From: Gramella sp. AN32
Lineage (GTDB): Bacteria; Bacteroidota; Bacteroidia; Flavobacteriales; Flavobacteriaceae
Reading direction: 5' to 3'
Length of the DNA stretch: 64,000 nucleotides
Assembly (NCBI RefSeq): GCF_023718305.1
Contig: NZ_QEYO01000001.1
Coordinates: forward strand, 124,001-188,000
Part shown: piece after piece, positions 1 to 64,000 of the stretch
Numbering within the stretch: position 1 is the stretch's first letter
How the letters are laid out: each line of letters begins with the position of its first letter
The notes under the pieces: generated by a model
What the model was told of the DNA's origin: nothing
What the model saw: the letters and a program-made list of their open reading frames with translations, nothing else
The model's database searches: none
Position numbers and translations under genes: made by a program

Positions 1-626
1 GGGAAAGTGATGTTTTCCCGGGAATTGGCGCCCCCGCCGATGCGGATGTGCTGACTGTGGGAGCGGTAGATCCAGATAGAAACAGGCTGGCATTTAGTTC
101 AGTTGGGCCTACTGCAGATGGGCGCATTAAACCAGATGTGATGGCGCAGGGATCTGAAGTTGTCGTGCTAACGCCAGATAACAGACTGGTGGCGGTTAGT
201 GGAACTTCCTTTTCGAGTCCGCTTATGGCAGGTTCTGCCGCAAGTTTTTGGCAGGCAAACCCCGAACTTTCAAATTATAAAATTATGGATCTCATTCGGG
301 AATCTTCTTCCAATGCGGCCAATCCAAATAATTTAATCGGTTACGGAATTCCAAATTTTGCCCTGGCCTATGAAAATTTGCAAAATGAAGTTTTTACCAG
401 CGAAGAACTGGTCATATTTCCCAACCCGGTTGAAAATTTTTTAAATTTCAGAGCACCGGAAACCGGAGGTTACCATCTTACTATTTTTGATATAATTGGC
501 AGAAAAATTCTTGAAAGAGATCAAGTTGAGGAGCAAATTGATCTTTCCGGTTTTTCCAGAGGGATTTATATTGCTATGTTTGAAAAAGATAATTTCAACG
601 AATCCCGCATTATCATAAAAAAATAA
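1..626 (+). CDS. Subtilisin-like serine protease (S8), C-terminal part with type IX secretion sorting tail
   Basis: The reading frame is open from base 3 at the window edge, so the 5' part of the gene is missing. The visible 207 residues hold the end of a peptidase S8 catalytic domain: the block GTSFSSPLMAGSAA carries the nucleophilic serine, and the oxyanion and Asp/His regions lie off the window. After a short linker comes a roughly 75-residue tail beginning VIFPNPVENFL and ending in a lysine-rich strand, the usual shape of the Por/type IX secretion C-terminal sorting domain. Inference: a protease carried across the outer membrane by the T9SS and attached to or released from the cell surface. 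The stop is followed by a perfect hairpin at 664-690. Confidence 0.93.
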   Translation, partial: ESDVFPGIGAPADADVLTVGAVDPDRNRLAFSSVGPTADGRIKPDVMAQGSEVVVLTPDNRLVAVSGTSFSSPLMAGSAASFWQANPELSNYKIMDLIRESSSNAANPNNLIGYGIPNFALAYENLQNEVFTSEELVIFPNPVENFLNFRAPETGGYHLTIFDIIGRKILERDQVEEQIDLSGFSRGIYIAMFEKDNFNESRIIIKK

Positions 627-663
627 TTGTTTGTCCGTAAAGCATCCTAAACTGAAAAATGAT

Positions 664-690
664 GAGATTCTGAACTTGTTTCAGAATCTC
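664..690. repeat. Perfect 11-bp inverted repeat, core ctgaacttgtttcag
   Basis: The arms 664-674 and 680-690 are exact reverse complements around a 5-base loop. It could terminate the subtilase transcript, but it has no T tract. It shares its core with hairpins at 41.28 kb and 51.3-51.6 kb. A degenerate copy in the other orientation follows at 715-741. Confidence 0.75.
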
Positions 691-714
691 ATTTCAATGT
701 AAATCAATGTAATA

Positions 715-741
715 TGGAGACCCTAAAATAAATTCAGGGTG
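715..741. repeat. Degenerate partner hairpin, ccct...aggg followed by tgacga
   Basis: The segment resembles the 41327-41354 and 51541-51568 copies (gatcctga...tcaggatgac type) but its core is eroded to aaaataaattcaggg. It lies 24 bases after the perfect hairpin, which gives the same two-element layout as the other two loci. Confidence 0.5.
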
Positions 742-783
742 ACGAAAGAACTTTAGGGCAGAAAACGGATATACATAAAAATA

Positions 784-1737
784 ATGAGCAACAATAGAAT
801 AACTTCCCTTTTCGATATTCAATTTCCAATTATCCAGGCAGGAATGATCTGGGCAAGTGGCTGGAAACTTGCCAGTGCAGTTTCCAATGCCGGTGGACTG
901 GGAATTATTGGTGCGGGCTCTATGTATCCTGAGATCCTTAAAGAACATATTCAGAAATGTAAAAAAGCGACCACTAAGCCTTTCGCGGTAAATGTTCCCA
1001 TGCTTTATCCCGAGATCGACAAGTTAATGGGGATTATCATTCAGGAAAAAGTGAATATTGTTTTTACTTCTGCAGGAAATCCCAAGGTTTGGACCAAACA
1101 TTTGCAGGATCATGGAATCAAGGTGGTACATGTGGTAAGCAGTGTGAAATTTGCCTTAAAATCCCAGGAAGCCGGAGTAGATGCGGTAGTTGCTGAAGGC
1201 TTTGAAGCGGGCGGCCACAATGGAAGGGACGAAACCACCACAATGGCGCTTATACCCATGGTAAAAGAGAAAATACATATTCCTTTGATCGCTGCAGGCG
1301 GCATTGCCACCGGTAGAGGAATGTTTGCCGTCATGGCCTTAGGTGCAGATGCCGTACAGGTTGGCAGCAGATTCGTAGCTACACCCGAAGCTTCTTCCCA
1401 TGATCATTTCAAGCAACGGATAGTAGATGCCAAAGAAGGAGATACTATTTTAACTTTAAAGGAACTTGCTCCTGTAAGATTGCTGAAAAATAAATTCTAC
1501 GAAGATGTTCAGCAGCTTTATACTACCAATCCTTCAAAAACAGAGCTAATTGAACTCCTGGGCAGGGCGCGAGCCAAAAAAGGAATGTTTGAAGGAGATC
1601 TTGAAGAAGGCGAACTTGAAATTGGTCAAATTTCAGGATTGATCCATAAGATAAAACCCGCGGCACATATTGTTCAGGAAATGATGGAAGAATTCAAAGC
1701 TGCACAAAAAGAAATGAGCGCTCTTTATTTTGAATAA
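784..1737 (+). CDS. Nitronate monooxygenase family flavoprotein (2-nitropropane dioxygenase-like)
   Basis: This 317-residue protein is an FMN-dependent TIM-barrel oxidoreductase of the nitronate monooxygenase/NPD family. Visible family blocks are the N-terminal PIIQAGM and GGLGIIGAG region, the EGFEAGGHNG segment at about 138-147 with the candidate catalytic His145, and the phosphate-binding strands AAGGIATGRG (170-179) and GADAVQVGSRF (187-197). The family oxidises alkyl nitronates or acts as an NAD(P)H:quinone reductase; sequence alone does not say which. There is no signal peptide, so it should be cytosolic. Its 3' end overlaps the convergent DUF922 gene by 13 bases. The family call is firm and the substrate is unknown. 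Confidence 0.93.
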   Translation: MSNNRITSLFDIQFPIIQAGMIWASGWKLASAVSNAGGLGIIGAGSMYPEILKEHIQKCKKATTKPFAVNVPMLYPEIDKLMGIIIQEKVNIVFTSAGNPKVWTKHLQDHGIKVVHVVSSVKFALKSQEAGVDAVVAEGFEAGGHNGRDETTTMALIPMVKEKIHIPLIAAGGIATGRGMFAVMALGADAVQVGSRFVATPEASSHDHFKQRIVDAKEGDTILTLKELAPVRLLKNKFYEDVQQLYTTNPSKTELIELLGRARAKKGMFEGDLEEGELEIGQISGLIHKIKPAAHIVQEMMEEFKAAQKEMSALYFE

Positions 1738-2267
1738 GCTTCAAGTCGCTCTAGTTCTGTAGTGATAAATTTTCTCCACTTCATCTCCGCTTCGGTATTC
1801 TCACTATGATCTGTTTCCTTATCGAATTTTCTTTGCATCACATCCCGCTGCTTTTCCATCTTCTGATAAATACCATTCAGGTCTCTTCGAATATTTCTGC
1901 CAATTTCATATTCCTGTAAGGCCTTTCTAAGCTTCCTCGCGTAGATTTCAGAAATATCAAAATGGGCCTGTTCATGGGCCAGGAGATAAGCATCTTTTTC
2001 CGAAGATTTTACCCATGAATATTGCGGATAAAAATTGCTAAAAACCTGATGGATCAACTCAGGCTGTCCCTTTGAAGTACTATAATTCCACGTAAAACTT
2101 ATTCCGGAATTGGTATTTGCCGCAAAAGGACTCTCAGGATCCGGACTCGCTTTAAAATCATCCCAGGTTAAAACAGGTCTTTCATTCCACATATATTTTT
2201 TCTCTCCTTGCTGAGAAAAAATATTCAAAGCAGAAAAAAACAAAAAAGAAAAGATCCAGGTTTTCAT
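1725..2267 (-). CDS. Exported DUF922-type protein with HEXXH motif
   Basis: The 180-residue product starts with a clear signal peptide (hydrophobic to about residue 18, then SQQ). Residues 98-102 read HEQAH, an HEXXH zinc-protease signature, followed by a helix with acidic residues (FDISEIYARKL) that could hold a third ligand. The upstream segment PVLTWDDFKA matches the start of the DUF922 family, annotated as putative secreted Zn-dependent proteases, as far as I recall it. The gene begins where the OsmC gene ends (shared base 2267), so the two are probably co-transcribed. Peptidase activity is inferred from the motif only. Confidence 0.8.
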   Translation of the reverse strand: MKTWIFSFLFFSALNIFSQQGEKKYMWNERPVLTWDDFKASPDPESPFAANTNSGISFTWNYSTSKGQPELIHQVFSNFYPQYSWVKSSEKDAYLLAHEQAHFDISEIYARKLRKALQEYEIGRNIRRDLNGIYQKMEKQRDVMQRKFDKETDHSENTEAEMKWRKFITTELERLEAYSK

Positions 2268-2665
2268 TAGAATTTAAAACTGATTTCTTTTTCGATATCG
2301 GGGTGCAGACTATAAAAAACGGGACAAGTCCTTGCCGCGTCCTCTAAGATCTTATTCACCTTTTCCCCATAATCCTGAGACAGGTGAACTTTCACTTCAA
2401 TTTTTGAAATTCTTCGGGGATCTGCTGCCATCGTTTTTGTAACCTCAGCAGTAGTACCTTTTAGGTCGATTTTATGAGTTTCAGCTTTAATGCCCATAAT
2501 GGTAAGCATACAGGTTGCCAGAGCAGTTGCCACGGTATCTGTGGGAGAAAATGCCTCCCCTTTCCCTTGATTATCTACGGGAGCATCTGTGATTATTTTA
2601 TTTCCACTTTGTAAGTGTTCGGCTTCCGTGCGAAGGCCGCCCAGATATTTAACTTTAGAAGTCAT
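2267..2665 (-). CDS. OsmC family peroxiredoxin-like protein
   Basis: This is a small protein of about 132 residues with the OsmC/Ohr layout: an N-terminal strand region, then FSPTDTVATALATCMLTIMG with the first reactive cysteine, and ARTCPVFYSLHP with the second. OsmC/Ohr proteins reduce organic hydroperoxides through this cysteine pair. A start at 2671 (MPMTSK...) is also possible; I prefer the second Met because MTSKVKYLGG is the normal beginning of flavobacterial homologues (recall). The 5' end overlaps the stop of the LysM gene upstream and the 3' end touches the DUF922 gene, suggesting one operon of three genes. Confidence 0.9.
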   Translation of the reverse strand: MTSKVKYLGGLRTEAEHLQSGNKIITDAPVDNQGKGEAFSPTDTVATALATCMLTIMGIKAETHKIDLKGTTAEVTKTMAADPRRISKIEVKVHLSQDYGEKVNKILEDAARTCPVFYSLHPDIEKEISFKF

Positions 2666-4661
2666 CGGCATTGGATATGGTTAAATCTTCATTCAGTTTT
2701 AAAATATATAAAGCATCATTAATATAACCGCCTTCGGCATTTGGCAAATAATGAAATTTACTTTCGTAGTATTCTGTATATCCCGGAAAAGCTTCAAAGG
2801 ATTCATAAAGATTATTGGCAGATGCCAGTCTTAATAAGACATCTAAAGTGAGGTCATAACCTCTTACGGCATATTGATTAGGTTCAATTCCAAAGCGCTT
2901 TTCATATTCATCTATAAAGTCTTTAGTCCTCTCCGTATCGTATTCCTTGTCTACGCTGGGATAATGAAACTTAAGTTTTCCAAGATGATTATTGGAGATA
3001 AGGTCGTTATCATAGGCATTATTCTTACTGGTAGTTAATAAAGTAATATCATGGTTCCTGGCCTGCCTGTTCAGCGAAGAGGTGACACTACTAATTAAAT
3101 TTAAATTATCGGTTTCCAGGATCACCCAGTTTTTTCCAGAATTCATCATCGATGCAAGCTTTTGTTCTGAAACTGCATTTCCTGAAGGATCGGCAAAACG
3201 GGCAGACGGCATCATGCTACTTAATTGGGATTTAATGGAAGCATTCTTTGGATCGGCAATAATGATCACATTTTTACCGGAAGAGTTCGCCGCTATAAAA
3301 TCCATCATCGCATAACGCATGATTTCTTCGGTGGGCCTGGATTGGAATAAATTTTTATAACCTCTCATTTCTCGATTAGAAAGCGGATTGATCACAGGGA
3401 TATTTTGTCCTTCCAGCCTGGATGCAGCTGCTTCTGTAGTTTCCTGCAATAATGGCCCAATCACCGCATTTACATTCCTAAAATTCTGGCTATTGATTAA
3501 ATTAATGACTTCCCCGGCAGTTTGCTTGGTATCGAAAGTTCTAAGATTGGTAGAAATTCCCATCGATTTTGCATCATCCACCGCCATACGAACACCACTG
3601 TAAAAATCCAGCGCAATTCTCACCACGCGTTCATTCATGATAATATCCTTATAATTCGAAATAGAATCATCCTGAACTTTATTGAGATGGTATGGCAACA
3701 AAACTACCAGTTCCTTTGCGCTCCGGTTGTTGATGTTTTTACGAAGGTCCATTTTGGTGTTTTTCTTTTCGGTACCCGTGTAACTCATCTCTCCTGAATT
3801 TGAATTTCCACCTTTTACCGGAACCTTTAAGATCATCCCATATTTTAAGCCGTCTTTTAAAGCAGGATTCAATTCTTTCAAAGAATCCTGGCTAAGGCCA
3901 AATCGTTGTGATAATCTGAATAAATTTTCCTGTGGTTTTACTTCGTAGAATTCAAAACGATCATCCAGAATAATAACAGGTTCATCCTTTAAAACATCGG
4001 TCCCCACACGAATCATCATTCCTGGCTGGAGCATCTCTACGGCCGGATTCATGTCATCAAGCTCGGCCACAGTCATCCCATATTTGCGGGCAATGCCATA
4101 CCTGGTTTCCTTTTCAAGCACAATATGTTCCCTAGTTTTGCCGGTTTGCATCACCTGGGTTCCCGCAGATGGGGTTGGGCTTGGATTGGAACTGGAAGTA
4201 CTGGTTGGAGTTACAGGTTTGCTTTCAGAAATAGCCTCAGCAACTGAACTTTCAGAAATTTGACCCGTTGGGATCTTTACAGTTTCCCCGGTTTTTAATT
4301 CCTCAGAATAAAGATGTTTATTGAACCGCTTAATATCATCGATACTAACATTATATTGCTTGGAAAGTCTATATAAGGTTTCTTTTTTAGCAACTTTATG
4401 TTCTACGAATGCTGTTTCAGAAGAAGTTTGAGTCTGGGTAGAAGTAGTATTACTTACCGGAATGACCAGTTTTTCATTTACCTGAATTCCATTCTTTGCA
4501 TCAGGATTGTATTTGTAGATCTCCTCTTCAGAAATTTTATATTCCTGGGCTATTCTAAAAACATTCTCTCCTTTCTTTACGGTATGATATTTATAAGCCT
4601 GCGCATTCGCCGAAGTGGTGAAAAACTGAAAAAGAAAACTTACTATTAAAAGATATTTCAT
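2655..4661 (-). CDS. Exported four-LysM protein fused to a periplasmic binding-protein fold
   Basis: The 668-residue product has a signal peptide (about residues 1-20, ending SANAQA). Four LysM repeats follow, each with the pattern ENVFRIA/ETLYRLS...NP, at roughly 24-68, 87-133, 178-219 and 238-282. A low-complexity Ser/Pro/Thr stretch sits between the second and third. The C-terminal half (about 315-668) looks like a type 1 periplasmic binding fold, with VVLLPYHLNK, VNAVIGPLLQE, IPVINPLSN and the ending GGYINDALYIL. Inference: a peptidoglycan-anchored periplasmic protein that senses or scaffolds; no transporter genes lie nearby, so an import role is doubtful. It is the first gene of the LysM-OsmC-DUF922 run. 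Confidence 0.85.
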   Translation of the reverse strand: MKYLLIVSFLFQFFTTSANAQAYKYHTVKKGENVFRIAQEYKISEEEIYKYNPDAKNGIQVNEKLVIPVSNTTSTQTQTSSETAFVEHKVAKKETLYRLSKQYNVSIDDIKRFNKHLYSEELKTGETVKIPTGQISESSVAEAISESKPVTPTSTSSSNPSPTPSAGTQVMQTGKTREHIVLEKETRYGIARKYGMTVAELDDMNPAVEMLQPGMMIRVGTDVLKDEPVIILDDRFEFYEVKPQENLFRLSQRFGLSQDSLKELNPALKDGLKYGMILKVPVKGGNSNSGEMSYTGTEKKNTKMDLRKNINNRSAKELVVLLPYHLNKVQDDSISNYKDIIMNERVVRIALDFYSGVRMAVDDAKSMGISTNLRTFDTKQTAGEVINLINSQNFRNVNAVIGPLLQETTEAAASRLEGQNIPVINPLSNREMRGYKNLFQSRPTEEIMRYAMMDFIAANSSGKNVIIIADPKNASIKSQLSSMMPSARFADPSGNAVSEQKLASMMNSGKNWVILETDNLNLISSVTSSLNRQARNHDITLLTTSKNNAYDNDLISNNHLGKLKFHYPSVDKEYDTERTKDFIDEYEKRFGIEPNQYAVRGYDLTLDVLLRLASANNLYESFEAFPGYTEYYESKFHYLPNAEGGYINDALYILKLNEDLTISNADDF

Positions 4662-4692
4662 TTTATTTGGTTGAAATTTTTTCAGAATAAGA

Positions 4693-6222
4693 TTATTCCC
4701 ATTCTATAGTTGCCGGTGGTTTGGAACTGATATCGTATACCACTCTATTAACGCCTTTTACCCTGTTAATTATTGTATTTGAAGTTTTTTGTAAGAATTC
4801 ATAAGGTAAATTTACCCAGTCTGCTGTCATTCCATCTGTAGATTCAACAGCTCTTAAGGCCACCACCTGCTCGTAAGTCCTTTCATCTCCCATTACTCCA
4901 ACAGATTGAATGGGAAGCAACATCGCCCCTGCCTGCCAAACTTTATCATATAACATCCAGTCCCTTAACCCCTGAATAAAAATATGATCTACTTCCTGCA
5001 AAATCCTGACTTTTTCTTCAGTAATATCCCCTAAGATGCGAATAGCCAGTCCCGGTCCCGGGAAGGGGTGCCTGCCCAGTAAATCTTTATCAATGCCCAG
5101 TTCTTTTCCCACTCTACGCACTTCATCTTTAAACAACATACGTAAAGGTTCCACAATTTTCAGTTTCATAAAGTCTGGCAACCCACCCACGTTATGGTGG
5201 GATTTTATAGTTACTGAAGGCCCGTTTACTGAAACCGATTCTATTACATCAGGATAAATTGTTCCCTGAGCAAGGTAGGTAACGTTTGAAATTTCATGGG
5301 CTTCATCATCAAATACTTCAATGAACGTGTTTCCAATCGCTTTTCTTTTTAATTCCGGATCGGAAAGTCCTTTTAGCGCTTCCAAAAAACGTGCCGAGGC
5401 ATCAACACCTTTTACGTTAAGTCCCATATCCTTGTATTGATGGAGAACGCTTTCAAATTCGTTCTTTCTCAGTAAACCGTTATTTACAAAAATGCAATAT
5501 AGATTTTTACCAATGGCCTGATGCAGCAATACCGCAGCCACAGAGGAATCTACTCCCCCACTTAAACCAAGCACTACTTTATCGTCTCCAATCTTTTCAC
5601 GTAATTCATGTATAGTAAGATCTACAAATGCCCCCGGAGTCCAACTCTGTGCTGTTCCCGCGATCTTTACCAGGAAATTTTCCAGGAGCTGTTTCCCATC
5701 TGTAGTATGATAAACTTCCGGATGGAACTGGATAGCATAGGTTTCTTCACCGTCAATTCTATAAGCAACGTTTAAGACATCTGCGGTACTGGCAAGTCTT
5801 ACCGCATTGGTGGGAAGATCTTTTATAGTATCGCTATGGCTCATCCATACCTGAGAATTTTCCTTGATATTTTCAAATAAAACCTCGTTATCTTTGATCA
5901 CAGAAAGGTTTGCCCTGCCATATTCCCTAATATTGGAAGGGGCTACTTCTCCCCCATGAAAATGTGCAAAATACTGCGCTCCATAACAAACCGCCAGAAT
6001 TGGCAATTTTCCTCTTATGTTTGAAAGATCTGGATGTGGAGCATCCTCCCCCCTCACTGAAAACGGACTACCAGATAATACTACCGCCTTAAAACTGGAA
6101 AGATCTTCAGGAATTTTATGAAATGGATGAATTTCACAGTAAATATTAAGTTCCCTTACCCTTCTTGCGATTAGTTGGGTGTATTGAGAACCAAAGTCAA
6201 GAATTAGTACATTATTTTGCAT
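4693..6222 (-). CDS. guaA: GMP synthase (glutamine-hydrolysing)
   Basis: GuaA converts XMP to GMP using ATP and glutamine. The protein has the class I glutamine amidotransferase domain first (nucleophile Cys79 in AVCYGAQY, His167 and Glu169 in QFHPEV), then the ATP-pyrophosphatase loop GLSGGVDSS (219-227), and the C-terminal dimerisation domain ending PPATIEWE. The length of 509 residues is normal. I start at the ATG at 6222 rather than the in-frame TTG at 6228, because an exact TAnnTTTG promoter box occupies 6226-6233 and would place the transcript start at or next to this ATG, implying a leaderless or nearly leaderless mRNA. Confidence 0.98.
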
Positions 6223-6225
6223 GTG

Positions 6226-6233
6226 CAAAAATA
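6226..6233 (-). promoter_or_regulatory. Flavobacterial -7 box (TATTTTTG) of guaA
   Basis: On the minus strand the bases read TATTTTTG, an exact match to TAnnTTTG. The last G lies three bases before the chosen ATG at 6222, so transcription would begin at or immediately beside the start codon. I could not place a confident -33 TTG. Confidence 0.6.
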
Positions 6234-6382
6234 GAAATTCAAGCTAAAAAACTAGCCCAGAATCTGTCGAAAAAATAATTTATTATCATTTCTCGCATTA
6301 TAATTAATCTGATAACTCCTAATTTTTATTAGAGGGAATTTTATAATTATAAAATTCTTAATATTATCCAAAATATATTTTC

Positions 6383-6727
6383 ATGAATTGTAATCCTCAA
6401 GCCAATGATATTTATGCTCCGGAACCCTATACGGTATTAGAAGGCATGAATCAGGTTCAGGTGGACTATTATTTTTCTTCCAAAAAAGATGTTAAGGATT
6501 ACGAGATTAGTCTTACTACCCGTATTATTGTTTTAGACGAAATCTTTATTCACACTGCTATTTACAATATTGAGCAATTCCAGATCCTCGCCTGTGTTAA
6601 AGTAGCGATTAAAAAGCATTTAAAAAAATTGGGTGCTTCAGATGAGTTGATAGCGAGGACTTTAAAAAGTACGAAATTGGACGTTTCCAATCATCTTTGG
6701 GATGAATTAAATAAAACTTCTTTGTAA
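6383..6727 (+). CDS. Hypothetical protein, 114 residues
   Basis: I do not recognise this family. The protein is soluble, has no signal peptide or membrane segment, and alternates strand-like (VDYYFSSKKDVKDYEISLTTRIIVLDEIFIHT) and helical stretches (VKVAIKKHLKKLG, DELIARTLKSTKLDVSNHLWDELNK). Base composition and codon use match the neighbours, there is no long competing frame, and it starts with ATG, so it is probably real. It is divergent from guaA, and the SIMPL gene follows 33 bases downstream with its own promoter box. Confidence 0.75.
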   Translation: MNCNPQANDIYAPEPYTVLEGMNQVQVDYYFSSKKDVKDYEISLTTRIIVLDEIFIHTAIYNIEQFQILACVKVAIKKHLKKLGASDELIARTLKSTKLDVSNHLWDELNKTSL

Positions 6728-6736
6728 TTTTCATTC

Positions 6737-6744
6737 TATCTTTG
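6737..6744 (+). promoter_or_regulatory. -7 box (TATCTTTG) of the SIMPL gene
   Basis: This is an exact TAnnTTTG match lying just after the stop of the 114-residue gene and 16 bases before the ATG at 6761. It suggests the SIMPL gene is transcribed on its own with a very short leader. Confidence 0.55.
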
Positions 6745-6760
6745 AATCAAACCCTAGTTT

Positions 6761-7486
6761 ATGAAGTTTATAGGTGCACTTATTTTTGCTATCGCAATTA
6801 TCATAGGAGCTTATTTATTAGGTAATGCCTATGTATCAAGAGCAAATCCAGATGGGGTTATTTCCGTTACCGGAAGTGGCAGTGAAAATTTTATCTCAGA
6901 CCTTATTGTTTGGGAAGGTACTTTCAGTAGGAATAGTGCCAATCTTGAAGAGGCTTATAAAAACTTAAATAGCGATAAGCAGGTAGTGCGTGATTATTTA
7001 ATCAATAAAGGCATCAAAGAAAATAATATTGTTTTTAACTCGGTAAATACCAGGGAACTTCAGGAAAATCAATATCAAAATGGCAATTTTGTAGGGAGTA
7101 TTTTTACCGGGTATGAACTTTCGCAAAGCGTCAAAATCGAATCTACAGATGTTGAATTGATCGAACAGGTTTCCAGGGAAATTACCGAATTATTGAATAA
7201 AGGTGTTCAATTCAATTCTCAGCCTCCCAGGTATTATTATACAAAAATATCTGACCTCAAAATTCAGATGATCTCGAAAGCTACGGAAGACGCCAGGCTA
7301 CGTGCGGAAAAAATTGCTGAAAATAGCGGCGGAAGTTTAGGAGATTTAAAAAATGCCAGTATGGGGGTTTTTCAAATTACCGGGCAAAACAGCGGGGAAG
7401 ATTATAGCTGGAGTGGTGCTTACAATACGATAGACAAGAACAAAACCGCCAGCATCACTATGCGACTGGATTACGAAATTGATTAG
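6761..7486 (+). CDS. SIMPL domain (DUF541) protein, membrane-anchored
   Basis: The 241-residue protein has one N-terminal membrane segment (about residues 3-25, FIGALIFAIAIIIGAYLLGN) and then a SIMPL/DUF541 domain. Typical features are VISVTGSGSENFISDLIVWEG near the start, a VRDYLINKGIKENNIVFNSV block, and the helix ATEDARLRAEKIAENSGGSLGDLKNAS near the end. SIMPL proteins form large periplasmic assemblies in some species, but their biochemical role is mostly unknown. The lack of a cleavage site suggests a periplasmic domain held by an uncleaved anchor. A second, lipoprotein-type SIMPL gene is present at 48056. Confidence 0.88.
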   Translation: MKFIGALIFAIAIIIGAYLLGNAYVSRANPDGVISVTGSGSENFISDLIVWEGTFSRNSANLEEAYKNLNSDKQVVRDYLINKGIKENNIVFNSVNTRELQENQYQNGNFVGSIFTGYELSQSVKIESTDVELIEQVSREITELLNKGVQFNSQPPRYYYTKISDLKIQMISKATEDARLRAEKIAENSGGSLGDLKNASMGVFQITGQNSGEDYSWSGAYNTIDKNKTASITMRLDYEID

Positions 7487-7915
7487 TAATTATTACATTT
7501 CCTCACGAATTTTCCTGAACCTTTTTGTGATTCATTGCGCGCTGATTAATTTTATCGATAATTAAGAGACTGCTTCAGTCGCATAGCTCCTGCAGTGACG
7601 ATTCTAGCTTCCAAGTTGCACATTTCGACTCCGCTCAATGTGACAGGGGCTTTTACTTTTCTCTTTTCTTTTCACGTCTAGATTAGTTTCAAGTTCTAGT
7701 TTCAAGCCTCCAGCTTCCAGCTTCAAGTTGCACATTTCGACTGCGCTCAATGTGACAGATATTTCAACTTTTCTCTTTTCACGTCTAGATTAGTTTCAAG
7801 TTTTAAGCTTCCAGCCTCCAGTTTCTAGTTTCTAGTTTCCAACTTCCAAGTTGCACATTTCGACTGCGCTCAATGTGACAGGGGCTTTTACTTTCCAGAT
7901 TCCAGCTTCCAGTTT
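7487..7915. repeat. 429-base spacer with three hairpin repeats and low-complexity spacers
   Basis: I see no gene here. Three 33-base near-identical units (7613-7645, 7725-7757, 7848-7880) each contain an inverted cacatt...aatgtg pair around ttcgactgcgctc (the first copy has ctcc for ctgc). Between them are runs built from agcttccag/agtttctag/agtttcaag words, with ttcacgtctagattagtttcaag repeated twice. An eroded relative of the 51.45 kb element (agagactgcttc...gcagtgacg) lies at 7565-7600. The spacer separates the convergent SIMPL and decarboxylase genes. Confidence 0.85.
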
Positions 7916-9295
7916 TCACTTCAATGTTTCAAGGATTTGATCTATATCGTCTTCCGTAGTATCAGGATTTATAAAGCAAAATCGTATCACATCTTCTTCT
8001 TTCCATTTGGTAGGCGTTACCAGGGCAAAACCGTCCCGGTGATTTTTATAGGTCCATTCTTTATAATCATCGGCATTCCAACCTTTTCTTTTAAATAATA
8101 CTACGGAAAGGCCTGCAGGGCGAACTAATTCCAGAAGATCATTCTGCTTTATTTTGTTCTCTGCGATTTTTGCCAGTTCAATTCCCCGTTCTATCGCCCA
8201 TTGATATTTTTTGGTGCCATGCATGGCCAGCGAAAACCATAATGGCATTCCCCTCAACCTTCTGGTAAGCTGAATTTGATAATCTGCCGGATTAAATCCC
8301 TGCGCTCCTTCATCTTTAAAAATATCCAAATAAGCTCCTTTTTGGGAATGGGCATTTTTGGCGATTTCCAGATTTTTATAAATGACCGCACCGCAATCAT
8401 ATGGCGAAAAAAGCCATTTATGTGGATCTATTGTAATACTATCAGCTTTCTCAATTCCATTGAACAGATCTCTAACCGACTTTGCCGCAAGCGCTCCTCC
8501 TCCATAAGCACAATCTACATGCATCCAGATTTTTTCAGAAGCACAAACTTCAGCAATGCCTTTAAGATCATCAATAATTCCGGCATTGGTCGTTCCGCCG
8601 GTAGCAACCACAGCAAAAATTCGCTCTCGCAAATCACTATTCAAAACCTTTAATGCCTTCTGAAGATCCATTCCTGAAAAAAAATCTTTTTCTGTCTCCA
8701 CAACATGTACTTCAGCATCCATCACTTTTGCCATCGCATTAATGGAACTATGCGCTCCTTCCGAAGTAATGATAATCCCCTTTTTTGATCTGGTTTCAGG
8801 ATGCGTATTTCTAAAATGATCCCGTGCTGCGACCAGTGCAGAAAGGTTTGCGGCAGTGCCTCCACTGGTAAAAACCCCAAATGCAGAATCGGGCAGACCG
8901 GTTAAGGAAACCAGCCATTTCATCGCCTGGTTTTCACAAAAAATTCCACCGGCACCTTCCATCCAGTACGCTCCGTGAATACTAGAGGCAGAGGTTACCA
9001 GATCAAACATTATGGCTGCCCTTGTTGGTGCAGCGGGTACAAAGGCCAGATGCCTGGGATGATCTATAGGCACCGTTGCCTTTACCAGCACATCCCGAAA
9101 TAATTTGAACGCATTTTCGCCACCAATCCCTTCAGGAGTGATGGTTTCACCCACCATTTTCAATAATTCTTCTTCTTTTTTGGGACTTCCTAGTTCCGGG
9201 GTGATATTGGAAATTCTACCAATAGCATATTTCATGACGTCCAGGGTCATTTCCACCAGATCCATATCTATGGAATGCATTTTATTTTTTTCCAA
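7916..9295 (-). CDS. PLP-dependent group II amino-acid decarboxylase family protein
   Basis: This is a 459-residue fold-type I PLP enzyme of the aromatic-L-amino-acid/tyrosine/glutamate decarboxylase family. Visible landmarks are SGGTAANLSAL (144-154) for phosphate binding, His181 in SEGAHSSI stacking on the ring, Asp261 in HVDCAYGG, and Lys293 in the family motif DPHKW that forms the Schiff base. Flavobacterial members are usually annotated as pyridoxal-dependent decarboxylases without known substrate. The first Met overlaps the bshC stop by 14 bases; Met6 (start 9280) would follow that stop directly. Either way it is coupled to bshC, but a functional link is not evident. Confidence 0.9.
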   Translation of the reverse strand: MEKNKMHSIDMDLVEMTLDVMKYAIGRISNITPELGSPKKEEELLKMVGETITPEGIGGENAFKLFRDVLVKATVPIDHPRHLAFVPAAPTRAAIMFDLVTSASSIHGAYWMEGAGGIFCENQAMKWLVSLTGLPDSAFGVFTSGGTAANLSALVAARDHFRNTHPETRSKKGIIITSEGAHSSINAMAKVMDAEVHVVETEKDFFSGMDLQKALKVLNSDLRERIFAVVATGGTTNAGIIDDLKGIAEVCASEKIWMHVDCAYGGGALAAKSVRDLFNGIEKADSITIDPHKWLFSPYDCGAVIYKNLEIAKNAHSQKGAYLDIFKDEGAQGFNPADYQIQLTRRLRGMPLWFSLAMHGTKKYQWAIERGIELAKIAENKIKQNDLLELVRPAGLSVVLFKRKGWNADDYKEWTYKNHRDGFALVTPTKWKEEDVIRFCFINPDTTEDDIDQILETLK

Positions 9296-10898
9296 AAGTG
9301 AGCACTTTAAATTGAGAGTGTAAAGGATCTAATTCTTCTTTTAATTTTGAAATCAATTCTTCGCCATATTCCAGATAGAATTCTGAAAAGTTGGTCTGCC
9401 TTTCCTGTAAACTATGATGGGGAAAAAGGTCATTCTGGAGCTTTGCAATGCGCTCGACTTCATCTTTAAGTTTTCGCTTTTGCGCTTTTAGCAAACGCTT
9501 TTCCAGATGATCAAGGCCTTTGAGTTGCTTCACTTCCTGAGCTTTTACCGCATTCAGGAAAGTAGGATCGGTTTTCTCTGCAATTTCATACATAGCCTGA
9601 AATTGCTCAATAAGATGTTCTTTTTGCGGACCAAAATCTATATTAATATTTGATATTTTTCGCACTTTTCTATTGATGAGTTCGTGTTGCTGAAGAAAGA
9701 GTTCCTTAAGATCGATATTCAGTTTTTGCCTTTTCTCATCCTGTTTTTCGGTTTGGAGTAAAGCGGAATTCCGTAGCAGCAACATAGGAAAACAAACATT
9801 TTCAGCTTCGAAATAATTCTTTAATTCCAGCCAGTAGGCCAGTTCTCCACCCCCGCCAATATAACAGAGATTTGGTAGGATCACTTCCTGATAAAGCGGC
9901 CGCAACATTACATTGGGACTAAATTTTTCCGGATGATTGTTCACTTCACTTTCAATATCTTCTCGGATCCAGGAAATATTAGTGTCATTAACATAAAACT
10001 TATCTTCCTTTGCAATAATTCTCTCCCTAAAATCTTCAGTAACATAAAAAAGATTGATTTCCCTAGGGTTCACCTGCACTGAATAGCCCAATTCCTCAAG
10101 TTTCGCAATAGACTTTGAAGAATTTTCCAGGGAAACATGCTCAAATAATTCATTCTTCACCTGCGCTGAAAAATGCTTTTTCAGGTTTTTATCTTCCGCA
10201 TCAAGGATTACCAAACCATATTTACCAAAAAGTTTATTGGCAATAAACCGGGTAGCATCGGTTAAATTATCATGTTCCAGATATCCTTTTCTGAATAAGT
10301 CTTTGAGATATTCAGCATTTTTGCCGGCTCCTATTTCCGCAGCAAAAAGTTTAAATACCTCCTCCAAACCTTCAGTAGATAAAACGCCTACCGGAGCGCG
10401 ACCTGCTTTTTCTTCAGCATTTGCCCAATTAAATTTCTTTCCGTTTAAGTTGAAAAAATTAATTTCTTCAAAATCATGATCTTCGGTGGCCATCCAATAG
10501 ACGGGAACAAAATTTTGCTCTTTATATTTTTCAGAAAGCTGTTCTGCAAGATTGATCGTGGAAACGATCTTATATAGGAAGTAAAGCGGGCCCGTAAAAA
10601 GGTTTAACTGGTGCCCGGTGATGACCGTATAGGTATTGTCCCTCTTTAAAAGGTCAATATTCTCCCGGGTTTTTTCTGAAATTTCCAGATGCTTATATTG
10701 CTTTTGTAAAGTAAGCACGAGGTCTTTTCTTATGGAATGATCATAATTTTTACTCTTTTCAGCGATCTGTTCTGAAAAATTATCCAGATGGGGGAATCTA
10801 TTATAAAATTGTTTTAATTCATTTTTTTGATCGAGATAATCCAGAATTAATGGTGAGAAATAATTGGTTTCGGAATACGAAATACAATCGCTTGGCAT
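9282..10898 (-). CDS. bshC: Bacillithiol biosynthesis cysteine-adding enzyme BshC
   Basis: BshC adds cysteine to glucosaminyl malate in the last step of bacillithiol synthesis. The match is recognised from TVITGHQLNLFTGPLYFLYKIVSTI, PVYWMATEDHDFEEINFFNLNGK, the LPNLCYIGGGGELAYWLELK block and a C-terminal coiled-coil region (about residues 440-500). The open frame runs to 10946, but I start at the ATG at 10898 (MPSDCISYSET): an exact -7 box at 10916-10923 lies inside the longer frame, and this N-terminus is typical of the family. The product is about 538 residues. The YtxJ gene at 41362 fits the same thiol system. Confidence 0.95.
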   Translation of the reverse strand: MPSDCISYSETNYFSPLILDYLDQKNELKQFYNRFPHLDNFSEQIAEKSKNYDHSIRKDLVLTLQKQYKHLEISEKTRENIDLLKRDNTYTVITGHQLNLFTGPLYFLYKIVSTINLAEQLSEKYKEQNFVPVYWMATEDHDFEEINFFNLNGKKFNWANAEEKAGRAPVGVLSTEGLEEVFKLFAAEIGAGKNAEYLKDLFRKGYLEHDNLTDATRFIANKLFGKYGLVILDAEDKNLKKHFSAQVKNELFEHVSLENSSKSIAKLEELGYSVQVNPREINLFYVTEDFRERIIAKEDKFYVNDTNISWIREDIESEVNNHPEKFSPNVMLRPLYQEVILPNLCYIGGGGELAYWLELKNYFEAENVCFPMLLLRNSALLQTEKQDEKRQKLNIDLKELFLQQHELINRKVRKISNINIDFGPQKEHLIEQFQAMYEIAEKTDPTFLNAVKAQEVKQLKGLDHLEKRLLKAQKRKLKDEVERIAKLQNDLFPHHSLQERQTNFSEFYLEYGEELISKLKEELDPLHSQFKVLTFGKK

Positions 10899-10915
10899 AA
10901 AATTCAATTGAGGTG

Positions 10916-10923
10916 CAAAGATA
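10916..10923 (-). promoter_or_regulatory. -7 box (TATCTTTG) deciding the bshC start
   Basis: On the minus strand this is an exact TAnnTTTG, 17 bases before the ATG at 10898. Because it sits between the two candidate start codons, it argues against the upstream start at 10946. Confidence 0.6.
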
Positions 10924-11006
10924 CCGAAGTTAGCTATTTTATTCACAAAATTTTAGTTAATTAGGGCTCCAATACCATCATACCAGAAATCAACAAGATT
11001 TAACAC

Positions 11007-13493
11007 ATGAAAAATCACTTCTCATTTTTTTTATTATTCCTTCTGTTTTCTATAACCACATACGGACAATTACAAAATCCGCGAGAATTTTTAGGCTACG
11101 AATTAGGAGCGCAGTTTTCGAGGCATGCTGATGTGGTTCGCTATTTTGAACATGTCGCGGAAAATTCAAATTTGGTCAACTATCAGTTTTATGGTAAAAC
11201 CAATGAAAGAAGGCCACTTTCTTATGCAATCATTTCTTCGGAAGAAAATTTAGCCAACCTGGAACAAATTAGAACTGCACACTTGCAAAATGCCGGCTTA
11301 GAAACTGGAGATTCCAAACCTGACAAAGCGATTGTATGGTTAAGTTATAATGTACATGGAAATGAAGCTTCCAGTACCGAAGCCGCTATGAAAACGCTCT
11401 ACGAACTGGTCACCAACCGCAAGGATTTTTTGCAAAATACCGTCGTTATTATTGATCCTTGTGTAAATCCTGATGGGCGTGATCGTTACGCTAACTGGTA
11501 CAATCAGGTAAAGGCCAGCCCATATAATACTTCCCAGGCCGCCGCGGAGCATGATGAACCCTGGCCGGGAGGACGGCCCAACCATTATCTATTTGATTTA
11601 AACCGTGACTGGGCCTGGGCTACACAGGTGGAAACACAGCAAAGGCTGAAAATTTATAACCAATGGCTGCCACATATCCATGTAGATTTTCATGAACAGG
11701 GAATTAATGATCCCTATTATTTTGCTCCTGCAGCAAAGCCATTTCATGAAATTATTACTCCATTCCAAATAGATTTTCAGACTAAAATCGGGAAAAATCA
11801 TGCAAAATATTTTGATGAGGAAGGCTGGCTTTATTTTACCGGAGAAAGGTTTGATTTGTTATACCCAAGTTATGGGGATACCTATCCTACCTATCTGGGG
11901 GCCGTGGGAATGACCTACGAACAGGCCGGGAACGGAATGGCAGGATTGGGGATACAAACCGATGAAGCTTCAGTTTTGACCTTAAAAGATCGGCTTAATC
12001 ATCATTTCACCACCGGGATTTCTACGGTAGAGGTTGCCTCACAAAACGCCGAAGAACTTAATAAACAATTCCGAAGTTTCTTTAAGAATGAGAATATAAA
12101 TTATAAATCGTATGCTTTAAAAGGTGACGCTGATAAAATCAGAATTTTAAAGAAATTGCTCGACAGGCATGAAATTAATTATGGCTATACGGGTTCCGGA
12201 AAAATAAGTGGCTATCAGTATAATTCGGGCAAAGAAGGAAATTTTCAGGGAACTGAACAAACCCTGGTGGTTTCTACAAACCAGCCCAAAGGGAAAATGG
12301 TAAAAGTGCTTTTTGAGCCGCAAACCATGTTGCAGGATTCGCTAACTTATGATATCACTGCGTGGAGTTTGCCTTATGCGTATGGATTGGAATCTATTGC
12401 TTCCACTAAACTTATTTCAGGAAATACTAAAAATGAAGTTGAAAAAATTAATAATGTCACCGCTGCAAAAGGCGCGGGTTATATCTCCAAGTGGACTTCC
12501 ATGGAAGACGCACGATTTTTGGCCGCGCTTATTAAAGCTGATGTGAAAGTTAGATTTAGTGAAGTGCCTTTTAAAAATGGTGGAGAACAATATGGACGGG
12601 GAAGCCTTTTAATTACTAAAAGTGATAATCTTGATCTGGAAAATTTTGATGAGAAGGTTGTAGAAATTGCAAATGAATTTAACCGAAAACTGAGTCCGGC
12701 CCAATCTTCTTTCGCCGATGAAGGCCCCGATTTTGGATCGTCATCTATGCAGTTAATCAACAATCCGAAAGTTGCATTATTAAGAGGTGCTGGAACTTCT
12801 TCATTAAATTTTGGGGAGATCTGGTACTTTTTTGAGCAGGAATTAAATTATCCGGTTACGCCAATTGGCACCGATTATTTTGCAGACATCAACCTATCTG
12901 AATTTGATATTCTTATCATGCCTACAGGAAGGTACGGGGATATTTTGGATGAGGATACGACCAAAAAAGTTTCAGATTGGGTAAAAAATGGAGGAAAACT
13001 AATCGCTATAGGAAATGCCATCGCTTCGTTCGCCGATAGTGAAGATTTTGATATTTCAGAAAATAAAATAACTCCAAAAGACACCTTAAAAAAAGGAAAT
13101 TTAACTTCCTATGCAGATCGCGAGCGGGAGAGTATTAAAGACCTGATCACCGGAAGTATTATAGAAACCCAGGTGGATGCCACCCATCCCATGGCATTTG
13201 GATATGATGATACCTATTTCACCCTGAAATTAAACAGCGATAGTTATGCCTTGCTGAATGATGGCTACAATGTCGCGTATATTAAAGATCCCAAAGTAGT
13301 TTCTGGATTTGCCGGGGATAATGCCAAAAAAGGCCTTAAAAATTCACTTGTTTTTGGTGAAGAACGCATGGGAGGCGGAAGCTTTATTTACATGGTAGAT
13401 AATCCACTTTTTAGGGCGTTTTGGGAAAATGGAAAACTATTCTTTGTAAATTCCATTTTCTTTGTGAATAATAACAGTTTTAACGATTTATAG
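11007..13493 (+). CDS. Secreted M14 family zinc carboxypeptidase
   Basis: The 828-residue protein starts with a signal peptide ending near TYGQ (residue 21). The M14 zinc site is visible: NVHGNEASSTEA gives the HxxE pair His117 and Glu120, DLNRDW follows, and HVDFHEQG supplies the later histidine. The catalytic domain takes up about residues 25-370. The remaining 450 residues resemble a glutamine-amidotransferase-like (GATase) fold, with VALLRGAGTSSLNFGEIWYFFEQEL and ILIMPTGRYGDIL; such C-terminal regions are common in Bacteroidota M14 proteins. It probably works on peptides in the periplasm or outside. The next peptidase gene starts 3 bases after its stop. Confidence 0.92.
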   Translation: MKNHFSFFLLFLLFSITTYGQLQNPREFLGYELGAQFSRHADVVRYFEHVAENSNLVNYQFYGKTNERRPLSYAIISSEENLANLEQIRTAHLQNAGLETGDSKPDKAIVWLSYNVHGNEASSTEAAMKTLYELVTNRKDFLQNTVVIIDPCVNPDGRDRYANWYNQVKASPYNTSQAAAEHDEPWPGGRPNHYLFDLNRDWAWATQVETQQRLKIYNQWLPHIHVDFHEQGINDPYYFAPAAKPFHEIITPFQIDFQTKIGKNHAKYFDEEGWLYFTGERFDLLYPSYGDTYPTYLGAVGMTYEQAGNGMAGLGIQTDEASVLTLKDRLNHHFTTGISTVEVASQNAEELNKQFRSFFKNENINYKSYALKGDADKIRILKKLLDRHEINYGYTGSGKISGYQYNSGKEGNFQGTEQTLVVSTNQPKGKMVKVLFEPQTMLQDSLTYDITAWSLPYAYGLESIASTKLISGNTKNEVEKINNVTAAKGAGYISKWTSMEDARFLAALIKADVKVRFSEVPFKNGGEQYGRGSLLITKSDNLDLENFDEKVVEIANEFNRKLSPAQSSFADEGPDFGSSSMQLINNPKVALLRGAGTSSLNFGEIWYFFEQELNYPVTPIGTDYFADINLSEFDILIMPTGRYGDILDEDTTKKVSDWVKNGGKLIAIGNAIASFADSEDFDISENKITPKDTLKKGNLTSYADRERESIKDLITGSIIETQVDATHPMAFGYDDTYFTLKLNSDSYALLNDGYNVAYIKDPKVVSGFAGDNAKKGLKNSLVFGEERMGGGSFIYMVDNPLFRAFWENGKLFFVNSIFFVNNNSFNDL

Positions 13494-13496
13494 ATC

Positions 13497-16313
13497 ATGA
13501 AAAACCTGGGTTTTTTCGTCGCTTTTCTTTTATTGCAATCAACGCTTTATGCACAAAATACTTCTGAAAATTTTCAGGTAGATTTTGAAACTTTTACCCT
13601 TAAAAATGGCTTAAAAGTGATTCTGCATCAGGATGAATCAGATCCTGTGGTCGCGGTGGCACTTACCGCCCATGTAGGATCTGCCCGAGAAAAAGCAGGA
13701 AGGACCGGTTTCGCGCATTTATTTGAACATTTGCTTTTTCTGGAATCTGAAAATTTAGGCAAAGGCGGACTTGATAAAATGAGTTCCAGAATTGGAGGTT
13801 CCGGAGCCAACGGTTCCACCAGCCGCGATCGCACCAATTATTTTCAAACCGTTCCCAGTGACGCTATGGAAAAAATGATCTGGGCAGAAGCTGATAAGCT
13901 TGGCTATTTTATAAATACCGTTACAGATCCTGTGCTGGCCAAGGAAAAACAAGTCGTTAAAAATGAAAAACGACAGGGAGTTGATAACAGGCCTTATGGC
14001 CATACCATGTATATAATCGACAAAAATCTGTATCCCGAAGATCATCCTTACCACTGGCAGGTAATTGGTAGTTTGGAAGATCTTCAAAACGCGACTTTGC
14101 AGGATGTAAAAGATTTTTATAATACCTGGTATGTTCCCAATAATACGATTTTGACCATCGCCGGCGATTTCAACAAAGAACAGGCTATTACATGGGTGCA
14201 TAAATATTTCGATGAAATTCCCGCCGGGGAACAAATAGAAGACTTCAAAAAACAGCCGGTACAACTTACCAAAAACAAGAAACTATATTACGAAGATAAT
14301 TTCGCCAAACTGCCGGAATTGACCATAGCCTGGCCTTCGGTGTATTCCTATCATGAAGATTCTTTCGCGTTGGAAATTTTGACCCAGTATTTGTCTCAGG
14401 GTAAAAACGCGCCTCTGTATAAAAAACTGGTAGAAGAAGAAAAATTGACCAGCAGGGTGAGAATGTACAATTACACTTCAGAACTGGCCGGGCAGCTAAT
14501 GCTTCAGGTTAGGGCTTTCGAAGGAAAGGATCTGGATCTTGTGGAAAAAGCGATCACCGAAGTTTTTTCAGAATTTGAAAAAAATGGAATTTCAGAAGAT
14601 GATCTTAAACGTATAAAAGCGGGACAGGAAACCAGTTTCTATAATGGATTGTCCAGTGTTTTAGGCAAGGGATTTCAATTAGCCCAATATCAAATCTATG
14701 CTGATGATCCCAATTTTATCAATAAAGAGGTGGATAAACTTTTAGAGGTTTCCGCGGAAGATGTGATGAGGGTTTACAATAAATACATCAAAAGCAAAAA
14801 GTATGTCATGACCAGTTTTGTTCCGAAAGGGGAAATAGAACTGGCAGTGGAAAATTCGGTTGAAGCTGAAGTTATAGAGGAGAAAATCGTTGAAGGAGCC
14901 GAGGAAGAATTTGATCTAAACGAAAAGGTTACCTATGAAAAGACAACTTCCAGTTTTGACAGGAGCATGGAACCACCTTATTATGGTAAACCAGAACTTA
15001 AAGTTCCCGAGATCTGGAAAGTAAATATGCCTTCCGGCTTAAAGATTTTAGGCATTACCAATAACGAAGTCCCCTTGGTACAATTTAGCCTCGATATAAA
15101 AGGGGGACAACTCCTGGAGAATAAAGAAAACGCGGGAATTTCGAACCTGCTTGCCAGTATGATGACCAAAGGGACCGAGAACAAAACTCCGGCTGAACTT
15201 GAAGAAGCGATTGAATTGCTGGGTGCTAATATTTATGCCAGAGCAAACACGGAAAAAATTTCCATTTATGGTAATACACTGGCCAAGAATTTTGTTCCCA
15301 CGATGAAACTGGTTCAGGAAATATTATTGCAGCCCAGATGGGATGAAGAAGAATTTGAATTGATCAAGCAACAAACCTTAAGTTCGCTACAGGAACAAAA
15401 AGGGGATCCTAACAGTATCGCCCAAAATGAGTTTAAAAAACTTGTCTATGGTGATAAATCGATCCTTGCGTTCAATGAACTGGGAACACCAGAAACAATT
15501 GAATCTATAAGCCTACAGGATTTAAAAAGTTTTTATAAAAACAATCTTACTCCGTTAAACAGTAGCTTTTTAATAACCGGGGCGATATCAAAAAACGATG
15601 CTGAAAATGCTCTCAAAGCTATTTCAGCAAACTGGCCACCACAACAGGTAGTTATCCCGGAGGTAGAAGAATTTGTAGCTCCCGCAGCATCAAAAATTTA
15701 TTTTTATGATGTTCCGGGTGCAAAACAATCGGTGCTGGCATTTGGCGCTCCTGCCCTTTCTGCAACCGATAAAGATTTTTATGCTGCAGAAGTTATGAAT
15801 TATCGTTTGGGCGGAGGCAGTTTTGCTTCACAATTAACCCAGGAACTACGCGAAGGGAAAGGCTATACCTATGGAATTAGATCGAGATTTGAGGACCAGA
15901 GCTTTGTTGCGCCATTTGTGATCACGAGTGGTGTACGTTCTAATATTACCTATGAAGCGACAGAGCTGATCATACAGATCCTTAAAGAATATCCTGAAAA
16001 ATTTAATGCCCAGGATCTCGAGATTACCCAAAGCTATATGATTAAGAGCAATGCCAGAGAATTTGAAACCCTAGGTTCTAAATTAAATATGCTTGCCGAA
16101 ATTAATGAATTTGGATACGATGATGCTTATGTGAAAAATCGTGAAGCCGAAGTTGAGCACCTCAGTATTATGGATATTCAGGAACTTTCCAGAAAATATG
16201 TGAATCCAGATAAAATGATCTATTTAATTGTGGGTGATGCTGAAACTCAGTTAAGCAAGCTAAATGAACTTGGCTATGGTGAACCGGTTTTATTAAATCC
16301 TTCCGAAGAATAA
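13497..16313 (+). CDS. Secreted M16 (insulinase/pitrilysin-like) metallopeptidase, fused two-half form
   Basis: The 938-residue protein has a signal peptide (cleavage near YAQ, residue 20) and two M16 halves in one chain. The N-terminal half holds the inverted zinc motif HLFEH (His74, Glu77, His78) and the distal glutamate in VVKNEKRQGVDNRPYG. The C-terminal half (from about 500) has the substrate-binding R/Y region LGGGSFASQLTQELREGKGYTYG and lacks a zinc motif, as is usual. A charged linker (about residues 455-490) joins them. It is co-transcribed with the M14 peptidase and probably degrades peptides in the periplasm. Confidence 0.95.
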   Translation: MKNLGFFVAFLLLQSTLYAQNTSENFQVDFETFTLKNGLKVILHQDESDPVVAVALTAHVGSAREKAGRTGFAHLFEHLLFLESENLGKGGLDKMSSRIGGSGANGSTSRDRTNYFQTVPSDAMEKMIWAEADKLGYFINTVTDPVLAKEKQVVKNEKRQGVDNRPYGHTMYIIDKNLYPEDHPYHWQVIGSLEDLQNATLQDVKDFYNTWYVPNNTILTIAGDFNKEQAITWVHKYFDEIPAGEQIEDFKKQPVQLTKNKKLYYEDNFAKLPELTIAWPSVYSYHEDSFALEILTQYLSQGKNAPLYKKLVEEEKLTSRVRMYNYTSELAGQLMLQVRAFEGKDLDLVEKAITEVFSEFEKNGISEDDLKRIKAGQETSFYNGLSSVLGKGFQLAQYQIYADDPNFINKEVDKLLEVSAEDVMRVYNKYIKSKKYVMTSFVPKGEIELAVENSVEAEVIEEKIVEGAEEEFDLNEKVTYEKTTSSFDRSMEPPYYGKPELKVPEIWKVNMPSGLKILGITNNEVPLVQFSLDIKGGQLLENKENAGISNLLASMMTKGTENKTPAELEEAIELLGANIYARANTEKISIYGNTLAKNFVPTMKLVQEILLQPRWDEEEFELIKQQTLSSLQEQKGDPNSIAQNEFKKLVYGDKSILAFNELGTPETIESISLQDLKSFYKNNLTPLNSSFLITGAISKNDAENALKAISANWPPQQVVIPEVEEFVAPAASKIYFYDVPGAKQSVLAFGAPALSATDKDFYAAEVMNYRLGGGSFASQLTQELREGKGYTYGIRSRFEDQSFVAPFVITSGVRSNITYEATELIIQILKEYPEKFNAQDLEITQSYMIKSNAREFETLGSKLNMLAEINEFGYDDAYVKNREAEVEHLSIMDIQELSRKYVNPDKMIYLIVGDAETQLSKLNELGYGEPVLLNPSEE

Positions 16314-16331
16314 TTATATAAAAGTCCCGAT

Positions 16332-17021
16332 TTGTCTGAAAAATCATCCTATTTTCTTACTGGTGGAATTATTGCTATTCTCATCATCTTATATTTCGTT
16401 TATCCTCCTTTCCAGGATTTCATCAACGAAACCTGGAATATTTTGTGGAGCAAGGATGAACAAAAAATAAAATCGCATTTTGAAGGTTTTGGTTTTTGGG
16501 GACCGCTGGCTATTATTTTGGTCATGATCCTCCAGATCTTCTTAGTGGTTTTTCCCTCGTGGTTGCCTATGATTGTGGCAGTTTTGGCTTATGGTTTCTG
16601 GGGCGGGGCCTTCATTTCCATCGCAGGGGTTTTTTGTGCCTCCAGCATCGCCTTTTATATGGGAAAATTCTTAGGTGAAGAACGTCTGGAAAAGATTATC
16701 GGAAAATCTACGCACAAAAAAGTAGGTTACTGGGTCAAAAACTATGGTTTTTGGACGATTGCAATTTTTAGAGTGTCACCATTTCTTTCTAATGACGCCA
16801 TTAGTATTATTGCGGGAATGCTTACGATGGATTATAAAAAATTTATTTTTGCCACCCTAACCGGAATTGTCCCCCTTTCTTTTGCAATTGCTTACTTCGC
16901 GGAAGATATAGACCAGTTAAAAAATGGCCTGTATTGGATAGGAGGAGCCGGAATAGTGATTTATGGGATCTATGTCCTGATCGATTATAGAAAAAATAAA
17001 AATACCGAAACTACCTCTTAA
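16332..17021 (+). CDS. TVP38/TMEM64 (DedA-like) family membrane protein
   Basis: The 229-residue protein has about five to six membrane segments and the VTT/SNARE-associated domain: GPLAIILVMILQIFLVVFPSWLPMIVAVLAYGFWGGAFISIAGVFCASSIAFYMGKFLGE and the conserved RVSPFLSNDAISIIAG loop. Such proteins are implicated in lipid scrambling or flipping, but the substrate here is unknown. No ATG is available near the conserved start, so I take the TTG at 16332, 18 bases after the M16 stop. It is the last gene of the M14-M16 run and convergent with rimO. Confidence 0.85.
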   Translation: MSEKSSYFLTGGIIAILIILYFVYPPFQDFINETWNILWSKDEQKIKSHFEGFGFWGPLAIILVMILQIFLVVFPSWLPMIVAVLAYGFWGGAFISIAGVFCASSIAFYMGKFLGEERLEKIIGKSTHKKVGYWVKNYGFWTIAIFRVSPFLSNDAISIIAGMLTMDYKKFIFATLTGIVPLSFAIAYFAEDIDQLKNGLYWIGGAGIVIYGIYVLIDYRKNKNTETTS

Positions 17022-18374
17022 TTATAGCGTTTGAATTTTAAGATCTTTTCTGGAAAGCTTTTTCTCAACCTGTTCTGCAGGTTCACCATAGAGATCAAAA
17101 TCTGCCGCATCGTTGATTCTAATATCGTAGAATTCCCCGGTTTTCAGGTAAATTTCAGTCGCATCAATTAAAACCTCATTATCCACATCTGGGGAATCAT
17201 GTTCGGTTCTGCCAATAAAATAATTTCCTTCTTTGCGGTCTACAATAACTTTGAAGATTTTTCCAATTTTTTGCTGATTTAGTTCCCAGCTAATTTGAGA
17301 CTGGATTTCCATGATTTCATTCGCTCTCTCCTGCTTTATTGCCTGTGGAACGTCATCAACTAAATTATAAGCGTGTGTATTTTCTTCATGGGAATAGGTA
17401 AAACAACCCAGTCTTTCAAAACGCATTTCCTGAACCCATTCTTTCAATTCCTGAAAATGTGCTTCGGTTTCCCCGGGATATCCCACAATTAACGTGGTCC
17501 TTATAGCCATGCCTGGCACAATTTCCCTGAATTTTTTCAGAAGATCTGTAGTCTTTTTATGGGTAGTTCCACGACGCATGGATTTCAGAAGATCATCGGA
17601 AATATGCTGTAGCGGAATATCTAGATAATTACAAATTTTAGGCTCCCGCTTCATCACGTCCAAAACATCCAAAGGGAAACCAGTAGGAAATGCATAGTGC
17701 AACCGAATCCAATCGATCCCTTCAACCTTTATAAGGTTTTCCAAAAGTTCGGCAAGATTGCGTTTTTTATAAATATCAAGACCGTAGTAAGTTAGATCCT
17801 GGGCAATCAGAATTAGTTCCCTTACTCCGTTTGCAGCTAAGTGTTCAGCTTCTTTTACCAGGTTTTCAATAGGAGTGGATCTGTGTTTCCCACGCATAAG
17901 CGGAATAGCACAAAATGAACATGGCCGATCACAACCTTCAGCAATTTTAAGATACGCGTAGTTTTTTGGGGTTGTGGTCAATCGCTCGCCCAGTAATTCA
18001 TGCTTATAATCGGCTTCGAGGGCTTTTAATAATCCGGGTAATTCTGTAGTTCCGAAGTATTGATCCACATTAGGAATTTCTTTCTGAAGATCTGGCTTGT
18101 AGCGTTCACTTAAACAACCGGTAACAAAAACTTTATCAACTTCACCCTGCTCCTTCTTTTCAACAAATTCAAGAATGGTGTTTACAGACTGTTCTTTCGC
18201 ATTATCGATGAAGCCACAGGTATTGATCACGACAATATTCCCATCTTCTTCATGAACAACATCTTTGTTATTGGCCTTTAACTGGCCCATCAACACCTCA
18301 CTGTCGTAGACATTTTTGCTACAACCAAGGGTGACTACATTAATCCTGTTCTTCTTTAATGACTTCGTCCTCAT
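17022..18374 (-). CDS. rimO: Ribosomal protein uS12 methylthiotransferase RimO
   Basis: RimO is a radical-SAM enzyme that methylthiolates an aspartate of ribosomal protein S12. The N-terminal MTTase domain shows the three cysteines Cys18 (TLGCSKN), Cys53 (NTCGF) and Cys87 (TGCLSERY), which bind one cluster. The CxxxCxxC motif in AEGCDRPCSFCAIP (148, 152, 155) binds the SAM cluster, and a TRAM-like domain ends the chain. CAIP and the N-terminal TLGCSKN separate it from MiaB. The length of 450 residues is slightly above the E. coli protein. An exact -7 box lies at 18434-18441. Confidence 0.97.
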   Translation of the reverse strand: MRTKSLKKNRINVVTLGCSKNVYDSEVLMGQLKANNKDVVHEEDGNIVVINTCGFIDNAKEQSVNTILEFVEKKEQGEVDKVFVTGCLSERYKPDLQKEIPNVDQYFGTTELPGLLKALEADYKHELLGERLTTTPKNYAYLKIAEGCDRPCSFCAIPLMRGKHRSTPIENLVKEAEHLAANGVRELILIAQDLTYYGLDIYKKRNLAELLENLIKVEGIDWIRLHYAFPTGFPLDVLDVMKREPKICNYLDIPLQHISDDLLKSMRRGTTHKKTTDLLKKFREIVPGMAIRTTLIVGYPGETEAHFQELKEWVQEMRFERLGCFTYSHEENTHAYNLVDDVPQAIKQERANEIMEIQSQISWELNQQKIGKIFKVIVDRKEGNYFIGRTEHDSPDVDNEVLIDATEIYLKTGEFYDIRINDAADFDLYGEPAEQVEKKLSRKDLKIQTL

Positions 18375-18433
18375 AAACTTACTCCTCTATATTTGAACTT
18401 GGAATTACTCATAAAAGAAATTCTAAGCGGCTG

Positions 18434-18441
18434 CAAAGATA
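18434..18441 (-). promoter_or_regulatory. -7 box (TATCTTTG) upstream of rimO
   Basis: This exact TAnnTTTG on the minus strand lies 59 bases before the rimO ATG at 18374, so the leader would be about 50 bases. Confidence 0.45.
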
Positions 18442-18543
18442 CAATCTAAAATTAGAATTCAAGAAGCATAAGTCGTAAGTCTTAAAGACTCAAGGAAACT
18501 AAGTTTTGGTTTTGTATCTTCAAATACTTAAAAATCTACCGGA

Positions 18544-19674
18544 ATGAAACATTTTCTTCTGCTCCTACTCTGCTGCGTTCTTTTTAATTTTAATGCAGTT
18601 TCCCAACAGCGTGCCCGGGATCTTGGAATTAAACCGGGAGTTCTACCGCCGGGAACTAAAAACTCAATCACAGATGTAGCCGGAGTAAAAGTAGGCCATA
18701 CCACTCTTATAAAAGGAGATTCTATTAGAACCGGAGTGACGGCGATCCTGCCACATGACCAGAATATTTTTCAGCAAAAAGTACCTGCGGCAGTTTTTGT
18801 TGGCAATGGTTTCGGAAAGCTCGCGGGAACTACGCAAATTGAAGAACTCGGGAATATTGAAACGCCGATAATCCTTACAAATACGCTGAATGTTGCTACC
18901 GGAATAAACGCAGTAATTAGTTATGTGCTGAATCAAGAGGGAAATAAAGACGTGAGATCGGTGAATGCAGTAGTGGGCGAAACCAATGACGGTTATTTAA
19001 ATTATATTCGAGGTCAGCATGTTAAAACAGAAGATATCATCTCAGCTCTAGAAAATGCCGGCTCAGATGTAATGGAAGGCAACGTGGGGGCAGGAACCGG
19101 AACTATTTGTTTCGGCTTCAAGGGAGGCATAGGCACGGCTTCCAGAAAACTACCTGAAAGTCTCGGCGGCTATACCATAGGTGTGCTTGTACAAACCAAT
19201 TTTGGCGGAAACCTGCAAATCGATGGAGCTCCGGTAGGAGAAGAAATGGGTCAATTCAGTTTTAGCGACAGGATCATGAATAGCGCTGATGGTTCCTGTA
19301 TGATTGTGGTAGCTACAGATGCTCCTTTGGATAGTAGAAATCTCAAACGCCTCGCAAAAAGAGCAATTCTGGGACTCGCAAAGACCGGTGGAATCGAGTC
19401 TAACGGAAGCGGCGATTACGTGATCGCTTTCTCCACTTCTGAACAGAATAGAATTCCCTATAAAACCGATTTTAATCTGCAGGAAAGAACCCTGGTCCCT
19501 AATGATCTCATGTCCCCAATTTTCATGGGCGCTATTGAAGCTACGGAAGAAGCTATCCTGAATTCTTTGTTTATGGCTGAAACCATGACCGGTTATAAAA
19601 AACGGACAATTAAGGGAATACCTTTGGAAAAGGTTTTACCAATCCTGAAAAAATATAACGTCATAAAAGAATGA
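18544..19674 (+). CDS. P1/S58 family autoprocessing peptidase (DmpA-like), exported
   Basis: The 376-residue protein belongs to the DmpA/beta-aminopeptidase family of N-terminal nucleophile hydrolases. It has a signal peptide (about residues 1-20), the opening LGIKPGVLPPGTKNSITDVAGVKVGHTTL, and the autocleavage junction Gly250-Ser251 in ADGSCMIVVATDAPL, which would free Ser251 as nucleophile of the beta chain. In DmpA the corresponding residue is Ser250 (recall). Family members cleave N-terminal residues from peptides, often D- or beta-amino acids; substrate here is unknown. It is convergent with the D-amino-acid-transaminase-like gene, 7 bases apart. Confidence 0.92.
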   Translation: MKHFLLLLLCCVLFNFNAVSQQRARDLGIKPGVLPPGTKNSITDVAGVKVGHTTLIKGDSIRTGVTAILPHDQNIFQQKVPAAVFVGNGFGKLAGTTQIEELGNIETPIILTNTLNVATGINAVISYVLNQEGNKDVRSVNAVVGETNDGYLNYIRGQHVKTEDIISALENAGSDVMEGNVGAGTGTICFGFKGGIGTASRKLPESLGGYTIGVLVQTNFGGNLQIDGAPVGEEMGQFSFSDRIMNSADGSCMIVVATDAPLDSRNLKRLAKRAILGLAKTGGIESNGSGDYVIAFSTSEQNRIPYKTDFNLQERTLVPNDLMSPIFMGAIEATEEAILNSLFMAETMTGYKKRTIKGIPLEKVLPILKKYNVIKE

Positions 19675-19681
19675 CCAATTC

Positions 19682-20563
19682 CTAAAGATTCCTTGTTTTC
19701 TGAATAAATGCTTGCTGGATCTTTCGGGTAAGTGAACCAATTTCAGGTTTATCGTAGATCTTATTTCCATCAGTGAACATTTCTTTTACCGCCATCACCT
19801 GGGTTGTGGTTCCGGTTAAAAAAGCTTCATCTACTGTATTCAGGTGGGAAAAAGGGAAGGCTTCTTCTATGACGTCAATATTCAGCTCCTTACAGATCTC
19901 CATAACAAATTTCCGGGTGATCCCTGAAAGTATCTGCGGTCCCTCCGGATGCGTATAAACCACATTATTCTTAATAAAAAAAATCGTAGAATGAGATCCT
20001 TCCGTAAACAAACCATTACGTAATAGTAAGTTCTCATCCAATCCGAGCCGATGTGATTGAGTATTAGACTTTACATTTGCCAGCAATGAAGTGGATTTAA
20101 TATCACAACGATGCCACCGGAGATCTTCAGAAACCAACACGCTCCATTGTTTGTTTTCAAAAGCTTTCAGGGAAGCAGGAAAAGCATAGATAAGTATGGT
20201 TGGCTCTACGTCTTCTGGAAAATAATGCGTTCTGGGAGCAACTCCTCTTGAAACCTGGATATAGACGGCGGCATCTGCACTGGACAATCCACTTTTGGAG
20301 ATCGCTTCAACCATAATTGGTTTCAAACTGGCAGCATCCAGTTCTATCATAATTTCATCCATGGAATACTGAAGTCGAGCCAGATGCTCCTGAAGTCCGA
20401 AAGCTTTCCCTTCATAAAAAGGCGTCACCTCATAGATCCCATCCCCAAACATAAATCCGCGATCAAAGACCGAAATTTTTGCCTGATCATATTTCATCCA
20501 TTCCCCATTGAAATAGACTATTTCAGGATAAGATTTCACTTTATGACCACCGGGCATCTGCAT
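19682..20563 (-). CDS. Class IV aminotransferase, D-amino-acid-transaminase-like
   Basis: The 293-residue enzyme is a fold-type IV PLP aminotransferase. Landmarks are FDRGFMFGDGIYEV (33-46), YIQVSRGVAPRTHYFP (101-116), the PLP lysine Lys156 in RCDIKSTSLLANV, and FLTGTTTQVMAV for phosphate contact. The RGVAPR...H..FP and RCDIKS signatures are closer to Bacillus D-alanine aminotransferase than to branched-chain aminotransferase, so I favour conversion of D-alanine and 2-oxoglutarate to pyruvate and D-glutamate; ilvE or aminodeoxychorismate lyase are alternatives. It starts directly after the small membrane-protein gene, which in turn overlaps an amidase gene. Confidence 0.8.
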   Translation of the reverse strand: MQMPGGHKVKSYPEIVYFNGEWMKYDQAKISVFDRGFMFGDGIYEVTPFYEGKAFGLQEHLARLQYSMDEIMIELDAASLKPIMVEAISKSGLSSADAAVYIQVSRGVAPRTHYFPEDVEPTILIYAFPASLKAFENKQWSVLVSEDLRWHRCDIKSTSLLANVKSNTQSHRLGLDENLLLRNGLFTEGSHSTIFFIKNNVVYTHPEGPQILSGITRKFVMEICKELNIDVIEEAFPFSHLNTVDEAFLTGTTTQVMAVKEMFTDGNKIYDKPEIGSLTRKIQQAFIQKTRNL

Positions 20564-20848
20564 TTAGTTGAAATAGTTATGTAATTGAAGCATCCATATT
20601 TTTTCGTAATACCGCACTACACTTATTAAAATAACCCCGGCGATTACGTAAATCCATGAATAATTATCTGTCTTCACCATATAGGCACCGGCAATAGCAA
20701 AGGCTAAGTAAGGAATAGCAAGCACCAGGCTGGGCGCAACCCAGGCACCCTGAAAAATGGCCAGAATTTTCATAATCACATAGAATGTACAGTAGAAGAA
20801 GATGATCTTGGAAATTAAAATAAGATATTTTTCTGAATTTCTATTCAT
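20564..20848 (-). CDS. Small membrane protein, 94 residues, unknown function
   Basis: The product has three probable membrane segments (LILISKIIFFYCTFYVIMKIL, PSLVLAIPYLAFAIAGAYMV, WIYVIAGVILISVVRYY). I do not recognise the family. The frame continues upstream to 20938, but I choose the ATG at 20848, which overlaps the amidase stop in an ATGAATAG arrangement typical of coupled translation. The aminotransferase gene begins immediately after its stop. Function unknown; the context is a ftsY-amidase-membrane protein-aminotransferase run on the minus strand. Confidence 0.7.
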   Translation of the reverse strand: MNRNSEKYLILISKIIFFYCTFYVIMKILAIFQGAWVAPSLVLAIPYLAFAIAGAYMVKTDNYSWIYVIAGVILISVVRYYEKIWMLQLHNYFN

Positions 20849-22481
20849 CGTAAGCCTTTGGGGGTTTTCTGGCTGCAGCTCGTTTTTCATAAATATAAGC
20901 CCACTGCAAAAGTTTCTGCTCCTCAAATGGCTTTGCAATTATAGTGAGGCCTTTTGGCTCTCCAGATTCAGAATAACCCATTGGCAATGTGATCGCAGGA
21001 TAATGCGCAACCGCGGCATAACCTGCGTGATAGTTATTGATAGAAAGTACCGCATCTAAATTCAATCGTTGCATAGGTTCATCAAAGAACATTTTACCAT
21101 TAGTGGAAAGTGTATCCTTAATCGCCGCAAAATCTTTGGTGGAAGCAGAATCATTTACAATTCCGAAGAAATAGTATTGCCCGTATGGCGCTCTGGCCGT
21201 GGAATCTTTTAAATTATAATCAATCACGTCCTGGATATCCTTATAATTTTTATCTCCGCCATATTCCTTAAAATATGTAGAAAGATCGTTTTTCATATCA
21301 AGGTTAAGCAACCTTAGGAAGTTGGGCAAATTTACTTCCGGAGCTTCGTATTCAACGATTTCAGCGCCGGCAGCTCTTAACTCGGCTACTGCTTTTTTAT
21401 ATAAAGTATCTTTCATTAAGGTTTTCATCACGCCAAAACGTATTCCGCTATAATCTGCAGTTTTTAAATCCTTAAAGTAATCTAATGGGTTTTTATTCGC
21501 TTTCACCGAGGCAAAATCCCTGGAATCTTTTCCTGTCATGGCTGAAAGCAAAATAGCATTATCTACCACGCTTTTCGTCATAGGGCCGGGAGTATCCAGC
21601 GTACTGGAAATAGGAACAATCCCGCCCCGACTTAATAAACCAATAGTGGGTTTTAAACCTACAACCGAATTTTGACTTGCTGGAGACAAAATCGATCCCG
21701 ATGTTTCAGATCCCACGGCAACCGGGGCAAAATTTGCTGAAACTGCCACCCCGCTTCCTGAACTGGATCCACCGGTGTCAAAATATTTACGTTTATACGG
21801 ATTTAGCGTTTGGCCGCCAACTGTAGAGAAGCCATTCGGGCAGTCTTCACAAAAGAAATTAGCCCATTCGCTAAGGTTTGCTTTTCCCAGGATCAAAGCG
21901 CCATTCGCCTTTAATCGCTGCACGATAAAGGCATCTTCCACCTTATTATTTTGCAGCGCTGCTGCACCGGCAGTTGTGGGGATATTGGCCGTATTTATAT
22001 TGTCTTTTAAAAGAACCGGAATTCCATAGATCATATGTTGCTCTGGATTAGATTTAAGTTCCTCATCTTTCTTCCTGGCTTCCTGCAGCAAATTTGGATT
22101 CAGGGATATGATAGAATTCAGCGAAAGATCTCCTTCACGGTCATATGCATTAATTCTGCTTAAATAAAATAGGGCGATTTCCTCATAACTAATATCACCG
22201 GCCTTTACTGCCTGCTGAATTTCCGGGATCGATTTTTCAAAAACTTTATCGTAAAGTACTTTATACCTGTCTTCAGAAAAATTCTCCAGATCTGCTTCAA
22301 AATTCTTCCAAAATGAATCCTTCTGAATAAATTTTGAATCCACCACTTTATATTCAATTTCTTCAATAGAATCCTGAGTTGACTGAATTTCAGTTTCAGA
22401 ATTATCAATTTCTTTGGGATCATTTTTACAGGATACTATCAAGAGAAAACCAAAAAGAAATAAGGCAGATTTTTTAAGCAT
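20841..22481 (-). CDS. Amidase signature family lipoprotein
   Basis: The 546-residue protein begins with a lipoprotein signal (LLIVSCKND, Cys18) and carries the amidase signature domain. The Ser-cisSer-Lys triad can be placed: Lys in GIPVLLKDNINTANIP, and the two serines in the block GGSSSGSGVAVSANFAPVAVGSETSGSI. It probably hydrolyses amides in the periplasm. Homology to GatA is only at fold level: the lipoprotein signal and the charged N-terminal extension (residues 20-100) rule out a GatA role. ftsY lies 6 bases upstream of the start codon's far side, on the same strand, suggesting co-transcription. Confidence 0.93.
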   Translation of the reverse strand: MLKKSALFLFGFLLIVSCKNDPKEIDNSETEIQSTQDSIEEIEYKVVDSKFIQKDSFWKNFEADLENFSEDRYKVLYDKVFEKSIPEIQQAVKAGDISYEEIALFYLSRINAYDREGDLSLNSIISLNPNLLQEARKKDEELKSNPEQHMIYGIPVLLKDNINTANIPTTAGAAALQNNKVEDAFIVQRLKANGALILGKANLSEWANFFCEDCPNGFSTVGGQTLNPYKRKYFDTGGSSSGSGVAVSANFAPVAVGSETSGSILSPASQNSVVGLKPTIGLLSRGGIVPISSTLDTPGPMTKSVVDNAILLSAMTGKDSRDFASVKANKNPLDYFKDLKTADYSGIRFGVMKTLMKDTLYKKAVAELRAAGAEIVEYEAPEVNLPNFLRLLNLDMKNDLSTYFKEYGGDKNYKDIQDVIDYNLKDSTARAPYGQYYFFGIVNDSASTKDFAAIKDTLSTNGKMFFDEPMQRLNLDAVLSINNYHAGYAAVAHYPAITLPMGYSESGEPKGLTIIAKPFEEQKLLQWAYIYEKRAAARKPPKAYDE

Positions 22482-22487
22482 ATACTT

Positions 22488-23441
22488 TTATTTAAAAAAT
22501 GAATCTACAAACTCATATTTATTGAACACCTGAAGATCTTCCAATCCTTCGCCAACCCCAATATATTTTACCGGGATTTGAAACTGGTCGCTAATACCAA
22601 TCACCACGCCGCCTTTAGCAGTTCCATCGAGTTTGGTAACCGCCAGTGAAGTTACTTCGGTGGCCGCCGTAAATTGTTTTGCCTGCTCAAAAGCATTCTG
22701 GCCGGTAGAACCATCTAAAACCAGTAAAACTTCATGAGGCGCATCTGGAATGGTTTTTTGCATGACCATTTTCACCTTGGTAAGTTCTTTCATCAGGTTC
22801 ACCTTGTTATGCAGCCTTCCCGCCGTGTCTATAAGAACCACATCGGCATTCATCTTTACCGCGCTTTGTACGGTATCAAAAGCTACGGAAGCGGGATCAC
22901 TACCCATTTTTTGTTTGATAATGGGAACACCGGTCCTATCTGCCCACACCTGTAATTGATCGATGGCTGCAGCCCTAAACGTATCTGCAGCTCCCAGGAC
23001 AACCTTATGGCCGGATTTTTTGAAGTGATAAGCTAATTTACCGATAGTGGTTGTTTTTCCCACACCGTTCACACCCACGACCATGATCACATAGGGTCGT
23101 TTATCGTTCGGAAGAGAAAAGTCTGTAGCATCGCCACTGTTGGTTTTAGAAAGCAGTGCGGCTATTTCTTCGCGAAGGATAAGATTAAGCTCATCTGTCC
23201 CTAAATATTTATCCCGGGCCACACGCTCTTCAATGGCTTTAATGATTTTAATGGTTGTGCCCACACCAACGTCGCTGCTTATAAGCACATTTTCCAGATC
23301 ATCCAGAACTTCCTCATCTACTTTGGCTTTTCCGGCGACGGCTTTGCTCATTTTATCAAAAAAACTGGCTTTGCTTTTTTCCAGTCCTTTATCAAGATTT
23401 TCCTTTTTCTCTTTAGAAAATATTTTTTTAAATAAACTCAT
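22488..23441 (-). CDS. ftsY: Signal recognition particle receptor FtsY
   Basis: FtsY is the SRP receptor GTPase that docks ribosome-SRP complexes at the inner membrane. The 317-residue protein has a short lysine-rich N-terminal stretch, the N domain helices, and the G domain with GVNGVGKT (123-130), DTFRAAAIDQL, DTAGRLHNK and TKLDGTAKGG. The long acidic A domain of E. coli is missing, as is normal in Bacteroidota. It is separated from the upstream DUF4295 gene by a strong terminator (23518-23547), so it has its own promoter. The partner SRP RNA is at 36.8 kb. Confidence 0.98.
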   Translation of the reverse strand: MSLFKKIFSKEKKENLDKGLEKSKASFFDKMSKAVAGKAKVDEEVLDDLENVLISSDVGVGTTIKIIKAIEERVARDKYLGTDELNLILREEIAALLSKTNSGDATDFSLPNDKRPYVIMVVGVNGVGKTTTIGKLAYHFKKSGHKVVLGAADTFRAAAIDQLQVWADRTGVPIIKQKMGSDPASVAFDTVQSAVKMNADVVLIDTAGRLHNKVNLMKELTKVKMVMQKTIPDAPHEVLLVLDGSTGQNAFEQAKQFTAATEVTSLAVTKLDGTAKGGVVIGISDQFQIPVKYIGVGEGLEDLQVFNKYEFVDSFFK

Positions 23442-23517
23442 TTAATTGGCAGGTTTTTGATCTTATGAAGGCTAAAAAACCTTCGGAAAACAGAGGCGTA
23501 AATATACATAAAAAGTA

Positions 23518-23547
23518 AAAGCCGTTTAGATCAAATCTAAACGGCTT
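23518..23547 (-). terminator. Rho-independent terminator of the rpmB-rpmG-DUF4295 operon
   Basis: A perfect 13-bp stem (aaagccgtttaga / tctaaacggcttt) with a 4-base loop lies 24 bases past the DUF4295 stop, followed on the minus strand by a T-rich run interrupted by AC. Confidence 0.85.
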
Positions 23548-23571
23548 TCTTATATCATTCTGAAAAGTACC

Positions 23572-23721
23572 TTACTTCTTCAAAAAGTCATTTACGTCTT
23601 CAGGAGCCATGATTTGTTCAACAAAAACATAAGCGCCGGTTTTTTCAGATTTAACCATTTTTATTGCCTTGGTTAATCTTTTAGATCCTGTTTGGATAGA
23701 TGCTACTGATTTCTTTGCCAT
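23572..23721 (-). CDS. DUF4295 family small protein, 49 residues
   Basis: This short gene encodes a basic 49-residue protein beginning MAKKSVASIQTGSKR and ending EDVNDFLKK. It matches the DUF4295 family, found almost only in Bacteroidota directly after rpmG. The stop is TAA at 23572-23574 and the start is ATG at 23719-23721, 8 bases after the rpmG stop. The basic N-terminus and the fixed rpmB-rpmG-DUF4295 order suggest a ribosome-associated protein; this is inference, and no function is established as far as I know. Confidence 0.92.
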   Translation of the reverse strand: MAKKSVASIQTGSKRLTKAIKMVKSEKTGAYVFVEQIMAPEDVNDFLKK

Positions 23722-23729
23722 GACTTATA

Positions 23730-23912
23730 TTATTTAATTTCTTTATGAACCGTCATTTTCTTAAGAATTGGGTTGAATTTCTTCAACTCAATACGATCCG
23801 GTGTGTTTTTTTTATTTTTTGTAGTGATATACCTTGAAGTACCTGGTTTCCCTGATTCTTTGTGCTCTGTACACTCTAAGATTACCTGAACTCTGTTGCC
23901 TTTCTTTGCCAT
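23730..23912 (-). CDS. rpmG: Ribosomal protein bL33
   Basis: This 60-residue basic protein is bL33 of the large subunit: [45 protein letters not shown] is the usual family pattern. It lacks the paired CxxC zinc motifs (only one Cys is present), so it is the zinc-free form. It sits between rpmB and the DUF4295 gene with gaps of 24 and 8 bases and is clearly part of one operon. Confidence 0.97.
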
Positions 23913-23936
23913 CGTGAAATATTTTTATCGCCAGGA

Positions 23937-24176
23937 TTACTTAGTAAGGAATCCTTTGGCTTTTGCCTCTTTAATTACGGCAGAAATGCCTTTTTTATTG
24001 ATATCTTTTAATGCAGAAGTACACACTTTAAGTGTAACCCATCTGTCTTCTTCAGGAATGAAAAAACGTTTTTTAACTAAGTTGGCGTTAAATTTACGTT
24101 TTGTTCTATTCATAGCGTGAGAAACATTGTTCCCAACCATAGCTTTTTTCCCGGTAAGTTCACAAACTCTTGACAT
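23937..24176 (-). CDS. rpmB: Ribosomal protein bL28
   Basis: The 79-residue protein is bL28: [33 protein letters not shown] is the family's N-terminus and [19 protein letters not shown] its core. It is the first gene of the rpmB-rpmG-DUF4295 operon, whose terminator is at 23518-23547. The 237-base spacer upstream (to cinA) should hold its promoter; I found only imperfect -7 candidates there. Confidence 0.97.
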
Positions 24177-24413
24177 TGCTCTATACTTTTCTCGTTATTT
24201 CAAAACAGGCTGCAAATTAACGGTTTTTTTACCTAACCAACAACAATATCTAAAAAAATATTTTACACCTCTTTTAAAGTGGCTCAATCGTGAGAATGCC
24301 TATTCCAGAAGCACCTACCAAGGGGTTGAAAAACAGCCTTTCTAAAGTATTGAAGTAAAACATGGCCCAGACTTATGATCCTTTCTGAGTTTCTTAAAGA
24401 ATTTATGGGAAGC

Positions 24414-25673
24414 TCAGCTTTTAGCTTTATAGTTAAGGATACTTTTCTGTAATAGTTCCAGAGCCTTATTTACAGATTTTCCTATGACTTTATCCCGGTG
24501 GTTCCCAAACATGAATTTATGGGCAGTGACGCCTTCAGGTGTGGCAATACCAATAAATACAGTCCCTATTTCAGCATCACTATCCCCCTTGGTTGGCCCG
24601 GCATTACCCGTGGTTGATACCGCAAATTCAGTATGGAATTTATCTCGTGCACCTTTTGCCATTGCTTTCGCCACCTCTTCACTTACCACAGATTTTTCTT
24701 CTATGAGTTCTTTAGGTACTCCCAGCAGCTCTATTTTGGATTCCGTGGCATAGCAAACCATACTACCCATAAAACAAACGGAAGACCCCGGCGCCTGGGT
24801 AAATTTTGTTGCTAACCTTCCACCTGTACAACTTTCAGCAGTAGAAAGGCTCCATTTTCTTTCTGTTAGTCTGCGACTAATCACCACCTCTATAGGATCC
24901 TCATCTTCAAAACCATATATAATATCTCCAATAAATTCATATAAGGCAGTCACCTGATTTTCTATAATATCTTTTAAGTGAGCTTCATCTTCTCCTTTAG
25001 CGGTTAACCTTAACCTTACCATACCTAAATTTGGAAGGTATGCGAGCTTGATCGCTACCGGAAGGTTGGCTTCCCATTTTTCTATCCTTTCAGCAATCGC
25101 ACTTTCACCAAGCCCAAGGGTTATAATGGTTTTATGGATGATATAAGGCCTATCGAATGTTTCCACAAGTTTAGGAATGATCTCTCGCTCCATTAAGCCC
25201 TTCATTTCATAAGGCACTCCGGGCATAGAGATAAAAACTTTAGCGTTTTCATTAAACCACATTCCAGCGGCGGTTCCATATTCATTATGCAGAATGCTCG
25301 CTTTTGAAGGTAATAATGCCTGATCTCGATTCAAATTTGATATTGGGGTATCTATATATTTCTCGAAAAGATGCTCAATATGGCGAAGGGTTTTTTCGTC
25401 CCGAACCAGTGTATCATCAAAAAATTCACAAAGGCATTTTTTAGTGATATCGTCATTAGTAGGACCTAAACCACCTGTGATAAGAATTATATCAACACGT
25501 TGTGAAGCTTCTGCTAGTGTTTTTAAAATTTGTTTACGATCATCCTGAATAGAAGTTATTTGATAAACTGAAATCCCTATTTTATTGAGCTCTTTCCCAA
25601 TATAGGCAGAATTTGAATCCAGGACCTGGCCAATGAGGATCTCATCGCCAATGGTAATAATTTCAGCCAGCAT
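24414..25673 (-). CDS. cinA: CinA-like protein (competence/damage-inducible, nicotinamide-nucleotide amidase)
   Basis: The 419-residue protein has the full two-domain CinA layout. An N-terminal MoaB/MogA-like domain (about 1-165; [43 protein letters not shown]) is followed by a C-terminal CinA domain (about 260-415; [60 protein letters not shown]). The C-terminal domain deamidates nicotinamide mononucleotide in pyridine-nucleotide recycling, and the N-terminal domain has ADP-ribose pyrophosphatase activity in some species. It overlaps the Hpt gene upstream by one base. Confidence 0.96.
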
Positions 25674-26011
25674 TACAAATCAAAGTCAGTTTTTAATTGT
25701 TCACAGGCAAGATCCACCTTTTTCGAAATAATTTGAGCGGCTTCCGGAACATCACCCTTACGTTGCCCTTGTTTGGACCAGGCTTCAATAACCTTGATTT
25801 GGTCCATAAGATTTAGACCGAACATTTGCAGGTTTGGTTTCATTTTATGGGCATATTGATAAGATAAGGAAGGATTATCATTAGCGATCGCTTCTTCCAT
25901 GGCCTTTACGTCTGGCGGAATTTCTTCCAAAAATGTTTGAACCACCACCAGCATAAATTCATCATCGCCTCCAGCCATTTCTTTAACCTCGTCCAAATTA
26001 TAATTACTCAT
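25673..26011 (-). CDS. Hpt (histidine phosphotransfer) domain protein
   Basis: This 112-residue stand-alone Hpt domain carries the phosphoacceptor His55 in [16 protein letters not shown], preceded by an acidic helix [20 protein letters not shown], the usual four-helix bundle pattern. Such proteins pass phosphate between a hybrid histidine kinase and a response regulator. No kinase or regulator gene is present in the window, so its partners are encoded elsewhere. It is packed between the FAH-family gene (6 bases) and cinA (shared base). Confidence 0.88.
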
Positions 26012-26017
26012 GAAATC

Positions 26018-26632
26018 TTATTTAATTTTAATTGAAAACATTTTATTACCTTCAAGATAACCTATAAGGACATCATCCGGAGCAACTTTTCCAACTCCTG
26101 CAGGTGTTCCCGTAAAAATTATATCACCAATCTTTAAGGTAAAATAAGTCGAAATATAGGCAATTAATTCATCAATTTTCCACAACATTTTTCGTGTATC
26201 GCCTTTTTGAACCATCATTTCGTTCTTATGAAGTTCAAAATTTAAATGGTCTATATTTTCAAATGTAGATTTTTTAAGCCATTTTTCGCCTATCACTGTC
26301 GCTCCATCAAAACCCTTTGCTTTTTCCCAGGGCAGGCCTTTTTCCTTTAATTGCTCCTGAAGGTCCCTCGCGGTAAAATCCAGTCCCAAACCAATTTCAT
26401 CATAATATTTATGGGCAAATTTTTGCTGAATATGTTTTCCAATCTTATTGATCTTTATCAAAACTTCAGCTTCATAATGTATATCATCAGAAAAATCTGG
26501 AATGAAAAAAGGCTGTTTTTTCAGTAAGACCGAAGTATCCGGCTTCATAAAAAGAATTGGATCTTTAGGTTTCTCGTTCTGTAATTCCTCGATATGTTCC
26601 GTATAGTTACGGCCAACGCAAATTATTTTCAT
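26018..26632 (-). CDS. Fumarylacetoacetate hydrolase (FAH) family protein
   Basis: The 204-residue protein is a short FAH-fold enzyme, similar in size to human FAHD1-type acylpyruvases/oxaloacetate decarboxylases. Visible metal-site and core elements are CVGRNY at the start, IHYEAEVLIKINKIGKHI (the metal-binding Glu pair), GLDFTARDLQ, WEKAKGFDGATVIGEKW, and IGDIIFTGTPAGVGKV. The most likely role is C-C bond hydrolysis or decarboxylation of a small keto acid; the substrate is unknown. It is distinct from the true fumarylacetoacetase at 39931. A small exported ORF ends 2 bases before its start. Confidence 0.92.
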   Translation of the reverse strand: MKIICVGRNYTEHIEELQNEKPKDPILFMKPDTSVLLKKQPFFIPDFSDDIHYEAEVLIKINKIGKHIQQKFAHKYYDEIGLGLDFTARDLQEQLKEKGLPWEKAKGFDGATVIGEKWLKKSTFENIDHLNFELHKNEMMVQKGDTRKMLWKIDELIAYISTYFTLKIGDIIFTGTPAGVGKVAPDDVLIGYLEGNKMFSIKIK

Positions 26633-26634
26633 AA

Positions 26635-26805
26635 CTAATCTGTCAATTTAATTTTAAAAACCGGGACCACATAACCCCTTCCGGAAACCTCTTCAGAAAA
26701 CTCCCAGTTATCCACAGGAAGCCAGCCTGTTAACGGATAATAAAAAATGAACCCTAAGCTTAGTGTCTGGGCGAACATACCAATATTCAGAAACAGGAAA
26801 AGCAA
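26635..26805 (-). CDS. Possible small exported protein, 56 residues, TTG start
   Basis: The minus strand between the exonuclease stop (26816) and the FAH-family start (26632) contains an open frame with no ATG at its head. From the TTG at 26805 it reads a very hydrophobic stretch LLFLFLNIGMFAQ, which looks like a signal peptide with an AQ cleavage site, then TLSLGFIFYYPLTGWLPV, DNWEFSEEVSGRGYVV and PVFKIKLTD, stop. It fills the gap exactly, with 10 bases on one side and 2 on the other. It may be a real miniprotein or the remnant of a longer gene. I do not recognise it. Confidence 0.4.
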   Translation of the reverse strand: MLFLFLNIGMFAQTLSLGFIFYYPLTGWLPVDNWEFSEEVSGRGYVVPVFKIKLTD

Positions 26806-26815
26806 CAGAATTCAA

Positions 26816-27592
26816 TCAGGAAAGTTTGTTATTGAGTTTTTTCAGCTTAATGGCCGTTAAGACTTTTTTGGTATATAAAGGAAAATCGGCATTTTGGATC
26901 CAGCCGAAATATCCCGGTTCATCTTCCAGGACCTGCTCCACGAGTTTACCTTTATATTTTCCGAAAGCGAAAACCTCGTTCCCTTTTTTATCATAGGAGA
27001 TAAATCCGGCAAAATCGGCAAAACGTTTGCGGGCGCTATAATCTGCCAGCCATTTCATCTCATTTTGAAGATCGTCATATTTATCCAGCTGTGATTTTAA
27101 AACTTCGTAAGTTGCCTCGGTATCGGCTTCAGCGGTGTGTGCGCCTTCAAGGTCTTTCCCACAGTAAAACTGATAGGCAGCAGAAAGGGTGCGTTGTTCT
27201 TTTTTATGAAAAATCGTTTGTACATCTACGGCCACTACATTTTTCATTTCAAAATCGATACCGGCGCGCAACAGTTCTTCTGCCAGTAAAGGGATATCGA
27301 ACCTATTGGAATTATAACCACCAAGGTCACAGCCTTTGATCAAATCATGAACTTTTGAAGCCAGCTGATTAAAAGTGGGTTCATTGGCCACCATCTCATC
27401 AGTGATTTTGTGAATTGCCACTACTTCTTTGGGGATGGGCATTTCAGGATTTACCAGCCAGCGATAACTTTCTTTATTTCCATTAGGATAAACCTTTAAA
27501 ACCGCAATTTCAACGATGCGGTCTTTTGAAATATTGGTACCTGTAGTTTCAAGATCGAAAAAGCAGATGGGTTTGATAAGCTTAAGCTCCAT
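26816..27592 (-). CDS. 3'-5' exonuclease, DnaQ/DEDDh type
   Basis: The 258-residue protein is a DEDDh exonuclease related to the DNA polymerase III epsilon subunit. Exo I is FFDLETTGT (Asp13, Glu15), Exo II lies in GYNSNRFDIPLLAEEL, and Exo III is HTAEADTEAT with the catalytic His and Asp. After the nuclease domain (about 1-175) comes a small C-terminal domain with FAFGKYKGKLVEQVLEDEPGYFGWIQNADFP, a motif seen in a family of bacterial DnaQ-like proteins. It may act in proofreading, repair or RNA trimming. An exact -7 box lies at 27609-27616. Confidence 0.93.
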   Translation of the reverse strand: MELKLIKPICFFDLETTGTNISKDRIVEIAVLKVYPNGNKESYRWLVNPEMPIPKEVVAIHKITDEMVANEPTFNQLASKVHDLIKGCDLGGYNSNRFDIPLLAEELLRAGIDFEMKNVVAVDVQTIFHKKEQRTLSAAYQFYCGKDLEGAHTAEADTEATYEVLKSQLDKYDDLQNEMKWLADYSARKRFADFAGFISYDKKGNEVFAFGKYKGKLVEQVLEDEPGYFGWIQNADFPLYTKKVLTAIKLKKLNNKLS

Positions 27593-27608
27593 TTTAATTG
27601 ATTTTATA

Positions 27609-27616
27609 CAAAGTTA
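27609..27616 (-). promoter_or_regulatory. -7 box (TAACTTTG) of the exonuclease gene
   Basis: This exact TAnnTTTG on the minus strand ends 16 bases before the ATG at 27592. The exonuclease, small ORF, FAH, Hpt and cinA genes downstream could share this promoter. Confidence 0.55.
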
Positions 27617-27682
27617 CTATAATTTGAAACTTTGGATATTTTTGGAAGCATCGCTTTTAAAATAATTCTCCGGAAAAAGAAA

Positions 27683-27708
27683 AAAGCCACTAAAAAGTGA
27701 CTTTTTCT
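27683..27708 (-). terminator. Terminator of the E2 acyltransferase gene
   Basis: The hairpin aaaagccact / agtgactttt with one G·U pair lies 16 bases past the E2 stop and is flanked by A and T runs, so it can act in both directions. Confidence 0.7.
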
Positions 27709-27723
27709 TATTTATACGGAAAT

Positions 27724-29067
27724 TTAAATTTCCCGGTCTTTATCAAATCCTTCAAGATATTGTGCGACCCGCTGAACAAACTGTCCGCCCATTGCGCCGT
27801 TTACCACACGATGATCATAACTATGCGACAGGATCATTTTATATCTAATCCCTATAAAATCACCTTCCGGGGTTTCAATTACGGCCGGCATTTTTCTAAT
27901 CGCTCCCAGTGCTAAAATTGCCACCTGCGGCTGATTGATAATGGGAGTTCCCATAATACTTCCAAAAGTTCCCACATTGGTTACGGTATAAGTCCCACCC
28001 TGGATTTCATCTGGTTTTAATTTATTCATTCTGGAACGGCTGGCAAGATCATTTACCGCTTTTGCCATCCCCACAAGATTTAACCTGTCGGCATTTTTGA
28101 TAACCGGCACAATTAAATTACCATCGGGCAAAGCCGCAGCCATCCCGATATTAATATCTTTCTTTTTAATGACTTTAGTACCTTCGGGATTTACGGAAAT
28201 GTTGATCAAGGGGAAATCCCGTATCGCCTTAGCGATCGCTTCCATAAAGATTGGCGTAAAGGTTAATTTCTCTCCTTCCCTCTTCTGAAATTCATTCTTA
28301 TGTTTATTTCTCCAATTCCAGACATTGGTTACATCAACTTCTATAAAAGACTGAACATGTGCTGAAGTCTTAATACTTTCCTGCATGTGATGGGCGATCA
28401 TTTTGCCCATTCTGCTCATTTCAATAATCTGGTCTTCTCCTGAAATAATAATTTCTTCCTGCTTCGCCACCGTTTTCTCCAATCTTTTCGTATCGATTGA
28501 TTCGCCATTAGCTTGAGAAGATGTCGCTACAGACTTTGGTTCAGTTCCTTTATTCTTTATATAATCAAAAATATCATTTTTGGTCACCCGCCCATCCTTA
28601 CCAGATCCCTGAATCTTTTCAAGCTGTTCAATACTGATCCCTTCTTCTTTAGCAATATTTTTTACTAAAGGTGAATAGAATTTATCTGATTCGGAAAAGT
28701 CAGATTTTGAAGGCGCAGCGGTATGGGTTTTTGCATTTTCTACTGAAGATGCTACTTCAGCTACAGCCTCATCATTCTGTTCATCTGAAGAATCTTCAAA
28801 ATCATCATTATCCTCCGGCGCATCTCCTTCAATTTCAATAATGGCAATGGTATCACCAACTTTTACCACATCGTTAGCTTCAAAGAGTTTTTCTATGAGC
28901 TTTCCATCAACTTCACTGGGCACTTCACTATCTACCTTATCTGTAGCGATCTCAAGAACAGGTTCGTCCATTTCTATAGTATCCCCAACTTCTTTTAACC
29001 AGTTTGTAATGGTAGCTTCAGCTACACTTTCACCCATTTTGGGTAATTTCAATTCAAATTTTGCCAT
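27724..29067 (-). CDS. Dihydrolipoamide acyltransferase (E2) of a 2-oxoacid dehydrogenase complex
   Basis: The 447-residue protein has one lipoyl domain (Lys44 in EIATDKVDSE is the lipoylation site), an acidic/Ala linker, a peripheral-subunit-binding domain (about 130-168, FYSPLVKNIAKEEGISIEQLEKIQGSGKDGRVTKNDI), and the catalytic domain with HSYDHRVVNGAMGG (active-site His419). The overall pattern and GESVAEATITNWLKEVGD start resemble branched-chain 2-oxoacid E2 (BkdB-like) more than pyruvate E2, but E1 and E3 genes are not in the window, so the substrate is uncertain. It is followed by a terminator and behaves as a single-gene unit. Confidence 0.94.
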   Translation of the reverse strand: MAKFELKLPKMGESVAEATITNWLKEVGDTIEMDEPVLEIATDKVDSEVPSEVDGKLIEKLFEANDVVKVGDTIAIIEIEGDAPEDNDDFEDSSDEQNDEAVAEVASSVENAKTHTAAPSKSDFSESDKFYSPLVKNIAKEEGISIEQLEKIQGSGKDGRVTKNDIFDYIKNKGTEPKSVATSSQANGESIDTKRLEKTVAKQEEIIISGEDQIIEMSRMGKMIAHHMQESIKTSAHVQSFIEVDVTNVWNWRNKHKNEFQKREGEKLTFTPIFMEAIAKAIRDFPLINISVNPEGTKVIKKKDINIGMAAALPDGNLIVPVIKNADRLNLVGMAKAVNDLASRSRMNKLKPDEIQGGTYTVTNVGTFGSIMGTPIINQPQVAILALGAIRKMPAVIETPEGDFIGIRYKMILSHSYDHRVVNGAMGGQFVQRVAQYLEGFDKDREI

Positions 29068-29274
29068 ATTGTTAAATCAAGATTGATTTTAAGCTCTCCA
29101 ATTGCGAATTTAATGAAATAAAGAATTTTAAAATATTAAAAATTCAATAAATTTAATTTTTAATGATAATCTTTCATTAAGAATCCCTTACGAATTCTCC
29201 TAAAATTACGATTTCAAAAGTCCATATTAAAATGTTTTTAGGAATTTCCAGAATCTAAAAAATTTAAAAAGCAG

Positions 29275-29892
29275 CTAATTCTTTAGTGAATTTTCAAATG
29301 GAATGCGGTTGGTAATACTTCTACCCAGCGTGATCTCATCAGCATATTCCAGTTCATCACCCACCGAAATTCCGCGGGCAATGGTCGATGTTTTCACTTC
29401 CAATCTTTCTATTTGTTTGAAAATATAAAAATTGGTCGTGTCACCTTCCAGCGTACTACTTAAAGCAAAAATGAGCTCCTCCACTTTCCCTGCCTGCACC
29501 TTATCGATAAGTGGCTTTATGGTTAATTGCGAAGGCCCAATGCCATCCATGGGACTAATTTTTCCACCCAAAACGTGATACAATCCTCTATACTGATTGG
29601 TGTTTTCTATAGCCATCACGTCGCGAATATCCTCTACCACGCATACAATTTCTGAATTTCGGGAAGTGTTCGCGCAAATCTCGCAAAGCTGTGTATCACT
29701 TATATTGAAACAATTTTCACAGAGTTTGATGTTTTTTCGCAAATTCAGCAGGGCTTCTGAAAGTTGGACAGTCTGGCTTTCCGGTTGTTTCAGAAGATGG
29801 AGTACCAATCTTAAAGCAGTTCTTTTCCCAATCCCTGGCAATTGAGAAACCTCATCTACTGCCTGCTCCAATAATTTTGAAGAAAAATCCAT
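29275..29892 (-). CDS. recR: Recombination protein RecR
   Basis: RecR works with RecF and RecO to load RecA at gaps. The 205-residue protein has the N-terminal HhH region ([18 protein letters not shown]), the C4 zinc finger Cys58, Cys61, Cys70, Cys73 ([16 protein letters not shown]), and the Toprim domain with [37 protein letters not shown]. The length is normal. The gene is divergent from the sodium:solute symporter and is separated from the downstream E2 gene by a 207-base AT-rich spacer with no visible gene. Confidence 0.98.
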
Positions 29893-29969
29893 ACGCGAAT
29901 TTATGATTTTTTTGACTCATGAATTTACTTTGTACATAATTTGTAAATTGCCCACTCTAACTTTTTTGC

Positions 29970-31415
29970 ATGCAGCCGTATCAAGTATTAATCCTTATCG
30001 CCCTCTATTTTATTGTCTTAATTACTATCTCATTTTTCACAGGTAGGGGAGGAAGTAATGCTGAATTCTTCAAGGCGAATAAACAGGCTCCATGGTACCT
30101 GGTTGCATTTGGAATGATTGGCGCTACTTTAAGCGGCGTTACCTTTATTTCGATTCCCGGCACGGTGGAAGCAGATTCGTTTAGTTACTTCCAGGTAGTC
30201 CTTGGTTATACTGTGGGTTACGCTGTCATTGGCCAGGTGCTTCTTCCGCTCTATTATAAGATGAACCTTACCTCGATTTATACCTATCTGGAAAGTAGGT
30301 TTGGGAATGCTTCTTATAAAACCGGGGCTTCATTTTTCCTTTTATCAAGGGTTGTTGGGGCGAGTTTTAGGTTATTCCTTGTAGCGAATGTTTTGCAATT
30401 AATCGTGTTCGATGCGATGGGTGTACCCTATTATGTAACTGTTACTCTTACTATATTACTTATTTGGCTATACACTTTTAGGAGCGGAATTAAAACAATT
30501 ATATGGACAGATACCCTGCAAACGCTGTTTATGTTAATGGCTCTGGGAATTTCCATTTATTTTATTTCTGAAAACCTGGGGATCACCCTGGGAAGTTTCT
30601 TCAATTACCTAAGCGAAAGCGAGCATTCCAAAATCTTTTTCTTTGACGACTGGAAAAGTAAGGATCATTTCGTGAAACAATTCTTATCGGGTGCATTTAT
30701 AGCCATTGTGATGACCGGGCTGGATCAGGATATGATGCAAAAAAACCTAACCTGCCGCTCGTTAAAAGATGCCCAGAAGAACATGCTTTGGTTTACCATT
30801 GTGCTTGTTTTTGCCAATTTTCTCTTCCTGGCACTAGGTTTATTACTTACAGATTATGCTGAAATTAATGGGGTTATCGAGAAGAAAGATGACCTTTTTC
30901 CTGCTATCGCCGCGAGCGGGGAACTAGGACTGGCGGTGGCTATATTTTTTATCCTGGGACTTATTGCCGCGGCTTATTCCAGTGCAGATAGTGCTCTTAC
31001 TGCCTTAACAACTTCCTTTAGTATCGATATTTTGGATATTGAAAAAAAGTATGATGAGAAAAAACAAATTAGAGTCAGAAAACAAATTCATATTGCTATT
31101 TCACTTTTATTAATCATCGTGATGCTCATCTTCAAATATGCCATTGCCGATAAAAGTGTGATCAATAAATTATTCCAGTTTGCCGGTTATACGTATGGTC
31201 CATTGTTAGGCCTGTATAGTTTTGGGTTGTTCACAAAACTGCAGGTAAAAGACAAACTTGTGCCACTGGTTGCCATCGCTGCCCCAGTTTTATCTTATTT
31301 TATAAGCATGCACAGCCTGGCCTGGTTTGGCTTTGAATTTGGTTTCTTTATTTTAATTCTGAATGGTTTTCTAACCTTTCTGGGATTAGTATTGATTACA
31401 AGAAAGCATCACTAA
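29970..31415 (+). CDS. Sodium:solute symporter family protein
   Basis: This 481-residue integral membrane protein of the SSSF family has about 13 membrane segments. The first transmembrane stretch and the sodium-site region EFFKANKQAPWYLVAFGMIGATLSGVTFISIPGTV are typical, as is GLDQDMMQKNLTCRSLKDAQKNM between helices and AAYSSADSALTALTTSFSIDI (the sodium-binding TM8 region). The substrate cannot be read from sequence; relatives carry sugars, proline, pantothenate or sialic acid. Its 3' end overlaps the convergent CoA-binding gene by 30 bases. Confidence 0.94.
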   Translation: MQPYQVLILIALYFIVLITISFFTGRGGSNAEFFKANKQAPWYLVAFGMIGATLSGVTFISIPGTVEADSFSYFQVVLGYTVGYAVIGQVLLPLYYKMNLTSIYTYLESRFGNASYKTGASFFLLSRVVGASFRLFLVANVLQLIVFDAMGVPYYVTVTLTILLIWLYTFRSGIKTIIWTDTLQTLFMLMALGISIYFISENLGITLGSFFNYLSESEHSKIFFFDDWKSKDHFVKQFLSGAFIAIVMTGLDQDMMQKNLTCRSLKDAQKNMLWFTIVLVFANFLFLALGLLLTDYAEINGVIEKKDDLFPAIAASGELGLAVAIFFILGLIAAAYSSADSALTALTTSFSIDILDIEKKYDEKKQIRVRKQIHIAISLLLIIVMLIFKYAIADKSVINKLFQFAGYTYGPLLGLYSFGLFTKLQVKDKLVPLVAIAAPVLSYFISMHSLAWFGFEFGFFILILNGFLTFLGLVLITRKHH

Positions 31416-31748
31416 TGTACAGGCATTTTCGAATTTGATGTTGTTTTTCCGCAGCAAATTATAAAGCTCAGGATTTTCAGTTCCCGGGTTAAAAATGATC
31501 CTTTTTGGATTTAAGGAAAGGATGTAATCATAATATTCGGTTTGCCTCTTTGCATTGAGATATAGCGTAATTGTATGAACATCTTTAAAATCAATCTGTT
31601 CATTTTCAATAGCTACATCAAAAATTTCTCCTTTTCTTAAACCAACTGCCACAACGGGCTGGTTGTACCGCGTAAGCCTTTCAATGGCCAGGTAGGAATA
31701 CCTTGCAGGATTTAGGGAAGCCCCTAAAACAAGTGTTTTCTTTTTCAT
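31386..31748 (-). CDS. CoA-binding domain protein (YccU-like)
   Basis: The 120-residue protein is a single CoA-binding Rossmann domain of the YccU/succinyl-CoA-ligase type: KTLVLGASLNPARYSYLAIERLTRYNQPVVAVGLRKGEI gives the GASxxPxRYSY nucleotide loop, and RIIFNPGTENPELYNLLRKN the conserved NPG(T/A)EN segment. It should be cytosolic. Its function is unknown beyond CoA binding. It overlaps the 3' end of the symporter gene on the other strand. Confidence 0.9.
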   Translation of the reverse strand: MKKKTLVLGASLNPARYSYLAIERLTRYNQPVVAVGLRKGEIFDVAIENEQIDFKDVHTITLYLNAKRQTEYYDYILSLNPKRIIFNPGTENPELYNLLRKNNIKFENACTLVMLSCNQY

Positions 31749-31835
31749 TATATAAATGTAAATAAAAAAAAGTGTAACAATTCTGCCAACTTCAGGTCTT
31801 TAAATTGAGTTCCGGAACTTACAGTATTGTGCCGT

Positions 31836-31843
31836 TAGCTTTG
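31836..31843 (+). promoter_or_regulatory. -7 box (TAGCTTTG) of a candidate small RNA
   Basis: This exact TAnnTTTG on the plus strand has no protein-coding frame behind it. A strong terminator follows 35 bases downstream, so the two delimit a short transcript. Confidence 0.5.
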
Positions 31844-31849
31844 ATGGTT

Positions 31850-31910
31850 AGTGTTAACTGGGATAATACTGTTATTGCCTGCATTTCCTCACCGGGATGC
31901 AGGTTTTTTT
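31850..31910 (+). ncRNA. Candidate small RNA, about 60 nt
   Basis: The 248-base gap between two minus-strand genes contains an exact -7 promoter box (31836-31843) and, on the same strand, a textbook Rho-independent terminator (31878-31910): 7-bp stem cctgcat/atgcagg, extendable inward by wobble pairs, followed by seven T. The intervening sequence (31850-31877) can form a small gtta/taac stem and has no ORF. No plus-strand gene lies close enough upstream to own the terminator. The identity is unknown; I cannot match it to a named RNA from memory. Ends are estimates. Confidence 0.5.
31878..31910 (+). terminator. Rho-independent terminator of the candidate small RNA
   Basis: The stem cctgcat (31878-31884) pairs with atgcagg (31897-31903) and is followed by seven T. 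Orientation is plus, opposite to both flanking genes. Confidence 0.8.
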
Positions 31911-31950
31911 GAATTGAAATAAATACTGGCTGCTGGAAGGTTTTCTATAA

Positions 31951-31980
31951 AAAAAGCCTGAAGTCAACTTCAGGCTTTTA
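31951..31980. terminator. Bidirectional terminator of the ABC-F gene
   Basis: A perfect hairpin aaaagcctgaagt / acttcaggctttt lies 16 bases past the ABC-F stop, with A and T runs on the two sides. It could also stop readthrough of the candidate small RNA. Confidence 0.85.
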
Positions 31981-31996
31981 TATCAGAATAAAACAA

Positions 31997-33724
<1,728 letters not shown>

Positions 33725-33731
33725 CTACCAA

Positions 33732-33739
33732 TATATTTG
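33732..33739 (+). promoter_or_regulatory. -7 box (TATATTTG) of the thioredoxin-fold lipoprotein gene
   Basis: This exact TAnnTTTG on the plus strand lies 47 bases before the ATG at 33787, in the divergent spacer with the ABC-F gene. Confidence 0.45.
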
Positions 33740-33786
33740 GCATAATTCGAAGTCTATTCCGACAGGCTTCGGTCCCAATACATTTT

Positions 33787-35214
33787 ATGATCTATCGATT
33801 TCTCACATTTCTGGGTATATTTCTCCTAATTTGTGGATGCAATCATTCAAATTCCAATGATGATTCCATCTACATAGGTGGGCAAATTCAAAATCCTGAA
33901 ACCGATTATATCGTATTAAGTCGTTCGAATAAGTCTTTTGATACTTTATATTTAAACCGCAGAAATCAATTCGGCAAACGTTACGACACCCTTTCTGAAG
34001 GTATTTATGCATTTAAACATATGCCTGAAAGTCAGATCATGTACCTTGAACCAGGCGATAGTGTCCTTATTTATGTTAATACGATCGATTTCGACAACAC
34101 CTTAAACTTTAGTGGAAAAGGTTCAGAAAAAAGCAGTTTTTTACTGGATATGTTTTTGAAGAATCAGAAGGATAATAATCTTATTCTTAAATATTATAAA
34201 ATCCCCCCAGAAGACTTCGCTGTTATAACCGATTCTATTAAAGAAAAAAGAATTAAAGACTTAGAAGAACTAAGTGATCGTGCAGACTTTTCAGAAGAAT
34301 TTTTTGAGATTGCAAGATCAACCATTGACTATGAATATTATGACCTGAGAGAGCGCTATAGCCTTTTGATCCATAAATATTATAAAAGACTGGCTGATGA
34401 TTTTCCTGATTCCTTCTTTAAATATAGAGAAGATATCAATTTCAGTGATTCCAAATTGGAAGATTACTACGTTTATACGAATCTTATCGATGATTATCTG
34501 AAGAATAAATCGATCCAGCGTTGTACGAAAGATGAAAACGATCATCCCGATTGTTTTAATTTGAACAGTTTCAAGAATATGGCCAGGAGAATGGAATTAA
34601 TAGATTCCATCTCTACCCTACGCACATTAAAAAATGAGTTTATAGACCGGCTTGCCCAACAAAGTATTACCAAAGCTGAAAATGATAACCGTATAGACTC
34701 CATTCTTCAATTATTAAAAAGGATAGAATATTCTAAATATCAGGAGGCGGTAGATCTGGCTGATATGCAAAAGAGCTATTTTAAAGGTTCAAGTCTAAGC
34801 GAAATCAAGATAACTAATGCTCAGGGGGAATTAACAAGTTGGGGGGAAGTGATAAACAAACCTACCGTAAATTATGCGTGGTCTTTATATTCGCCTGCCC
34901 ACCATCGCTGGCAACATAAAATTATTCGAGATCTAAGGATCAAATATCCGGAGATTGAATTTAATGGTATCAATCTGGATATGGGAGAGCGGGAAGAATG
35001 GTTAAGGACTTTAGAAACTTTCGACTATGATAAGGCATCGGAATACCAGATTTCTAACCGCTTAAATAGCAAAGTATCTTATAAAAAATACCTCAATAAA
35101 GTTCTTCTGGTGAATCCTGACGGAACTATTGCCGTTGGAGACACACAGTTTGGAACTCCGGAGTTCGAGATTGAACTTCAAAAATTTATTAAAGAACAAA
35201 AAAGCCACATGTAA
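33787..35214 (+). CDS. Lipoprotein with degenerate thioredoxin-like C-terminal domain
   Basis: The 475-residue product has a lipoprotein signal (FLLICGCNHS, Cys18). An N-terminal beta region (about 28-115, IYIGGQIQNPETDYIVLSRSNKSFDTLYLN) resembles the DUF4369-type domain found in front of TlpA-like thioredoxins. A helical middle follows (about 120-325). The C-terminal 150 residues look like a thioredoxin fold (ITNAQGELTSWGEVINKPTVNYAWSLYSPAHHRW ... VLLVNPDGTIAV), but the position of the CxxC motif reads SPAHH, with no cysteine. Disulfide chemistry is therefore unlikely. Function unknown. Its stop codon is embedded in its own terminator. Confidence 0.72.
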   Translation: MIYRFLTFLGIFLLICGCNHSNSNDDSIYIGGQIQNPETDYIVLSRSNKSFDTLYLNRRNQFGKRYDTLSEGIYAFKHMPESQIMYLEPGDSVLIYVNTIDFDNTLNFSGKGSEKSSFLLDMFLKNQKDNNLILKYYKIPPEDFAVITDSIKEKRIKDLEELSDRADFSEEFFEIARSTIDYEYYDLRERYSLLIHKYYKRLADDFPDSFFKYREDINFSDSKLEDYYVYTNLIDDYLKNKSIQRCTKDENDHPDCFNLNSFKNMARRMELIDSISTLRTLKNEFIDRLAQQSITKAENDNRIDSILQLLKRIEYSKYQEAVDLADMQKSYFKGSSLSEIKITNAQGELTSWGEVINKPTVNYAWSLYSPAHHRWQHKIIRDLRIKYPEIEFNGINLDMGEREEWLRTLETFDYDKASEYQISNRLNSKVSYKKYLNKVLLVNPDGTIAVGDTQFGTPEFEIELQKFIKEQKSHM

Positions 35215-35223
35215 GTGGCTTTT
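35200..35223 (+). terminator. Terminator overlapping a stop codon
   Basis: The stem aaagccac / gtggcttt encloses the TAA of the lipoprotein gene (35212-35214) in its loop and is followed by a T-rich run. Confidence 0.8.
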
Positions 35224-35244
35224 CTTTTCTGAAGTTGATATTTT

Positions 35245-35901
35245 TTATTGATTGCCTTTTTTATAATCTGCCAGGAATTTCTCCAAACCACTATCGGTTA
35301 AAGGGTGATTTAGCAATCCTTCTATAGAAGAAAGCGGCCCGGTCATCACATCTGCACCTAATTTGGCACATTCGATAACATGCATGGTATGTCTTATGGA
35401 AGCGGCCAGGATTTGGGTTTCAAAACCATAATTATCATAGATCAAACGAATATCTGCAATTAGGTTTAAACCATCTGTGGAAATATCATCCAGTCTTCCA
35501 ATAAATGGTGATACATATGTGGCACCTGCCTTAGCTGCCAGTAAGGCTTGACCCGCTGAAAAAACAAGCGTACAATTCGTCTTGATTTCTTTATCACTGA
35601 AATATTTTAAGGCCTTTACCCCTTCCTTGATCATAGGAACTTTCACGATGATTTGCTCGTGTAGTTCAGCAAGCTCTTCACCTTCCCTTACAATACCATC
35701 AAAATCTGTCGCAATAACTTCAGCACTCACATCCCCATCTACCAGTTCACAAATTTTGGTGTAATGCTTAAAAATGTTGTCTTTCCCGGTAATCCCTTCT
35801 TTCGCCATTAGAGAAGGATTTGTGGTAACGCCATCTAATACACCTAAATCCTGGGCTTCTTTAATTTGATCAAGATTTGCGGTATCTATAAAAAATTTCA
35901 T
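35245..35901 (-). CDS. fsa: Fructose-6-phosphate aldolase / small transaldolase
   Basis: The 218-residue protein belongs to the short transaldolase/FSA subfamily (TalC-like). [31 protein letters not shown] is its characteristic start, Lys87 in IIVKVPM is the Schiff-base lysine, and [32 protein letters not shown] and [10 protein letters not shown] complete the barrel. The enzyme reversibly cleaves fructose-6-phosphate to dihydroxyacetone and glyceraldehyde-3-phosphate, or acts as a transaldolase; sequence does not separate these. It is likely co-oriented with the SDR gene 40 bases upstream. Confidence 0.95.
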
Positions 35902-35941
35902 AATAAGTTTATTTTAAGTTTTTATTTCGTAAAATTCAAAA

Positions 35942-36763
35942 TTACAATTTATAGTGTTTCAACAACATTTTCTCATACATTTTATCGGGAAGAATCCCCT
36001 TAAGCCTTACGGAGAATTTCTGAAGCCACTCCCCTACTTTATAATGTACTGCCGGCTCTTCAGTTTGAATAACTTCGTAAACTGCTTTGGCCATAATATC
36101 AGGATCCTTTCCCGCATCCACATGCTCATTCATGATCTCCAGGGTTTTACCGTAATCTTTTTTATATGGCGAAGAATTCAGCAATGGCGCATGATATCTT
36201 CCGGCAGCAATATTGGTAGCAAAATCTCCTGGAGCGATATTGGTCATTTTGATGTTGAATTGTTTTAACTCCATACGATAAGCCTCTGTGGTGATAGCCA
36301 AAGCACCTTTCGTGGCCGAATAAATTCCGCGGTATGGAAGACCCATATATCCGGCAATAGAAGTAATATTAATGATCAATCCTACATTTTGATTACGCAT
36401 TACCGGTAAAACATGTTTGATCATATTAAGTGGACCGAAATAATTGGTCTCAAAAGCTTTTTTGATTTCATCTTCAGGAGTTTCTTCGATAGGGCCAGTA
36501 ATGCCAACCCCGGCGTTATTGATCAAAACATCAATTTGCCCTTCTTTTTCGACTATGCTAGAAATTGCTGATTTTATGGTGTTCTCTTCCGTAACATCCA
36601 GTGGTATAAGACTAAAATGTAACGAAGTATCGGGTTTTGGGTTTCGGCTGGTTCCATAAACCATAAATCCTTTTTCAGCTAAATAGTTGGCAATAGATTT
36701 ACCAATCCCTGAAGAAGCACCAGTTATAAAAACTACCTTTTTTGAAGATTTTCCTTGAGCCAT
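35942..36763 (-). CDS. Short-chain dehydrogenase/reductase (SDR)
   Basis: This classical SDR of about 273 residues has the dinucleotide-binding motif TGASSGIG (14-21), NNAGVG in the middle, the catalytic Ser in INITSIAGYMG, and YSATKGAL providing Tyr and Lys. The order matches a typical NADP-dependent oxidoreductase with unknown substrate. I start at MAQGKSSKK (ATG at 36763); the frame extends to a TTG at 36772. It is followed by the fsa gene. Confidence 0.93.
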   Translation of the reverse strand: MAQGKSSKKVVFITGASSGIGKSIANYLAEKGFMVYGTSRNPKPDTSLHFSLIPLDVTEENTIKSAISSIVEKEGQIDVLINNAGVGITGPIEETPEDEIKKAFETNYFGPLNMIKHVLPVMRNQNVGLIINITSIAGYMGLPYRGIYSATKGALAITTEAYRMELKQFNIKMTNIAPGDFATNIAAGRYHAPLLNSSPYKKDYGKTLEIMNEHVDAGKDPDIMAKAVYEVIQTEEPAVHYKVGEWLQKFSVRLKGILPDKMYEKMLLKHYKL

Positions 36764-36811
36764 ATCGCACAAATATGCAATAAATTTAGGAATTGTGTAG
36801 AAACAAAAAAT

Positions 36812-36905
36812 GGCAAGCGACCCACATCACACCGCTACGACCGCCTACCCTTGCTGCGTTCCCGCCCTGGGGGATTCAGCAGGAGCTGGTTGTGTGGGAC
36901 TTGCC
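36812..36905 (-). ncRNA. ffs: Signal recognition particle RNA, small bacterial type (4.5S)
   Basis: On the minus strand the sequence contains the conserved apical loop region cagggcgggaacgcagcaag, matching the SRP RNA consensus (GG-AA tetraloop side and the AGCA internal loop that bind Ffh). The ends pair (ggcaag at 36812-36817 with cttgcc at 36900-36905), giving one long hairpin of about 94 nt. It binds Ffh and works with FtsY (22488). An exact -7 promoter box lies just upstream at 36910-36917. Confidence 0.92.
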
Positions 36906-36909
36906 GGTG

Positions 36910-36917
36910 CAAATATA
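36910..36917 (-). promoter_or_regulatory. -7 box (TATATTTG) of the SRP RNA gene
   Basis: This exact TAnnTTTG on the minus strand ends 5 bases before the paired 5' end of the RNA, the distance expected between a -7 box and a transcript start. It is the best internal support for the promoter pattern in this window. Confidence 0.65.
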
Positions 36918-36990
36918 CAATCTTTGTATGTTTAGGCAAGGATTTTTTTAGGTGAATTGGCTATTTTAGCGACCTAATTAATCCCATGTG

Positions 36991-38058
36991 ATGAAGAAAT
37001 TTTTTAACTTCCTGTTACTCTTAATTTTAAACCTTTTTATTTTTTCCTGCGGAAGTAATTCCGGTAAGAATAAATCTGATTTTTCTTTAAAAATCGATGG
37101 AAAAACAACTATTGTCAATAACGAAACCCTAACTTTTTCCATCAAAAATGATCAGCAAAAAACAGTAGATTCTGTAGCGGTATTTATTGGCAAGGATTAT
37201 ATGTCTTCTTCAAGAAAGTTGGATCACATTCAGTTAGACCTTAATAAAGCGAAACTTGGAAATCAATCCTTAACTGCAATAGTTTATTATGAAGGGAAAA
37301 AAGATAGTTTAAAAAAGGATCTAAAAATTTTAAACAATGTTGCTCCTAAAATTTACACCTACGAAATTATAAATACTTATCCGCATGATGTTGAAGCGTA
37401 TACGCAGGGATTTGAATTTCATGGTGACACCCTTTATGAAAGTATTGGGCAATATGGAAAATCTAAATTGAGAAAAGTACAGCTTAAAGACGGGAAAGTG
37501 CTGGAGGAGATAAAAATAGATGAGCAGTATTTTGCAGAAGGCCTCACGATCTTGAATGACAAATTGTATCAGCTTACCTGGAAAGAAGGTATAGGATTTA
37601 TTTATAATCTGAATGATTTCAAAAAAACCGGCAGTTTCGCCTATAATCAAAGTGAAGAAGGATGGGGTTTATGCAATGATGGCCAAAAAATCTATAAAAG
37701 TGACGGCACAGAAAAGATCTGGATCCTTAATCCAGAAAACATGACGGAAACCTATTATATCCAGCCAACCACCAATACTTCAGTAAAATCTAAATTCAAC
37801 GAGCTGGAATGGATCCAGGGGAAAATTTATGCAAATACCTACCAATTCCCAAGCGTAGCCATCATCAATCCTAAAAATGGGGCGATAGAAGGCTTGATCA
37901 ATTTTAAAGGTCTTATAGATGAAATTGGCAATAAATCCAGCCTCGATACCAATAATGATGTTTTAAACGGAATCGCTTATAAACCGGAAACCGATCAGAT
38001 CTTTGTCACCGGAAAAAGGTGGGATACAGTTTTCGAAATTAGACTTATCGAAAAATAA
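36991..38058 (+). CDS. Glutaminyl-peptide cyclotransferase, lipoprotein
   Basis: The 355-residue protein has a lipoprotein signal (FLFIFSCGSNS) and a C-terminal domain of the plant/bacterial type glutaminyl cyclase (beta-propeller, PF05096): YEIINTYPHDVEAYTQGFEFHGDTLYESIGQYGKSKLRKV, EGLTILNDKLYQLTW, FNELEWIQGKIYANTY and LDTNNDVLNGIAY are all typical. These enzymes turn N-terminal glutamine of proteins into pyroglutamate; many T9SS and lipoprotein-rich Bacteroidota use them in the periplasm. The N-terminal 110 residues are an additional domain. I choose the ATG at 36991 over the preceding GTG. Confidence 0.9.
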   Translation: MKKFFNFLLLLILNLFIFSCGSNSGKNKSDFSLKIDGKTTIVNNETLTFSIKNDQQKTVDSVAVFIGKDYMSSSRKLDHIQLDLNKAKLGNQSLTAIVYYEGKKDSLKKDLKILNNVAPKIYTYEIINTYPHDVEAYTQGFEFHGDTLYESIGQYGKSKLRKVQLKDGKVLEEIKIDEQYFAEGLTILNDKLYQLTWKEGIGFIYNLNDFKKTGSFAYNQSEEGWGLCNDGQKIYKSDGTEKIWILNPENMTETYYIQPTTNTSVKSKFNELEWIQGKIYANTYQFPSVAIINPKNGAIEGLINFKGLIDEIGNKSSLDTNNDVLNGIAYKPETDQIFVTGKRWDTVFEIRLIEK

Positions 38059-38462
38059 TGGAGGTAAATCCCGATATTTACGAAAAGACCCTTACTGTCG
38101 AAAAATCACATTTAGATAATCAGCAGCATGTGAATAATGTACAGTTTGTGCAATGGGTACAGGATGTTGCAGAAGAAGATTGGGAATCGCGCGCTACGGA
38201 AGAGCAAAAAAAAGATTTTTTCTGGATCGTGGTAAAACATGAGATCGATTATAAAAAACAGGCTTTTCTAACTGACCAGCTTTCCATGCAAACCTATGTT
38301 GATGAAACCACGCATGTGACTTCACAAAGACATGTGATCATTAAAAATATAGAAAATGGGCAGGTGATCTTGGAAGCAAAAACGATTTGGTGCTTAATGC
38401 ATGCTGGAACTAAAAAACCCGCAAAGATTTCAGCAGAAATGATCAGCCTGTTTCAGAAATAA
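38058..38462 (+). CDS. Acyl-CoA thioesterase, hotdog fold
   Basis: The 134-residue protein is a single hotdog domain of the YbgC/4HBT type: EKSHLDNQQHVNNVQFVQWVQDVAEEDW holds the HVNN sequence in place of the usual HxNN active-site region, with the following Asp-rich helix. Its start overlaps the stop of the glutaminyl cyclase gene by one base, so they are co-transcribed. Likely hydrolyses a short or aromatic acyl-CoA; substrate unknown. Confidence 0.87.
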   Translation: MEVNPDIYEKTLTVEKSHLDNQQHVNNVQFVQWVQDVAEEDWESRATEEQKKDFFWIVVKHEIDYKKQAFLTDQLSMQTYVDETTHVTSQRHVIIKNIENGQVILEAKTIWCLMHAGTKKPAKISAEMISLFQK

Positions 38463-38546
38463 GTTGGAAGTTAGAGGCTAGATGCTGGAAAATTTCGAAT
38501 TCAAAATTCAAAATCTGAAACTTTGAACTTTGAACTTTAAATTACC
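38463..38546. repeat. Low-complexity spacer of ttcaaa/ttgaa words
   Basis: This short convergent spacer between the thioesterase and glyA consists of inverted repeats of aattcaaaattc and actttgaactttg words. It resembles the agtttcaag-type filler near 7.7 kb. No gene or clear terminator is visible. Confidence 0.4.
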
Positions 38547-39821
38547 CTACATCTTAAAAAGTGGCCTTCCCTCCATCAAACTATGAACTTCTTCTTTTAC
38601 TGCTTCCAGTTCCGTTTCATTGTCGATATTTTGGATCACGCGATCGATAAGATCTACCACGGTTTTCATATCAGCTGCTTTTAAACCACGGGTGGTGATT
38701 GCCGCCGTGCCAATGCGAATTCCTGAAGTCACAAAAGGTGATTTATCATCAAAAGGAACCATGTTTTTATTCACGGTAATTTCAGCTTTACCTAAAGCTT
38801 CCTCCGCTTCTTTTCCACTCACATTTTTATTCCGAAGATCGATCAGCATCATATGATTATCGGTTCCGCCGGATATGATATCATAGCCTTTGTCCACAAA
38901 TTCTTTGGCCATGACTTCCGCATTTTTCTTTACCTGTACGGTGTAATGCAAAAATTCTTCCGTAAGCGCTTCGCCAAAAGCCACCGCTTTAGCCGCGATA
39001 ATATGCTCGAGGGGTCCTCCCTGATTTCCGGGAAAAATCCCTGAATTCAGCATTGCGGACATCATTTTTGGATTTCCATTTTTCAATTTTTCACCAAAGG
39101 GATTTTCAAAATCCTTGCCCATTAAGATAATTCCTCCTCTTGGCCCACGTAAGGTTTTATGTGTAGTTGATGAAACAATATGGCAATGTGGTAAAGGATC
39201 ACTTAATAGACCCTTGGCGATCAAGCCCGCAGGATGGGCAATATCAGCAAATAATATTGCTCCAACGCTATCTGCGATTTCCCTAAATCTTTTATAATCG
39301 ATCTCACGCGAATAAGCTGAAGCTCCCGCGATAATCATTTTTGGTTTTTCTTTTTTGGCCAGTTCTGCAATTTTATCATAATCCAGCCTACCGGTCTCCT
39401 TCTCTACCCCGTAAAAAACAGGATTGTACAATCTCCCTGAGAAATTCACCGGGGAACCATGTGTTAAATGTCCGCCATGCGCCAGATCAAAACCAAGGAA
39501 TTTGTCCCCCGGCTTCAAGCAGGTATGGAAAACTGCCGTATTTGCCTGTGAACCGGAATGTGGTTGCACATTCGCATATTCTGCTCCAAATAATTCCTTT
39601 AATCTATCAATGGCAAGTTGTTCAACCTTATCTACCACCTCACAACCACCATAGTAGCGCTTTCCGGGGTAGCCTTCAGCATATTTATTGGTTAAGACAG
39701 ATCCTGCTGCTTCAAGCACAGCATCACTTACAAAATTTTCACTTGCAATAAGTTCTAATCCATTTAGTTGGCGCTCTTTCTCCTGCGCAATTAGATCAAA
39801 AATCTGAGAGTCTCGTTGCAT
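38547..39821 (-). CDS. glyA: Serine hydroxymethyltransferase
   Basis: GlyA interconverts serine and glycine with tetrahydrofolate and supplies one-carbon units. The 424-residue PLP enzyme shows [47 protein letters not shown] and the Schiff-base lysine Lys222 in [14 protein letters not shown]. Length is normal. I start at the ATG at 39821; the extra GTG codon before it is less likely. An exact -7 box lies at 39848-39855. The gene is divergent from fumarylacetoacetase. Confidence 0.98.
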
Positions 39822-39847
39822 CACTATTTTTTACGTTAAATATTCGA

Positions 39848-39855
39848 CAAAAGTA
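39848..39855 (-). promoter_or_regulatory. -7 box (TACTTTTG) of glyA
   Basis: This exact TAnnTTTG on the minus strand ends 26 bases before the glyA ATG at 39821. Confidence 0.55.
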
Positions 39856-39887
39856 GCAAATACATTCGGTTAATTACATTAAAATAA

Positions 39888-39895
39888 TATATTTG
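39888..39895 (+). promoter_or_regulatory. -7 box (TATATTTG) of the fumarylacetoacetase gene
   Basis: This exact TAnnTTTG on the plus strand ends 35 bases before the ATG at 39931; it stands back to back with the glyA box, 32 bases apart. Confidence 0.5.
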
Positions 39896-39930
39896 GATGA
39901 ATAGATTTTAACAAAAAACCAACATTTCAT

Positions 39931-41220
39931 ATGCCTATTACAGCAAACGATCCAAAAAGAAAAACCTGGCTGGAAATTCCGGAAGACACCGATTTTCCTA
40001 TCCAAAACATTCCTTTTGGGGTATTCCTTACCCGTGATGATGTAATAACTATAGGAACCAGAATTGGCGATTACGCCATAGACCTTGGGGCTCTCCATCA
40101 ACTGGGTTATTTCGAAGGAATTCCTTTAACCGATGATATTTTTTTACAGGATACCCTGAATGATTTTATTTCTGACGGAAAAAAGACCTGGCGCCTGGTT
40201 AGAAATAGAATTGCTGAAATTTTTGACGAAAAAAACACAAAGCTAAAAGACCATAAAGATCATCGTAATACCGTGCTTTTTACTTTAGATGAAATTGAAA
40301 TGCAACTGCCTGTACAGGTAGGAGATTATACCGATTTTTATTCTTCTAAAGAACACGCCACGAATGTAGGAACCATGTTCCGTGATCCCGATAATGCCTT
40401 GTTGCCAAACTGGCTTCATATTCCGGTAGGTTATCACGGAAGAAGTTCTTCCATTATTCCCAGCGGAATTCCGGTGCATAGACCACAAGGACAAACCATG
40501 CCTGCTGGTGCTACTGAACCTGTCTTTGGCCCTTCCAAATTAGTGGATTTTGAACTGGAAATGGCCTTTATCACCACAGATGCCAATCATCTTGGTGAAC
40601 CTATTCCGGTTGATGAGGCTGAAGAGTATATTTTCGGGATGGTATTGTTTAATGACTGGAGTGCCAGGGATATCCAAAAATGGGAGTATGTGCCCTTAGG
40701 GCCATTTTTAGCAAAGAATTTTGCCTCATCCATTTCTCCATGGATTGTCACTATGGATGCTTTGGAACCCTTCAGAATTAAAAGCCCCGAGCCGGAAAAA
40801 GAATTATTGCCATACCTAAAATTTTCAGGAAAGAAAAGTTTTGATATTCATTTAGAAGTTTCCATTCAGCCGGAGGACAAAGAAGAAACGGTGGTGAGTA
40901 AATCTAATTTCAAACATATGTACTGGAATATGAGTCAGCAACTTGCGCATCATACCATTAATGGTTGCCCGGTAAATTCAGGGGATATGATGGGTTCAGG
41001 AACAATTTCAGGACCTACCCCAGACACATATGGATCGATGCTGGAACTTTCCTGGCGCGGTGAAAAACCCATAAAATTGAAAGATGGCTCGGAACGAAAA
41101 TTTATTCAGGATAATGATACAGTAATCATGCGTGGATACTGTAAAGGAAAAGACAGGCGTATAGGCTTTGGAGAAGTAAGCACCAAACTCCTCCCTGTAT
41201 TTCAACCGAAAAAGAAATAA
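39931..41220 (+). CDS. fahA: Fumarylacetoacetase
   Basis: The 429-residue enzyme hydrolyses fumarylacetoacetate to fumarate and acetoacetate, the last step of tyrosine/phenylalanine breakdown via homogentisate. It matches full-length eukaryotic-type FAH: a small N-terminal domain (LTRDDVITIGTRIGDYAIDLGALHQLG), then DYTDFYSSKEHATNVGTMFR with the metal-binding Asp and catalytic His, GYHGRSSSIIPSG, DFELEMAFITTDANHLGEPI for the metal glutamates, and NDWSARDIQKWEYVPLGPFLAKNFASSISPW. No other gene of the tyrosine pathway is nearby. A strong terminator follows directly. Confidence 0.96.
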   Translation: MPITANDPKRKTWLEIPEDTDFPIQNIPFGVFLTRDDVITIGTRIGDYAIDLGALHQLGYFEGIPLTDDIFLQDTLNDFISDGKKTWRLVRNRIAEIFDEKNTKLKDHKDHRNTVLFTLDEIEMQLPVQVGDYTDFYSSKEHATNVGTMFRDPDNALLPNWLHIPVGYHGRSSSIIPSGIPVHRPQGQTMPAGATEPVFGPSKLVDFELEMAFITTDANHLGEPIPVDEAEEYIFGMVLFNDWSARDIQKWEYVPLGPFLAKNFASSISPWIVTMDALEPFRIKSPEPEKELLPYLKFSGKKSFDIHLEVSIQPEDKEETVVSKSNFKHMYWNMSQQLAHHTINGCPVNSGDMMGSGTISGPTPDTYGSMLELSWRGEKPIKLKDGSERKFIQDNDTVIMRGYCKGKDRRIGFGEVSTKLLPVFQPKKK

Positions 41221-41230
41221 TTTATTTGAT

Positions 41231-41260
41231 AAAAAGCCCGGTAGAAAACCGGGCTTTTTA
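41231..41260. terminator. Rho-independent terminator after fumarylacetoacetase
   Basis: The hairpin aaaaagcccggt / accgggctttt with a short loop lies 10 bases after the stop, flanked by A and T runs, so it works in both directions. Confidence 0.88.
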
Positions 41261-41274
41261 TCTTCAATATTTTG

Positions 41275-41302
41275 AGTCAGGCTGAACTTGTTTCAGCTTC
41301 TT
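41275..41302. repeat. Hairpin repeat, core ctgaacttgtttcag (forward copy)
   Basis: The sequence around 41280-41298 forms an inverted repeat ggctgaa/ttcagc(t) about a cttg loop. A second copy in opposite orientation lies at 41327-41354, before the YtxJ gene. Confidence 0.65.
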
Positions 41303-41326
41303 GATTTTTTATTTTACATCTTTGTA

Positions 41327-41354
41327 GATCCTGACACAAGTTCAGGATGACAAC
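41327..41354. repeat. Hairpin repeat, inverted copy (gatcctga...tcaggatgac)
   Basis: The sequence gatcctgacacaagttcagg is the reverse complement of the forward core with two changed bases and has arms atcctga / tcaggat. Together with 41275-41302 it makes an inverted pair about 25 bases apart. Confidence 0.65.
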
Positions 41355-41361
41355 TCGGAAA

Positions 41362-41760
41362 TTAAACCAGTTCTTTCAATTTATTTGCTGAAATAGCCTG
41401 GTGAGAAGAATGGTGCACTACTTCCCTATTTTTTAGAACGATCAACTGCGGACTTTCATGTCTTACCCTAAATTTTTCTGCAATGGCGTTGGAAATATCT
41501 CTGTGAGATTTTAAGTCTAAAAAGTAAAGATCTATAGCTTCGTCCTTATCCAGATCATAATCTGATTCGAACATTTTTAAAACCATTCTGCTAATCCCAC
41601 AGGTAGTGGAATGTTTCAAAATAGCTACGGTCCTTTCTTCAGACCTGTTCTCAATCTCATCCAACTGATCTATAGAATTAAGATCAATCCACGGAGTTTT
41701 GTTCTTCATTTCCTGGTTATCTTTCTTTTCAGCATTGAACATTTTATCAAATAATCCCAT
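41362..41760 (-). CDS. ytxJ: Bacilliredoxin-like YtxJ (monothiol)
   Basis: The 132-residue cytosolic protein matches YtxJ, recently grouped as bacilliredoxin C in the bacillithiol system. The thioredoxin-like motif is AILKHSTTCGISRMVLKMFE, with a single active cysteine (Cys54) in TCGIS rather than CxxC, which suits exchange with bacillithiol. The later cis-Pro region is VRHESPQLIVLKN. It fits with bshC at 9282, though the genes are far apart. An N-terminal charged stretch (about residues 1-22) precedes the fold. The start ATG at 41760 is followed upstream by a near-match -7 box (TATCTTCG). Confidence 0.9.
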   Translation of the reverse strand: MGLFDKMFNAEKKDNQEMKNKTPWIDLNSIDQLDEIENRSEERTVAILKHSTTCGISRMVLKMFESDYDLDKDEAIDLYFLDLKSHRDISNAIAEKFRVRHESPQLIVLKNREVVHHSSHQAISANKLKELV

Positions 41761-42094
41761 TTCTTTTTTTGCGAAGATAAAAGTTTAATCACGAATATTG
41801 AAATGAAATAAATGCTTCATTAATTTTTAGAAAGAATTGTGACCATGGATTTAAATTCATTTCCATTTTATTCCATATATTATTTATGCAATTAGTTTAA
41901 TGATAATGATCTATACAGGTTCTTTATAGGATGCTATTCCCCATCTTAAAATCGAGCTTATAATCAAATTAGCATTATTCTCATTAAATTAATATAAACT
42001 GCCTTTTTGTCTTTAAAAACCGCATCGTGTCTGACTTTATGGCATTTTAAGGAGCTGGTATATAAATTGAATTATGGAATTAAAAATTTAGAAA
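41761..42094. other. 334-base AT-rich spacer upstream of clpB
   Basis: The spacer between the divergent ytxJ and clpB genes has no ORF, no repeat of the window's families and no exact TAnnTTTG on the plus strand. A motif-like stretch tgtctgactttatggcattt lies 60-80 bases before clpB, where a stress-regulated promoter might be expected. I cannot assign it to a known sigma factor or repressor (no CIRCE). Confidence 0.5.
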
Positions 42095-44701
42095 ATGAAC
42101 TTTAATAATTTTACTATAAAATCACAGGAGGCTATTCAGCAGGCACAGCAGCTTGCGCAGGAGATGGGCCACCAGCAAATAGAAAACGAGCATATTTTCA
42201 AAGCCATGATGATGGTAGATGAAAATGTGATCCCATTTTTGCTGAAAAAACTGAACATTAACGTAAATCTTTTTTCTCAAATTCTCGATAGGAATTTAGA
42301 AAGTTTTCCGAAGGTGAGCGGAGGCGATATCATGCTTTCCCGGGAAGCTTCCAAAACGGTAAATGAAGCTTCTACTATTGCCAAAAAGATGAACGATGAA
42401 TATGTTTCCATAGAGCATTTAGTCCTGGCAATCTTCAAATCTTCCAGTAAAGTAGCACAGGTTTTAAAAGATCAGGGCGCTACTGAGAAAGGTTTGCGAG
42501 CTGCAATAGATGAGTTACGCCAGGGGGATAGGGTGACTTCCCAAAGCGCAGAAGAAACTTACAATTCCCTGGATAAATATGCACGTAACCTGAATAAACT
42601 TGCGGAGGAAGGAAAACTGGACCCCGTAATTGGTCGGGATGAAGAGATTCGCAGAATTTTACAAATCCTCTCCAGAAGGACTAAAAATAATCCCATGCTG
42701 GTTGGTGAACCCGGAACCGGGAAAACTGCCATTGCTGAAGGATTGGCCCATAGAATTGTAGATGGGGATATTCCGGAAAACCTAAAAGATAAGAGGATTT
42801 ATTCCCTGGATATGGGGGCACTTATCGCCGGGGCTAAATACAAAGGTGAATTTGAGGAACGATTGAAAGCCGTGATTAAAGAAGTAACCGGCAGCGACGG
42901 AAATATTGTTCTTTTTATTGATGAGATCCATACTCTGGTGGGTGCCGGAGGCGGCCAGGGCGCAATGGATGCAGCCAACATTTTAAAACCAGCATTGGCC
43001 AGAGGTGAGCTGAGAGCGATTGGAGCGACCACACTGGATGAATATCAGAAATATTTTGAAAAAGATAAAGCCTTGGAGCGACGTTTTCAAAAAGTGATCG
43101 TGGAAGAACCAGATGTGGAAAGTGCTATTTCTATCCTCCGCGGAATCAAGGAAAAATATGAAACTCATCATAAAGTAAGGATCAAAGATGAAGCGATTAT
43201 CGCCGCGGTAGAATTATCGCAACGCTACATAACGAATAGATTTCTGCCAGATAAAGCGATTGACCTGATGGATGAGGCCGCTTCCAAATTAAGAATGGAA
43301 ATCAATTCCAAACCAGAAGAACTTGATGTTTTGGATCGAAAGATCATGCAGCTGGAAATAGAAATCGAGGCGATTAAACGTGAAAAAGACGAATCTAAAT
43401 TAAAGTCTTTACGAGCAGATCTTGCTAATCTCAAGGAAGAGCGAAACGATTTGCATGCGCGCTGGATGAGTGAAAAAGAAATTGTAGATAATATTCAGAA
43501 TACAAAGTCGGATATCGAAAATTTCAAGCTTGAAGCTGAAAGAGCAGAGCGTGAAGGAGATTATGGTAAAGTTGCGGAAATTCGCTACGGAAAAATTAAA
43601 GAAGCCCAGGAAAAACTGGAGCAACTTCAAAAACAGGTAGCGGAACAGAAAGATGGAAAATCCTTAATTCAGGAAGAAGTTACTAATGAAGATATTGCCG
43701 AAGTGGTGGCAAAATGGACCGGAATTCCGGTAACCAAAATGTTGCAAAGCGATCGCGAGAAATTGCTGCATTTGGAACAGGATTTACATAAACGTGTGGT
43801 TGGACAGGAAGAAGCGATCATCGCCGTGAGTGATGCGGTGCGCAGAAGCCGTGCCGGACTACAGGATCAAAACAGGCCAATTGGTTCTTTTTTATTCCTT
43901 GGTACTACCGGAGTTGGTAAAACCGAGTTAGCCAAAGCGCTTGCTGAATATTTATTTGATGATGAGTCTGCGATGACCAGGATCGATATGAGTGAATACC
44001 AGGAGCGGCATGCCGTGAGTAGATTGGTAGGCGCACCTCCGGGATATGTGGGTTATGATGAAGGGGGACAACTTACGGAAGCCGTTCGAAGAAAACCCTA
44101 TTCTGTGGTTTTATTAGATGAGATAGAAAAAGCACATCCAGATACTTTTAATATTTTGTTACAAGTGCTGGATGAAGGTCGCTTAACCGATAATAAAGGT
44201 CGTGTAGCCGATTTTAAGAATACCATCATCATAATGACTTCGAATATGGGAAGCCATATTATTCAGGAGAAATATGAAACGATTAAGGATGCCGATACTG
44301 CAATGGAAGCGGCCAAAGTTGAAGTACTGGGGCTCTTAAAACAAACAGTGCGTCCGGAATTTATCAATAGGATCGACGATATCGTGATGTTTAGTCCGCT
44401 TTCTCACAAAAACATAAGACAGATCGTAAAACTTCAGATTAAAGGTGTACAGAAAATGCTGGGGAAACAGGGAATTGTTTTAGATGCTACTGAAGAGGCT
44501 ATCAATTTTCTTGCTGCGAGGGGATTCGATCCACAATTTGGCGCAAGACCGGTAAAAAGGGTGGTTCAGCGGGAAGTATTGAATAAACTTTCCAAAGAAA
44601 TCCTTTCCGGGGACATTACAACTGACAGTATTATTCTGCTGGATGAATTTAATGATGAACTGGTTTTTAGAAATCAGGAGCAGTTAGAAGAAAAGAAATA
44701 A
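42095..44701 (+). CDS. clpB: Disaggregase ClpB
   Basis: ClpB is the hexameric Hsp100 ATPase that, with DnaK, pulls proteins out of aggregates. The 868-residue protein has the N domain repeats (about 1-150), NBD1 with Walker A GEPGTGKT near residue 203, the long coiled-coil middle domain (about 410-530, ELDVLDRKIMQLEIEIEAIKREKDESK ...), and NBD2 with GTTGVGKT near 603 and the sensor-2/GAR motif (FGARPVKR) close to the C-terminus. All domains are intact, and the M domain separates it from ClpC/ClpA. A hairpin (44725-44746) and a bidirectional terminator (44780-44810) follow. Confidence 0.98.
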   Translation: MNFNNFTIKSQEAIQQAQQLAQEMGHQQIENEHIFKAMMMVDENVIPFLLKKLNINVNLFSQILDRNLESFPKVSGGDIMLSREASKTVNEASTIAKKMNDEYVSIEHLVLAIFKSSSKVAQVLKDQGATEKGLRAAIDELRQGDRVTSQSAEETYNSLDKYARNLNKLAEEGKLDPVIGRDEEIRRILQILSRRTKNNPMLVGEPGTGKTAIAEGLAHRIVDGDIPENLKDKRIYSLDMGALIAGAKYKGEFEERLKAVIKEVTGSDGNIVLFIDEIHTLVGAGGGQGAMDAANILKPALARGELRAIGATTLDEYQKYFEKDKALERRFQKVIVEEPDVESAISILRGIKEKYETHHKVRIKDEAIIAAVELSQRYITNRFLPDKAIDLMDEAASKLRMEINSKPEELDVLDRKIMQLEIEIEAIKREKDESKLKSLRADLANLKEERNDLHARWMSEKEIVDNIQNTKSDIENFKLEAERAEREGDYGKVAEIRYGKIKEAQEKLEQLQKQVAEQKDGKSLIQEEVTNEDIAEVVAKWTGIPVTKMLQSDREKLLHLEQDLHKRVVGQEEAIIAVSDAVRRSRAGLQDQNRPIGSFLFLGTTGVGKTELAKALAEYLFDDESAMTRIDMSEYQERHAVSRLVGAPPGYVGYDEGGQLTEAVRRKPYSVVLLDEIEKAHPDTFNILLQVLDEGRLTDNKGRVADFKNTIIIMTSNMGSHIIQEKYETIKDADTAMEAAKVEVLGLLKQTVRPEFINRIDDIVMFSPLSHKNIRQIVKLQIKGVQKMLGKQGIVLDATEEAINFLAARGFDPQFGARPVKRVVQREVLNKLSKEILSGDITTDSIILLDEFNDELVFRNQEQLEEKK

Positions 44702-44724
44702 TTTTAGTTTTAATTTAAATAATT

Positions 44725-44746
44725 CCCCGACGGCTCTGCCTCGGGG
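44725..44746. terminator. GC-rich hairpin after clpB
   Basis: The stem ccccga/tcgggg encloses a 10-base loop 24 bases after the clpB stop. It lacks a T tract, so it may only stabilise the mRNA end; the strong terminator is at 44780-44810. Confidence 0.45.
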
Positions 44747-44779
44747 ATAGTCGATTTCAAGAAATTTTTTATTCAATAA

Positions 44780-44810
44780 AAAAGGCGATCAAAATTTTGA
44801 TCGCCTTTTT
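44780..44810. terminator. Bidirectional terminator between clpB and the CsbD gene
   Basis: A 15-bp perfect inverted repeat (aaaaggcgatcaaaa / ttttgatcgcctttt) flanked by A and T runs lies between two convergent genes. Confidence 0.9.
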
Positions 44811-44830
44811 TAATATATGATGGGTTTCAA

Positions 44831-45016
44831 CTACCATCTATCTATTTCCCTTTTTAACTCTTCTTTGGTCTTACCGGTTTTTTCCTGCATACGACCGAGC
44901 ATTTCGTCAAATTTTCCTTCGGCATAAGTGAAATCATCATCAGTAATACTTCCGTATTTCTGTTTGAATTCTCCTTTAATTTGTTTCCACTTACCTTCTA
45001 ATTGATCATCATTCAT
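44831..45016 (-). CDS. CsbD family stress protein
   Basis: The 61-residue hydrophilic protein is a CsbD-like protein: MNDDQLEGKWKQIKGEFKQKYG and EGKFDEMLGRMQEKTGKTKEELKREI are the family's two halves. CsbD proteins are small, abundant general-stress proteins of unknown biochemical role (sigma-B controlled in Bacillus). It is next to clpB, but on the other strand and behind a shared terminator, so the link is only that both may be stress genes. Confidence 0.92.
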   Translation of the reverse strand: MNDDQLEGKWKQIKGEFKQKYGSITDDDFTYAEGKFDEMLGRMQEKTGKTKEELKREIDRW

Positions 45017-45104
45017 AACTTTTGATTTATTGTTGTATCCTAAATTACTATTATCAAACTTTAAGCATTCCTAAGAATCTCACATAATTATCTTAAACAA
45101 TTGT

Positions 45105-45112
45105 TATTTTTG
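45105..45112 (+). promoter_or_regulatory. -7 box (TATTTTTG) of the phytase-like lipoprotein gene
   Basis: This exact TAnnTTTG ends 5 bases before the ATG at 45118, implying a transcript start at or beside the start codon. Confidence 0.6.
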
Positions 45113-45117
45113 AATTT

Positions 45118-46200
45118 ATGAAAATATATCTTTTAATAATTTTATTGGTATCGCTTTCAGGCTGTGGGGTTTCCAGGAAAGTTCATACGGAAGATATTGA
45201 AATTAAATTTCTGGATGAATATGTACTCAAGCCTACGGAAGTTCAATTTGAAGAAACCAAAATTGGCGGACTTTCCGGAATTGACTATTTTCAGGGCAAT
45301 TATTATTTAGTTTGTGATGATTCCTCCCTTCCACGAATTTATAAATTACAGATTGACATTTTCAATAATAAGATAGATATCATAAGATTTTCCGAAGTGT
45401 TAAAAATTGAAAAAACAACGCATCGGGTTTTAGACCTTGAAGGGATTCGTGTGTTGGAAAACGGCAATTTTATCGTGAGCAGCGAGGGTCTAATTTCCAA
45501 CCAAAATGATCCGGGAATCTATATTATTTCTACAGAAGGTAAGATTGAAAATCAGTTCAAAATTCCTGCTCATTTTACCGCCGAAGGTAAACAACATCCA
45601 AGAAATAACGGTGTTTTTGAAGGATTATCGAAAAGCGCTGATGGATTGGGATACTGGGTGGCTACTGAAACCGTCCTGGAAAAAGATGGTTCCAAATCTA
45701 AGGTGTTCCCCACAAAAACGCCTGTTAGAATTACCAAATATGATCTGGAAGGAAATGCGGTCAAGGAATTTGCCTATAACCTTGACGGGATTGCCAAATT
45801 GCCCATTAATTACTTCGCCGTAAATGGAGCGGTTGAGATTATTGAATATGAACCGGATCAATTTCTAATCATGGAAAGGTCCTATTCCGCAGGTTATGGT
45901 TCTCACGGAAACACCATAAAAATCTTTAGCGTAAATGCCGAAAATGCTACCAATATTCTCAACCTGGAACAATTGAAAGGAGAAAAATACAGGTTTGCAG
46001 AGAAGCAACTTCGGTTTAATTTTAAAAAGGTAAAAAAGCAACTTACCAATAAAATAATCGATAATATTGAAGGGATGACGCTGGGGCCAAAACTTGAGAA
46101 TGGCCAACAAAGTTTGATATTGGTTTCCGATAATAACTTTAATTCCTTTGTGAAGCAATTGAACCAGTTTATATTACTTCAGATAAAATTCAAAAAATAA
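45118..46200 (+). CDS. Esterase-like activity of phytase family lipoprotein
   Basis: The 360-residue protein has a lipoprotein signal (LVSLSGCGVS, Cys16) and the "esterase-like activity of phytase" beta-propeller fold: IGGLSGIDYFQGNYYLVCDDSS near the start, LEGIRVLENGNFIVSSEG, GVFEGLSKSADGLGYWVATE, and IDNIEGMTLGPKLENGQQSLILVSDNNF at the end. Despite the family name, the reaction is uncertain; some members are phosphodiesterases or phytase-like. The next gene begins 1 base after its stop, so the two form an operon. Confidence 0.87.
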   Translation: MKIYLLIILLVSLSGCGVSRKVHTEDIEIKFLDEYVLKPTEVQFEETKIGGLSGIDYFQGNYYLVCDDSSLPRIYKLQIDIFNNKIDIIRFSEVLKIEKTTHRVLDLEGIRVLENGNFIVSSEGLISNQNDPGIYIISTEGKIENQFKIPAHFTAEGKQHPRNNGVFEGLSKSADGLGYWVATETVLEKDGSKSKVFPTKTPVRITKYDLEGNAVKEFAYNLDGIAKLPINYFAVNGAVEIIEYEPDQFLIMERSYSAGYGSHGNTIKIFSVNAENATNILNLEQLKGEKYRFAEKQLRFNFKKVKKQLTNKIIDNIEGMTLGPKLENGQQSLILVSDNNFNSFVKQLNQFILLQIKFKK

Positions 46201-46201
46201 T

Positions 46202-46711
46202 ATGAAAAAGCTCCTCTTAATTTTACTCGTTGCCTTCAGTTCATGTACAAATGTCCAGAAAGAAGCTTCCGAAGAGATCACCACCTACTATTTGATCAGG
46301 CATGCGGAAAAGGATCGCAGTGATCCTACAAATGAAGATCCGGAATTAAATGCTGAAGGTATGGAAAGAGCGAATAAATGGGCCGAAGTTTTTGATGCGG
46401 TAAAATTTGACGCCATTTATAGTACTCCCTATAAAAGAACCATGCAAACCGCTATGCCCACAGCTAATTCAAAAAAATTAAAAAATTTGGGTTATGACCC
46501 GAATAAATTATTTGATCAGGATTTTGAAGCTGGGACTAAAGGGAAAACGATCCTGGTGGTAGGTCATAGTAATACCACTCCCATGTTTGTAAATGCTATT
46601 TTAGGAGATTCCGTTTATGAAAATATAGACGATTCGCAGAATGGCGCTTTATTTATCGTGGAGATACTTCCTGACGGGAAAAAGACACATAAAGTCTTGT
46701 ACATTAATTAG
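46202..46711 (+). CDS. Histidine phosphatase superfamily lipoprotein
   Basis: The 169-residue protein has a lipoprotein signal (LLVAFSSCTN, Cys15) and a histidine-phosphatase (phosphoglycerate-mutase-like) domain. The phosphate pocket is IRHAEKDRSDPTNEDPELNAEGMERA for the nucleophilic His and the general-acid region, and VVGHSNTTPMFV for the second His. It is near-minimal for the fold and probably periplasmic, so a role as a scavenging phosphatase is plausible. It ends by overlapping the convergent DUF6503 gene by 4 bases. Confidence 0.88.
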   Translation: MKKLLLILLVAFSSCTNVQKEASEEITTYYLIRHAEKDRSDPTNEDPELNAEGMERANKWAEVFDAVKFDAIYSTPYKRTMQTAMPTANSKKLKNLGYDPNKLFDQDFEAGTKGKTILVVGHSNTTPMFVNAILGDSVYENIDDSQNGALFIVEILPDGKKTHKVLYIN

Positions 46712-47454
46712 CGGCCAATTTTTACTTTAATATCTTCAGTTATAATATCTGAAACCTTATCAAGATCATTGGTTTCAAAAAGACTATCCAGGGCCTTTAA
46801 TGGGGTTTCCAGTTTACGATATTTATAATTTTCGTAATCAACAAATTTAATTCCTTCAATTATTCTTGGATTTACCGCTTTTCTGAACCGTATTCCGCCG
46901 TCATTAACCTCAAAATTATAAGCAAGATAATCGATACTATAATCCTGCGTATCGATCCAGTAAACATATTCATCCTCATGATCTGTACCACCACCCTTCT
47001 CTGAAAAGGTAACTTCAATTTCGTAATATTCCTTATCAAAAATACTGTCTTTCCCCAACAATTTTTTATTCGCCGCGGGAGCATCCAATCCAAATGGAAT
47101 CAGTACAAAATAATGCACGGAATTTACCGAATTGCTTATAGGCATTACCAGAGAATCTGCTACTTCTACCACAGAATCATTTACCATCCTTTCCAAACCA
47201 ACATTGCTCAATTTATCTACTATCGTATCTCCAATAGAATCGATCATGGTTCGCTCGTATAAAAACTTTCCGCCTCTGCGGATACTTCGGTAATTTCTAT
47301 TTCTAAAGGTGAAGGAAATTTCAGCGTTGGAATAAAGATCCCCGCCGGTATTTTCAATTGCTTTGTTAACAATTTCCTGTGCACTTGGATCTTTAGATTT
47401 TTTTGAGCAGGCTATAAAAGCTAAAAGTAAAAACAGGGGGAATAACTTTTTCAT
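46708..47454 (-). CDS. DUF6503-like exported lipoprotein
   Basis: The 248-residue product has a lipoprotein signal (LLLAFIACSKKS) and a beta-rich body with the pattern AQEIVNKAIENTGGDLYSNAEISFTFRNRNYRSIRRGGKFLYERT ... NSVHYFVLIPFGLDAPAANKKLLGKDSIFDKEYYEIEVTF ... EDEYVYWIDTQDYSIDYLAYNFE. This matches, from memory, the DUF6503 family of Bacteroidota, whose fold resembles LolA/LolB-like lipid carriers. A lipid- or lipoprotein-binding role is only a guess. It has an exact -7 box at 47474-47481. Confidence 0.75.
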   Translation of the reverse strand: MKKLFPLFLLLAFIACSKKSKDPSAQEIVNKAIENTGGDLYSNAEISFTFRNRNYRSIRRGGKFLYERTMIDSIGDTIVDKLSNVGLERMVNDSVVEVADSLVMPISNSVNSVHYFVLIPFGLDAPAANKKLLGKDSIFDKEYYEIEVTFSEKGGGTDHEDEYVYWIDTQDYSIDYLAYNFEVNDGGIRFRKAVNPRIIEGIKFVDYENYKYRKLETPLKALDSLFETNDLDKVSDIITEDIKVKIGR

Positions 47455-47473
47455 AAAATACGATCTCGGAGCA

Positions 47474-47481
47474 CAAATATA
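47474..47481 (-). promoter_or_regulatory. -7 box (TATATTTG) of the DUF6503-like gene
   Basis: This exact TAnnTTTG on the minus strand ends 19 bases before the ATG at 47454. Confidence 0.55.
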
Positions 47482-47545
47482 GAAATTTAAGCCCTATTCA
47501 GAGAAGTTTTAAATTCGCATTAGGAAATTTTTAGACGAAAGCTTG

Positions 47546-47553
47546 TATTTTTG
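47546..47553 (+). promoter_or_regulatory. -7 box (TATTTTTG) deciding the smpB start
   Basis: This exact TAnnTTTG overlaps the first codons of the longer frame (TTG at 47543) and lies 7 bases before the ATG at 47561, which makes the ATG the only start the transcript could contain. Confidence 0.6.
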
Positions 47554-47560
47554 TGGGCGT

Positions 47561-48016
47561 ATGAAGAATGCCATTAATATTAGGAATAGGAAAGCGAAGT
47601 TCAATTTCGAATTTTTAGATAAATATATTGCCGGGATAAAACTTGCCGGAACCGAAATTAAAGCGATCCGTCAGGGAAAAGCCAGTATTACCGAAAGCTT
47701 TTGTGAATTCCATAATGGGGAACTTTTCGTGATCAATATGCATATCGAAGAATATTCCCATGCTACCCATTTTAACCACAATCCCAAAAGTGAACGCAAG
47801 CTTCTGCTTCAAAAACGAGAATTAAGAAAGCTGGAAAAAGAAGTTACCAATTCAGGATTAACCATTATTCCGCTTAAAGTATTCATCAATGACCGTGGTT
47901 TAGCCAAAATGCAGATCACCCTGGCCAAAGGAAAAAAAGTATTTGATAAACGCGAAACGATTAAAGACCGTGATAATAAGCGTAGAATGGATAGAATCAA
48001 GAAGGAGTATAAGTAA
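47561..48016 (+). CDS. smpB: SsrA-binding protein SmpB
   Basis: SmpB binds tmRNA and brings it to stalled ribosomes for trans-translation. The 151-residue protein has the OB-fold start MKNAINIRNRKAKFNFEF, EAGIKLxGTEIKA-type strand (AGIKLAGTEIKAIRQGKASITESFC), NPKSERKLLLQKREL, IPLKVFINDRGLAKMQITLAKGKK, and the basic tail KKVFDKRETIKDRDNKRRMDRIKKEYK that enters the ribosome. The start is settled by the -7 box at 47546-47553. tmRNA is not in this window. Confidence 0.98.
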   Translation: MKNAINIRNRKAKFNFEFLDKYIAGIKLAGTEIKAIRQGKASITESFCEFHNGELFVINMHIEEYSHATHFNHNPKSERKLLLQKRELRKLEKEVTNSGLTIIPLKVFINDRGLAKMQITLAKGKKVFDKRETIKDRDNKRRMDRIKKEYK

Positions 48017-48055
48017 TATTTACATTTTTACGTTATTTAGCAATAAAACCGCGCT

Positions 48056-48775
48056 ATGAATAGAATAATTGGATTGGGCCTTTTGATATTACTTTCCTCG
48101 TGTGCTCATGACCGTATCGAGTCGAATGCCAATTTTAAAACCATGATGATCAAAAGTTCAGGAGAAATTGAGACCACTCCAGACATGGCGGAATTCACTA
48201 TTTATCTTAATTGTTTGAAACCTACGGTGAAAGGGGCCAAACAATGTCTTGTTGATGAATCAAATGCTTTAACGCAAAGCTTATTGGATTATGGAATTGA
48301 TAAGGAAGATCTTTTAACCACCGCGATCTCCATGAATAAAAGTTATAGATGGGCAAATAATTCTCAGGTTTTCCAGGGGTATAACAGTGCTACCTCTATT
48401 AATGTAAAGGTGAAAGACCTGGATAAACTGGATGAAATTTATTCGGAATTGTTAGAAAATAGAAATCTTAATTTAAACGGATTGAGCTATTCTCATTCCA
48501 AACTGGATAGCCTTGAAAATAAAGCTTATATCAAAGCTTTTCACAAAGCCGAAGTGCTGGCTAAAAAATTAATAGCTGAAATTCCTGAAGAAGATTTGGA
48601 ACTATTAAAAATCGGGAATGTTTCTATAACCTCATCACTTCCCAATAATCGCGGTGCGAGTAGTGATGCCGCTATGGCTGAGGTTGCCGAACAATCAGCA
48701 GGCAATTCTATTTCAATCAATACTGGAAATGTACGGGTAAATGCCACCTTATATGTTGAATTTCATATAAAATAG
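48056..48775 (+). CDS. SIMPL domain (DUF541) lipoprotein
   Basis: The 239-residue protein carries a lipoprotein signal (GLLILLSSCAHD, Cys16) and a SIMPL domain: MIKSSGEIETTPDMAEFTIYLNC, LLDYGIDKEDLLTTAISMNKSYRW, YSHSKLDSLENKAYIKAFHKAEVLAKKL. It differs from the paralogue at 6761, which keeps an uncleaved membrane anchor and shares little sequence beyond the family pattern. It lies 39 bases after smpB with no obvious terminator between them, so it may be co-transcribed. Function unknown. Confidence 0.86.
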   Translation: MNRIIGLGLLILLSSCAHDRIESNANFKTMMIKSSGEIETTPDMAEFTIYLNCLKPTVKGAKQCLVDESNALTQSLLDYGIDKEDLLTTAISMNKSYRWANNSQVFQGYNSATSINVKVKDLDKLDEIYSELLENRNLNLNGLSYSHSKLDSLENKAYIKAFHKAEVLAKKLIAEIPEEDLELLKIGNVSITSSLPNNRGASSDAAMAEVAEQSAGNSISINTGNVRVNATLYVEFHIK

Positions 48776-48806
48776 GCCCTGTACCTCTTAATATTAAACC
48801 CCCTCT

Positions 48807-51272
48807 ATGTTTAAAAACTTTTTTTGCATTCTCTTTCTTGTTATTAATTTTCAAAGCTTTTCCCAGGTTACGGGAAAGGTAAGTAACGAAGAAGGTGAAC
48901 CACTTCCCTACGTTAATATTTATACCGAAAATGGAAACATAGGCACGACCACAAATGCTGAAGGTTTTTATGAATTAAAACTGAATACGACCGGGGACCA
49001 CACCCTAATCTTTCAATTTTTAGGATATAAAACGATCAAAAAAAAGGTATCTATTGAAAAGTTTCCTTTTGAACAAAATGCCACCCTCTTTGCTGAAAGT
49101 ACTTCTCTCAATGAAATTACCGTAGATGCAAATGAAAATCCTGCCAATAGAATTATCAGGCAGGCGATAAATTTTAGGGAAATTAACGCTGAAAAACTGG
49201 CTTCATTTACCGCCGACTTTTACTCTCGCGGATTGTGGCGCATTGAGAATGCCCCGGAAAAAATTCTCGGTCAGGATATTGGTGATTTAGGTGGCGGGCT
49301 GGATTCTACAAGAAGTGGGATTGTTTATTTAAGTGAAACTATTTCAGAAATTGCCTTTCAAAAACCAGATGATTTTAAAGAAAAGATCATTGCTTCCAAA
49401 GTGAGTGGTAACGATAATGGCTTCAGTTTAAATTCCGCCCAGGAAGCCTATTTTTCATTTTATGAGAACACGCTGGAAATAAACAGTGAAATGGTTTCTC
49501 CCATCGCCGAATATGCTTTCAATTATTACAAGTATCAGCTTGAAGGAGTTTTTTATGACAATCAGGGAAATCTAATCAATAAAATTAGAGTGGTTCCCAG
49601 GCGGGAGAACGATCGCGTTTTTTCGGGCTTGATTTATATTGTCGAAGACCTTTGGCAAATTTATGGGGTAGAACTTTCTACTACAGGAAAAGCGCTTCAA
49701 ATCCCTCCTGTTGAAGAAATTGTCTTTACTCAAAACTATAAATATTCGCCTGAAAATGAACTTTATATTCAAATTTCGCAGGCGGTTGATTTTAGTTTTA
49801 AAATGTTTGGGTTTGGGGGAAATGGAAGGTTTACAGCGGTGTACAGTAATTATAATTTTCAGCCTGATTTCAACGCTAAAAGTTTCGGGAAAGAAATCCT
49901 GAGTTTTGGCGATGCAGCAAATAAAAAGGATTCAATTTACTGGGAAGAAATTCGACCTGTACCCTTAACTACCGAGGAGATTGAAGATTATGTAAAAAAA
50001 GACAGTATTCAGATAGTACGCGATTCCAAACCTTATAAGGATTCCATCGATCACGTTCGGAATAAATTTGGCTTAACCGATGTTTTGTTTGGTTATACGT
50101 ATCAAAATTCCTGGAAGAACCGATATTTCTCAATAGGCGCGCCAATTACCGGGATAGCTTTTAATACAGTGCAGGGTTGGAACACCAATATTGATCTTAC
50201 GTATTCACAGCGTACCGGTGAGGATCAGGAAAATTACTGGCAACTATCCTCTAATATGAGCTATGGTTTAAGCGAGGAACGATTTAGGATCAGCGGAGGT
50301 TTCAGAAAGAAATTTAATAATTTTACCCGCCCCTTATTGGAGATCGAAGGTGGTGTGAAAACAGCACAGATCAATAATTTGCTGCCTATTTCCCCTCTTC
50401 TCAATAATATCACGACAATTTTCTTTGAACAAAATTACCTAAAACTCTATGAGCTTGGATACGCGAAAATTGGCTATGGGCAGGAAATCTTTACAGGATT
50501 GCGCTTAAATTCCCGAATGAGTTGGGAGAATAGAAAAGCGCTCGTGAATCATACCAATCATGTTTTTATTGATCGGGAGGATAAAATGTATACTTCAAAT
50601 AATCCCTTGCAGCCGGATAATTTTGGCAGTTTAGCTTTTGCTGAACATGATATAATGAAGTTTGGTTTATCAGGGCTTGTAGTTTTTGGGCAAAAATACA
50701 TGAGTTATCCTAATGGCAAATACAACGTTTATACAAACAAATATCCCCGGCTAAACTTTGGCTGGGAAAAAGCTTTTGCTGCCAGTATCGACGATTACAA
50801 TTTTGATCTTTTTACTGCGGAAGCACGCCAAACCCTGAAATTAGGTAACAAAGGTTCCTTTAGTTATAAAATAAATGGCGGAATTTTCTCTAACGCCGAA
50901 GATATTAGCCTGGTAGATTATAAACATTTCGATGCAAATCAAACCAGGATTGGTTTTGGAAGTTATGTGGGTAAATTTAACCTGATGCCCTATTATCAAT
51001 TTAGCACCAACCGGAATTTTGCTGAATTTCACGCGGAGCACGATTTCCAGGGTTGGGTTTTGGGAAAAATGCCTTTGATCAATAAGCTTAATTTAAATTT
51101 AATCGTTGGAGCGCATCGATTGTCTACAGCAGGTACAAATCCTTATTCAGAATATTCGGTAGGAGTTGATAATCTTGGTTTTGGGAAATTCCGGGTATTG
51201 AGATTAGACTATGTCATTTCTGAATTTAATGGAAATCGAGATGGCTCCTTTGTTTTCGGACTAAAATTTTAA
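48807..51272 (+). CDS. DUF5686 / carboxypeptidase-regulatory-like outer-membrane protein
   Basis: The 821-residue protein has a signal peptide (cleavage near FSQV, residue 20), an N-terminal CarboxypepD_reg-like beta-sandwich (about 21-95: VTGKVSNEEGEPLPYVNIYTENGNIGTTTNAEGFYELKL), and a DUF5686 body. The C-terminal half is full of alternating aromatic beta strands and ends GSFVFGLKF, with a terminal phenylalanine typical of outer-membrane beta barrels. In Bacteroidota this class is found at the cell surface, with unknown role; it lacks the TonB plug, so it is not a SusC-type receptor. It starts 31 bases after the SIMPL lipoprotein gene. Confidence 0.85.
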   Translation: MFKNFFCILFLVINFQSFSQVTGKVSNEEGEPLPYVNIYTENGNIGTTTNAEGFYELKLNTTGDHTLIFQFLGYKTIKKKVSIEKFPFEQNATLFAESTSLNEITVDANENPANRIIRQAINFREINAEKLASFTADFYSRGLWRIENAPEKILGQDIGDLGGGLDSTRSGIVYLSETISEIAFQKPDDFKEKIIASKVSGNDNGFSLNSAQEAYFSFYENTLEINSEMVSPIAEYAFNYYKYQLEGVFYDNQGNLINKIRVVPRRENDRVFSGLIYIVEDLWQIYGVELSTTGKALQIPPVEEIVFTQNYKYSPENELYIQISQAVDFSFKMFGFGGNGRFTAVYSNYNFQPDFNAKSFGKEILSFGDAANKKDSIYWEEIRPVPLTTEEIEDYVKKDSIQIVRDSKPYKDSIDHVRNKFGLTDVLFGYTYQNSWKNRYFSIGAPITGIAFNTVQGWNTNIDLTYSQRTGEDQENYWQLSSNMSYGLSEERFRISGGFRKKFNNFTRPLLEIEGGVKTAQINNLLPISPLLNNITTIFFEQNYLKLYELGYAKIGYGQEIFTGLRLNSRMSWENRKALVNHTNHVFIDREDKMYTSNNPLQPDNFGSLAFAEHDIMKFGLSGLVVFGQKYMSYPNGKYNVYTNKYPRLNFGWEKAFAASIDDYNFDLFTAEARQTLKLGNKGSFSYKINGGIFSNAEDISLVDYKHFDANQTRIGFGSYVGKFNLMPYYQFSTNRNFAEFHAEHDFQGWVLGKMPLINKLNLNLIVGAHRLSTAGTNPYSEYSVGVDNLGFGKFRVLRLDYVISEFNGNRDGSFVFGLKF

Positions 51273-51738
51273 TAAAAAAGGTCTAAAATTGTCGCCAGGC
51301 TGAACTCGTTTCAGCTTCTACCTGGTTAATTTTAAATTCAATGAGATCTTGAAATAAGCCACGATGGACTGAAAGTCCATCGTTTTAAAATAAAAAAATA
51401 AAATTCTTTTTAAAGTTAGCAACTCATTCCGAACGAAGTGAGGAATCTCATAGAGAGACTGCTTCGCTCTGCTCGCAGTGACGTTCAAATTTACTTCGCT
51501 CCGCTACCATTGACGTATTTTTATTTGGTTACGTATTGGAGGACCCTGAAACCAGTTCAGGGTGACGATGCTGGTTTTTAAAATTGCCGTCATGCTGAAC
51601 TTGTTTCAGCATCTCCCCTTAGATCTTCTAAAAAATACGTCGATTTTCTACGCTAGATAATTTTTTTATCATGGGTCTCAGGATGACGCTTTTTTAGATT
51701 TTTTAGACCTTTTTAATATTTTTACAAGGCTTAGAATA
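51273..51738. repeat. 466-base spacer packed with hairpin repeats
   Basis: No gene is visible. In order: a core-ctgaa hairpin (51297-51320), a perfect hairpin acgatggact/agtccatcgt (51361-51383), an agagactgcttcgctctgctcgcag-type unit (51421-51485), an inverted ccctgaaaccagttcaggg copy (51543-51561) and a forward tgctgaacttgtttcagca copy (51593-51611), then an eroded gggtctcaggatgacg copy (51673-51690). This is the densest cluster of the repeat family in the window; it separates two convergent genes. Confidence 0.85.
51361..51383. repeat. Perfect 10-bp inverted repeat, acgatggact/agtccatcgt
   Basis: The stem encloses a 3-base loop (gaa). Its T-rich right flank (ttttaaaa) would allow it to act as terminator for the DUF5686 gene, 89 bases past its stop. 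Confidence 0.7.
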
Positions 51739-52185
51739 CTATTCTTCTTCGTCTTTATCTTTAGGTTTAGAATCTTTTTTCTCTTCAGTTTCGTCTTCTT
51801 TAGAGAAATCGGTAAAATCATTTTCAACCAATAAATTATACCATTGCAACATTTTCTTCATATCGCTGGCATAAACGCGATCTTCGTCATAATCTGGCAG
51901 TACTTCAGAAAAATAATTTTCCATCTCCTTTTTTGAAGCTTTGTGACTTAATGCCTTTTCCCCGTTTTCCTTTTCTTTGATCTTTTTAAAAACCTCACCA
52001 AGGGGTACTTCTTCCGTATAGGTATAGATGGCGATTTCACTTAAAATGCTCACATTGTGACGCATGTTTACAGCAATCTTCTTACCATCCAGCATCGATT
52101 TTGCAATAAACCCTCCTCGGGTTTGAGCAGTTAATTCATAAAGTCCCGGTTTTCCGGAAATGGCCAGAATTTTATCTAATCCCAT
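51739..52185 (-). CDS. DUF5606 family protein
   Basis: This soluble protein of 148 residues begins MGLDKILAISGKPGLYELTAQTRGGFIAKSMLDGKKIAVNMRHNVSILSEIAIYTYTEEVPLGEVFKKI, the recognisable DUF5606 domain, and ends in a highly acidic/lysine tail (residues 130-148). I start at the ATG at 52185 rather than the upstream ATG at 52206 because the family begins at MGLDKIL. No function is known. In Bacteroidota it is commonly next to def, as here (53 bases). Confidence 0.82.
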   Translation of the reverse strand: MGLDKILAISGKPGLYELTAQTRGGFIAKSMLDGKKIAVNMRHNVSILSEIAIYTYTEEVPLGEVFKKIKEKENGEKALSHKASKKEMENYFSEVLPDYDEDRVYASDMKKMLQWYNLLVENDFTDFSKEDETEEKKDSKPKDKDEEE

Positions 52186-52238
52186 ATTCAATTTTTTAAG
52201 TGGCAAATATCAATTGCCCTGTTCAATTATCAAAAACA

Positions 52239-52829
52239 TTAACGCCCTTTTTTCATATTAGGAAAGCGCATCTTATAATCCACATCTATTTTTCCTTTGG
52301 AAATATTGGCGAGTTTGCCTTTGATCAGTCTTTTTTTCAAACTGGAAAGCTTATCTGTAAATAAAATTCCCTCGATATGATCATATTCGTGCTGGATCAC
52401 CCTGGCGGCGAGTCCGCTAAAAGAATCTGTATGTTTTACCCACTGTTCATCAAAGTATTCAATGCTAATAACAGGTTTTCTGAAAACATCTTCGCGAACA
52501 TCGGGGATACTTAAACAGCCTTCATTAAAAGCCCACTCTTCGCCTTCTTCTTTCAGAATTTTTGGATTGATAAAGACCTTACGCATATTCTTAAGACTTT
52601 CGCGCTCTTCCTCCTCCAGTTCCTCATCTTCACTAAAGGGTGCAGGATCAATCACGAACATGCTAATGGGTAGTCCAATTTGCGGAGCCGCAAGACCTAC
52701 CCCACTGGCATTGAACATGGTATCCCACATATTATTCACCAATTCATCCAGTTTTGGATACTCCTTTTCAATGTTTTTAGCCTTCTTTTTTAATACCGGA
52801 TCCCCGTAGGCAACTATAGGTACGATCAT
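52239..52829 (-). CDS. def: Peptide deformylase
   Basis: Def removes the N-formyl group from nascent proteins. The three family motifs are intact: GVGLAAPQIG (43-52), EGCLSIP (103-109, metal ligand Cys105) and HEYDHIEG (147-154; His147, Glu148, His151). An acidic insertion (about residues 66-80, DEELEEEERESL) lies between motifs 1 and 2, as is common in Bacteroidota. An exact -7 box at 52853-52860 gives it its own promoter although it follows the four-helix-bundle gene on the same strand. Confidence 0.98.
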   Translation of the reverse strand: MIVPIVAYGDPVLKKKAKNIEKEYPKLDELVNNMWDTMFNASGVGLAAPQIGLPISMFVIDPAPFSEDEELEEEERESLKNMRKVFINPKILKEEGEEWAFNEGCLSIPDVREDVFRKPVISIEYFDEQWVKHTDSFSGLAARVIQHEYDHIEGILFTDKLSSLKKRLIKGKLANISKGKIDVDYKMRFPNMKKGR

Positions 52830-52852
52830 TTTAAATTGAATATTTTATAGTG

Positions 52853-52860
52853 CAAATTTA
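52853..52860 (-). promoter_or_regulatory. -7 box (TAAATTTG) of def
   Basis: This exact TAnnTTTG on the minus strand ends 23 bases before the def ATG at 52829, directly after the stop of the four-helix-bundle gene. Confidence 0.5.
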
Positions 52861-52865
52861 ATAAT

Positions 52866-53234
52866 CTATTTGTTTTCGTGTAGATTTCGAACTGCTGTAA
52901 TTCTTGAGGCGATGAAGATACTGGTTAATTCTCTGGCCTCTTTCAGCATTTTGTTTGATTGCTCGTCATTTTTCAAATTTTCATCCTGAAGAAATTCCAT
53001 CCAAAAAATACACTCATCAGCTTCTTCGATCACGATCCCTAGTTTAGAAATAAACGCCTTTTTTGATTGGCCTAAACAAGCGGCCCTATAATTAGCGGCA
53101 ACAGAAGTGGAACATCTAATCAATTGATTTTCTATATGATTTCCGAGCTTTGAATTAGACTTCGAAAGTTCAATGGCAATCTTCACACATTCGTGAGCAA
53201 ATTTTTTTGTGCGGAGGATTAACTCATTTTTCAT
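52866..53234 (-). CDS. Four-helix-bundle protein (23S rRNA intervening-sequence type)
   Basis: The 122-residue protein matches the four-helix-bundle family (TIGR02436 type): LILRTKKFAHECVKIAIELSK, IENQLIRCSTSVAANYRAACLGQSKKAFISKLGIVIEEADECIFWMEFLQDENL and EARELTSIFIASRITAV. Some members are encoded inside 23S rRNA intervening sequences; free-standing copies are scattered in Bacteroidota, often as recent insertions. It lies between ruvX and def on the same strand, where these two are usually neighbours. It may be a late insertion into the operon; function unknown. Confidence 0.9.
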   Translation of the reverse strand: MKNELILRTKKFAHECVKIAIELSKSNSKLGNHIENQLIRCSTSVAANYRAACLGQSKKAFISKLGIVIEEADECIFWMEFLQDENLKNDEQSNKMLKEARELTSIFIASRITAVRNLHENK

Positions 53235-53266
53235 TTAACAATTAATCAATATTCCTTATACATTAT

Positions 53267-53674
53267 TCATTTATACAGCCAGGTTTGCAAAATAATAGTC
53301 GCGCTAATTTCATCGATCAAAGCTTTATCCCTTCTTTTTTTCTTTTTTTGTCCGCTGTCTATCATACTCTGAAAAGCCATTTTGCTCGTAAAGCGTTCAT
53401 CTACTCGCTCCACCGGCATCTGCGGAAATTTACTCTCAAAAAAAATTAAAAATTCTGAAATATTTGCTTCAATACCAGAAGCCGAATCATCCATACGTCT
53501 GGGTTCCCCCACTAAAACTCTTTCTACATTTTCTTTATGAAAATAAGCCTGAAGAAACTCGATCAAATTCCTGGTTTCCACCGTAGTTAAACCGGACGCA
53601 ATGAGTTGCAGGTCATCGGTAACCGCAATTCCCGTTCGTTTTAATCCGAAATCCAAGGCAAGTATTCTGGCCAT
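53267..53674 (-). CDS. ruvX: Putative Holliday junction resolvase RuvX (YqgF)
   Basis: The 135-residue protein is a RNase-H-like YqgF/RuvX nuclease: ILALDFGLKRTGIAVTDDLQLIASGLTTV (first catalytic Asp in LDFG), VLVGEPRRMDDSASGIEANISEF (second acid region), VERVDERFTSKMA and KALIDEISATIILQTWL (last acid). Known roles of the family are in 16S rRNA 5' maturation and Holliday junction cleavage. It has an exact -7 box at 53689-53696 and is divergent from dapD. Confidence 0.95.
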   Translation of the reverse strand: MARILALDFGLKRTGIAVTDDLQLIASGLTTVETRNLIEFLQAYFHKENVERVLVGEPRRMDDSASGIEANISEFLIFFESKFPQMPVERVDERFTSKMAFQSMIDSGQKKKKRRDKALIDEISATIILQTWLYK

Positions 53675-53688
53675 TTCAAAAATTTGAA

Positions 53689-53696
53689 CAAAGGTA
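53689..53696 (-). promoter_or_regulatory. -7 box (TACCTTTG) of ruvX
   Basis: This exact TAnnTTTG on the minus strand ends 14 bases before the ATG at 53674. Confidence 0.55.
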
Positions 53697-53738
53697 AGGT
53701 TTATATTGGTTTGTCTGTAGATATTGGCCCGTAGCTCT

Positions 53739-53746
53739 TATATTTG
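53739..53746 (+). promoter_or_regulatory. -7 box (TATATTTG) of dapD
   Basis: This exact TAnnTTTG on the plus strand ends 13 bases before the ATG at 53760 and faces away from the ruvX box. Confidence 0.55.
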
Positions 53747-53759
53747 AAAAAAATTAAAA

Positions 53760-54575
53760 ATGGAGCAATTACAAGCGATAATCGAAAATGCCTGGGTGAA
53801 CAGAGACCTATTAAAAGATACACAAACTACAGATGCGATACGTAAAGTGATCGACCTTTTAGATAAAGGAGAACTTCGTGTTGCTGAGCCGGTTTCAGGG
53901 GGATGGCAGGTAAATGAATGGATTAAAAAAGCAGTTGTGCTTTATTTTCCTATTCAGAAAATGGAAACACTGGAAGCCGGAATTTTCGAATATCACGATA
54001 AAATGCCTTTAAAAAGAGGTTATAAAGAAAAAGGAATCAGGGTCGTACCAAATGCCGTAGCCAGACATGGCGCTTATATCTCTTCTGGAGTGATTTTGAT
54101 GCCCAGTTATGTGAATATTGGCGCTTATGTAGATGAGGGTACGATGGTAGATACCTGGGCCACGGTGGGTAGTTGTGCGCAAATTGGTAAAAATGTTCAC
54201 CTGAGCGGTGGTGTGGGAATTGGCGGTGTGCTAGAGCCTTTACAGGCGGCTCCTGTTATCATCGAAGACAACGCTTTTATCGGTTCAAGATGTATCGTCG
54301 TGGAAGGAATTCGGGTGGAAAAAGAAGCGGTTTTGGGCGCAAATGTCGTGCTGACGGGTTCTACAAAAATCATAGACGTAACTGGTGATAAACCTAAAGA
54401 ATACAAAGGCTATGTACCAGGCCGGTCTGTGGTGATCCCGGGAAGTTATACCAAGAAATTCCCTGCCGGGGATTTTCAGGTGCCCTGTGCATTGATCATT
54501 GGTAAGAGAAAAGAAAGCACCAATAAAAAAACTTCCCTGAACGACGCTTTAAGAGAATATAGCGTGGCGGTGTAA
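53760..54575 (+). CDS. dapD: 2,3,4,5-tetrahydropyridine-2,6-dicarboxylate N-succinyltransferase
   Basis: DapD succinylates tetrahydrodipicolinate in the lysine/diaminopimelate pathway, supplying peptidoglycan. The 271-residue enzyme has an N-terminal helical domain (about 1-95) and a left-handed beta-helix of hexapeptide repeats (about 100-235): GVILMPSYVNIGAYVDEGTMVDTWATVGSCAQIGKNVHLSGGVGIGGVLEPLQAAPVIIEDNAFIGSRCIVVEGI. The C-terminal part holds VIPGSYTKKFPAGDFQVPCALIIGKR. The length is normal. A small inverted repeat with GC stems (54589-54605) follows, probably a terminator-like element. Confidence 0.98.
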   Translation: MEQLQAIIENAWVNRDLLKDTQTTDAIRKVIDLLDKGELRVAEPVSGGWQVNEWIKKAVVLYFPIQKMETLEAGIFEYHDKMPLKRGYKEKGIRVVPNAVARHGAYISSGVILMPSYVNIGAYVDEGTMVDTWATVGSCAQIGKNVHLSGGVGIGGVLEPLQAAPVIIEDNAFIGSRCIVVEGIRVEKEAVLGANVVLTGSTKIIDVTGDKPKEYKGYVPGRSVVIPGSYTKKFPAGDFQVPCALIIGKRKESTNKKTSLNDALREYSVAV

Positions 54576-54588
54576 ACCCTCCCCTAGT

Positions 54589-54605
54589 CCCTCCCAAAGG
54601 GAGGG
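54589..54605. repeat. Inverted repeat ccctccc/gggaggg
   Basis: The stem ccctccc (54589-54595) pairs with gggaggg (54599-54605) around aaa; the same block preceded by ccctcccctagt gives a second possible pairing. A related inverted repeat is at 61374-61393. Confidence 0.6.
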
Positions 54606-54641
54606 GAATCATAAAGACCAAAAATATTAGATTAGGAAAGG

Positions 54642-55691
54642 ATGAAAATATTGATCATACAGATGAAAATGATTGGGGATGTGCTTACATCCTCCATCCT
54701 CTTTGAGGCACTGCGTGAGAAATATCCTGAAGCCGAGCTACATTATCTAGTTTTCGAGCACACGCTTCCTATAGTAGAAAACAACCCTTTTATAGATTAT
54801 GTAATCGTTTATAAAAAAGATCAAAGGTTTTCAGAACTGGCTAAGAATATTCGAGCCCAAAAATACAATGTGGTCATCGATGTGCTTTCAAATCTAAAAA
54901 CAGCCATGCTCACGGGAATTTCCGGGGCGAAAATTAAGGTTTCTTACGATAAATTTTACACCAGGCGTGTCTCCACACATGTTTTCAGCAGAAATATCCA
55001 GGCTAAAACCATAGCAGGTTCGGCTATTGAGAAAAGGCTAAGAATGCTTTCTCCACTTTCTCCAGATTTCCCTACGGAAATAAAACCTAAAATTTATCTT
55101 ACCGAAACAGAGATCGAAAAAGCAAAAGCTACTTTAACTGCTTCTGAAATTGATCTGAATAAAACGATCTACATGATCGGCGCTTTGGGAAGTAACCACA
55201 AGAAGACCTATCCCCTTCCTTATTTCGCGAAATTGCTGGATCAAATTGTAGGCAGCACTAAGGCTGAATTGCTTTTTAACTATATGCCCTCGCAACGCGG
55301 AGAGATCGAAAAATTATTCGATTTATGCCAGCCAGGGACTCAACAGCATATTCATTTAAATATCTACGGAAAGAATTTGCGGGAGTTTTTAGCGCTTACC
55401 TATCACTGTGATGCCCTGATCGGGAATGAAGGCGGAGGCGTGAATATGGCCAAAGCACTGAATGTTCCGTCTTTTGCAATCTTTGCTCCTCCTTTAAATA
55501 AGTCTAACTGGAATATGTATGAGGATGGCAACAAGAACGTTTCGGTACATTTGAAAGATTACAAACCGAAATTATTTGAAGTCAAACCTGAAAAACAACT
55601 CAAAAAAGAATGGGAGCCTTTTTATCAGAAATTCCTTCCCGAACTAATCGAAAATGACCTGCATCAATTTCTGAAAAATAACTCGAAATGA
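54642..55691 (+). CDS. Glycosyltransferase family 9 (heptosyltransferase-like)
   Basis: The 349-residue protein is a GT9, GT-B fold enzyme like those that add heptose in LPS core: MKILIIQMKMIGDVLTSSILFEALREKYPEAELHYLVFEHTLPIVENNPFID is the typical start, and the C-terminal donor domain holds LIGNEGGGVNMAKALNVPSFAIFAPP. No signal peptide. First gene of the surface-glycan cluster; it overlaps the next gene by 4 bases. The donor sugar is unknown. Confidence 0.92.
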   Translation: MKILIIQMKMIGDVLTSSILFEALREKYPEAELHYLVFEHTLPIVENNPFIDYVIVYKKDQRFSELAKNIRAQKYNVVIDVLSNLKTAMLTGISGAKIKVSYDKFYTRRVSTHVFSRNIQAKTIAGSAIEKRLRMLSPLSPDFPTEIKPKIYLTETEIEKAKATLTASEIDLNKTIYMIGALGSNHKKTYPLPYFAKLLDQIVGSTKAELLFNYMPSQRGEIEKLFDLCQPGTQQHIHLNIYGKNLREFLALTYHCDALIGNEGGGVNMAKALNVPSFAIFAPPLNKSNWNMYEDGNKNVSVHLKDYKPKLFEVKPEKQLKKEWEPFYQKFLPELIENDLHQFLKNNSK

Positions 55692-56758
55692 AGTATCGCT
55701 TCCTGATTTATATTAACCACGCATATGCGATCCCAATTGGAAACCCGCTGCAGGAGGAAATTCAAAAAAGAAGTGATACTGTAAAGTGGTTTTCTGGAAT
55801 GGAAGAGCCTAAAAAGTTATTTCCGCAGCATGGAGAACTTATTGAAAGCGTAGAAGATGCAATAGCTTATAATCCGCATTTCGTTCTAGCCATCACCGAT
55901 ACCGTGCCCGACTTTTTCCCGGGATTAAAAGTGCAGGTTTTTCATGGTTTTCCGGCGAACAAACGCAAAGGAACCGATCAATTTACCATCAGAGGCTTCT
56001 TCGATCTTTATTGCACTCAGGGACCCTCCAGTACAGTTCCTTTCAAAGAACAGCAAAAGAAATATCAAACATTTGAAGTAATAGAAACCGGCTGGTCCAA
56101 AATGGATCCGCTATTTCCCCTGGAAGAAAATCAGAATGAGAAACCGGTCATTTTGATCTCTTCCACTTTTACGAAATATTACAGCCTGGCACTAAAAAAT
56201 GATGTGTTGGCAGAAATAGCTAGATTATCAAAAACCGGTAAATATCAGTTCATGGCGGTGCTACATCCCAAACTCGAAGCAAAAACCGTTAAAAAATTCA
56301 GAAGTCTGGAGAATGAAAATTTCAAATTCTACGATACTACAAATCTGATTCCGCTATTCAAAAAAGCTGATATCATGTTCTCTGATACTACTTCGGCAAT
56401 TATTGAATTTTTATTGCAGAGAAAACTAGTGGTCACTTTTAAGAATAATATGCCCGGACCTTATTTAATAGATGTTTCAGAAGTTTCTGATATTGAAGGT
56501 GCATTTGAAAGAGCCTTAGATTATCCGGTAGGTTTGATTAAAGAAATCGATAAATTTGCAAAATTTTCTCATCCGTATCAAGACGGCAAATCAAGCAAAA
56601 GAGTCATTGATGCCTGTATAAAATTTCTTCATGAGGACAAATCTTATTTAAAATCAAAGCCTTTAAATCTTATAAGAAAGTATAAAGTTAGAAAGACATT
56701 AGGCTACTGGACTTTTAAAAGTTTTTCAGCTCCTTATACTTTAAAAAAAGAAACTTAG
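55688..56758 (+). CDS. CDP-glycerol glycerophosphotransferase-like protein, copy 1
   Basis: The 356-residue protein resembles the TagB/TagF C-terminal domain: VFHGFPANKRKGTDQFTIRGFFDLYCTQGPSS (the HG[FL]xx signature), ETGWSKMDPLF, FMAVLHPKLEAKTV and DIMFSDTTSAIIEFLL. In Gram-positives this domain polymerises glycerol-phosphate; in Gram-negative Bacteroidota it is found in surface-polysaccharide loci, where substrate is uncertain (possibly ribitol, glycerol or other polyol phosphate). It overlaps the GT9 gene by 4 bases and a convergent LPS-kinase-like gene by 4. Weakly similar to copy 2 at 57619. Confidence 0.78.
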   Translation: MKYRFLIYINHAYAIPIGNPLQEEIQKRSDTVKWFSGMEEPKKLFPQHGELIESVEDAIAYNPHFVLAITDTVPDFFPGLKVQVFHGFPANKRKGTDQFTIRGFFDLYCTQGPSSTVPFKEQQKKYQTFEVIETGWSKMDPLFPLEENQNEKPVILISSTFTKYYSLALKNDVLAEIARLSKTGKYQFMAVLHPKLEAKTVKKFRSLENENFKFYDTTNLIPLFKKADIMFSDTTSAIIEFLLQRKLVVTFKNNMPGPYLIDVSEVSDIEGAFERALDYPVGLIKEIDKFAKFSHPYQDGKSSKRVIDACIKFLHEDKSYLKSKPLNLIRKYKVRKTLGYWTFKSFSAPYTLKKET

Positions 56759-57504
56759 TTTTTCCAAAATTTCAATTTTTTCTTCCATCTTTTTTCCCGG
56801 TGAAACCGTTCCTGAAATTGCTGCGTTAAAAACCACATTTTTCCAAAAACTTCTTCTTCCGGTTTATTCACGAATTTAGCATATTCGTTGGCCATGATCA
56901 CCACCATTTCTTTTTTGGGAGTTAACCTGCTAAAATTATTCATTCGCTCCAGAAAAGTCATTTCTTTAAAATTCATGCGGTTGAGATCCACCAGATAGAA
57001 ATCATAATGCCCACCATTCTTCTTAATCAAAGTATTTCCCGGCGAATGGTCTAAGAATTCAATATTTTCTTCGTGGAGCTTAAAAGTGAAGCGGGTGAAA
57101 GCGCGAAGGATTTCTTCATGATCGGGAAAATTAGGATTGGATACCAGCTCTCGAAAAGTGAGATCGGCATCTAAATGTTCACAAACATAATAGCTTTCCT
57201 GAAAAGTATTTCCTTCGCTATTTTCGAAGAAGGCAATGGGCTCTGGGGTGCCAATCTTTTTATCCTTTAATACATTTGCATATCCATAAGAACGCTGGGC
57301 TTTAGATTTCCTGAAATATTTATAAGTGATTTTATTAATAAAATTTGGAACTTTAAACGACTTCACATTTAGTATCTTTCCATCGAGATCAAAAAGTCTA
57401 ATCTCATTTCGGCCACTGCTTAAAACCTCTCCAGAATTTTTGAAATTCTCTATGAGCGCAAGGACTTTTTCGGGATCATATTTTTTAGAAACAACCGATT
57501 TCAT
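56755..57504 (-). CDS. Lipopolysaccharide kinase-like protein (InaA/WaaP type)
   Basis: The protein of about 249 residues is a protein-kinase-fold LPS kinase. Visible elements are the Lys-rich N-lobe (DLDGKILNVKSFKVPN), YYVCEHLDADLTFRELV, the catalytic loop LDHSPGNTLI (Asp followed by His and Asn) and the metal site YDFYLVDLNRMNF. Related enzymes phosphorylate heptose or Kdo in the LPS core. The frame starts upstream, but I use the ATG at 57504 (MKSVVSKKY), because an exact -7 box at 57509-57516 would place the transcript start next to it. Confidence 0.83.
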   Translation of the reverse strand: MKSVVSKKYDPEKVLALIENFKNSGEVLSSGRNEIRLFDLDGKILNVKSFKVPNFINKITYKYFRKSKAQRSYGYANVLKDKKIGTPEPIAFFENSEGNTFQESYYVCEHLDADLTFRELVSNPNFPDHEEILRAFTRFTFKLHEENIEFLDHSPGNTLIKKNGGHYDFYLVDLNRMNFKEMTFLERMNNFSRLTPKKEMVVIMANEYAKFVNKPEEEVFGKMWFLTQQFQERFHREKRWKKKLKFWKN

Positions 57505-57508
57505 AATA

Positions 57509-57516
57509 CAAAAATA
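57509..57516 (-). promoter_or_regulatory. -7 box (TATTTTTG) of the LPS-kinase-like gene
   Basis: This exact TAnnTTTG on the minus strand ends 4 bases before the ATG at 57504, so the mRNA would be leaderless or nearly so, and the box lies inside the longer frame. Confidence 0.6.
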
Positions 57517-57618
57517 CAATAATGTTTTAGCGAAGCATTGGCTTATAAACTTTTTCAAAGTATATGGAATTGAATTTAAAATTTTGAAATTATTTACCTT
57601 GCCAGAAATTCTTCAGCA

Positions 57619-58761
57619 ATGAAACCTTTTAAGATCGCCTTTCTTTTTCTCGACGAAATCCATCATATCTATCATTTTATTACGGTGGCGATCGAACTTT
57701 CCAGAACCCAGGAGGTAAGTATCCTCACCCATCCAAAATGTGATCCTTTGCTTTTTAAAAGTCTGAAAGAACTTGGCGGGGAAAATGTAAAAGTTGAAAA
57801 ACTAAAAACCTCTGCATTTCGTGCATTTACTGATAAATTGAAGAAAAGGGAACTTCCCAGAAAAGGTTTTTGGATCAGGAAAAATCAAAAATATATTCTA
57901 AATAATTTTGATGCGATTGTTTTTAGCGACTTTTTTCACCGGTATTTTCTAAAGAATAGAAAAAAAAAGTGGCTCAAATTATTGAAATTTGATCATGGTG
58001 CGCCCGGCCGTTCCTACAGCTATAATGAAAAACAATTGGAGTTTGATTTTCAACTTCTGTATGGAGAATTTATGTACGAGCAATTTAAAAAAATGGGTAT
58101 TCTAGGTGCTCACCCTGTAGTTGCCGGATACCCCAAACATGATGCTATTGCAGAAAATAAAAAGGAAAAATTCTTCGGAAATGCTCATCCAACGATTATC
58201 TATAATCCACATTTTGACCCGGAAGTAACTTCGTGGAAAAAAAGCGGACTTCAAGTGCTGAATTTTTTCTACGAACATCCTGAATATAATTTGATTTTCG
58301 CTCCGCACCTGCACTTGTTTCAAGAATTAAAGGGTGGACATTCAGTAGCTGAAATTGGCCAGAAATATTTTAATGCGAATAATATTTTAATAGATCTGGG
58401 CAGTCCAAAAAGTGTTGATATGAGCTATGTAAACAGTGCTGATATTTATCTTGGCGATGTTTCCAGCCAGGTTTACGAATTCATCCATGAACCACCACGA
58501 CCCTGTATTTTTCTTAATCCCAATCATTTTGATTACAAAAATGATATAAAGTTCAGGTTTTGGAAATTGGGTGAAGTCATTGAAAATGTTTCACAACTTG
58601 AAGATGCATTGGAAAATATTCAGCAAAAATTTGAAAAGAATTATCTGGAGATTCAAAAGAAAATAGATAGTGAAAATTTCTATTCCGAACCTGGAAGTAC
58701 GGCTTCAGAAAGGGCCGCCAAATTGATTATCGCTTTTTTGGAAAAAGAAAGACAAACTTAA
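57619..58761 (+). CDS. CDP-glycerol glycerophosphotransferase-like protein, copy 2
   Basis: The 380-residue protein shows the same fold outline as copy 1 but with different wording of the blocks: FDHGAPGRSYSYNEKQLEFDFQLLYGEFMYEQFKKMG, VAGYPKHDAI, IIYNPHFDPEVTSW, LIFAPHLHLF and IYLGDVSSQVYEFIHEPPRPCIFLNPN. The first 90 residues look like a Rossmann-type domain. It is likely an activated-polyol transferase or a glycosyltransferase of the surface polysaccharide, but the donor cannot be inferred. It overlaps the convergent GT2 gene by 4 bases. Confidence 0.72.
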   Translation: MKPFKIAFLFLDEIHHIYHFITVAIELSRTQEVSILTHPKCDPLLFKSLKELGGENVKVEKLKTSAFRAFTDKLKKRELPRKGFWIRKNQKYILNNFDAIVFSDFFHRYFLKNRKKKWLKLLKFDHGAPGRSYSYNEKQLEFDFQLLYGEFMYEQFKKMGILGAHPVVAGYPKHDAIAENKKEKFFGNAHPTIIYNPHFDPEVTSWKKSGLQVLNFFYEHPEYNLIFAPHLHLFQELKGGHSVAEIGQKYFNANNILIDLGSPKSVDMSYVNSADIYLGDVSSQVYEFIHEPPRPCIFLNPNHFDYKNDIKFRFWKLGEVIENVSQLEDALENIQQKFEKNYLEIQKKIDSENFYSEPGSTASERAAKLIIAFLEKERQT

Positions 58762-59540
58762 AGATATTGATCAATCCCTTTTGCACAGCGTTTCAGATTT
58801 TCCTGTGCAGTTTTCGCCTCAATTTTTTCATTGATATTTTCCTGGCTTCGCGAACTCGCTTTATGCCAGATATGATACAAAATTCCACCATACCGCAAAC
58901 GTTTCCCTTTCACACCGGAGTTTAAAAGCCTGATGATCATTTCTGAATCTTCCTTTCCCCAACCGGTCATTTCTTCATTATAACCATTAATGCTAATAAA
59001 ATCTTTTCTCCAAAAAGAAAGGTTACAGCCACGAACTTTTTTGCTCAATTCGGTAGTTTCAGTATATAAATCACGAAAAAGGGGAACATGTAGGTTGCGT
59101 GTTTTCCTGGAAATTTTATTTGAAGTGAAATTGAACCGGGTCTGTTCTGTTTGAAATACCTCTGCAACGGCATTTTCTTTAATATTAACCCGGCTTCCAA
59201 ATAGAAAAGTATCATCTTTTGCAAGAATGAGATGATCTTCCACAAATTTTTCATGAATAATACAATCCCCATCAATCTGGATAATATAATCTGCCTTTGA
59301 AGCGGCTATTGCTTTATTTAAGATAGACGTACGTTTAAAACCATCATCTTCCTGCCAAATATGTTTTATGGGCAATCCCAACTTTTTGAAAATATCAATT
59401 ACATCTTTGGTTTCATTTGATGAACCATCATCGGCAATAAGGATTTCATCGGGTTTTACAGATTGTTTTTCCACGCTTTTTAAGACCAGATGTAAAGCAT
59501 CGGGCCAGTTGTAAGTGGAGATCAAAAGCGCATTATTCAT
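58758..59540 (-). CDS. Glycosyltransferase family 2
   Basis: The 260-residue protein is a GT-A fold enzyme: LLISTYNWPDALHLVLKSVEKQSVKPDEILIADDGSSNETKDVI, then the DxD-type motif QIDGDCIIHEKF (Asp-Gly-Asp), and a C-terminal galactosyltransferase-like segment RGCNLSFWRKDFISINGYNEEMTGWGKEDSEMIIRLLNSG with the ED catalytic pair. It is cytosolic. Its donor and acceptor are unknown; in this cluster it probably builds LPS core or O-antigen. Confidence 0.93.
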   Translation of the reverse strand: MNNALLISTYNWPDALHLVLKSVEKQSVKPDEILIADDGSSNETKDVIDIFKKLGLPIKHIWQEDDGFKRTSILNKAIAASKADYIIQIDGDCIIHEKFVEDHLILAKDDTFLFGSRVNIKENAVAEVFQTEQTRFNFTSNKISRKTRNLHVPLFRDLYTETTELSKKVRGCNLSFWRKDFISINGYNEEMTGWGKEDSEMIIRLLNSGVKGKRLRYGGILYHIWHKASSRSQENINEKIEAKTAQENLKRCAKGIDQYL

Positions 59541-59618
59541 GAAATCTAAATTGAAAGTTCAAAATTAGGATTTTTAAATCTATATAAACTTCAATATAAT
59601 ATATAGCTGTTGAAGAAA

Positions 59619-60779
59619 ATGTATTTTTGCAGTATTAACAAAGCCTCAAAACTTATTTCAAGAAACAAACTCAATATTTTACATCTTTCCGCGACTTATA
59701 ACTGGGGTGGCGGTGAAAATCATATTGAGAATTTATGTGATGAATTGACTAAGATCGATTCAGAAATAAATAATTACATACTTTGTCCCAGGCAATCAGA
59801 ATTTCATGCAGTTTTAAAGAAAAAAAAACTTAGTTTTTATACCGCATCTTTGGCCATAAAATTTGACCTCCGGTATGTCTCAAAGATCATAAGGCTTACC
59901 AGAAAATTGAAAATTGACCTTATCCACATTCATGATTCCACGGCATTAACCCTTTCCGTAATGGCGACAAAACTGGCAAAATTACCTCCTTTCGTGTTAA
60001 GCAAAAAAACATCATTTGCTATTAAAAACCGAAAAGGCACGCTTTATAAATACAACCATTCCAATATCGCAAAAATCCTTTGTGTTTCAGAAAGAACAAA
60101 AAGCGTTACTTCGGAAAGCGTTAAGGATAAAGAAAAACTGGTTACCATTTACCACGGCACCAGGGTTCCGAAAGAAGAAACCAAAATAATCGATCTTCGG
60201 AAAAAATTGAATATCCCAAAGGATAAAATTTTGGTGGGCACCATTGCCAACCATATTCGTGCGAAAAATCTGCAGAATTATATTGATGCCGTAGATTATG
60301 TTATCAATAAACTAAATCGCAAAGATTTCCATTTTGTGGAAATTGGAAGTTTCACCAGGCGGTCTCAAACTTATTTTGAAAGCATCAAATCTAAAGGTTT
60401 GGAAAAACATATCAGTTTTTTAGACTTTCTGCCCGAGGCTTCTCAGGTGATTCCGCAATTTGATATCTCCTTTTTGACTTCCCAAAGTGAAGGAATTCCG
60501 CAGTTTATTTATGAAAGTTTTTATTATGAGGTTCCGGTAGTAAGCACCAACGTTGGGGGAATTCCCGAAATTATTAAGCATGGGGAAAATGGCTATTTAT
60601 GTGATCCCCATAATCCTGCCTGTTTAGGAGATAAATTAATAGCTTTGCATTCAGATAAAGAACTTCGGAAAAAATTTACGGAAGTTTCCTTTAAAAAATT
60701 ACATACGAACTACACTTCCGCCATCATGGCTCAAAAAACCTTGGAAGTTTATAAAGAAATTATATATGGAGAAGTTTGA
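59619..60779 (+). CDS. Glycosyltransferase family 4
   Basis: The protein of about 386 residues is a GT-B enzyme of family 4: NILHLSATYNWGGGENHIENLCDEL at the start, LIHIHDSTALTLSVMATKLAK, VSERTKSVTSESVKDKEKLVTIYHGTRVP, and the donor site SEGIPQFIYESFYYEVPVVSTNVGGIPEIIKHGENGYLC with the E-x7-E motif. The frame opens with TTG at 59610; I use the ATG at 59619. An exact -7 box at 59622-59629 overlaps the first codons and conflicts with this start (see findings). The next gene overlaps the end by 14 bases. Confidence 0.9.
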   Translation: MYFCSINKASKLISRNKLNILHLSATYNWGGGENHIENLCDELTKIDSEINNYILCPRQSEFHAVLKKKKLSFYTASLAIKFDLRYVSKIIRLTRKLKIDLIHIHDSTALTLSVMATKLAKLPPFVLSKKTSFAIKNRKGTLYKYNHSNIAKILCVSERTKSVTSESVKDKEKLVTIYHGTRVPKEETKIIDLRKKLNIPKDKILVGTIANHIRAKNLQNYIDAVDYVINKLNRKDFHFVEIGSFTRRSQTYFESIKSKGLEKHISFLDFLPEASQVIPQFDISFLTSQSEGIPQFIYESFYYEVPVVSTNVGGIPEIIKHGENGYLCDPHNPACLGDKLIALHSDKELRKKFTEVSFKKLHTNYTSAIMAQKTLEVYKEIIYGEV

Positions 60780-61335
60780 TCAGGAAATTTGGAATTGTAT
60801 AGATGTTCTAAAACGTGGCGGCATCATCCTCTATCCTACAGATACGGTTTGGGGAATTGGCTGCGATGCCACCAACGCCGATGCTGTAGATAAGGTGTTT
60901 GCCTTGAAAAAACGTCAGGAAAACAAAGCACTAATTTGCCTGGTCTCCAATTTTAAAATGTTGGAGCAGTACGTGGAAAATGTGCCTGAAACAGCCTATG
61001 ATATTCTAAAATATGCAACTAAACCAACGACGATCATTTACGATCAGCCTTATCATATTGCTGAAAATCTGGTAAGTGATGATAATACGCTGGGAATTCG
61101 TGTTGTGCGGGATACTTTTTGCTCCGGACTCATCAAAAAGTTGAAAAAACCAATCGTATCTACTTCAGCAAATATTAGTTCCCAGCCAACGCCACAATCT
61201 TTCGATCAAATCACGCCTCAAATTTTAAAAGGTGTGGACTATGTAGTAAATTTGGACCGTTCAAAAAAGTCGCCTAAACCATCAGCAATAATTAAGCTGA
61301 GCAATGACGGGCAGGTGAAAGTGATACGCAAATAA
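60766..61335 (+). CDS. tsaC: L-threonylcarbamoyladenylate synthase family protein (TsaC/Sua5-like)
   Basis: The 189-residue protein is a YrdC-domain protein: IILYPTDTVWGIGCDATNADAVDKVFALKKRQENKALICLVS, YATKPTTIIYD, LGIRVVRDTFCSGLIKKLKKPIVSTSANISSQPTPQSFDQI. It makes threonylcarbamoyl-AMP for the t6A37 modification of tRNAs; the size is that of the short TsaC form, without the Sua5 C-terminal domain. It overlaps the GT4 gene by 14 bases, suggesting translational coupling to the glycan cluster, an association without obvious functional meaning. Confidence 0.93.
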   Translation: MEKFDQEIWNCIDVLKRGGIILYPTDTVWGIGCDATNADAVDKVFALKKRQENKALICLVSNFKMLEQYVENVPETAYDILKYATKPTTIIYDQPYHIAENLVSDDNTLGIRVVRDTFCSGLIKKLKKPIVSTSANISSQPTPQSFDQITPQILKGVDYVVNLDRSKKSPKPSAIIKLSNDGQVKVIRK

Positions 61336-61373
61336 AAAAATTGAAAGTATTTTTTATTTGCCCCTCTCCTCAC

Positions 61374-61393
61374 CCCTCTCCCCAAGGAGAGGG
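61374..61393. repeat. Inverted repeat ccctctcc/ggagaggg
   Basis: An 8-bp perfect stem with a 4-base loop lies in the spacer between tsaC and cca. The block with its flank (cccctctcctcacccctctc) is related to the 54.59 kb copy. It is followed by 60 bases of unrelated sequence with short stop-containing frames. Confidence 0.6.
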
Positions 61394-61468
61394 AGAAAAG
61401 GAAAAATGCTGCCTGTTTCGGCAGTTAGGCCAGATGAAGAAGGAGTGGAAAAATTATTAAAGTAAGAG

Positions 61469-62896
61469 ATGCCGAAATACCACAATTACAGGAAAGCTTT
61501 ACAACATCCTATATTTTCAATTATTGCTGAAGCTGCCGATGAACTGCAGGTAGAAGCCTATGTTATAGGAGGCTTTGTTCGGGATCATCTTCTTGAGCGT
61601 GGCGAACCAAAAGATATTGATATTGTGGCCGTGGGAAGCGGTATGGACCTCGCTGCAAAAGTTTCAGAAAAGCTTCAGCATAAACCAAAGGTTCAATATT
61701 TTAAAAATTTTGGAACTGCTATGCTTCGCGCCTATGATATGGAGATTGAATTTGTAGGTGCAAGAAAGGAAAGCTATCGCGAGGATAGCCGAAAACCGGT
61801 TGTGGAGGATGGCACGCTGCAGGATGATCAAAATCGAAGGGATTTCACTATTAACGCGCTTGCTTTAAGACTCAATGAGAACGGATTTGGTGATTTACTG
61901 GATCCCTTTGATGGTTACCATGATCTTCAAAAGAAAATAATCAAAACTCCCTTAGATCCTGATATCACTTATTCAGATGATCCTTTGCGGATGTATCGTG
62001 CGATTCGCTTTGCGTCGCAATTAAATTTTAGGATTGAAGCAGCATCATTAAAATCTATTAAAGAAAACTGCAATAGAATTAAAATAATTTCGAAAGAGCG
62101 AATTGTCGACGAATTGAATAAAATTCTGCTAAGTCCAAAACCTTCAAAGGGTTTTGCCCTGTTATATAAAACAGGTTTGCTTAAAAAAATTCTTCCGGAA
62201 CTTACTGCCCTGGAAGGAATTGATGAAGTGGAAGGGCAAACGCATAAAGACAATTTTTGGCATACTCTGGAAGTAGTAGATAATATTTCTCAAGAAACTG
62301 ATGATCTCTGGCTACGCTGGGCGGCACTTTTACACGATATAGGTAAAGCGCCTACTAAGAAATTTCATAAAAAAATTGGCTGGACCTTTCACGGACATGA
62401 ATTTGTAGGAGCTAAAATGGTCTTTAAACTATTTAAACGAATTCGTCTTCCCCTCAATGAGAAAATGAAATTTGTGCAAAAAATGGTTTTATTAAGCTCC
62501 AGGCCTATTGCCATTGCTGATGATAGCGTGACTGATTCTGCTGTACGCCGACTCATTTTTGACGCTGGTGATCATATTGACCATCTAATGATATTATGCG
62601 AAGCGGATATTACGACCAAAAATCCAAAGCGTTTTAAAAAATATCATCAAAATTTTCAGGTAGTACGGGAAAAAATCCAGGAAGTTGAAGAACGGGATCA
62701 TGTGAGAAATTTCCAACCACCGGTAAGCGGTGAAGAAATCATGGAAACATTTGGAATAAAACCGGGCAGGGAAGTCGGGCAAATAAAAGCTGCGATAAAA
62801 GAAGCTATTCTTGAAGGTGATATTCCAAACGAATATGAAGCTGCCCGAAATTTTATGCTGAAAAAAGGGGAATTATTAGGATTGACTGTGGATTAA
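61469..62896 (+). CDS. cca: CCA-adding tRNA nucleotidyltransferase with HD domain
   Basis: The 475-residue protein adds or repairs the 3'-terminal CCA of tRNAs. It has the class II nucleotidyltransferase head, GGFVRDHLL (34-42) and DIDIVAVGSG with the metal-binding Asp49 and Asp51, then RRDFTINALALRL and DPLRMYRAIRFASQLNFRIEAASL, and a C-terminal HD phosphohydrolase domain (LLHDIGKAPT, FHGHEFVGAKM). The length is somewhat larger than E. coli Cca, as in Bacteroidota. The gene is flanked by the ccctctcc hairpin upstream and the tandem repeat array downstream. Confidence 0.97.
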   Translation: MPKYHNYRKALQHPIFSIIAEAADELQVEAYVIGGFVRDHLLERGEPKDIDIVAVGSGMDLAAKVSEKLQHKPKVQYFKNFGTAMLRAYDMEIEFVGARKESYREDSRKPVVEDGTLQDDQNRRDFTINALALRLNENGFGDLLDPFDGYHDLQKKIIKTPLDPDITYSDDPLRMYRAIRFASQLNFRIEAASLKSIKENCNRIKIISKERIVDELNKILLSPKPSKGFALLYKTGLLKKILPELTALEGIDEVEGQTHKDNFWHTLEVVDNISQETDDLWLRWAALLHDIGKAPTKKFHKKIGWTFHGHEFVGAKMVFKLFKRIRLPLNEKMKFVQKMVLLSSRPIAIADDSVTDSAVRRLIFDAGDHIDHLMILCEADITTKNPKRFKKYHQNFQVVREKIQEVEERDHVRNFQPPVSGEEIMETFGIKPGREVGQIKAAIKEAILEGDIPNEYEAARNFMLKKGELLGLTVD

Positions 62897-63135
62897 TGTA
62901 ATTAATTTGAAAATGTGGGAATTTGAAAATTTGAAATGAATAAATTATTTGATGTCAGCCTGAGCAGAGTCCTTAATTTAATAAAAGTAGTGTCAGCCTA
63001 AGCGCAGTCGTAGGCCTTACTTTTAAAAATAAAATGAAATGTACCAGCCTAAGCGCAGTCGAAGGCTTCACTTGAAAATTAAAATGAAATGTGCCAGCCT
63101 GAGCGCAGTCGAAGGCCTAACTTCTAACTTCTAAA
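62897..63135. repeat. Tandem array of four hairpin units, core gagcgcagtcgaa
   Basis: The 239-base spacer between cca and the heme A synthase gene holds four units with the core cagcctgagcgcagtcgaagg (or its variants) at 62953-62975, 62991-63016, 63042-63067 and 63092-63117. The last three are spaced 50-51 bases and share aaaatgaaatgt-type flanks. The core is the reverse complement of the 7.6-7.9 kb core ttcgactgcgctc, but the arms (gcct/aggc) differ. No gene is seen in the array. Confidence 0.85.
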
Positions 63136-64000
63136 ATGTATAGAAACTGGGTTAAAATATCGCTAATACTTGTTTATCTGGTCATTATTGCCGGCGCAGT
63201 GGTAAGAATGACCGGTTCCGGAATGGGTTGTCCAGACTGGCCCAAATGTTTCGGCTATTATATCCCGCCTTCAGAAAGAACTGAACTTGAATTTCAGCCA
63301 AATAGAACCTACAAAGAAGGTCAGGTGATCATCGTTGACGAAACTTTAAAAGTGGCCGCAAAAGATTTTACCACTTCAGAAATATATTCCGAAGCGAATT
63401 GGAATAATTATGAAAAACACGATTACGCGATTTTTAATCCCACGCATACCTGGGTGGAATATATAAACAGGTTAACGGGGGCTTTAGCCGGATTGGCTGT
63501 GTTCATTATGGCCTTGCTTTCGCTCAAAAAATTCCGATTTCGAAAAAGGATCACTATACTTTCCTGGCTATGTGTATTCCTCATGGGGTTTCAGGGTTGG
63601 CTTGGTGCGACCGTGGTTTATTCAGTTTTGGCCCCGGTAAAGATCACTATTCATATGGTGATGGCCCTTGTTATCGTAGCGGTGCTACTCTACCTACTCT
63701 ACTTCTCTTCCGAAATAAAAAATGAGCATAAAAAGACTACAGTTTTTCAGAACCTCCTGATCCTGGCCTCTATCTTAACGCTGGTTCAAATTATTATGGG
63801 AACTCAGGTAAGGCAATTTGTAGATGAACAAATTAGGGCCATGGGCTATGGAATGGAATCGGCCTGGCTGGATCATCCAAACCTTACCTTCTATGTTCAT
63901 CGTTCGTTTTCAATATTGGTGCTTTTAGTGAACCTTTTTCTCTGGTGGCAAAATCGGAACCTTCATCTCAAATTCTCTAAAATAAATTGGGTCATAGATC
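63136..64000 (+). CDS. Heme A synthase (COX15/CtaA-like), 5' part
   Basis: The gene runs off the right edge; 288 codons are visible, starting at the ATG at 63136. MYRNWVKISLILVYLVIIAGAVVRMTGSGMGCPDWPKCFGYYIPPSE matches COX15/CtaA, with the conserved GGxVRxTGSGxGCPDWPxC pattern. HTWVEYINRLTGALAGLAV and HMVMALVIVAVLLY hold haem-binding histidines, and GTQVRQFVDEQIR continues the family pattern. It oxidises heme O to heme A for cytochrome oxidase in the inner membrane. About 50-70 residues are missing at the 3' end. The protein is membrane-embedded with several helices. Confidence 0.93.
   Translation, partial: MYRNWVKISLILVYLVIIAGAVVRMTGSGMGCPDWPKCFGYYIPPSERTELEFQPNRTYKEGQVIIVDETLKVAAKDFTTSEIYSEANWNNYEKHDYAIFNPTHTWVEYINRLTGALAGLAVFIMALLSLKKFRFRKRITILSWLCVFLMGFQGWLGATVVYSVLAPVKITIHMVMALVIVAVLLYLLYFSSEIKNEHKKTTVFQNLLILASILTLVQIIMGTQVRQFVDEQIRAMGYGMESAWLDHPNLTFYVHRSFSILVLLVNLFLWWQNRNLHLKFSKINWVID

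Follow-up and report, generated by a model that had tools for sequence, protein, structure and literature searches.

Between two genes transcribed from the minus strand, one for a CoA-binding protein and the other for an ABC ATPase, the window (the whole 64,000-nucleotide stretch of Gramella sp. AN32 DNA analysed here) carries a short plus-strand unit that is almost certainly a real small RNA (sRNA) gene. The features of the locus are collected in Table 1. A preliminary description had placed both neighbours on the minus strand, which is confirmed; the ATPase is, in our reading of its domains, of ABC-F type. The same description had proposed that a small RNA is encoded here on the plus strand and ends at a terminator of its own, formed by a 7-bp stem plus seven T. 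The terminator is located as claimed: its arms CCTGCAT (31878-31884) and ATGCAGG (31897-31903) are followed by seven T (31904-31910), and a stem scan even lengthens the stem to 11 pairs (31877-31904). Three terminator-like sites are present in 31400-32100, compared to 0.6 in shuffled sequences, and the stem is kept in all 19 aligned genus loci. The interval from the sRNA to the convergent ABC-F gene contains a symmetric hairpin, AAAAAAGCCTGAAG...CTTCAGGCTTTT (31949-31981), at which transcription could end in both directions.

Table 1. Features of the sRNA locus and its surroundings (positions in the window)
Feature	Position	Strand	Basis
Symporter gene	29970-31415	+	
CoA_binding_2 (PF13380), divergent neighbour	31386-31748	-	Pfam match
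Whole sRNA gene including promoter	31774-31910	+	
Likely ECF-sigma promoter, GTAAC-N17-GTC	31774-31798	+	conservation, company
Predicted sRNA, about 105 nt	about 31806-31910	+	conserved block, fold z -4.0, covariation; 5' end inferred from promoter, +/- few bases
5' hairpin, CCGG loop	31807-31820	+	fold, genus covariation
Central hairpin, invariant sequence at apex	31821-31872	+	fold, covariation
TAGCTTTG box, part of the RNA rather than promoter	31836-31843	+	fold, shuffles, conservation
TTTGATGGTTAGTG, invariant apical sequence, proposed pairing region	31840-31853	+	conservation
Intrinsic terminator, 11-pair stem plus T7	31877-31910	+	stem scan; 28 homologues, each of the 11 consensus pairs with compensatory change
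ABC ATPase, convergent neighbour	31997-33622	-	two ABC_tran domains plus ABC_tran_Xtn

Spread and structure of the RNA

Homologous stretches were found by BLASTN in 18 of 23 congeners when 59 genomes (that of the window and 58 relatives) were searched. The RNA model confirmed even the weakest match (G015, E 0.03) with an E-value of 4e-23, and covariance model R1 added two further genomes (G006 and G007), so that the sRNA is present in 20 of the 23 congeners; in G019, G020 and G023 it was not found by BLASTN. In the oriented alignment of 19 genus loci, the conserved block spans the region from GTAAC to the terminator. These homologues, together with the fold (z -4.0), bear out the plus-strand RNA gene of the preliminary description. 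The CoA_binding_2 gene marks the sRNA locus in all 19 genus loci.

Many marine flavobacteria share the RNA: at E <= 1e-3, R1 matched at least 96 of 397 family genomes and 69 of 237 genera; 96 is a lower bound owing to stricter filters, and E-values of R1 are rough. Family loci read in this work are the 28 best-scoring R1 matches outside the genus. A named pattern scan, which demanded both the core and the promoter and therefore shows spread and not invariance, yielded at least 111 R1 matches among the 116 loci listed (76 from the first 80, 35 from the remaining 36). The pattern loci listed belong to Christiangramia, Leeuwenhoekiella, Dokdonia, Salinimicrobium, Salegentibacter, Mesonia, Zunongwangia, Ulvibacter, Altibacter, Patiriisocius, Bizionia and Winogradskyella, among others, and three Flavobacterium sp. 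loci (L310, L321 and L323) among the 116 also carry the RNA. Loci L241, L254, L269, L288 and L316 were not matched by the RNA model and were set aside as chance occurrences of the pattern.

The predicted fold of 31805-31912 is a row of three hairpins with -38 kcal/mol (z -4.0), a value reached by none of 200 shuffled sequences. Covariation, suggested as a check in the preliminary description, is evident in the genus RNA alignment: for 17 of 32 consensus pairs at least one sequence has both sides changed with the pair kept. Within the 5' hairpin such double-sided changes affect alignment pairs 8-17, 9-16 and 10-15 (in 1, 3 and 2 sequences, respectively), and pair 10-15 is broken in 4 of the 19 genus sequences. 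Alignment of 28 divergent homologues recovers only the terminator helix, with compensatory change in each of its pairs, because the central arms vary. As these arms are unalignable across the family, single folds were used in their place. The mean z of 32 divergent sequences, including that of the window, is -5.4, the shuffles preserving base composition only, and at least six pairs enclose the core in 31 of these 32 homologues. Only the central ATGG of the core is mostly open in the single folds (unpaired 0.5-0.9), the remainder being unpaired at 0.3-0.55.

The sequence GATGGTTAGTG at the apex of the central hairpin does not vary among the 19 genus loci or among the 28 family loci read, the latter having been found with model R1, which itself favours that sequence. 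The statement that no ORF is present fares in two ways. A conserved frame is indeed missing, whereas ATG GTT AGT GTT does open a frame of 22 codons in the window. This short ORF was rejected as a candidate, the frame ranging from 15 to 62 codons in the 19 genus loci and from 4 to 86 codons in 76 named loci.

The preliminary description had also asked that known RNAs such as Flavo-1 and 6S be excluded with Rfam covariance models, and no Rfam family matches the locus. With Rfam 15 and gathering scores, the whole window contains only the Bacteroidales small SRP RNA (RF04183, 36807-36913, minus strand, 102.8 bits), at the 5' side of which a TATATTTG box is located (36910-36917, minus strand). At E <= 10 the region 31400-32300 gave 29 weak matches, all below gathering score, with Flavo-1 and 6S not among them; these matches, for example atoC at 19.3 bits compared to a gathering score of 50, were taken as chance. 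Thirteen loci of relatives gave no Rfam match. 6S-Flavo RNA (RF01685) is likewise a flavobacterial RNA of similar length (its model has 108 positions), but it occupies another place in the genome (G000:C16:18450-18566, 100.3 bits), and identity with 6S, Flavo-1 or any other Rfam family was rejected.

The likely promoter motif and genes sharing it

All 19 genus loci carry GTAAC-N17-GTC before the sRNA, at the same place and spacing. Among the 28 family loci read, 20 have the motif before the sRNA (19 with N17 and one with N18) and 8 are without it. The window contains a single match, with 0.40 expected and at least one match in 34 of 100 shuffles; as one match in 64 kb is within chance, the case for a promoter rests on conservation and company. 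The extended motif TGTAAC-N17-GTCDTNA has two matches in the window genome, one at the sRNA and one at the gene of an ECF sigma factor, compared to one control match.

This ECF sigma factor is a member of NCBIfam NF058625 ("GFO_1088 family"; 223 bits, cut-off 130), and the motif lies 62 bases from the start of its gene. Downstream follow a 149-aa protein without family match, by position probably an anti-sigma factor, and a DUF4252 protein. Orthologues of the sigma factor at E <= 1e-30 are present in the window genome and in 22 of 23 congeners. The motif with N17 precedes the ECF gene in 21 of 23 genus loci, 62-65 bases ahead of the start, and in the other two (L091 and L096) one letter of GTC differs. 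Across the family, the 30 sRNA-bearing genomes examined all code for the ECF sigma factor, with the motif at the same spacing in 28 of them; L137 has no motif and L127 is cut by the 90-base stretch examined.

Two more genes share the motif. An outer-membrane receptor gene (Pfam domains in L003: CarbopepD_reg_2, Plug and OMP_b-brl_3) is preceded by it in 16 of the 17 genus loci having that gene, L016 being the exception. A search of 21 genus genomes gave a gene for a DUF4870 membrane protein in 20, with the motif (N17) before it in 20 of 20; outside the genus the motif precedes it in 12 of 28 cases. Genome G020 (L178) contains the DUF4870 gene with both motif and loop site, and neither the sRNA (by BLASTN) nor an ECF orthologue (at E <= 1e-30) was found in it.

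The window presents a free-standing structured RNA with an intrinsic terminator, and the sRNA and the ECF gene have the same motif and spacing. On this sequence evidence the sRNA is very probably ECF-dependent, and the NF058625 factor would be the sigma that reads its promoter. In 17 of 19 genus loci, although not in the window species (31749-31773), a separate TAnnTTTG box belongs to the divergent CoA_binding gene. GTAAC of the sRNA is located just past this box, so that the two promoters abut.

Two other explanations of the locus are very improbable. The terminator might merely end transcription of the symporter gene, which is on the same strand and is followed by no other plus-strand ORF of at least 80 aa between 31415 and 31836, and there would then be no separate RNA. 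This is hardly credible in view of the conserved promoter, the covarying hairpins and the invariant loop upstream of the terminator, and in eight loci the RNA follows another gene. The preliminary description itself had taken TAGCTTTG for the -7 box of a promoter, which would be read by the primary sigma factor at 31836 and yield an RNA of roughly 60 nt. The box is indeed there on the plus strand, an exact match to TAnnTTTG. However, matches to TANNTTTG occur at chance level (80 in the window compared to 77, sd 9, in shuffles), and TTG or TTC is absent 17-21 bases upstream of the box in the window and in 15 of 19 genus loci. The box moreover sits within the central hairpin of the longer RNA in the fold of 31805-31912. 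The suggested test of conservation in relatives turned out well for the stem (19/19) but not for the box, whose pattern is kept at its position in 12 of 19 genus loci and lost in 7. A primary-sigma promoter is for these reasons scarcely tenable. The ECF-type motif is the likelier promoter, and the transcript should measure about 105 nt, its start being expected about 30 bases upstream of the box.

Loop complementarity and proposed regulation

Complementarity of the invariant loop to leaders of the genes sharing the motif was computed and compared with permuted loops and with other leaders. It is strongest for the DUF4870 leaders of the genus, with a mean duplex energy of -15.4 and no permuted loop as good in 300 or in 500; in the window genome 14 bases of this leader are predicted to pair without a gap. 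Outside the genus the DUF4870 complementarity is not kept. Predicted pairing with receptor leaders has a mean of -11.6 in the genus (0 of 300 permuted loops as good) and -8.3 in the family (13 of 300). The receptor leader set misses L080, one of the eight loci in which the RNA follows the receptor gene.

ECF leaders were examined in 43 of 53 ECF loci, namely those with an sRNA locus from the same genome. Their mean is -10.1 for the 24 family genomes and again for the 19 genus genomes, compared to -6.25 in 313 other leaders, a background that still included receptor leaders and was later reduced to 280. The result against permuted loops is modest with 500 loops (17 as good in the family, 27 in the genus); a second run gave 5 and 9 of 300. 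Mono-shuffled family ECF leaders never reached -10.1 in 300 trials. A value of -10 or better was reached by 11 of the 19 ECF leaders from the genus, by 12 of the 24 from the family and by 26 of the 313 others, and ACTAACC is present in 17 of 43 ECF leaders compared to 3 of 313. The ECF sites are mostly located at about -16 to -3; predicted sites in ECF, DUF4870 and receptor leaders alike are no more than about 30 bases away from the start codon. The ECF leader of the window species itself shows no excess, with -9.7 matched or bettered by 72 of 150 other leaders (-8.8 in a separate calculation). Leaders of three control genes, CoA_binding (19 and 17 leaders), FabH (11) and DUF4252 (11), also lack excess complementarity, with means of -5.5 to -6.2 and 45-100 of 300 permuted loops as good. 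The full-length complex has -52.5, compared to -38.0 and -9.4 for the partners apart, a gain of only about 5 kcal/mol.

Four genomes contain 20 matches to CTAACCATCA, 4 of which are the sRNA gene itself. The other 16 include one ECF leader, two leaders of one orthologous gene, DUF4870, one site 35 bases before a secreted-protein ORF (one genome) and one 86 bases before an oxidoreductase-like ORF. A second DUF4870-like ORF has three matches towards its end, which may be a coding coincidence or an additional target; the remainder lie in coding sequence or antisense to it. In three of the four genomes (L152, L158 and L147, near 1500), that CTAACCATCA is found about 100 bases before a gene for a PadR-like regulator (names assigned by eye).

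We propose that 31774-31910 encodes a trans-acting sRNA, the noncoding part of an ECF-sigma regulon of Flavobacteriaceae, and that this sRNA damps its own regulon; the probability of this reading is roughly 0.6. The NF058625 factor would transcribe its own operon (sigma, the 149-aa probable anti-sigma and the DUF4252 protein), the receptor gene, the DUF4870 gene and the sRNA, the last from its own promoter, as in the window, or from the 3' UTR of the receptor gene, as in other genera. The invariant apex would then pair in vivo just upstream of the start codons of regulon messages and block initiation, which would be the simplest effect of pairing within about 30 bases before a start codon. The ECF response, once turned on by its presumed signal, would thus be damped, by negative feedback on the sigma factor and by incoherent feed-forward on the DUF4870 and receptor messages. 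That the sRNA represses its regulon, sigma included, has slightly better than even odds. The best pairings are specific for the genus, which suggests a changing set of targets around a fixed apex.

An ECF-dependent sRNA could also use its invariant loop otherwise, as a protein-binding site (a sponge or a docking site for a chaperone) or for other targets, the complementarity to leaders being incidental. In favour of this possibility, the core is fixed over 11 or more bases while the targets vary, it is paired in part, the open apex being a small ATGG, the DUF4870 sites are restricted to the genus and the ECF sites are weak in about half of the genomes. Within the genus, however, three regulon messages have sites and three control genes show no excess, and we consider such a loop unlikely. 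Less likely still is that the pairing is real and its sign opposite, the sRNA opening or protecting the leaders and thereby amplifying the response by feed-forward. The leaders that hold the sites, between promoter and start codon, are indeed short, and FoxJ, an ECF-dependent sRNA of Fusobacterium, is reported to activate as well (PMC11005410). All predicted sites are nevertheless close to the start codon, as stated above. Pairing at this distance usually blocks initiation, and repression accordingly remains the preferred sign.

Related systems and gene layouts

To our knowledge, few sRNAs with known targets exist in Bacteroidota. The open-access literature searched yielded no paper on GFO_1088 or on sRNA feedback on sigma messages, and no flavobacterial sRNA study besides PMC9723704. 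Sigma-E type sRNA arms have been described in Proteobacteria and Fusobacteriota (PMC11005410). The enterobacterial examples, MicA, RybB and MicL, are Sigma-E dependent (PMC8103513) and likewise present the sRNA arm of an ECF regulon, with pairing to envelope-protein messages as proposed here. Contrary to them, the predicted targets in our case are members of the regulon including the sigma message, and the gene is also found in a receptor 3' UTR; no sequence relation is implied. In its proposed action the sRNA comes closest to two Sigma-E dependent sRNAs from outside Proteobacteria, FoxI and FoxJ of Fusobacterium nucleatum; rpoE falls when either is overexpressed (PMC11005410). FoxJ measures about 156 nt, and both have a cytosine stretch as seed (PMC11005410), whereas the sRNA described here has a fixed TGATGGTTAGTG apex.

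The closest published lead is Rfp11 of Flavobacterium psychrophilum, which has a predicted ECF promoter (SM6, with a CGT box), a strong predicted structure, a start site given as TSS 182564 and relatives in other species (PMC9723704). The 11 selected SM6 promoters of that species include those of Rfp11 and of an ECF sigma/anti-sigma operon (PMC9723704). The likeness to our sRNA is one of description (flavobacterial, structured, with a predicted ECF promoter), and no F. psychrophilum locus is among the 116 pattern loci listed. Rfp11 may be a relative of the window sRNA; if so, the transcript was already known and its regulatory reading is new. Rfp18 of the same species, which affects protease messages through its third stem-loop, is by description also a conserved structured flavobacterial sRNA, but it is absent from the printed SM6 promoter selection (PMC9723704).

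The position of the sRNA gene takes two forms. At the window locus and most other loci read, the sRNA has its own likely promoter; among the 20 family loci of this type, the CoA-binding gene is beside the sRNA in 19 (read by eye), the symporter gene adjoining too. The remaining 8 of the 28 family loci read, from eight genera, have no motif of their own, and the RNA directly follows the stop codon of the receptor gene. The receptor gene carries the motif in 8 of 8, so that both layouts put the RNA behind the same promoter type. sRNAs derived from mRNA 3' ends are known as a class (PMC9438474). The layout in the eight genera resembles it, with the RNA right after the receptor stop codon and an intrinsic terminator at its end, while the window and most other loci read differ from it by their own promoter.

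A broader scenario, which we put forward tentatively and at a little less than even odds, is that the sRNA gene moved between two equivalent positions, behind its own ECF promoter or in the 3' UTR of the ECF-driven receptor gene, with ECF control kept. Its unchanging loop would throttle its own sigma factor and co-regulated envelope genes, the sRNA being the noncoding branch of an ECF response of envelope type in Bacteroidota. If true, the pair of layouts sharing one type of promoter would clearly illustrate, in nature, how a stand-alone sRNA and one from a 3' UTR can take each other's place. Being widely conserved and ECF-linked, with a loop that does not change and targets that can be tested, such an sRNA would show that the principle of sRNA arms reaches into Bacteroidota, and the DUF4870, DUF4252 and receptor families would gain a regulatory context.

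The receptor gene is located downstream of the sRNA in 17 of 19 genus loci. The two loci without it are L014 and that of the window species (31911-31996), whose genome offers as best match to the missing gene one of only 35% identity; the sRNA is retained in its absence.
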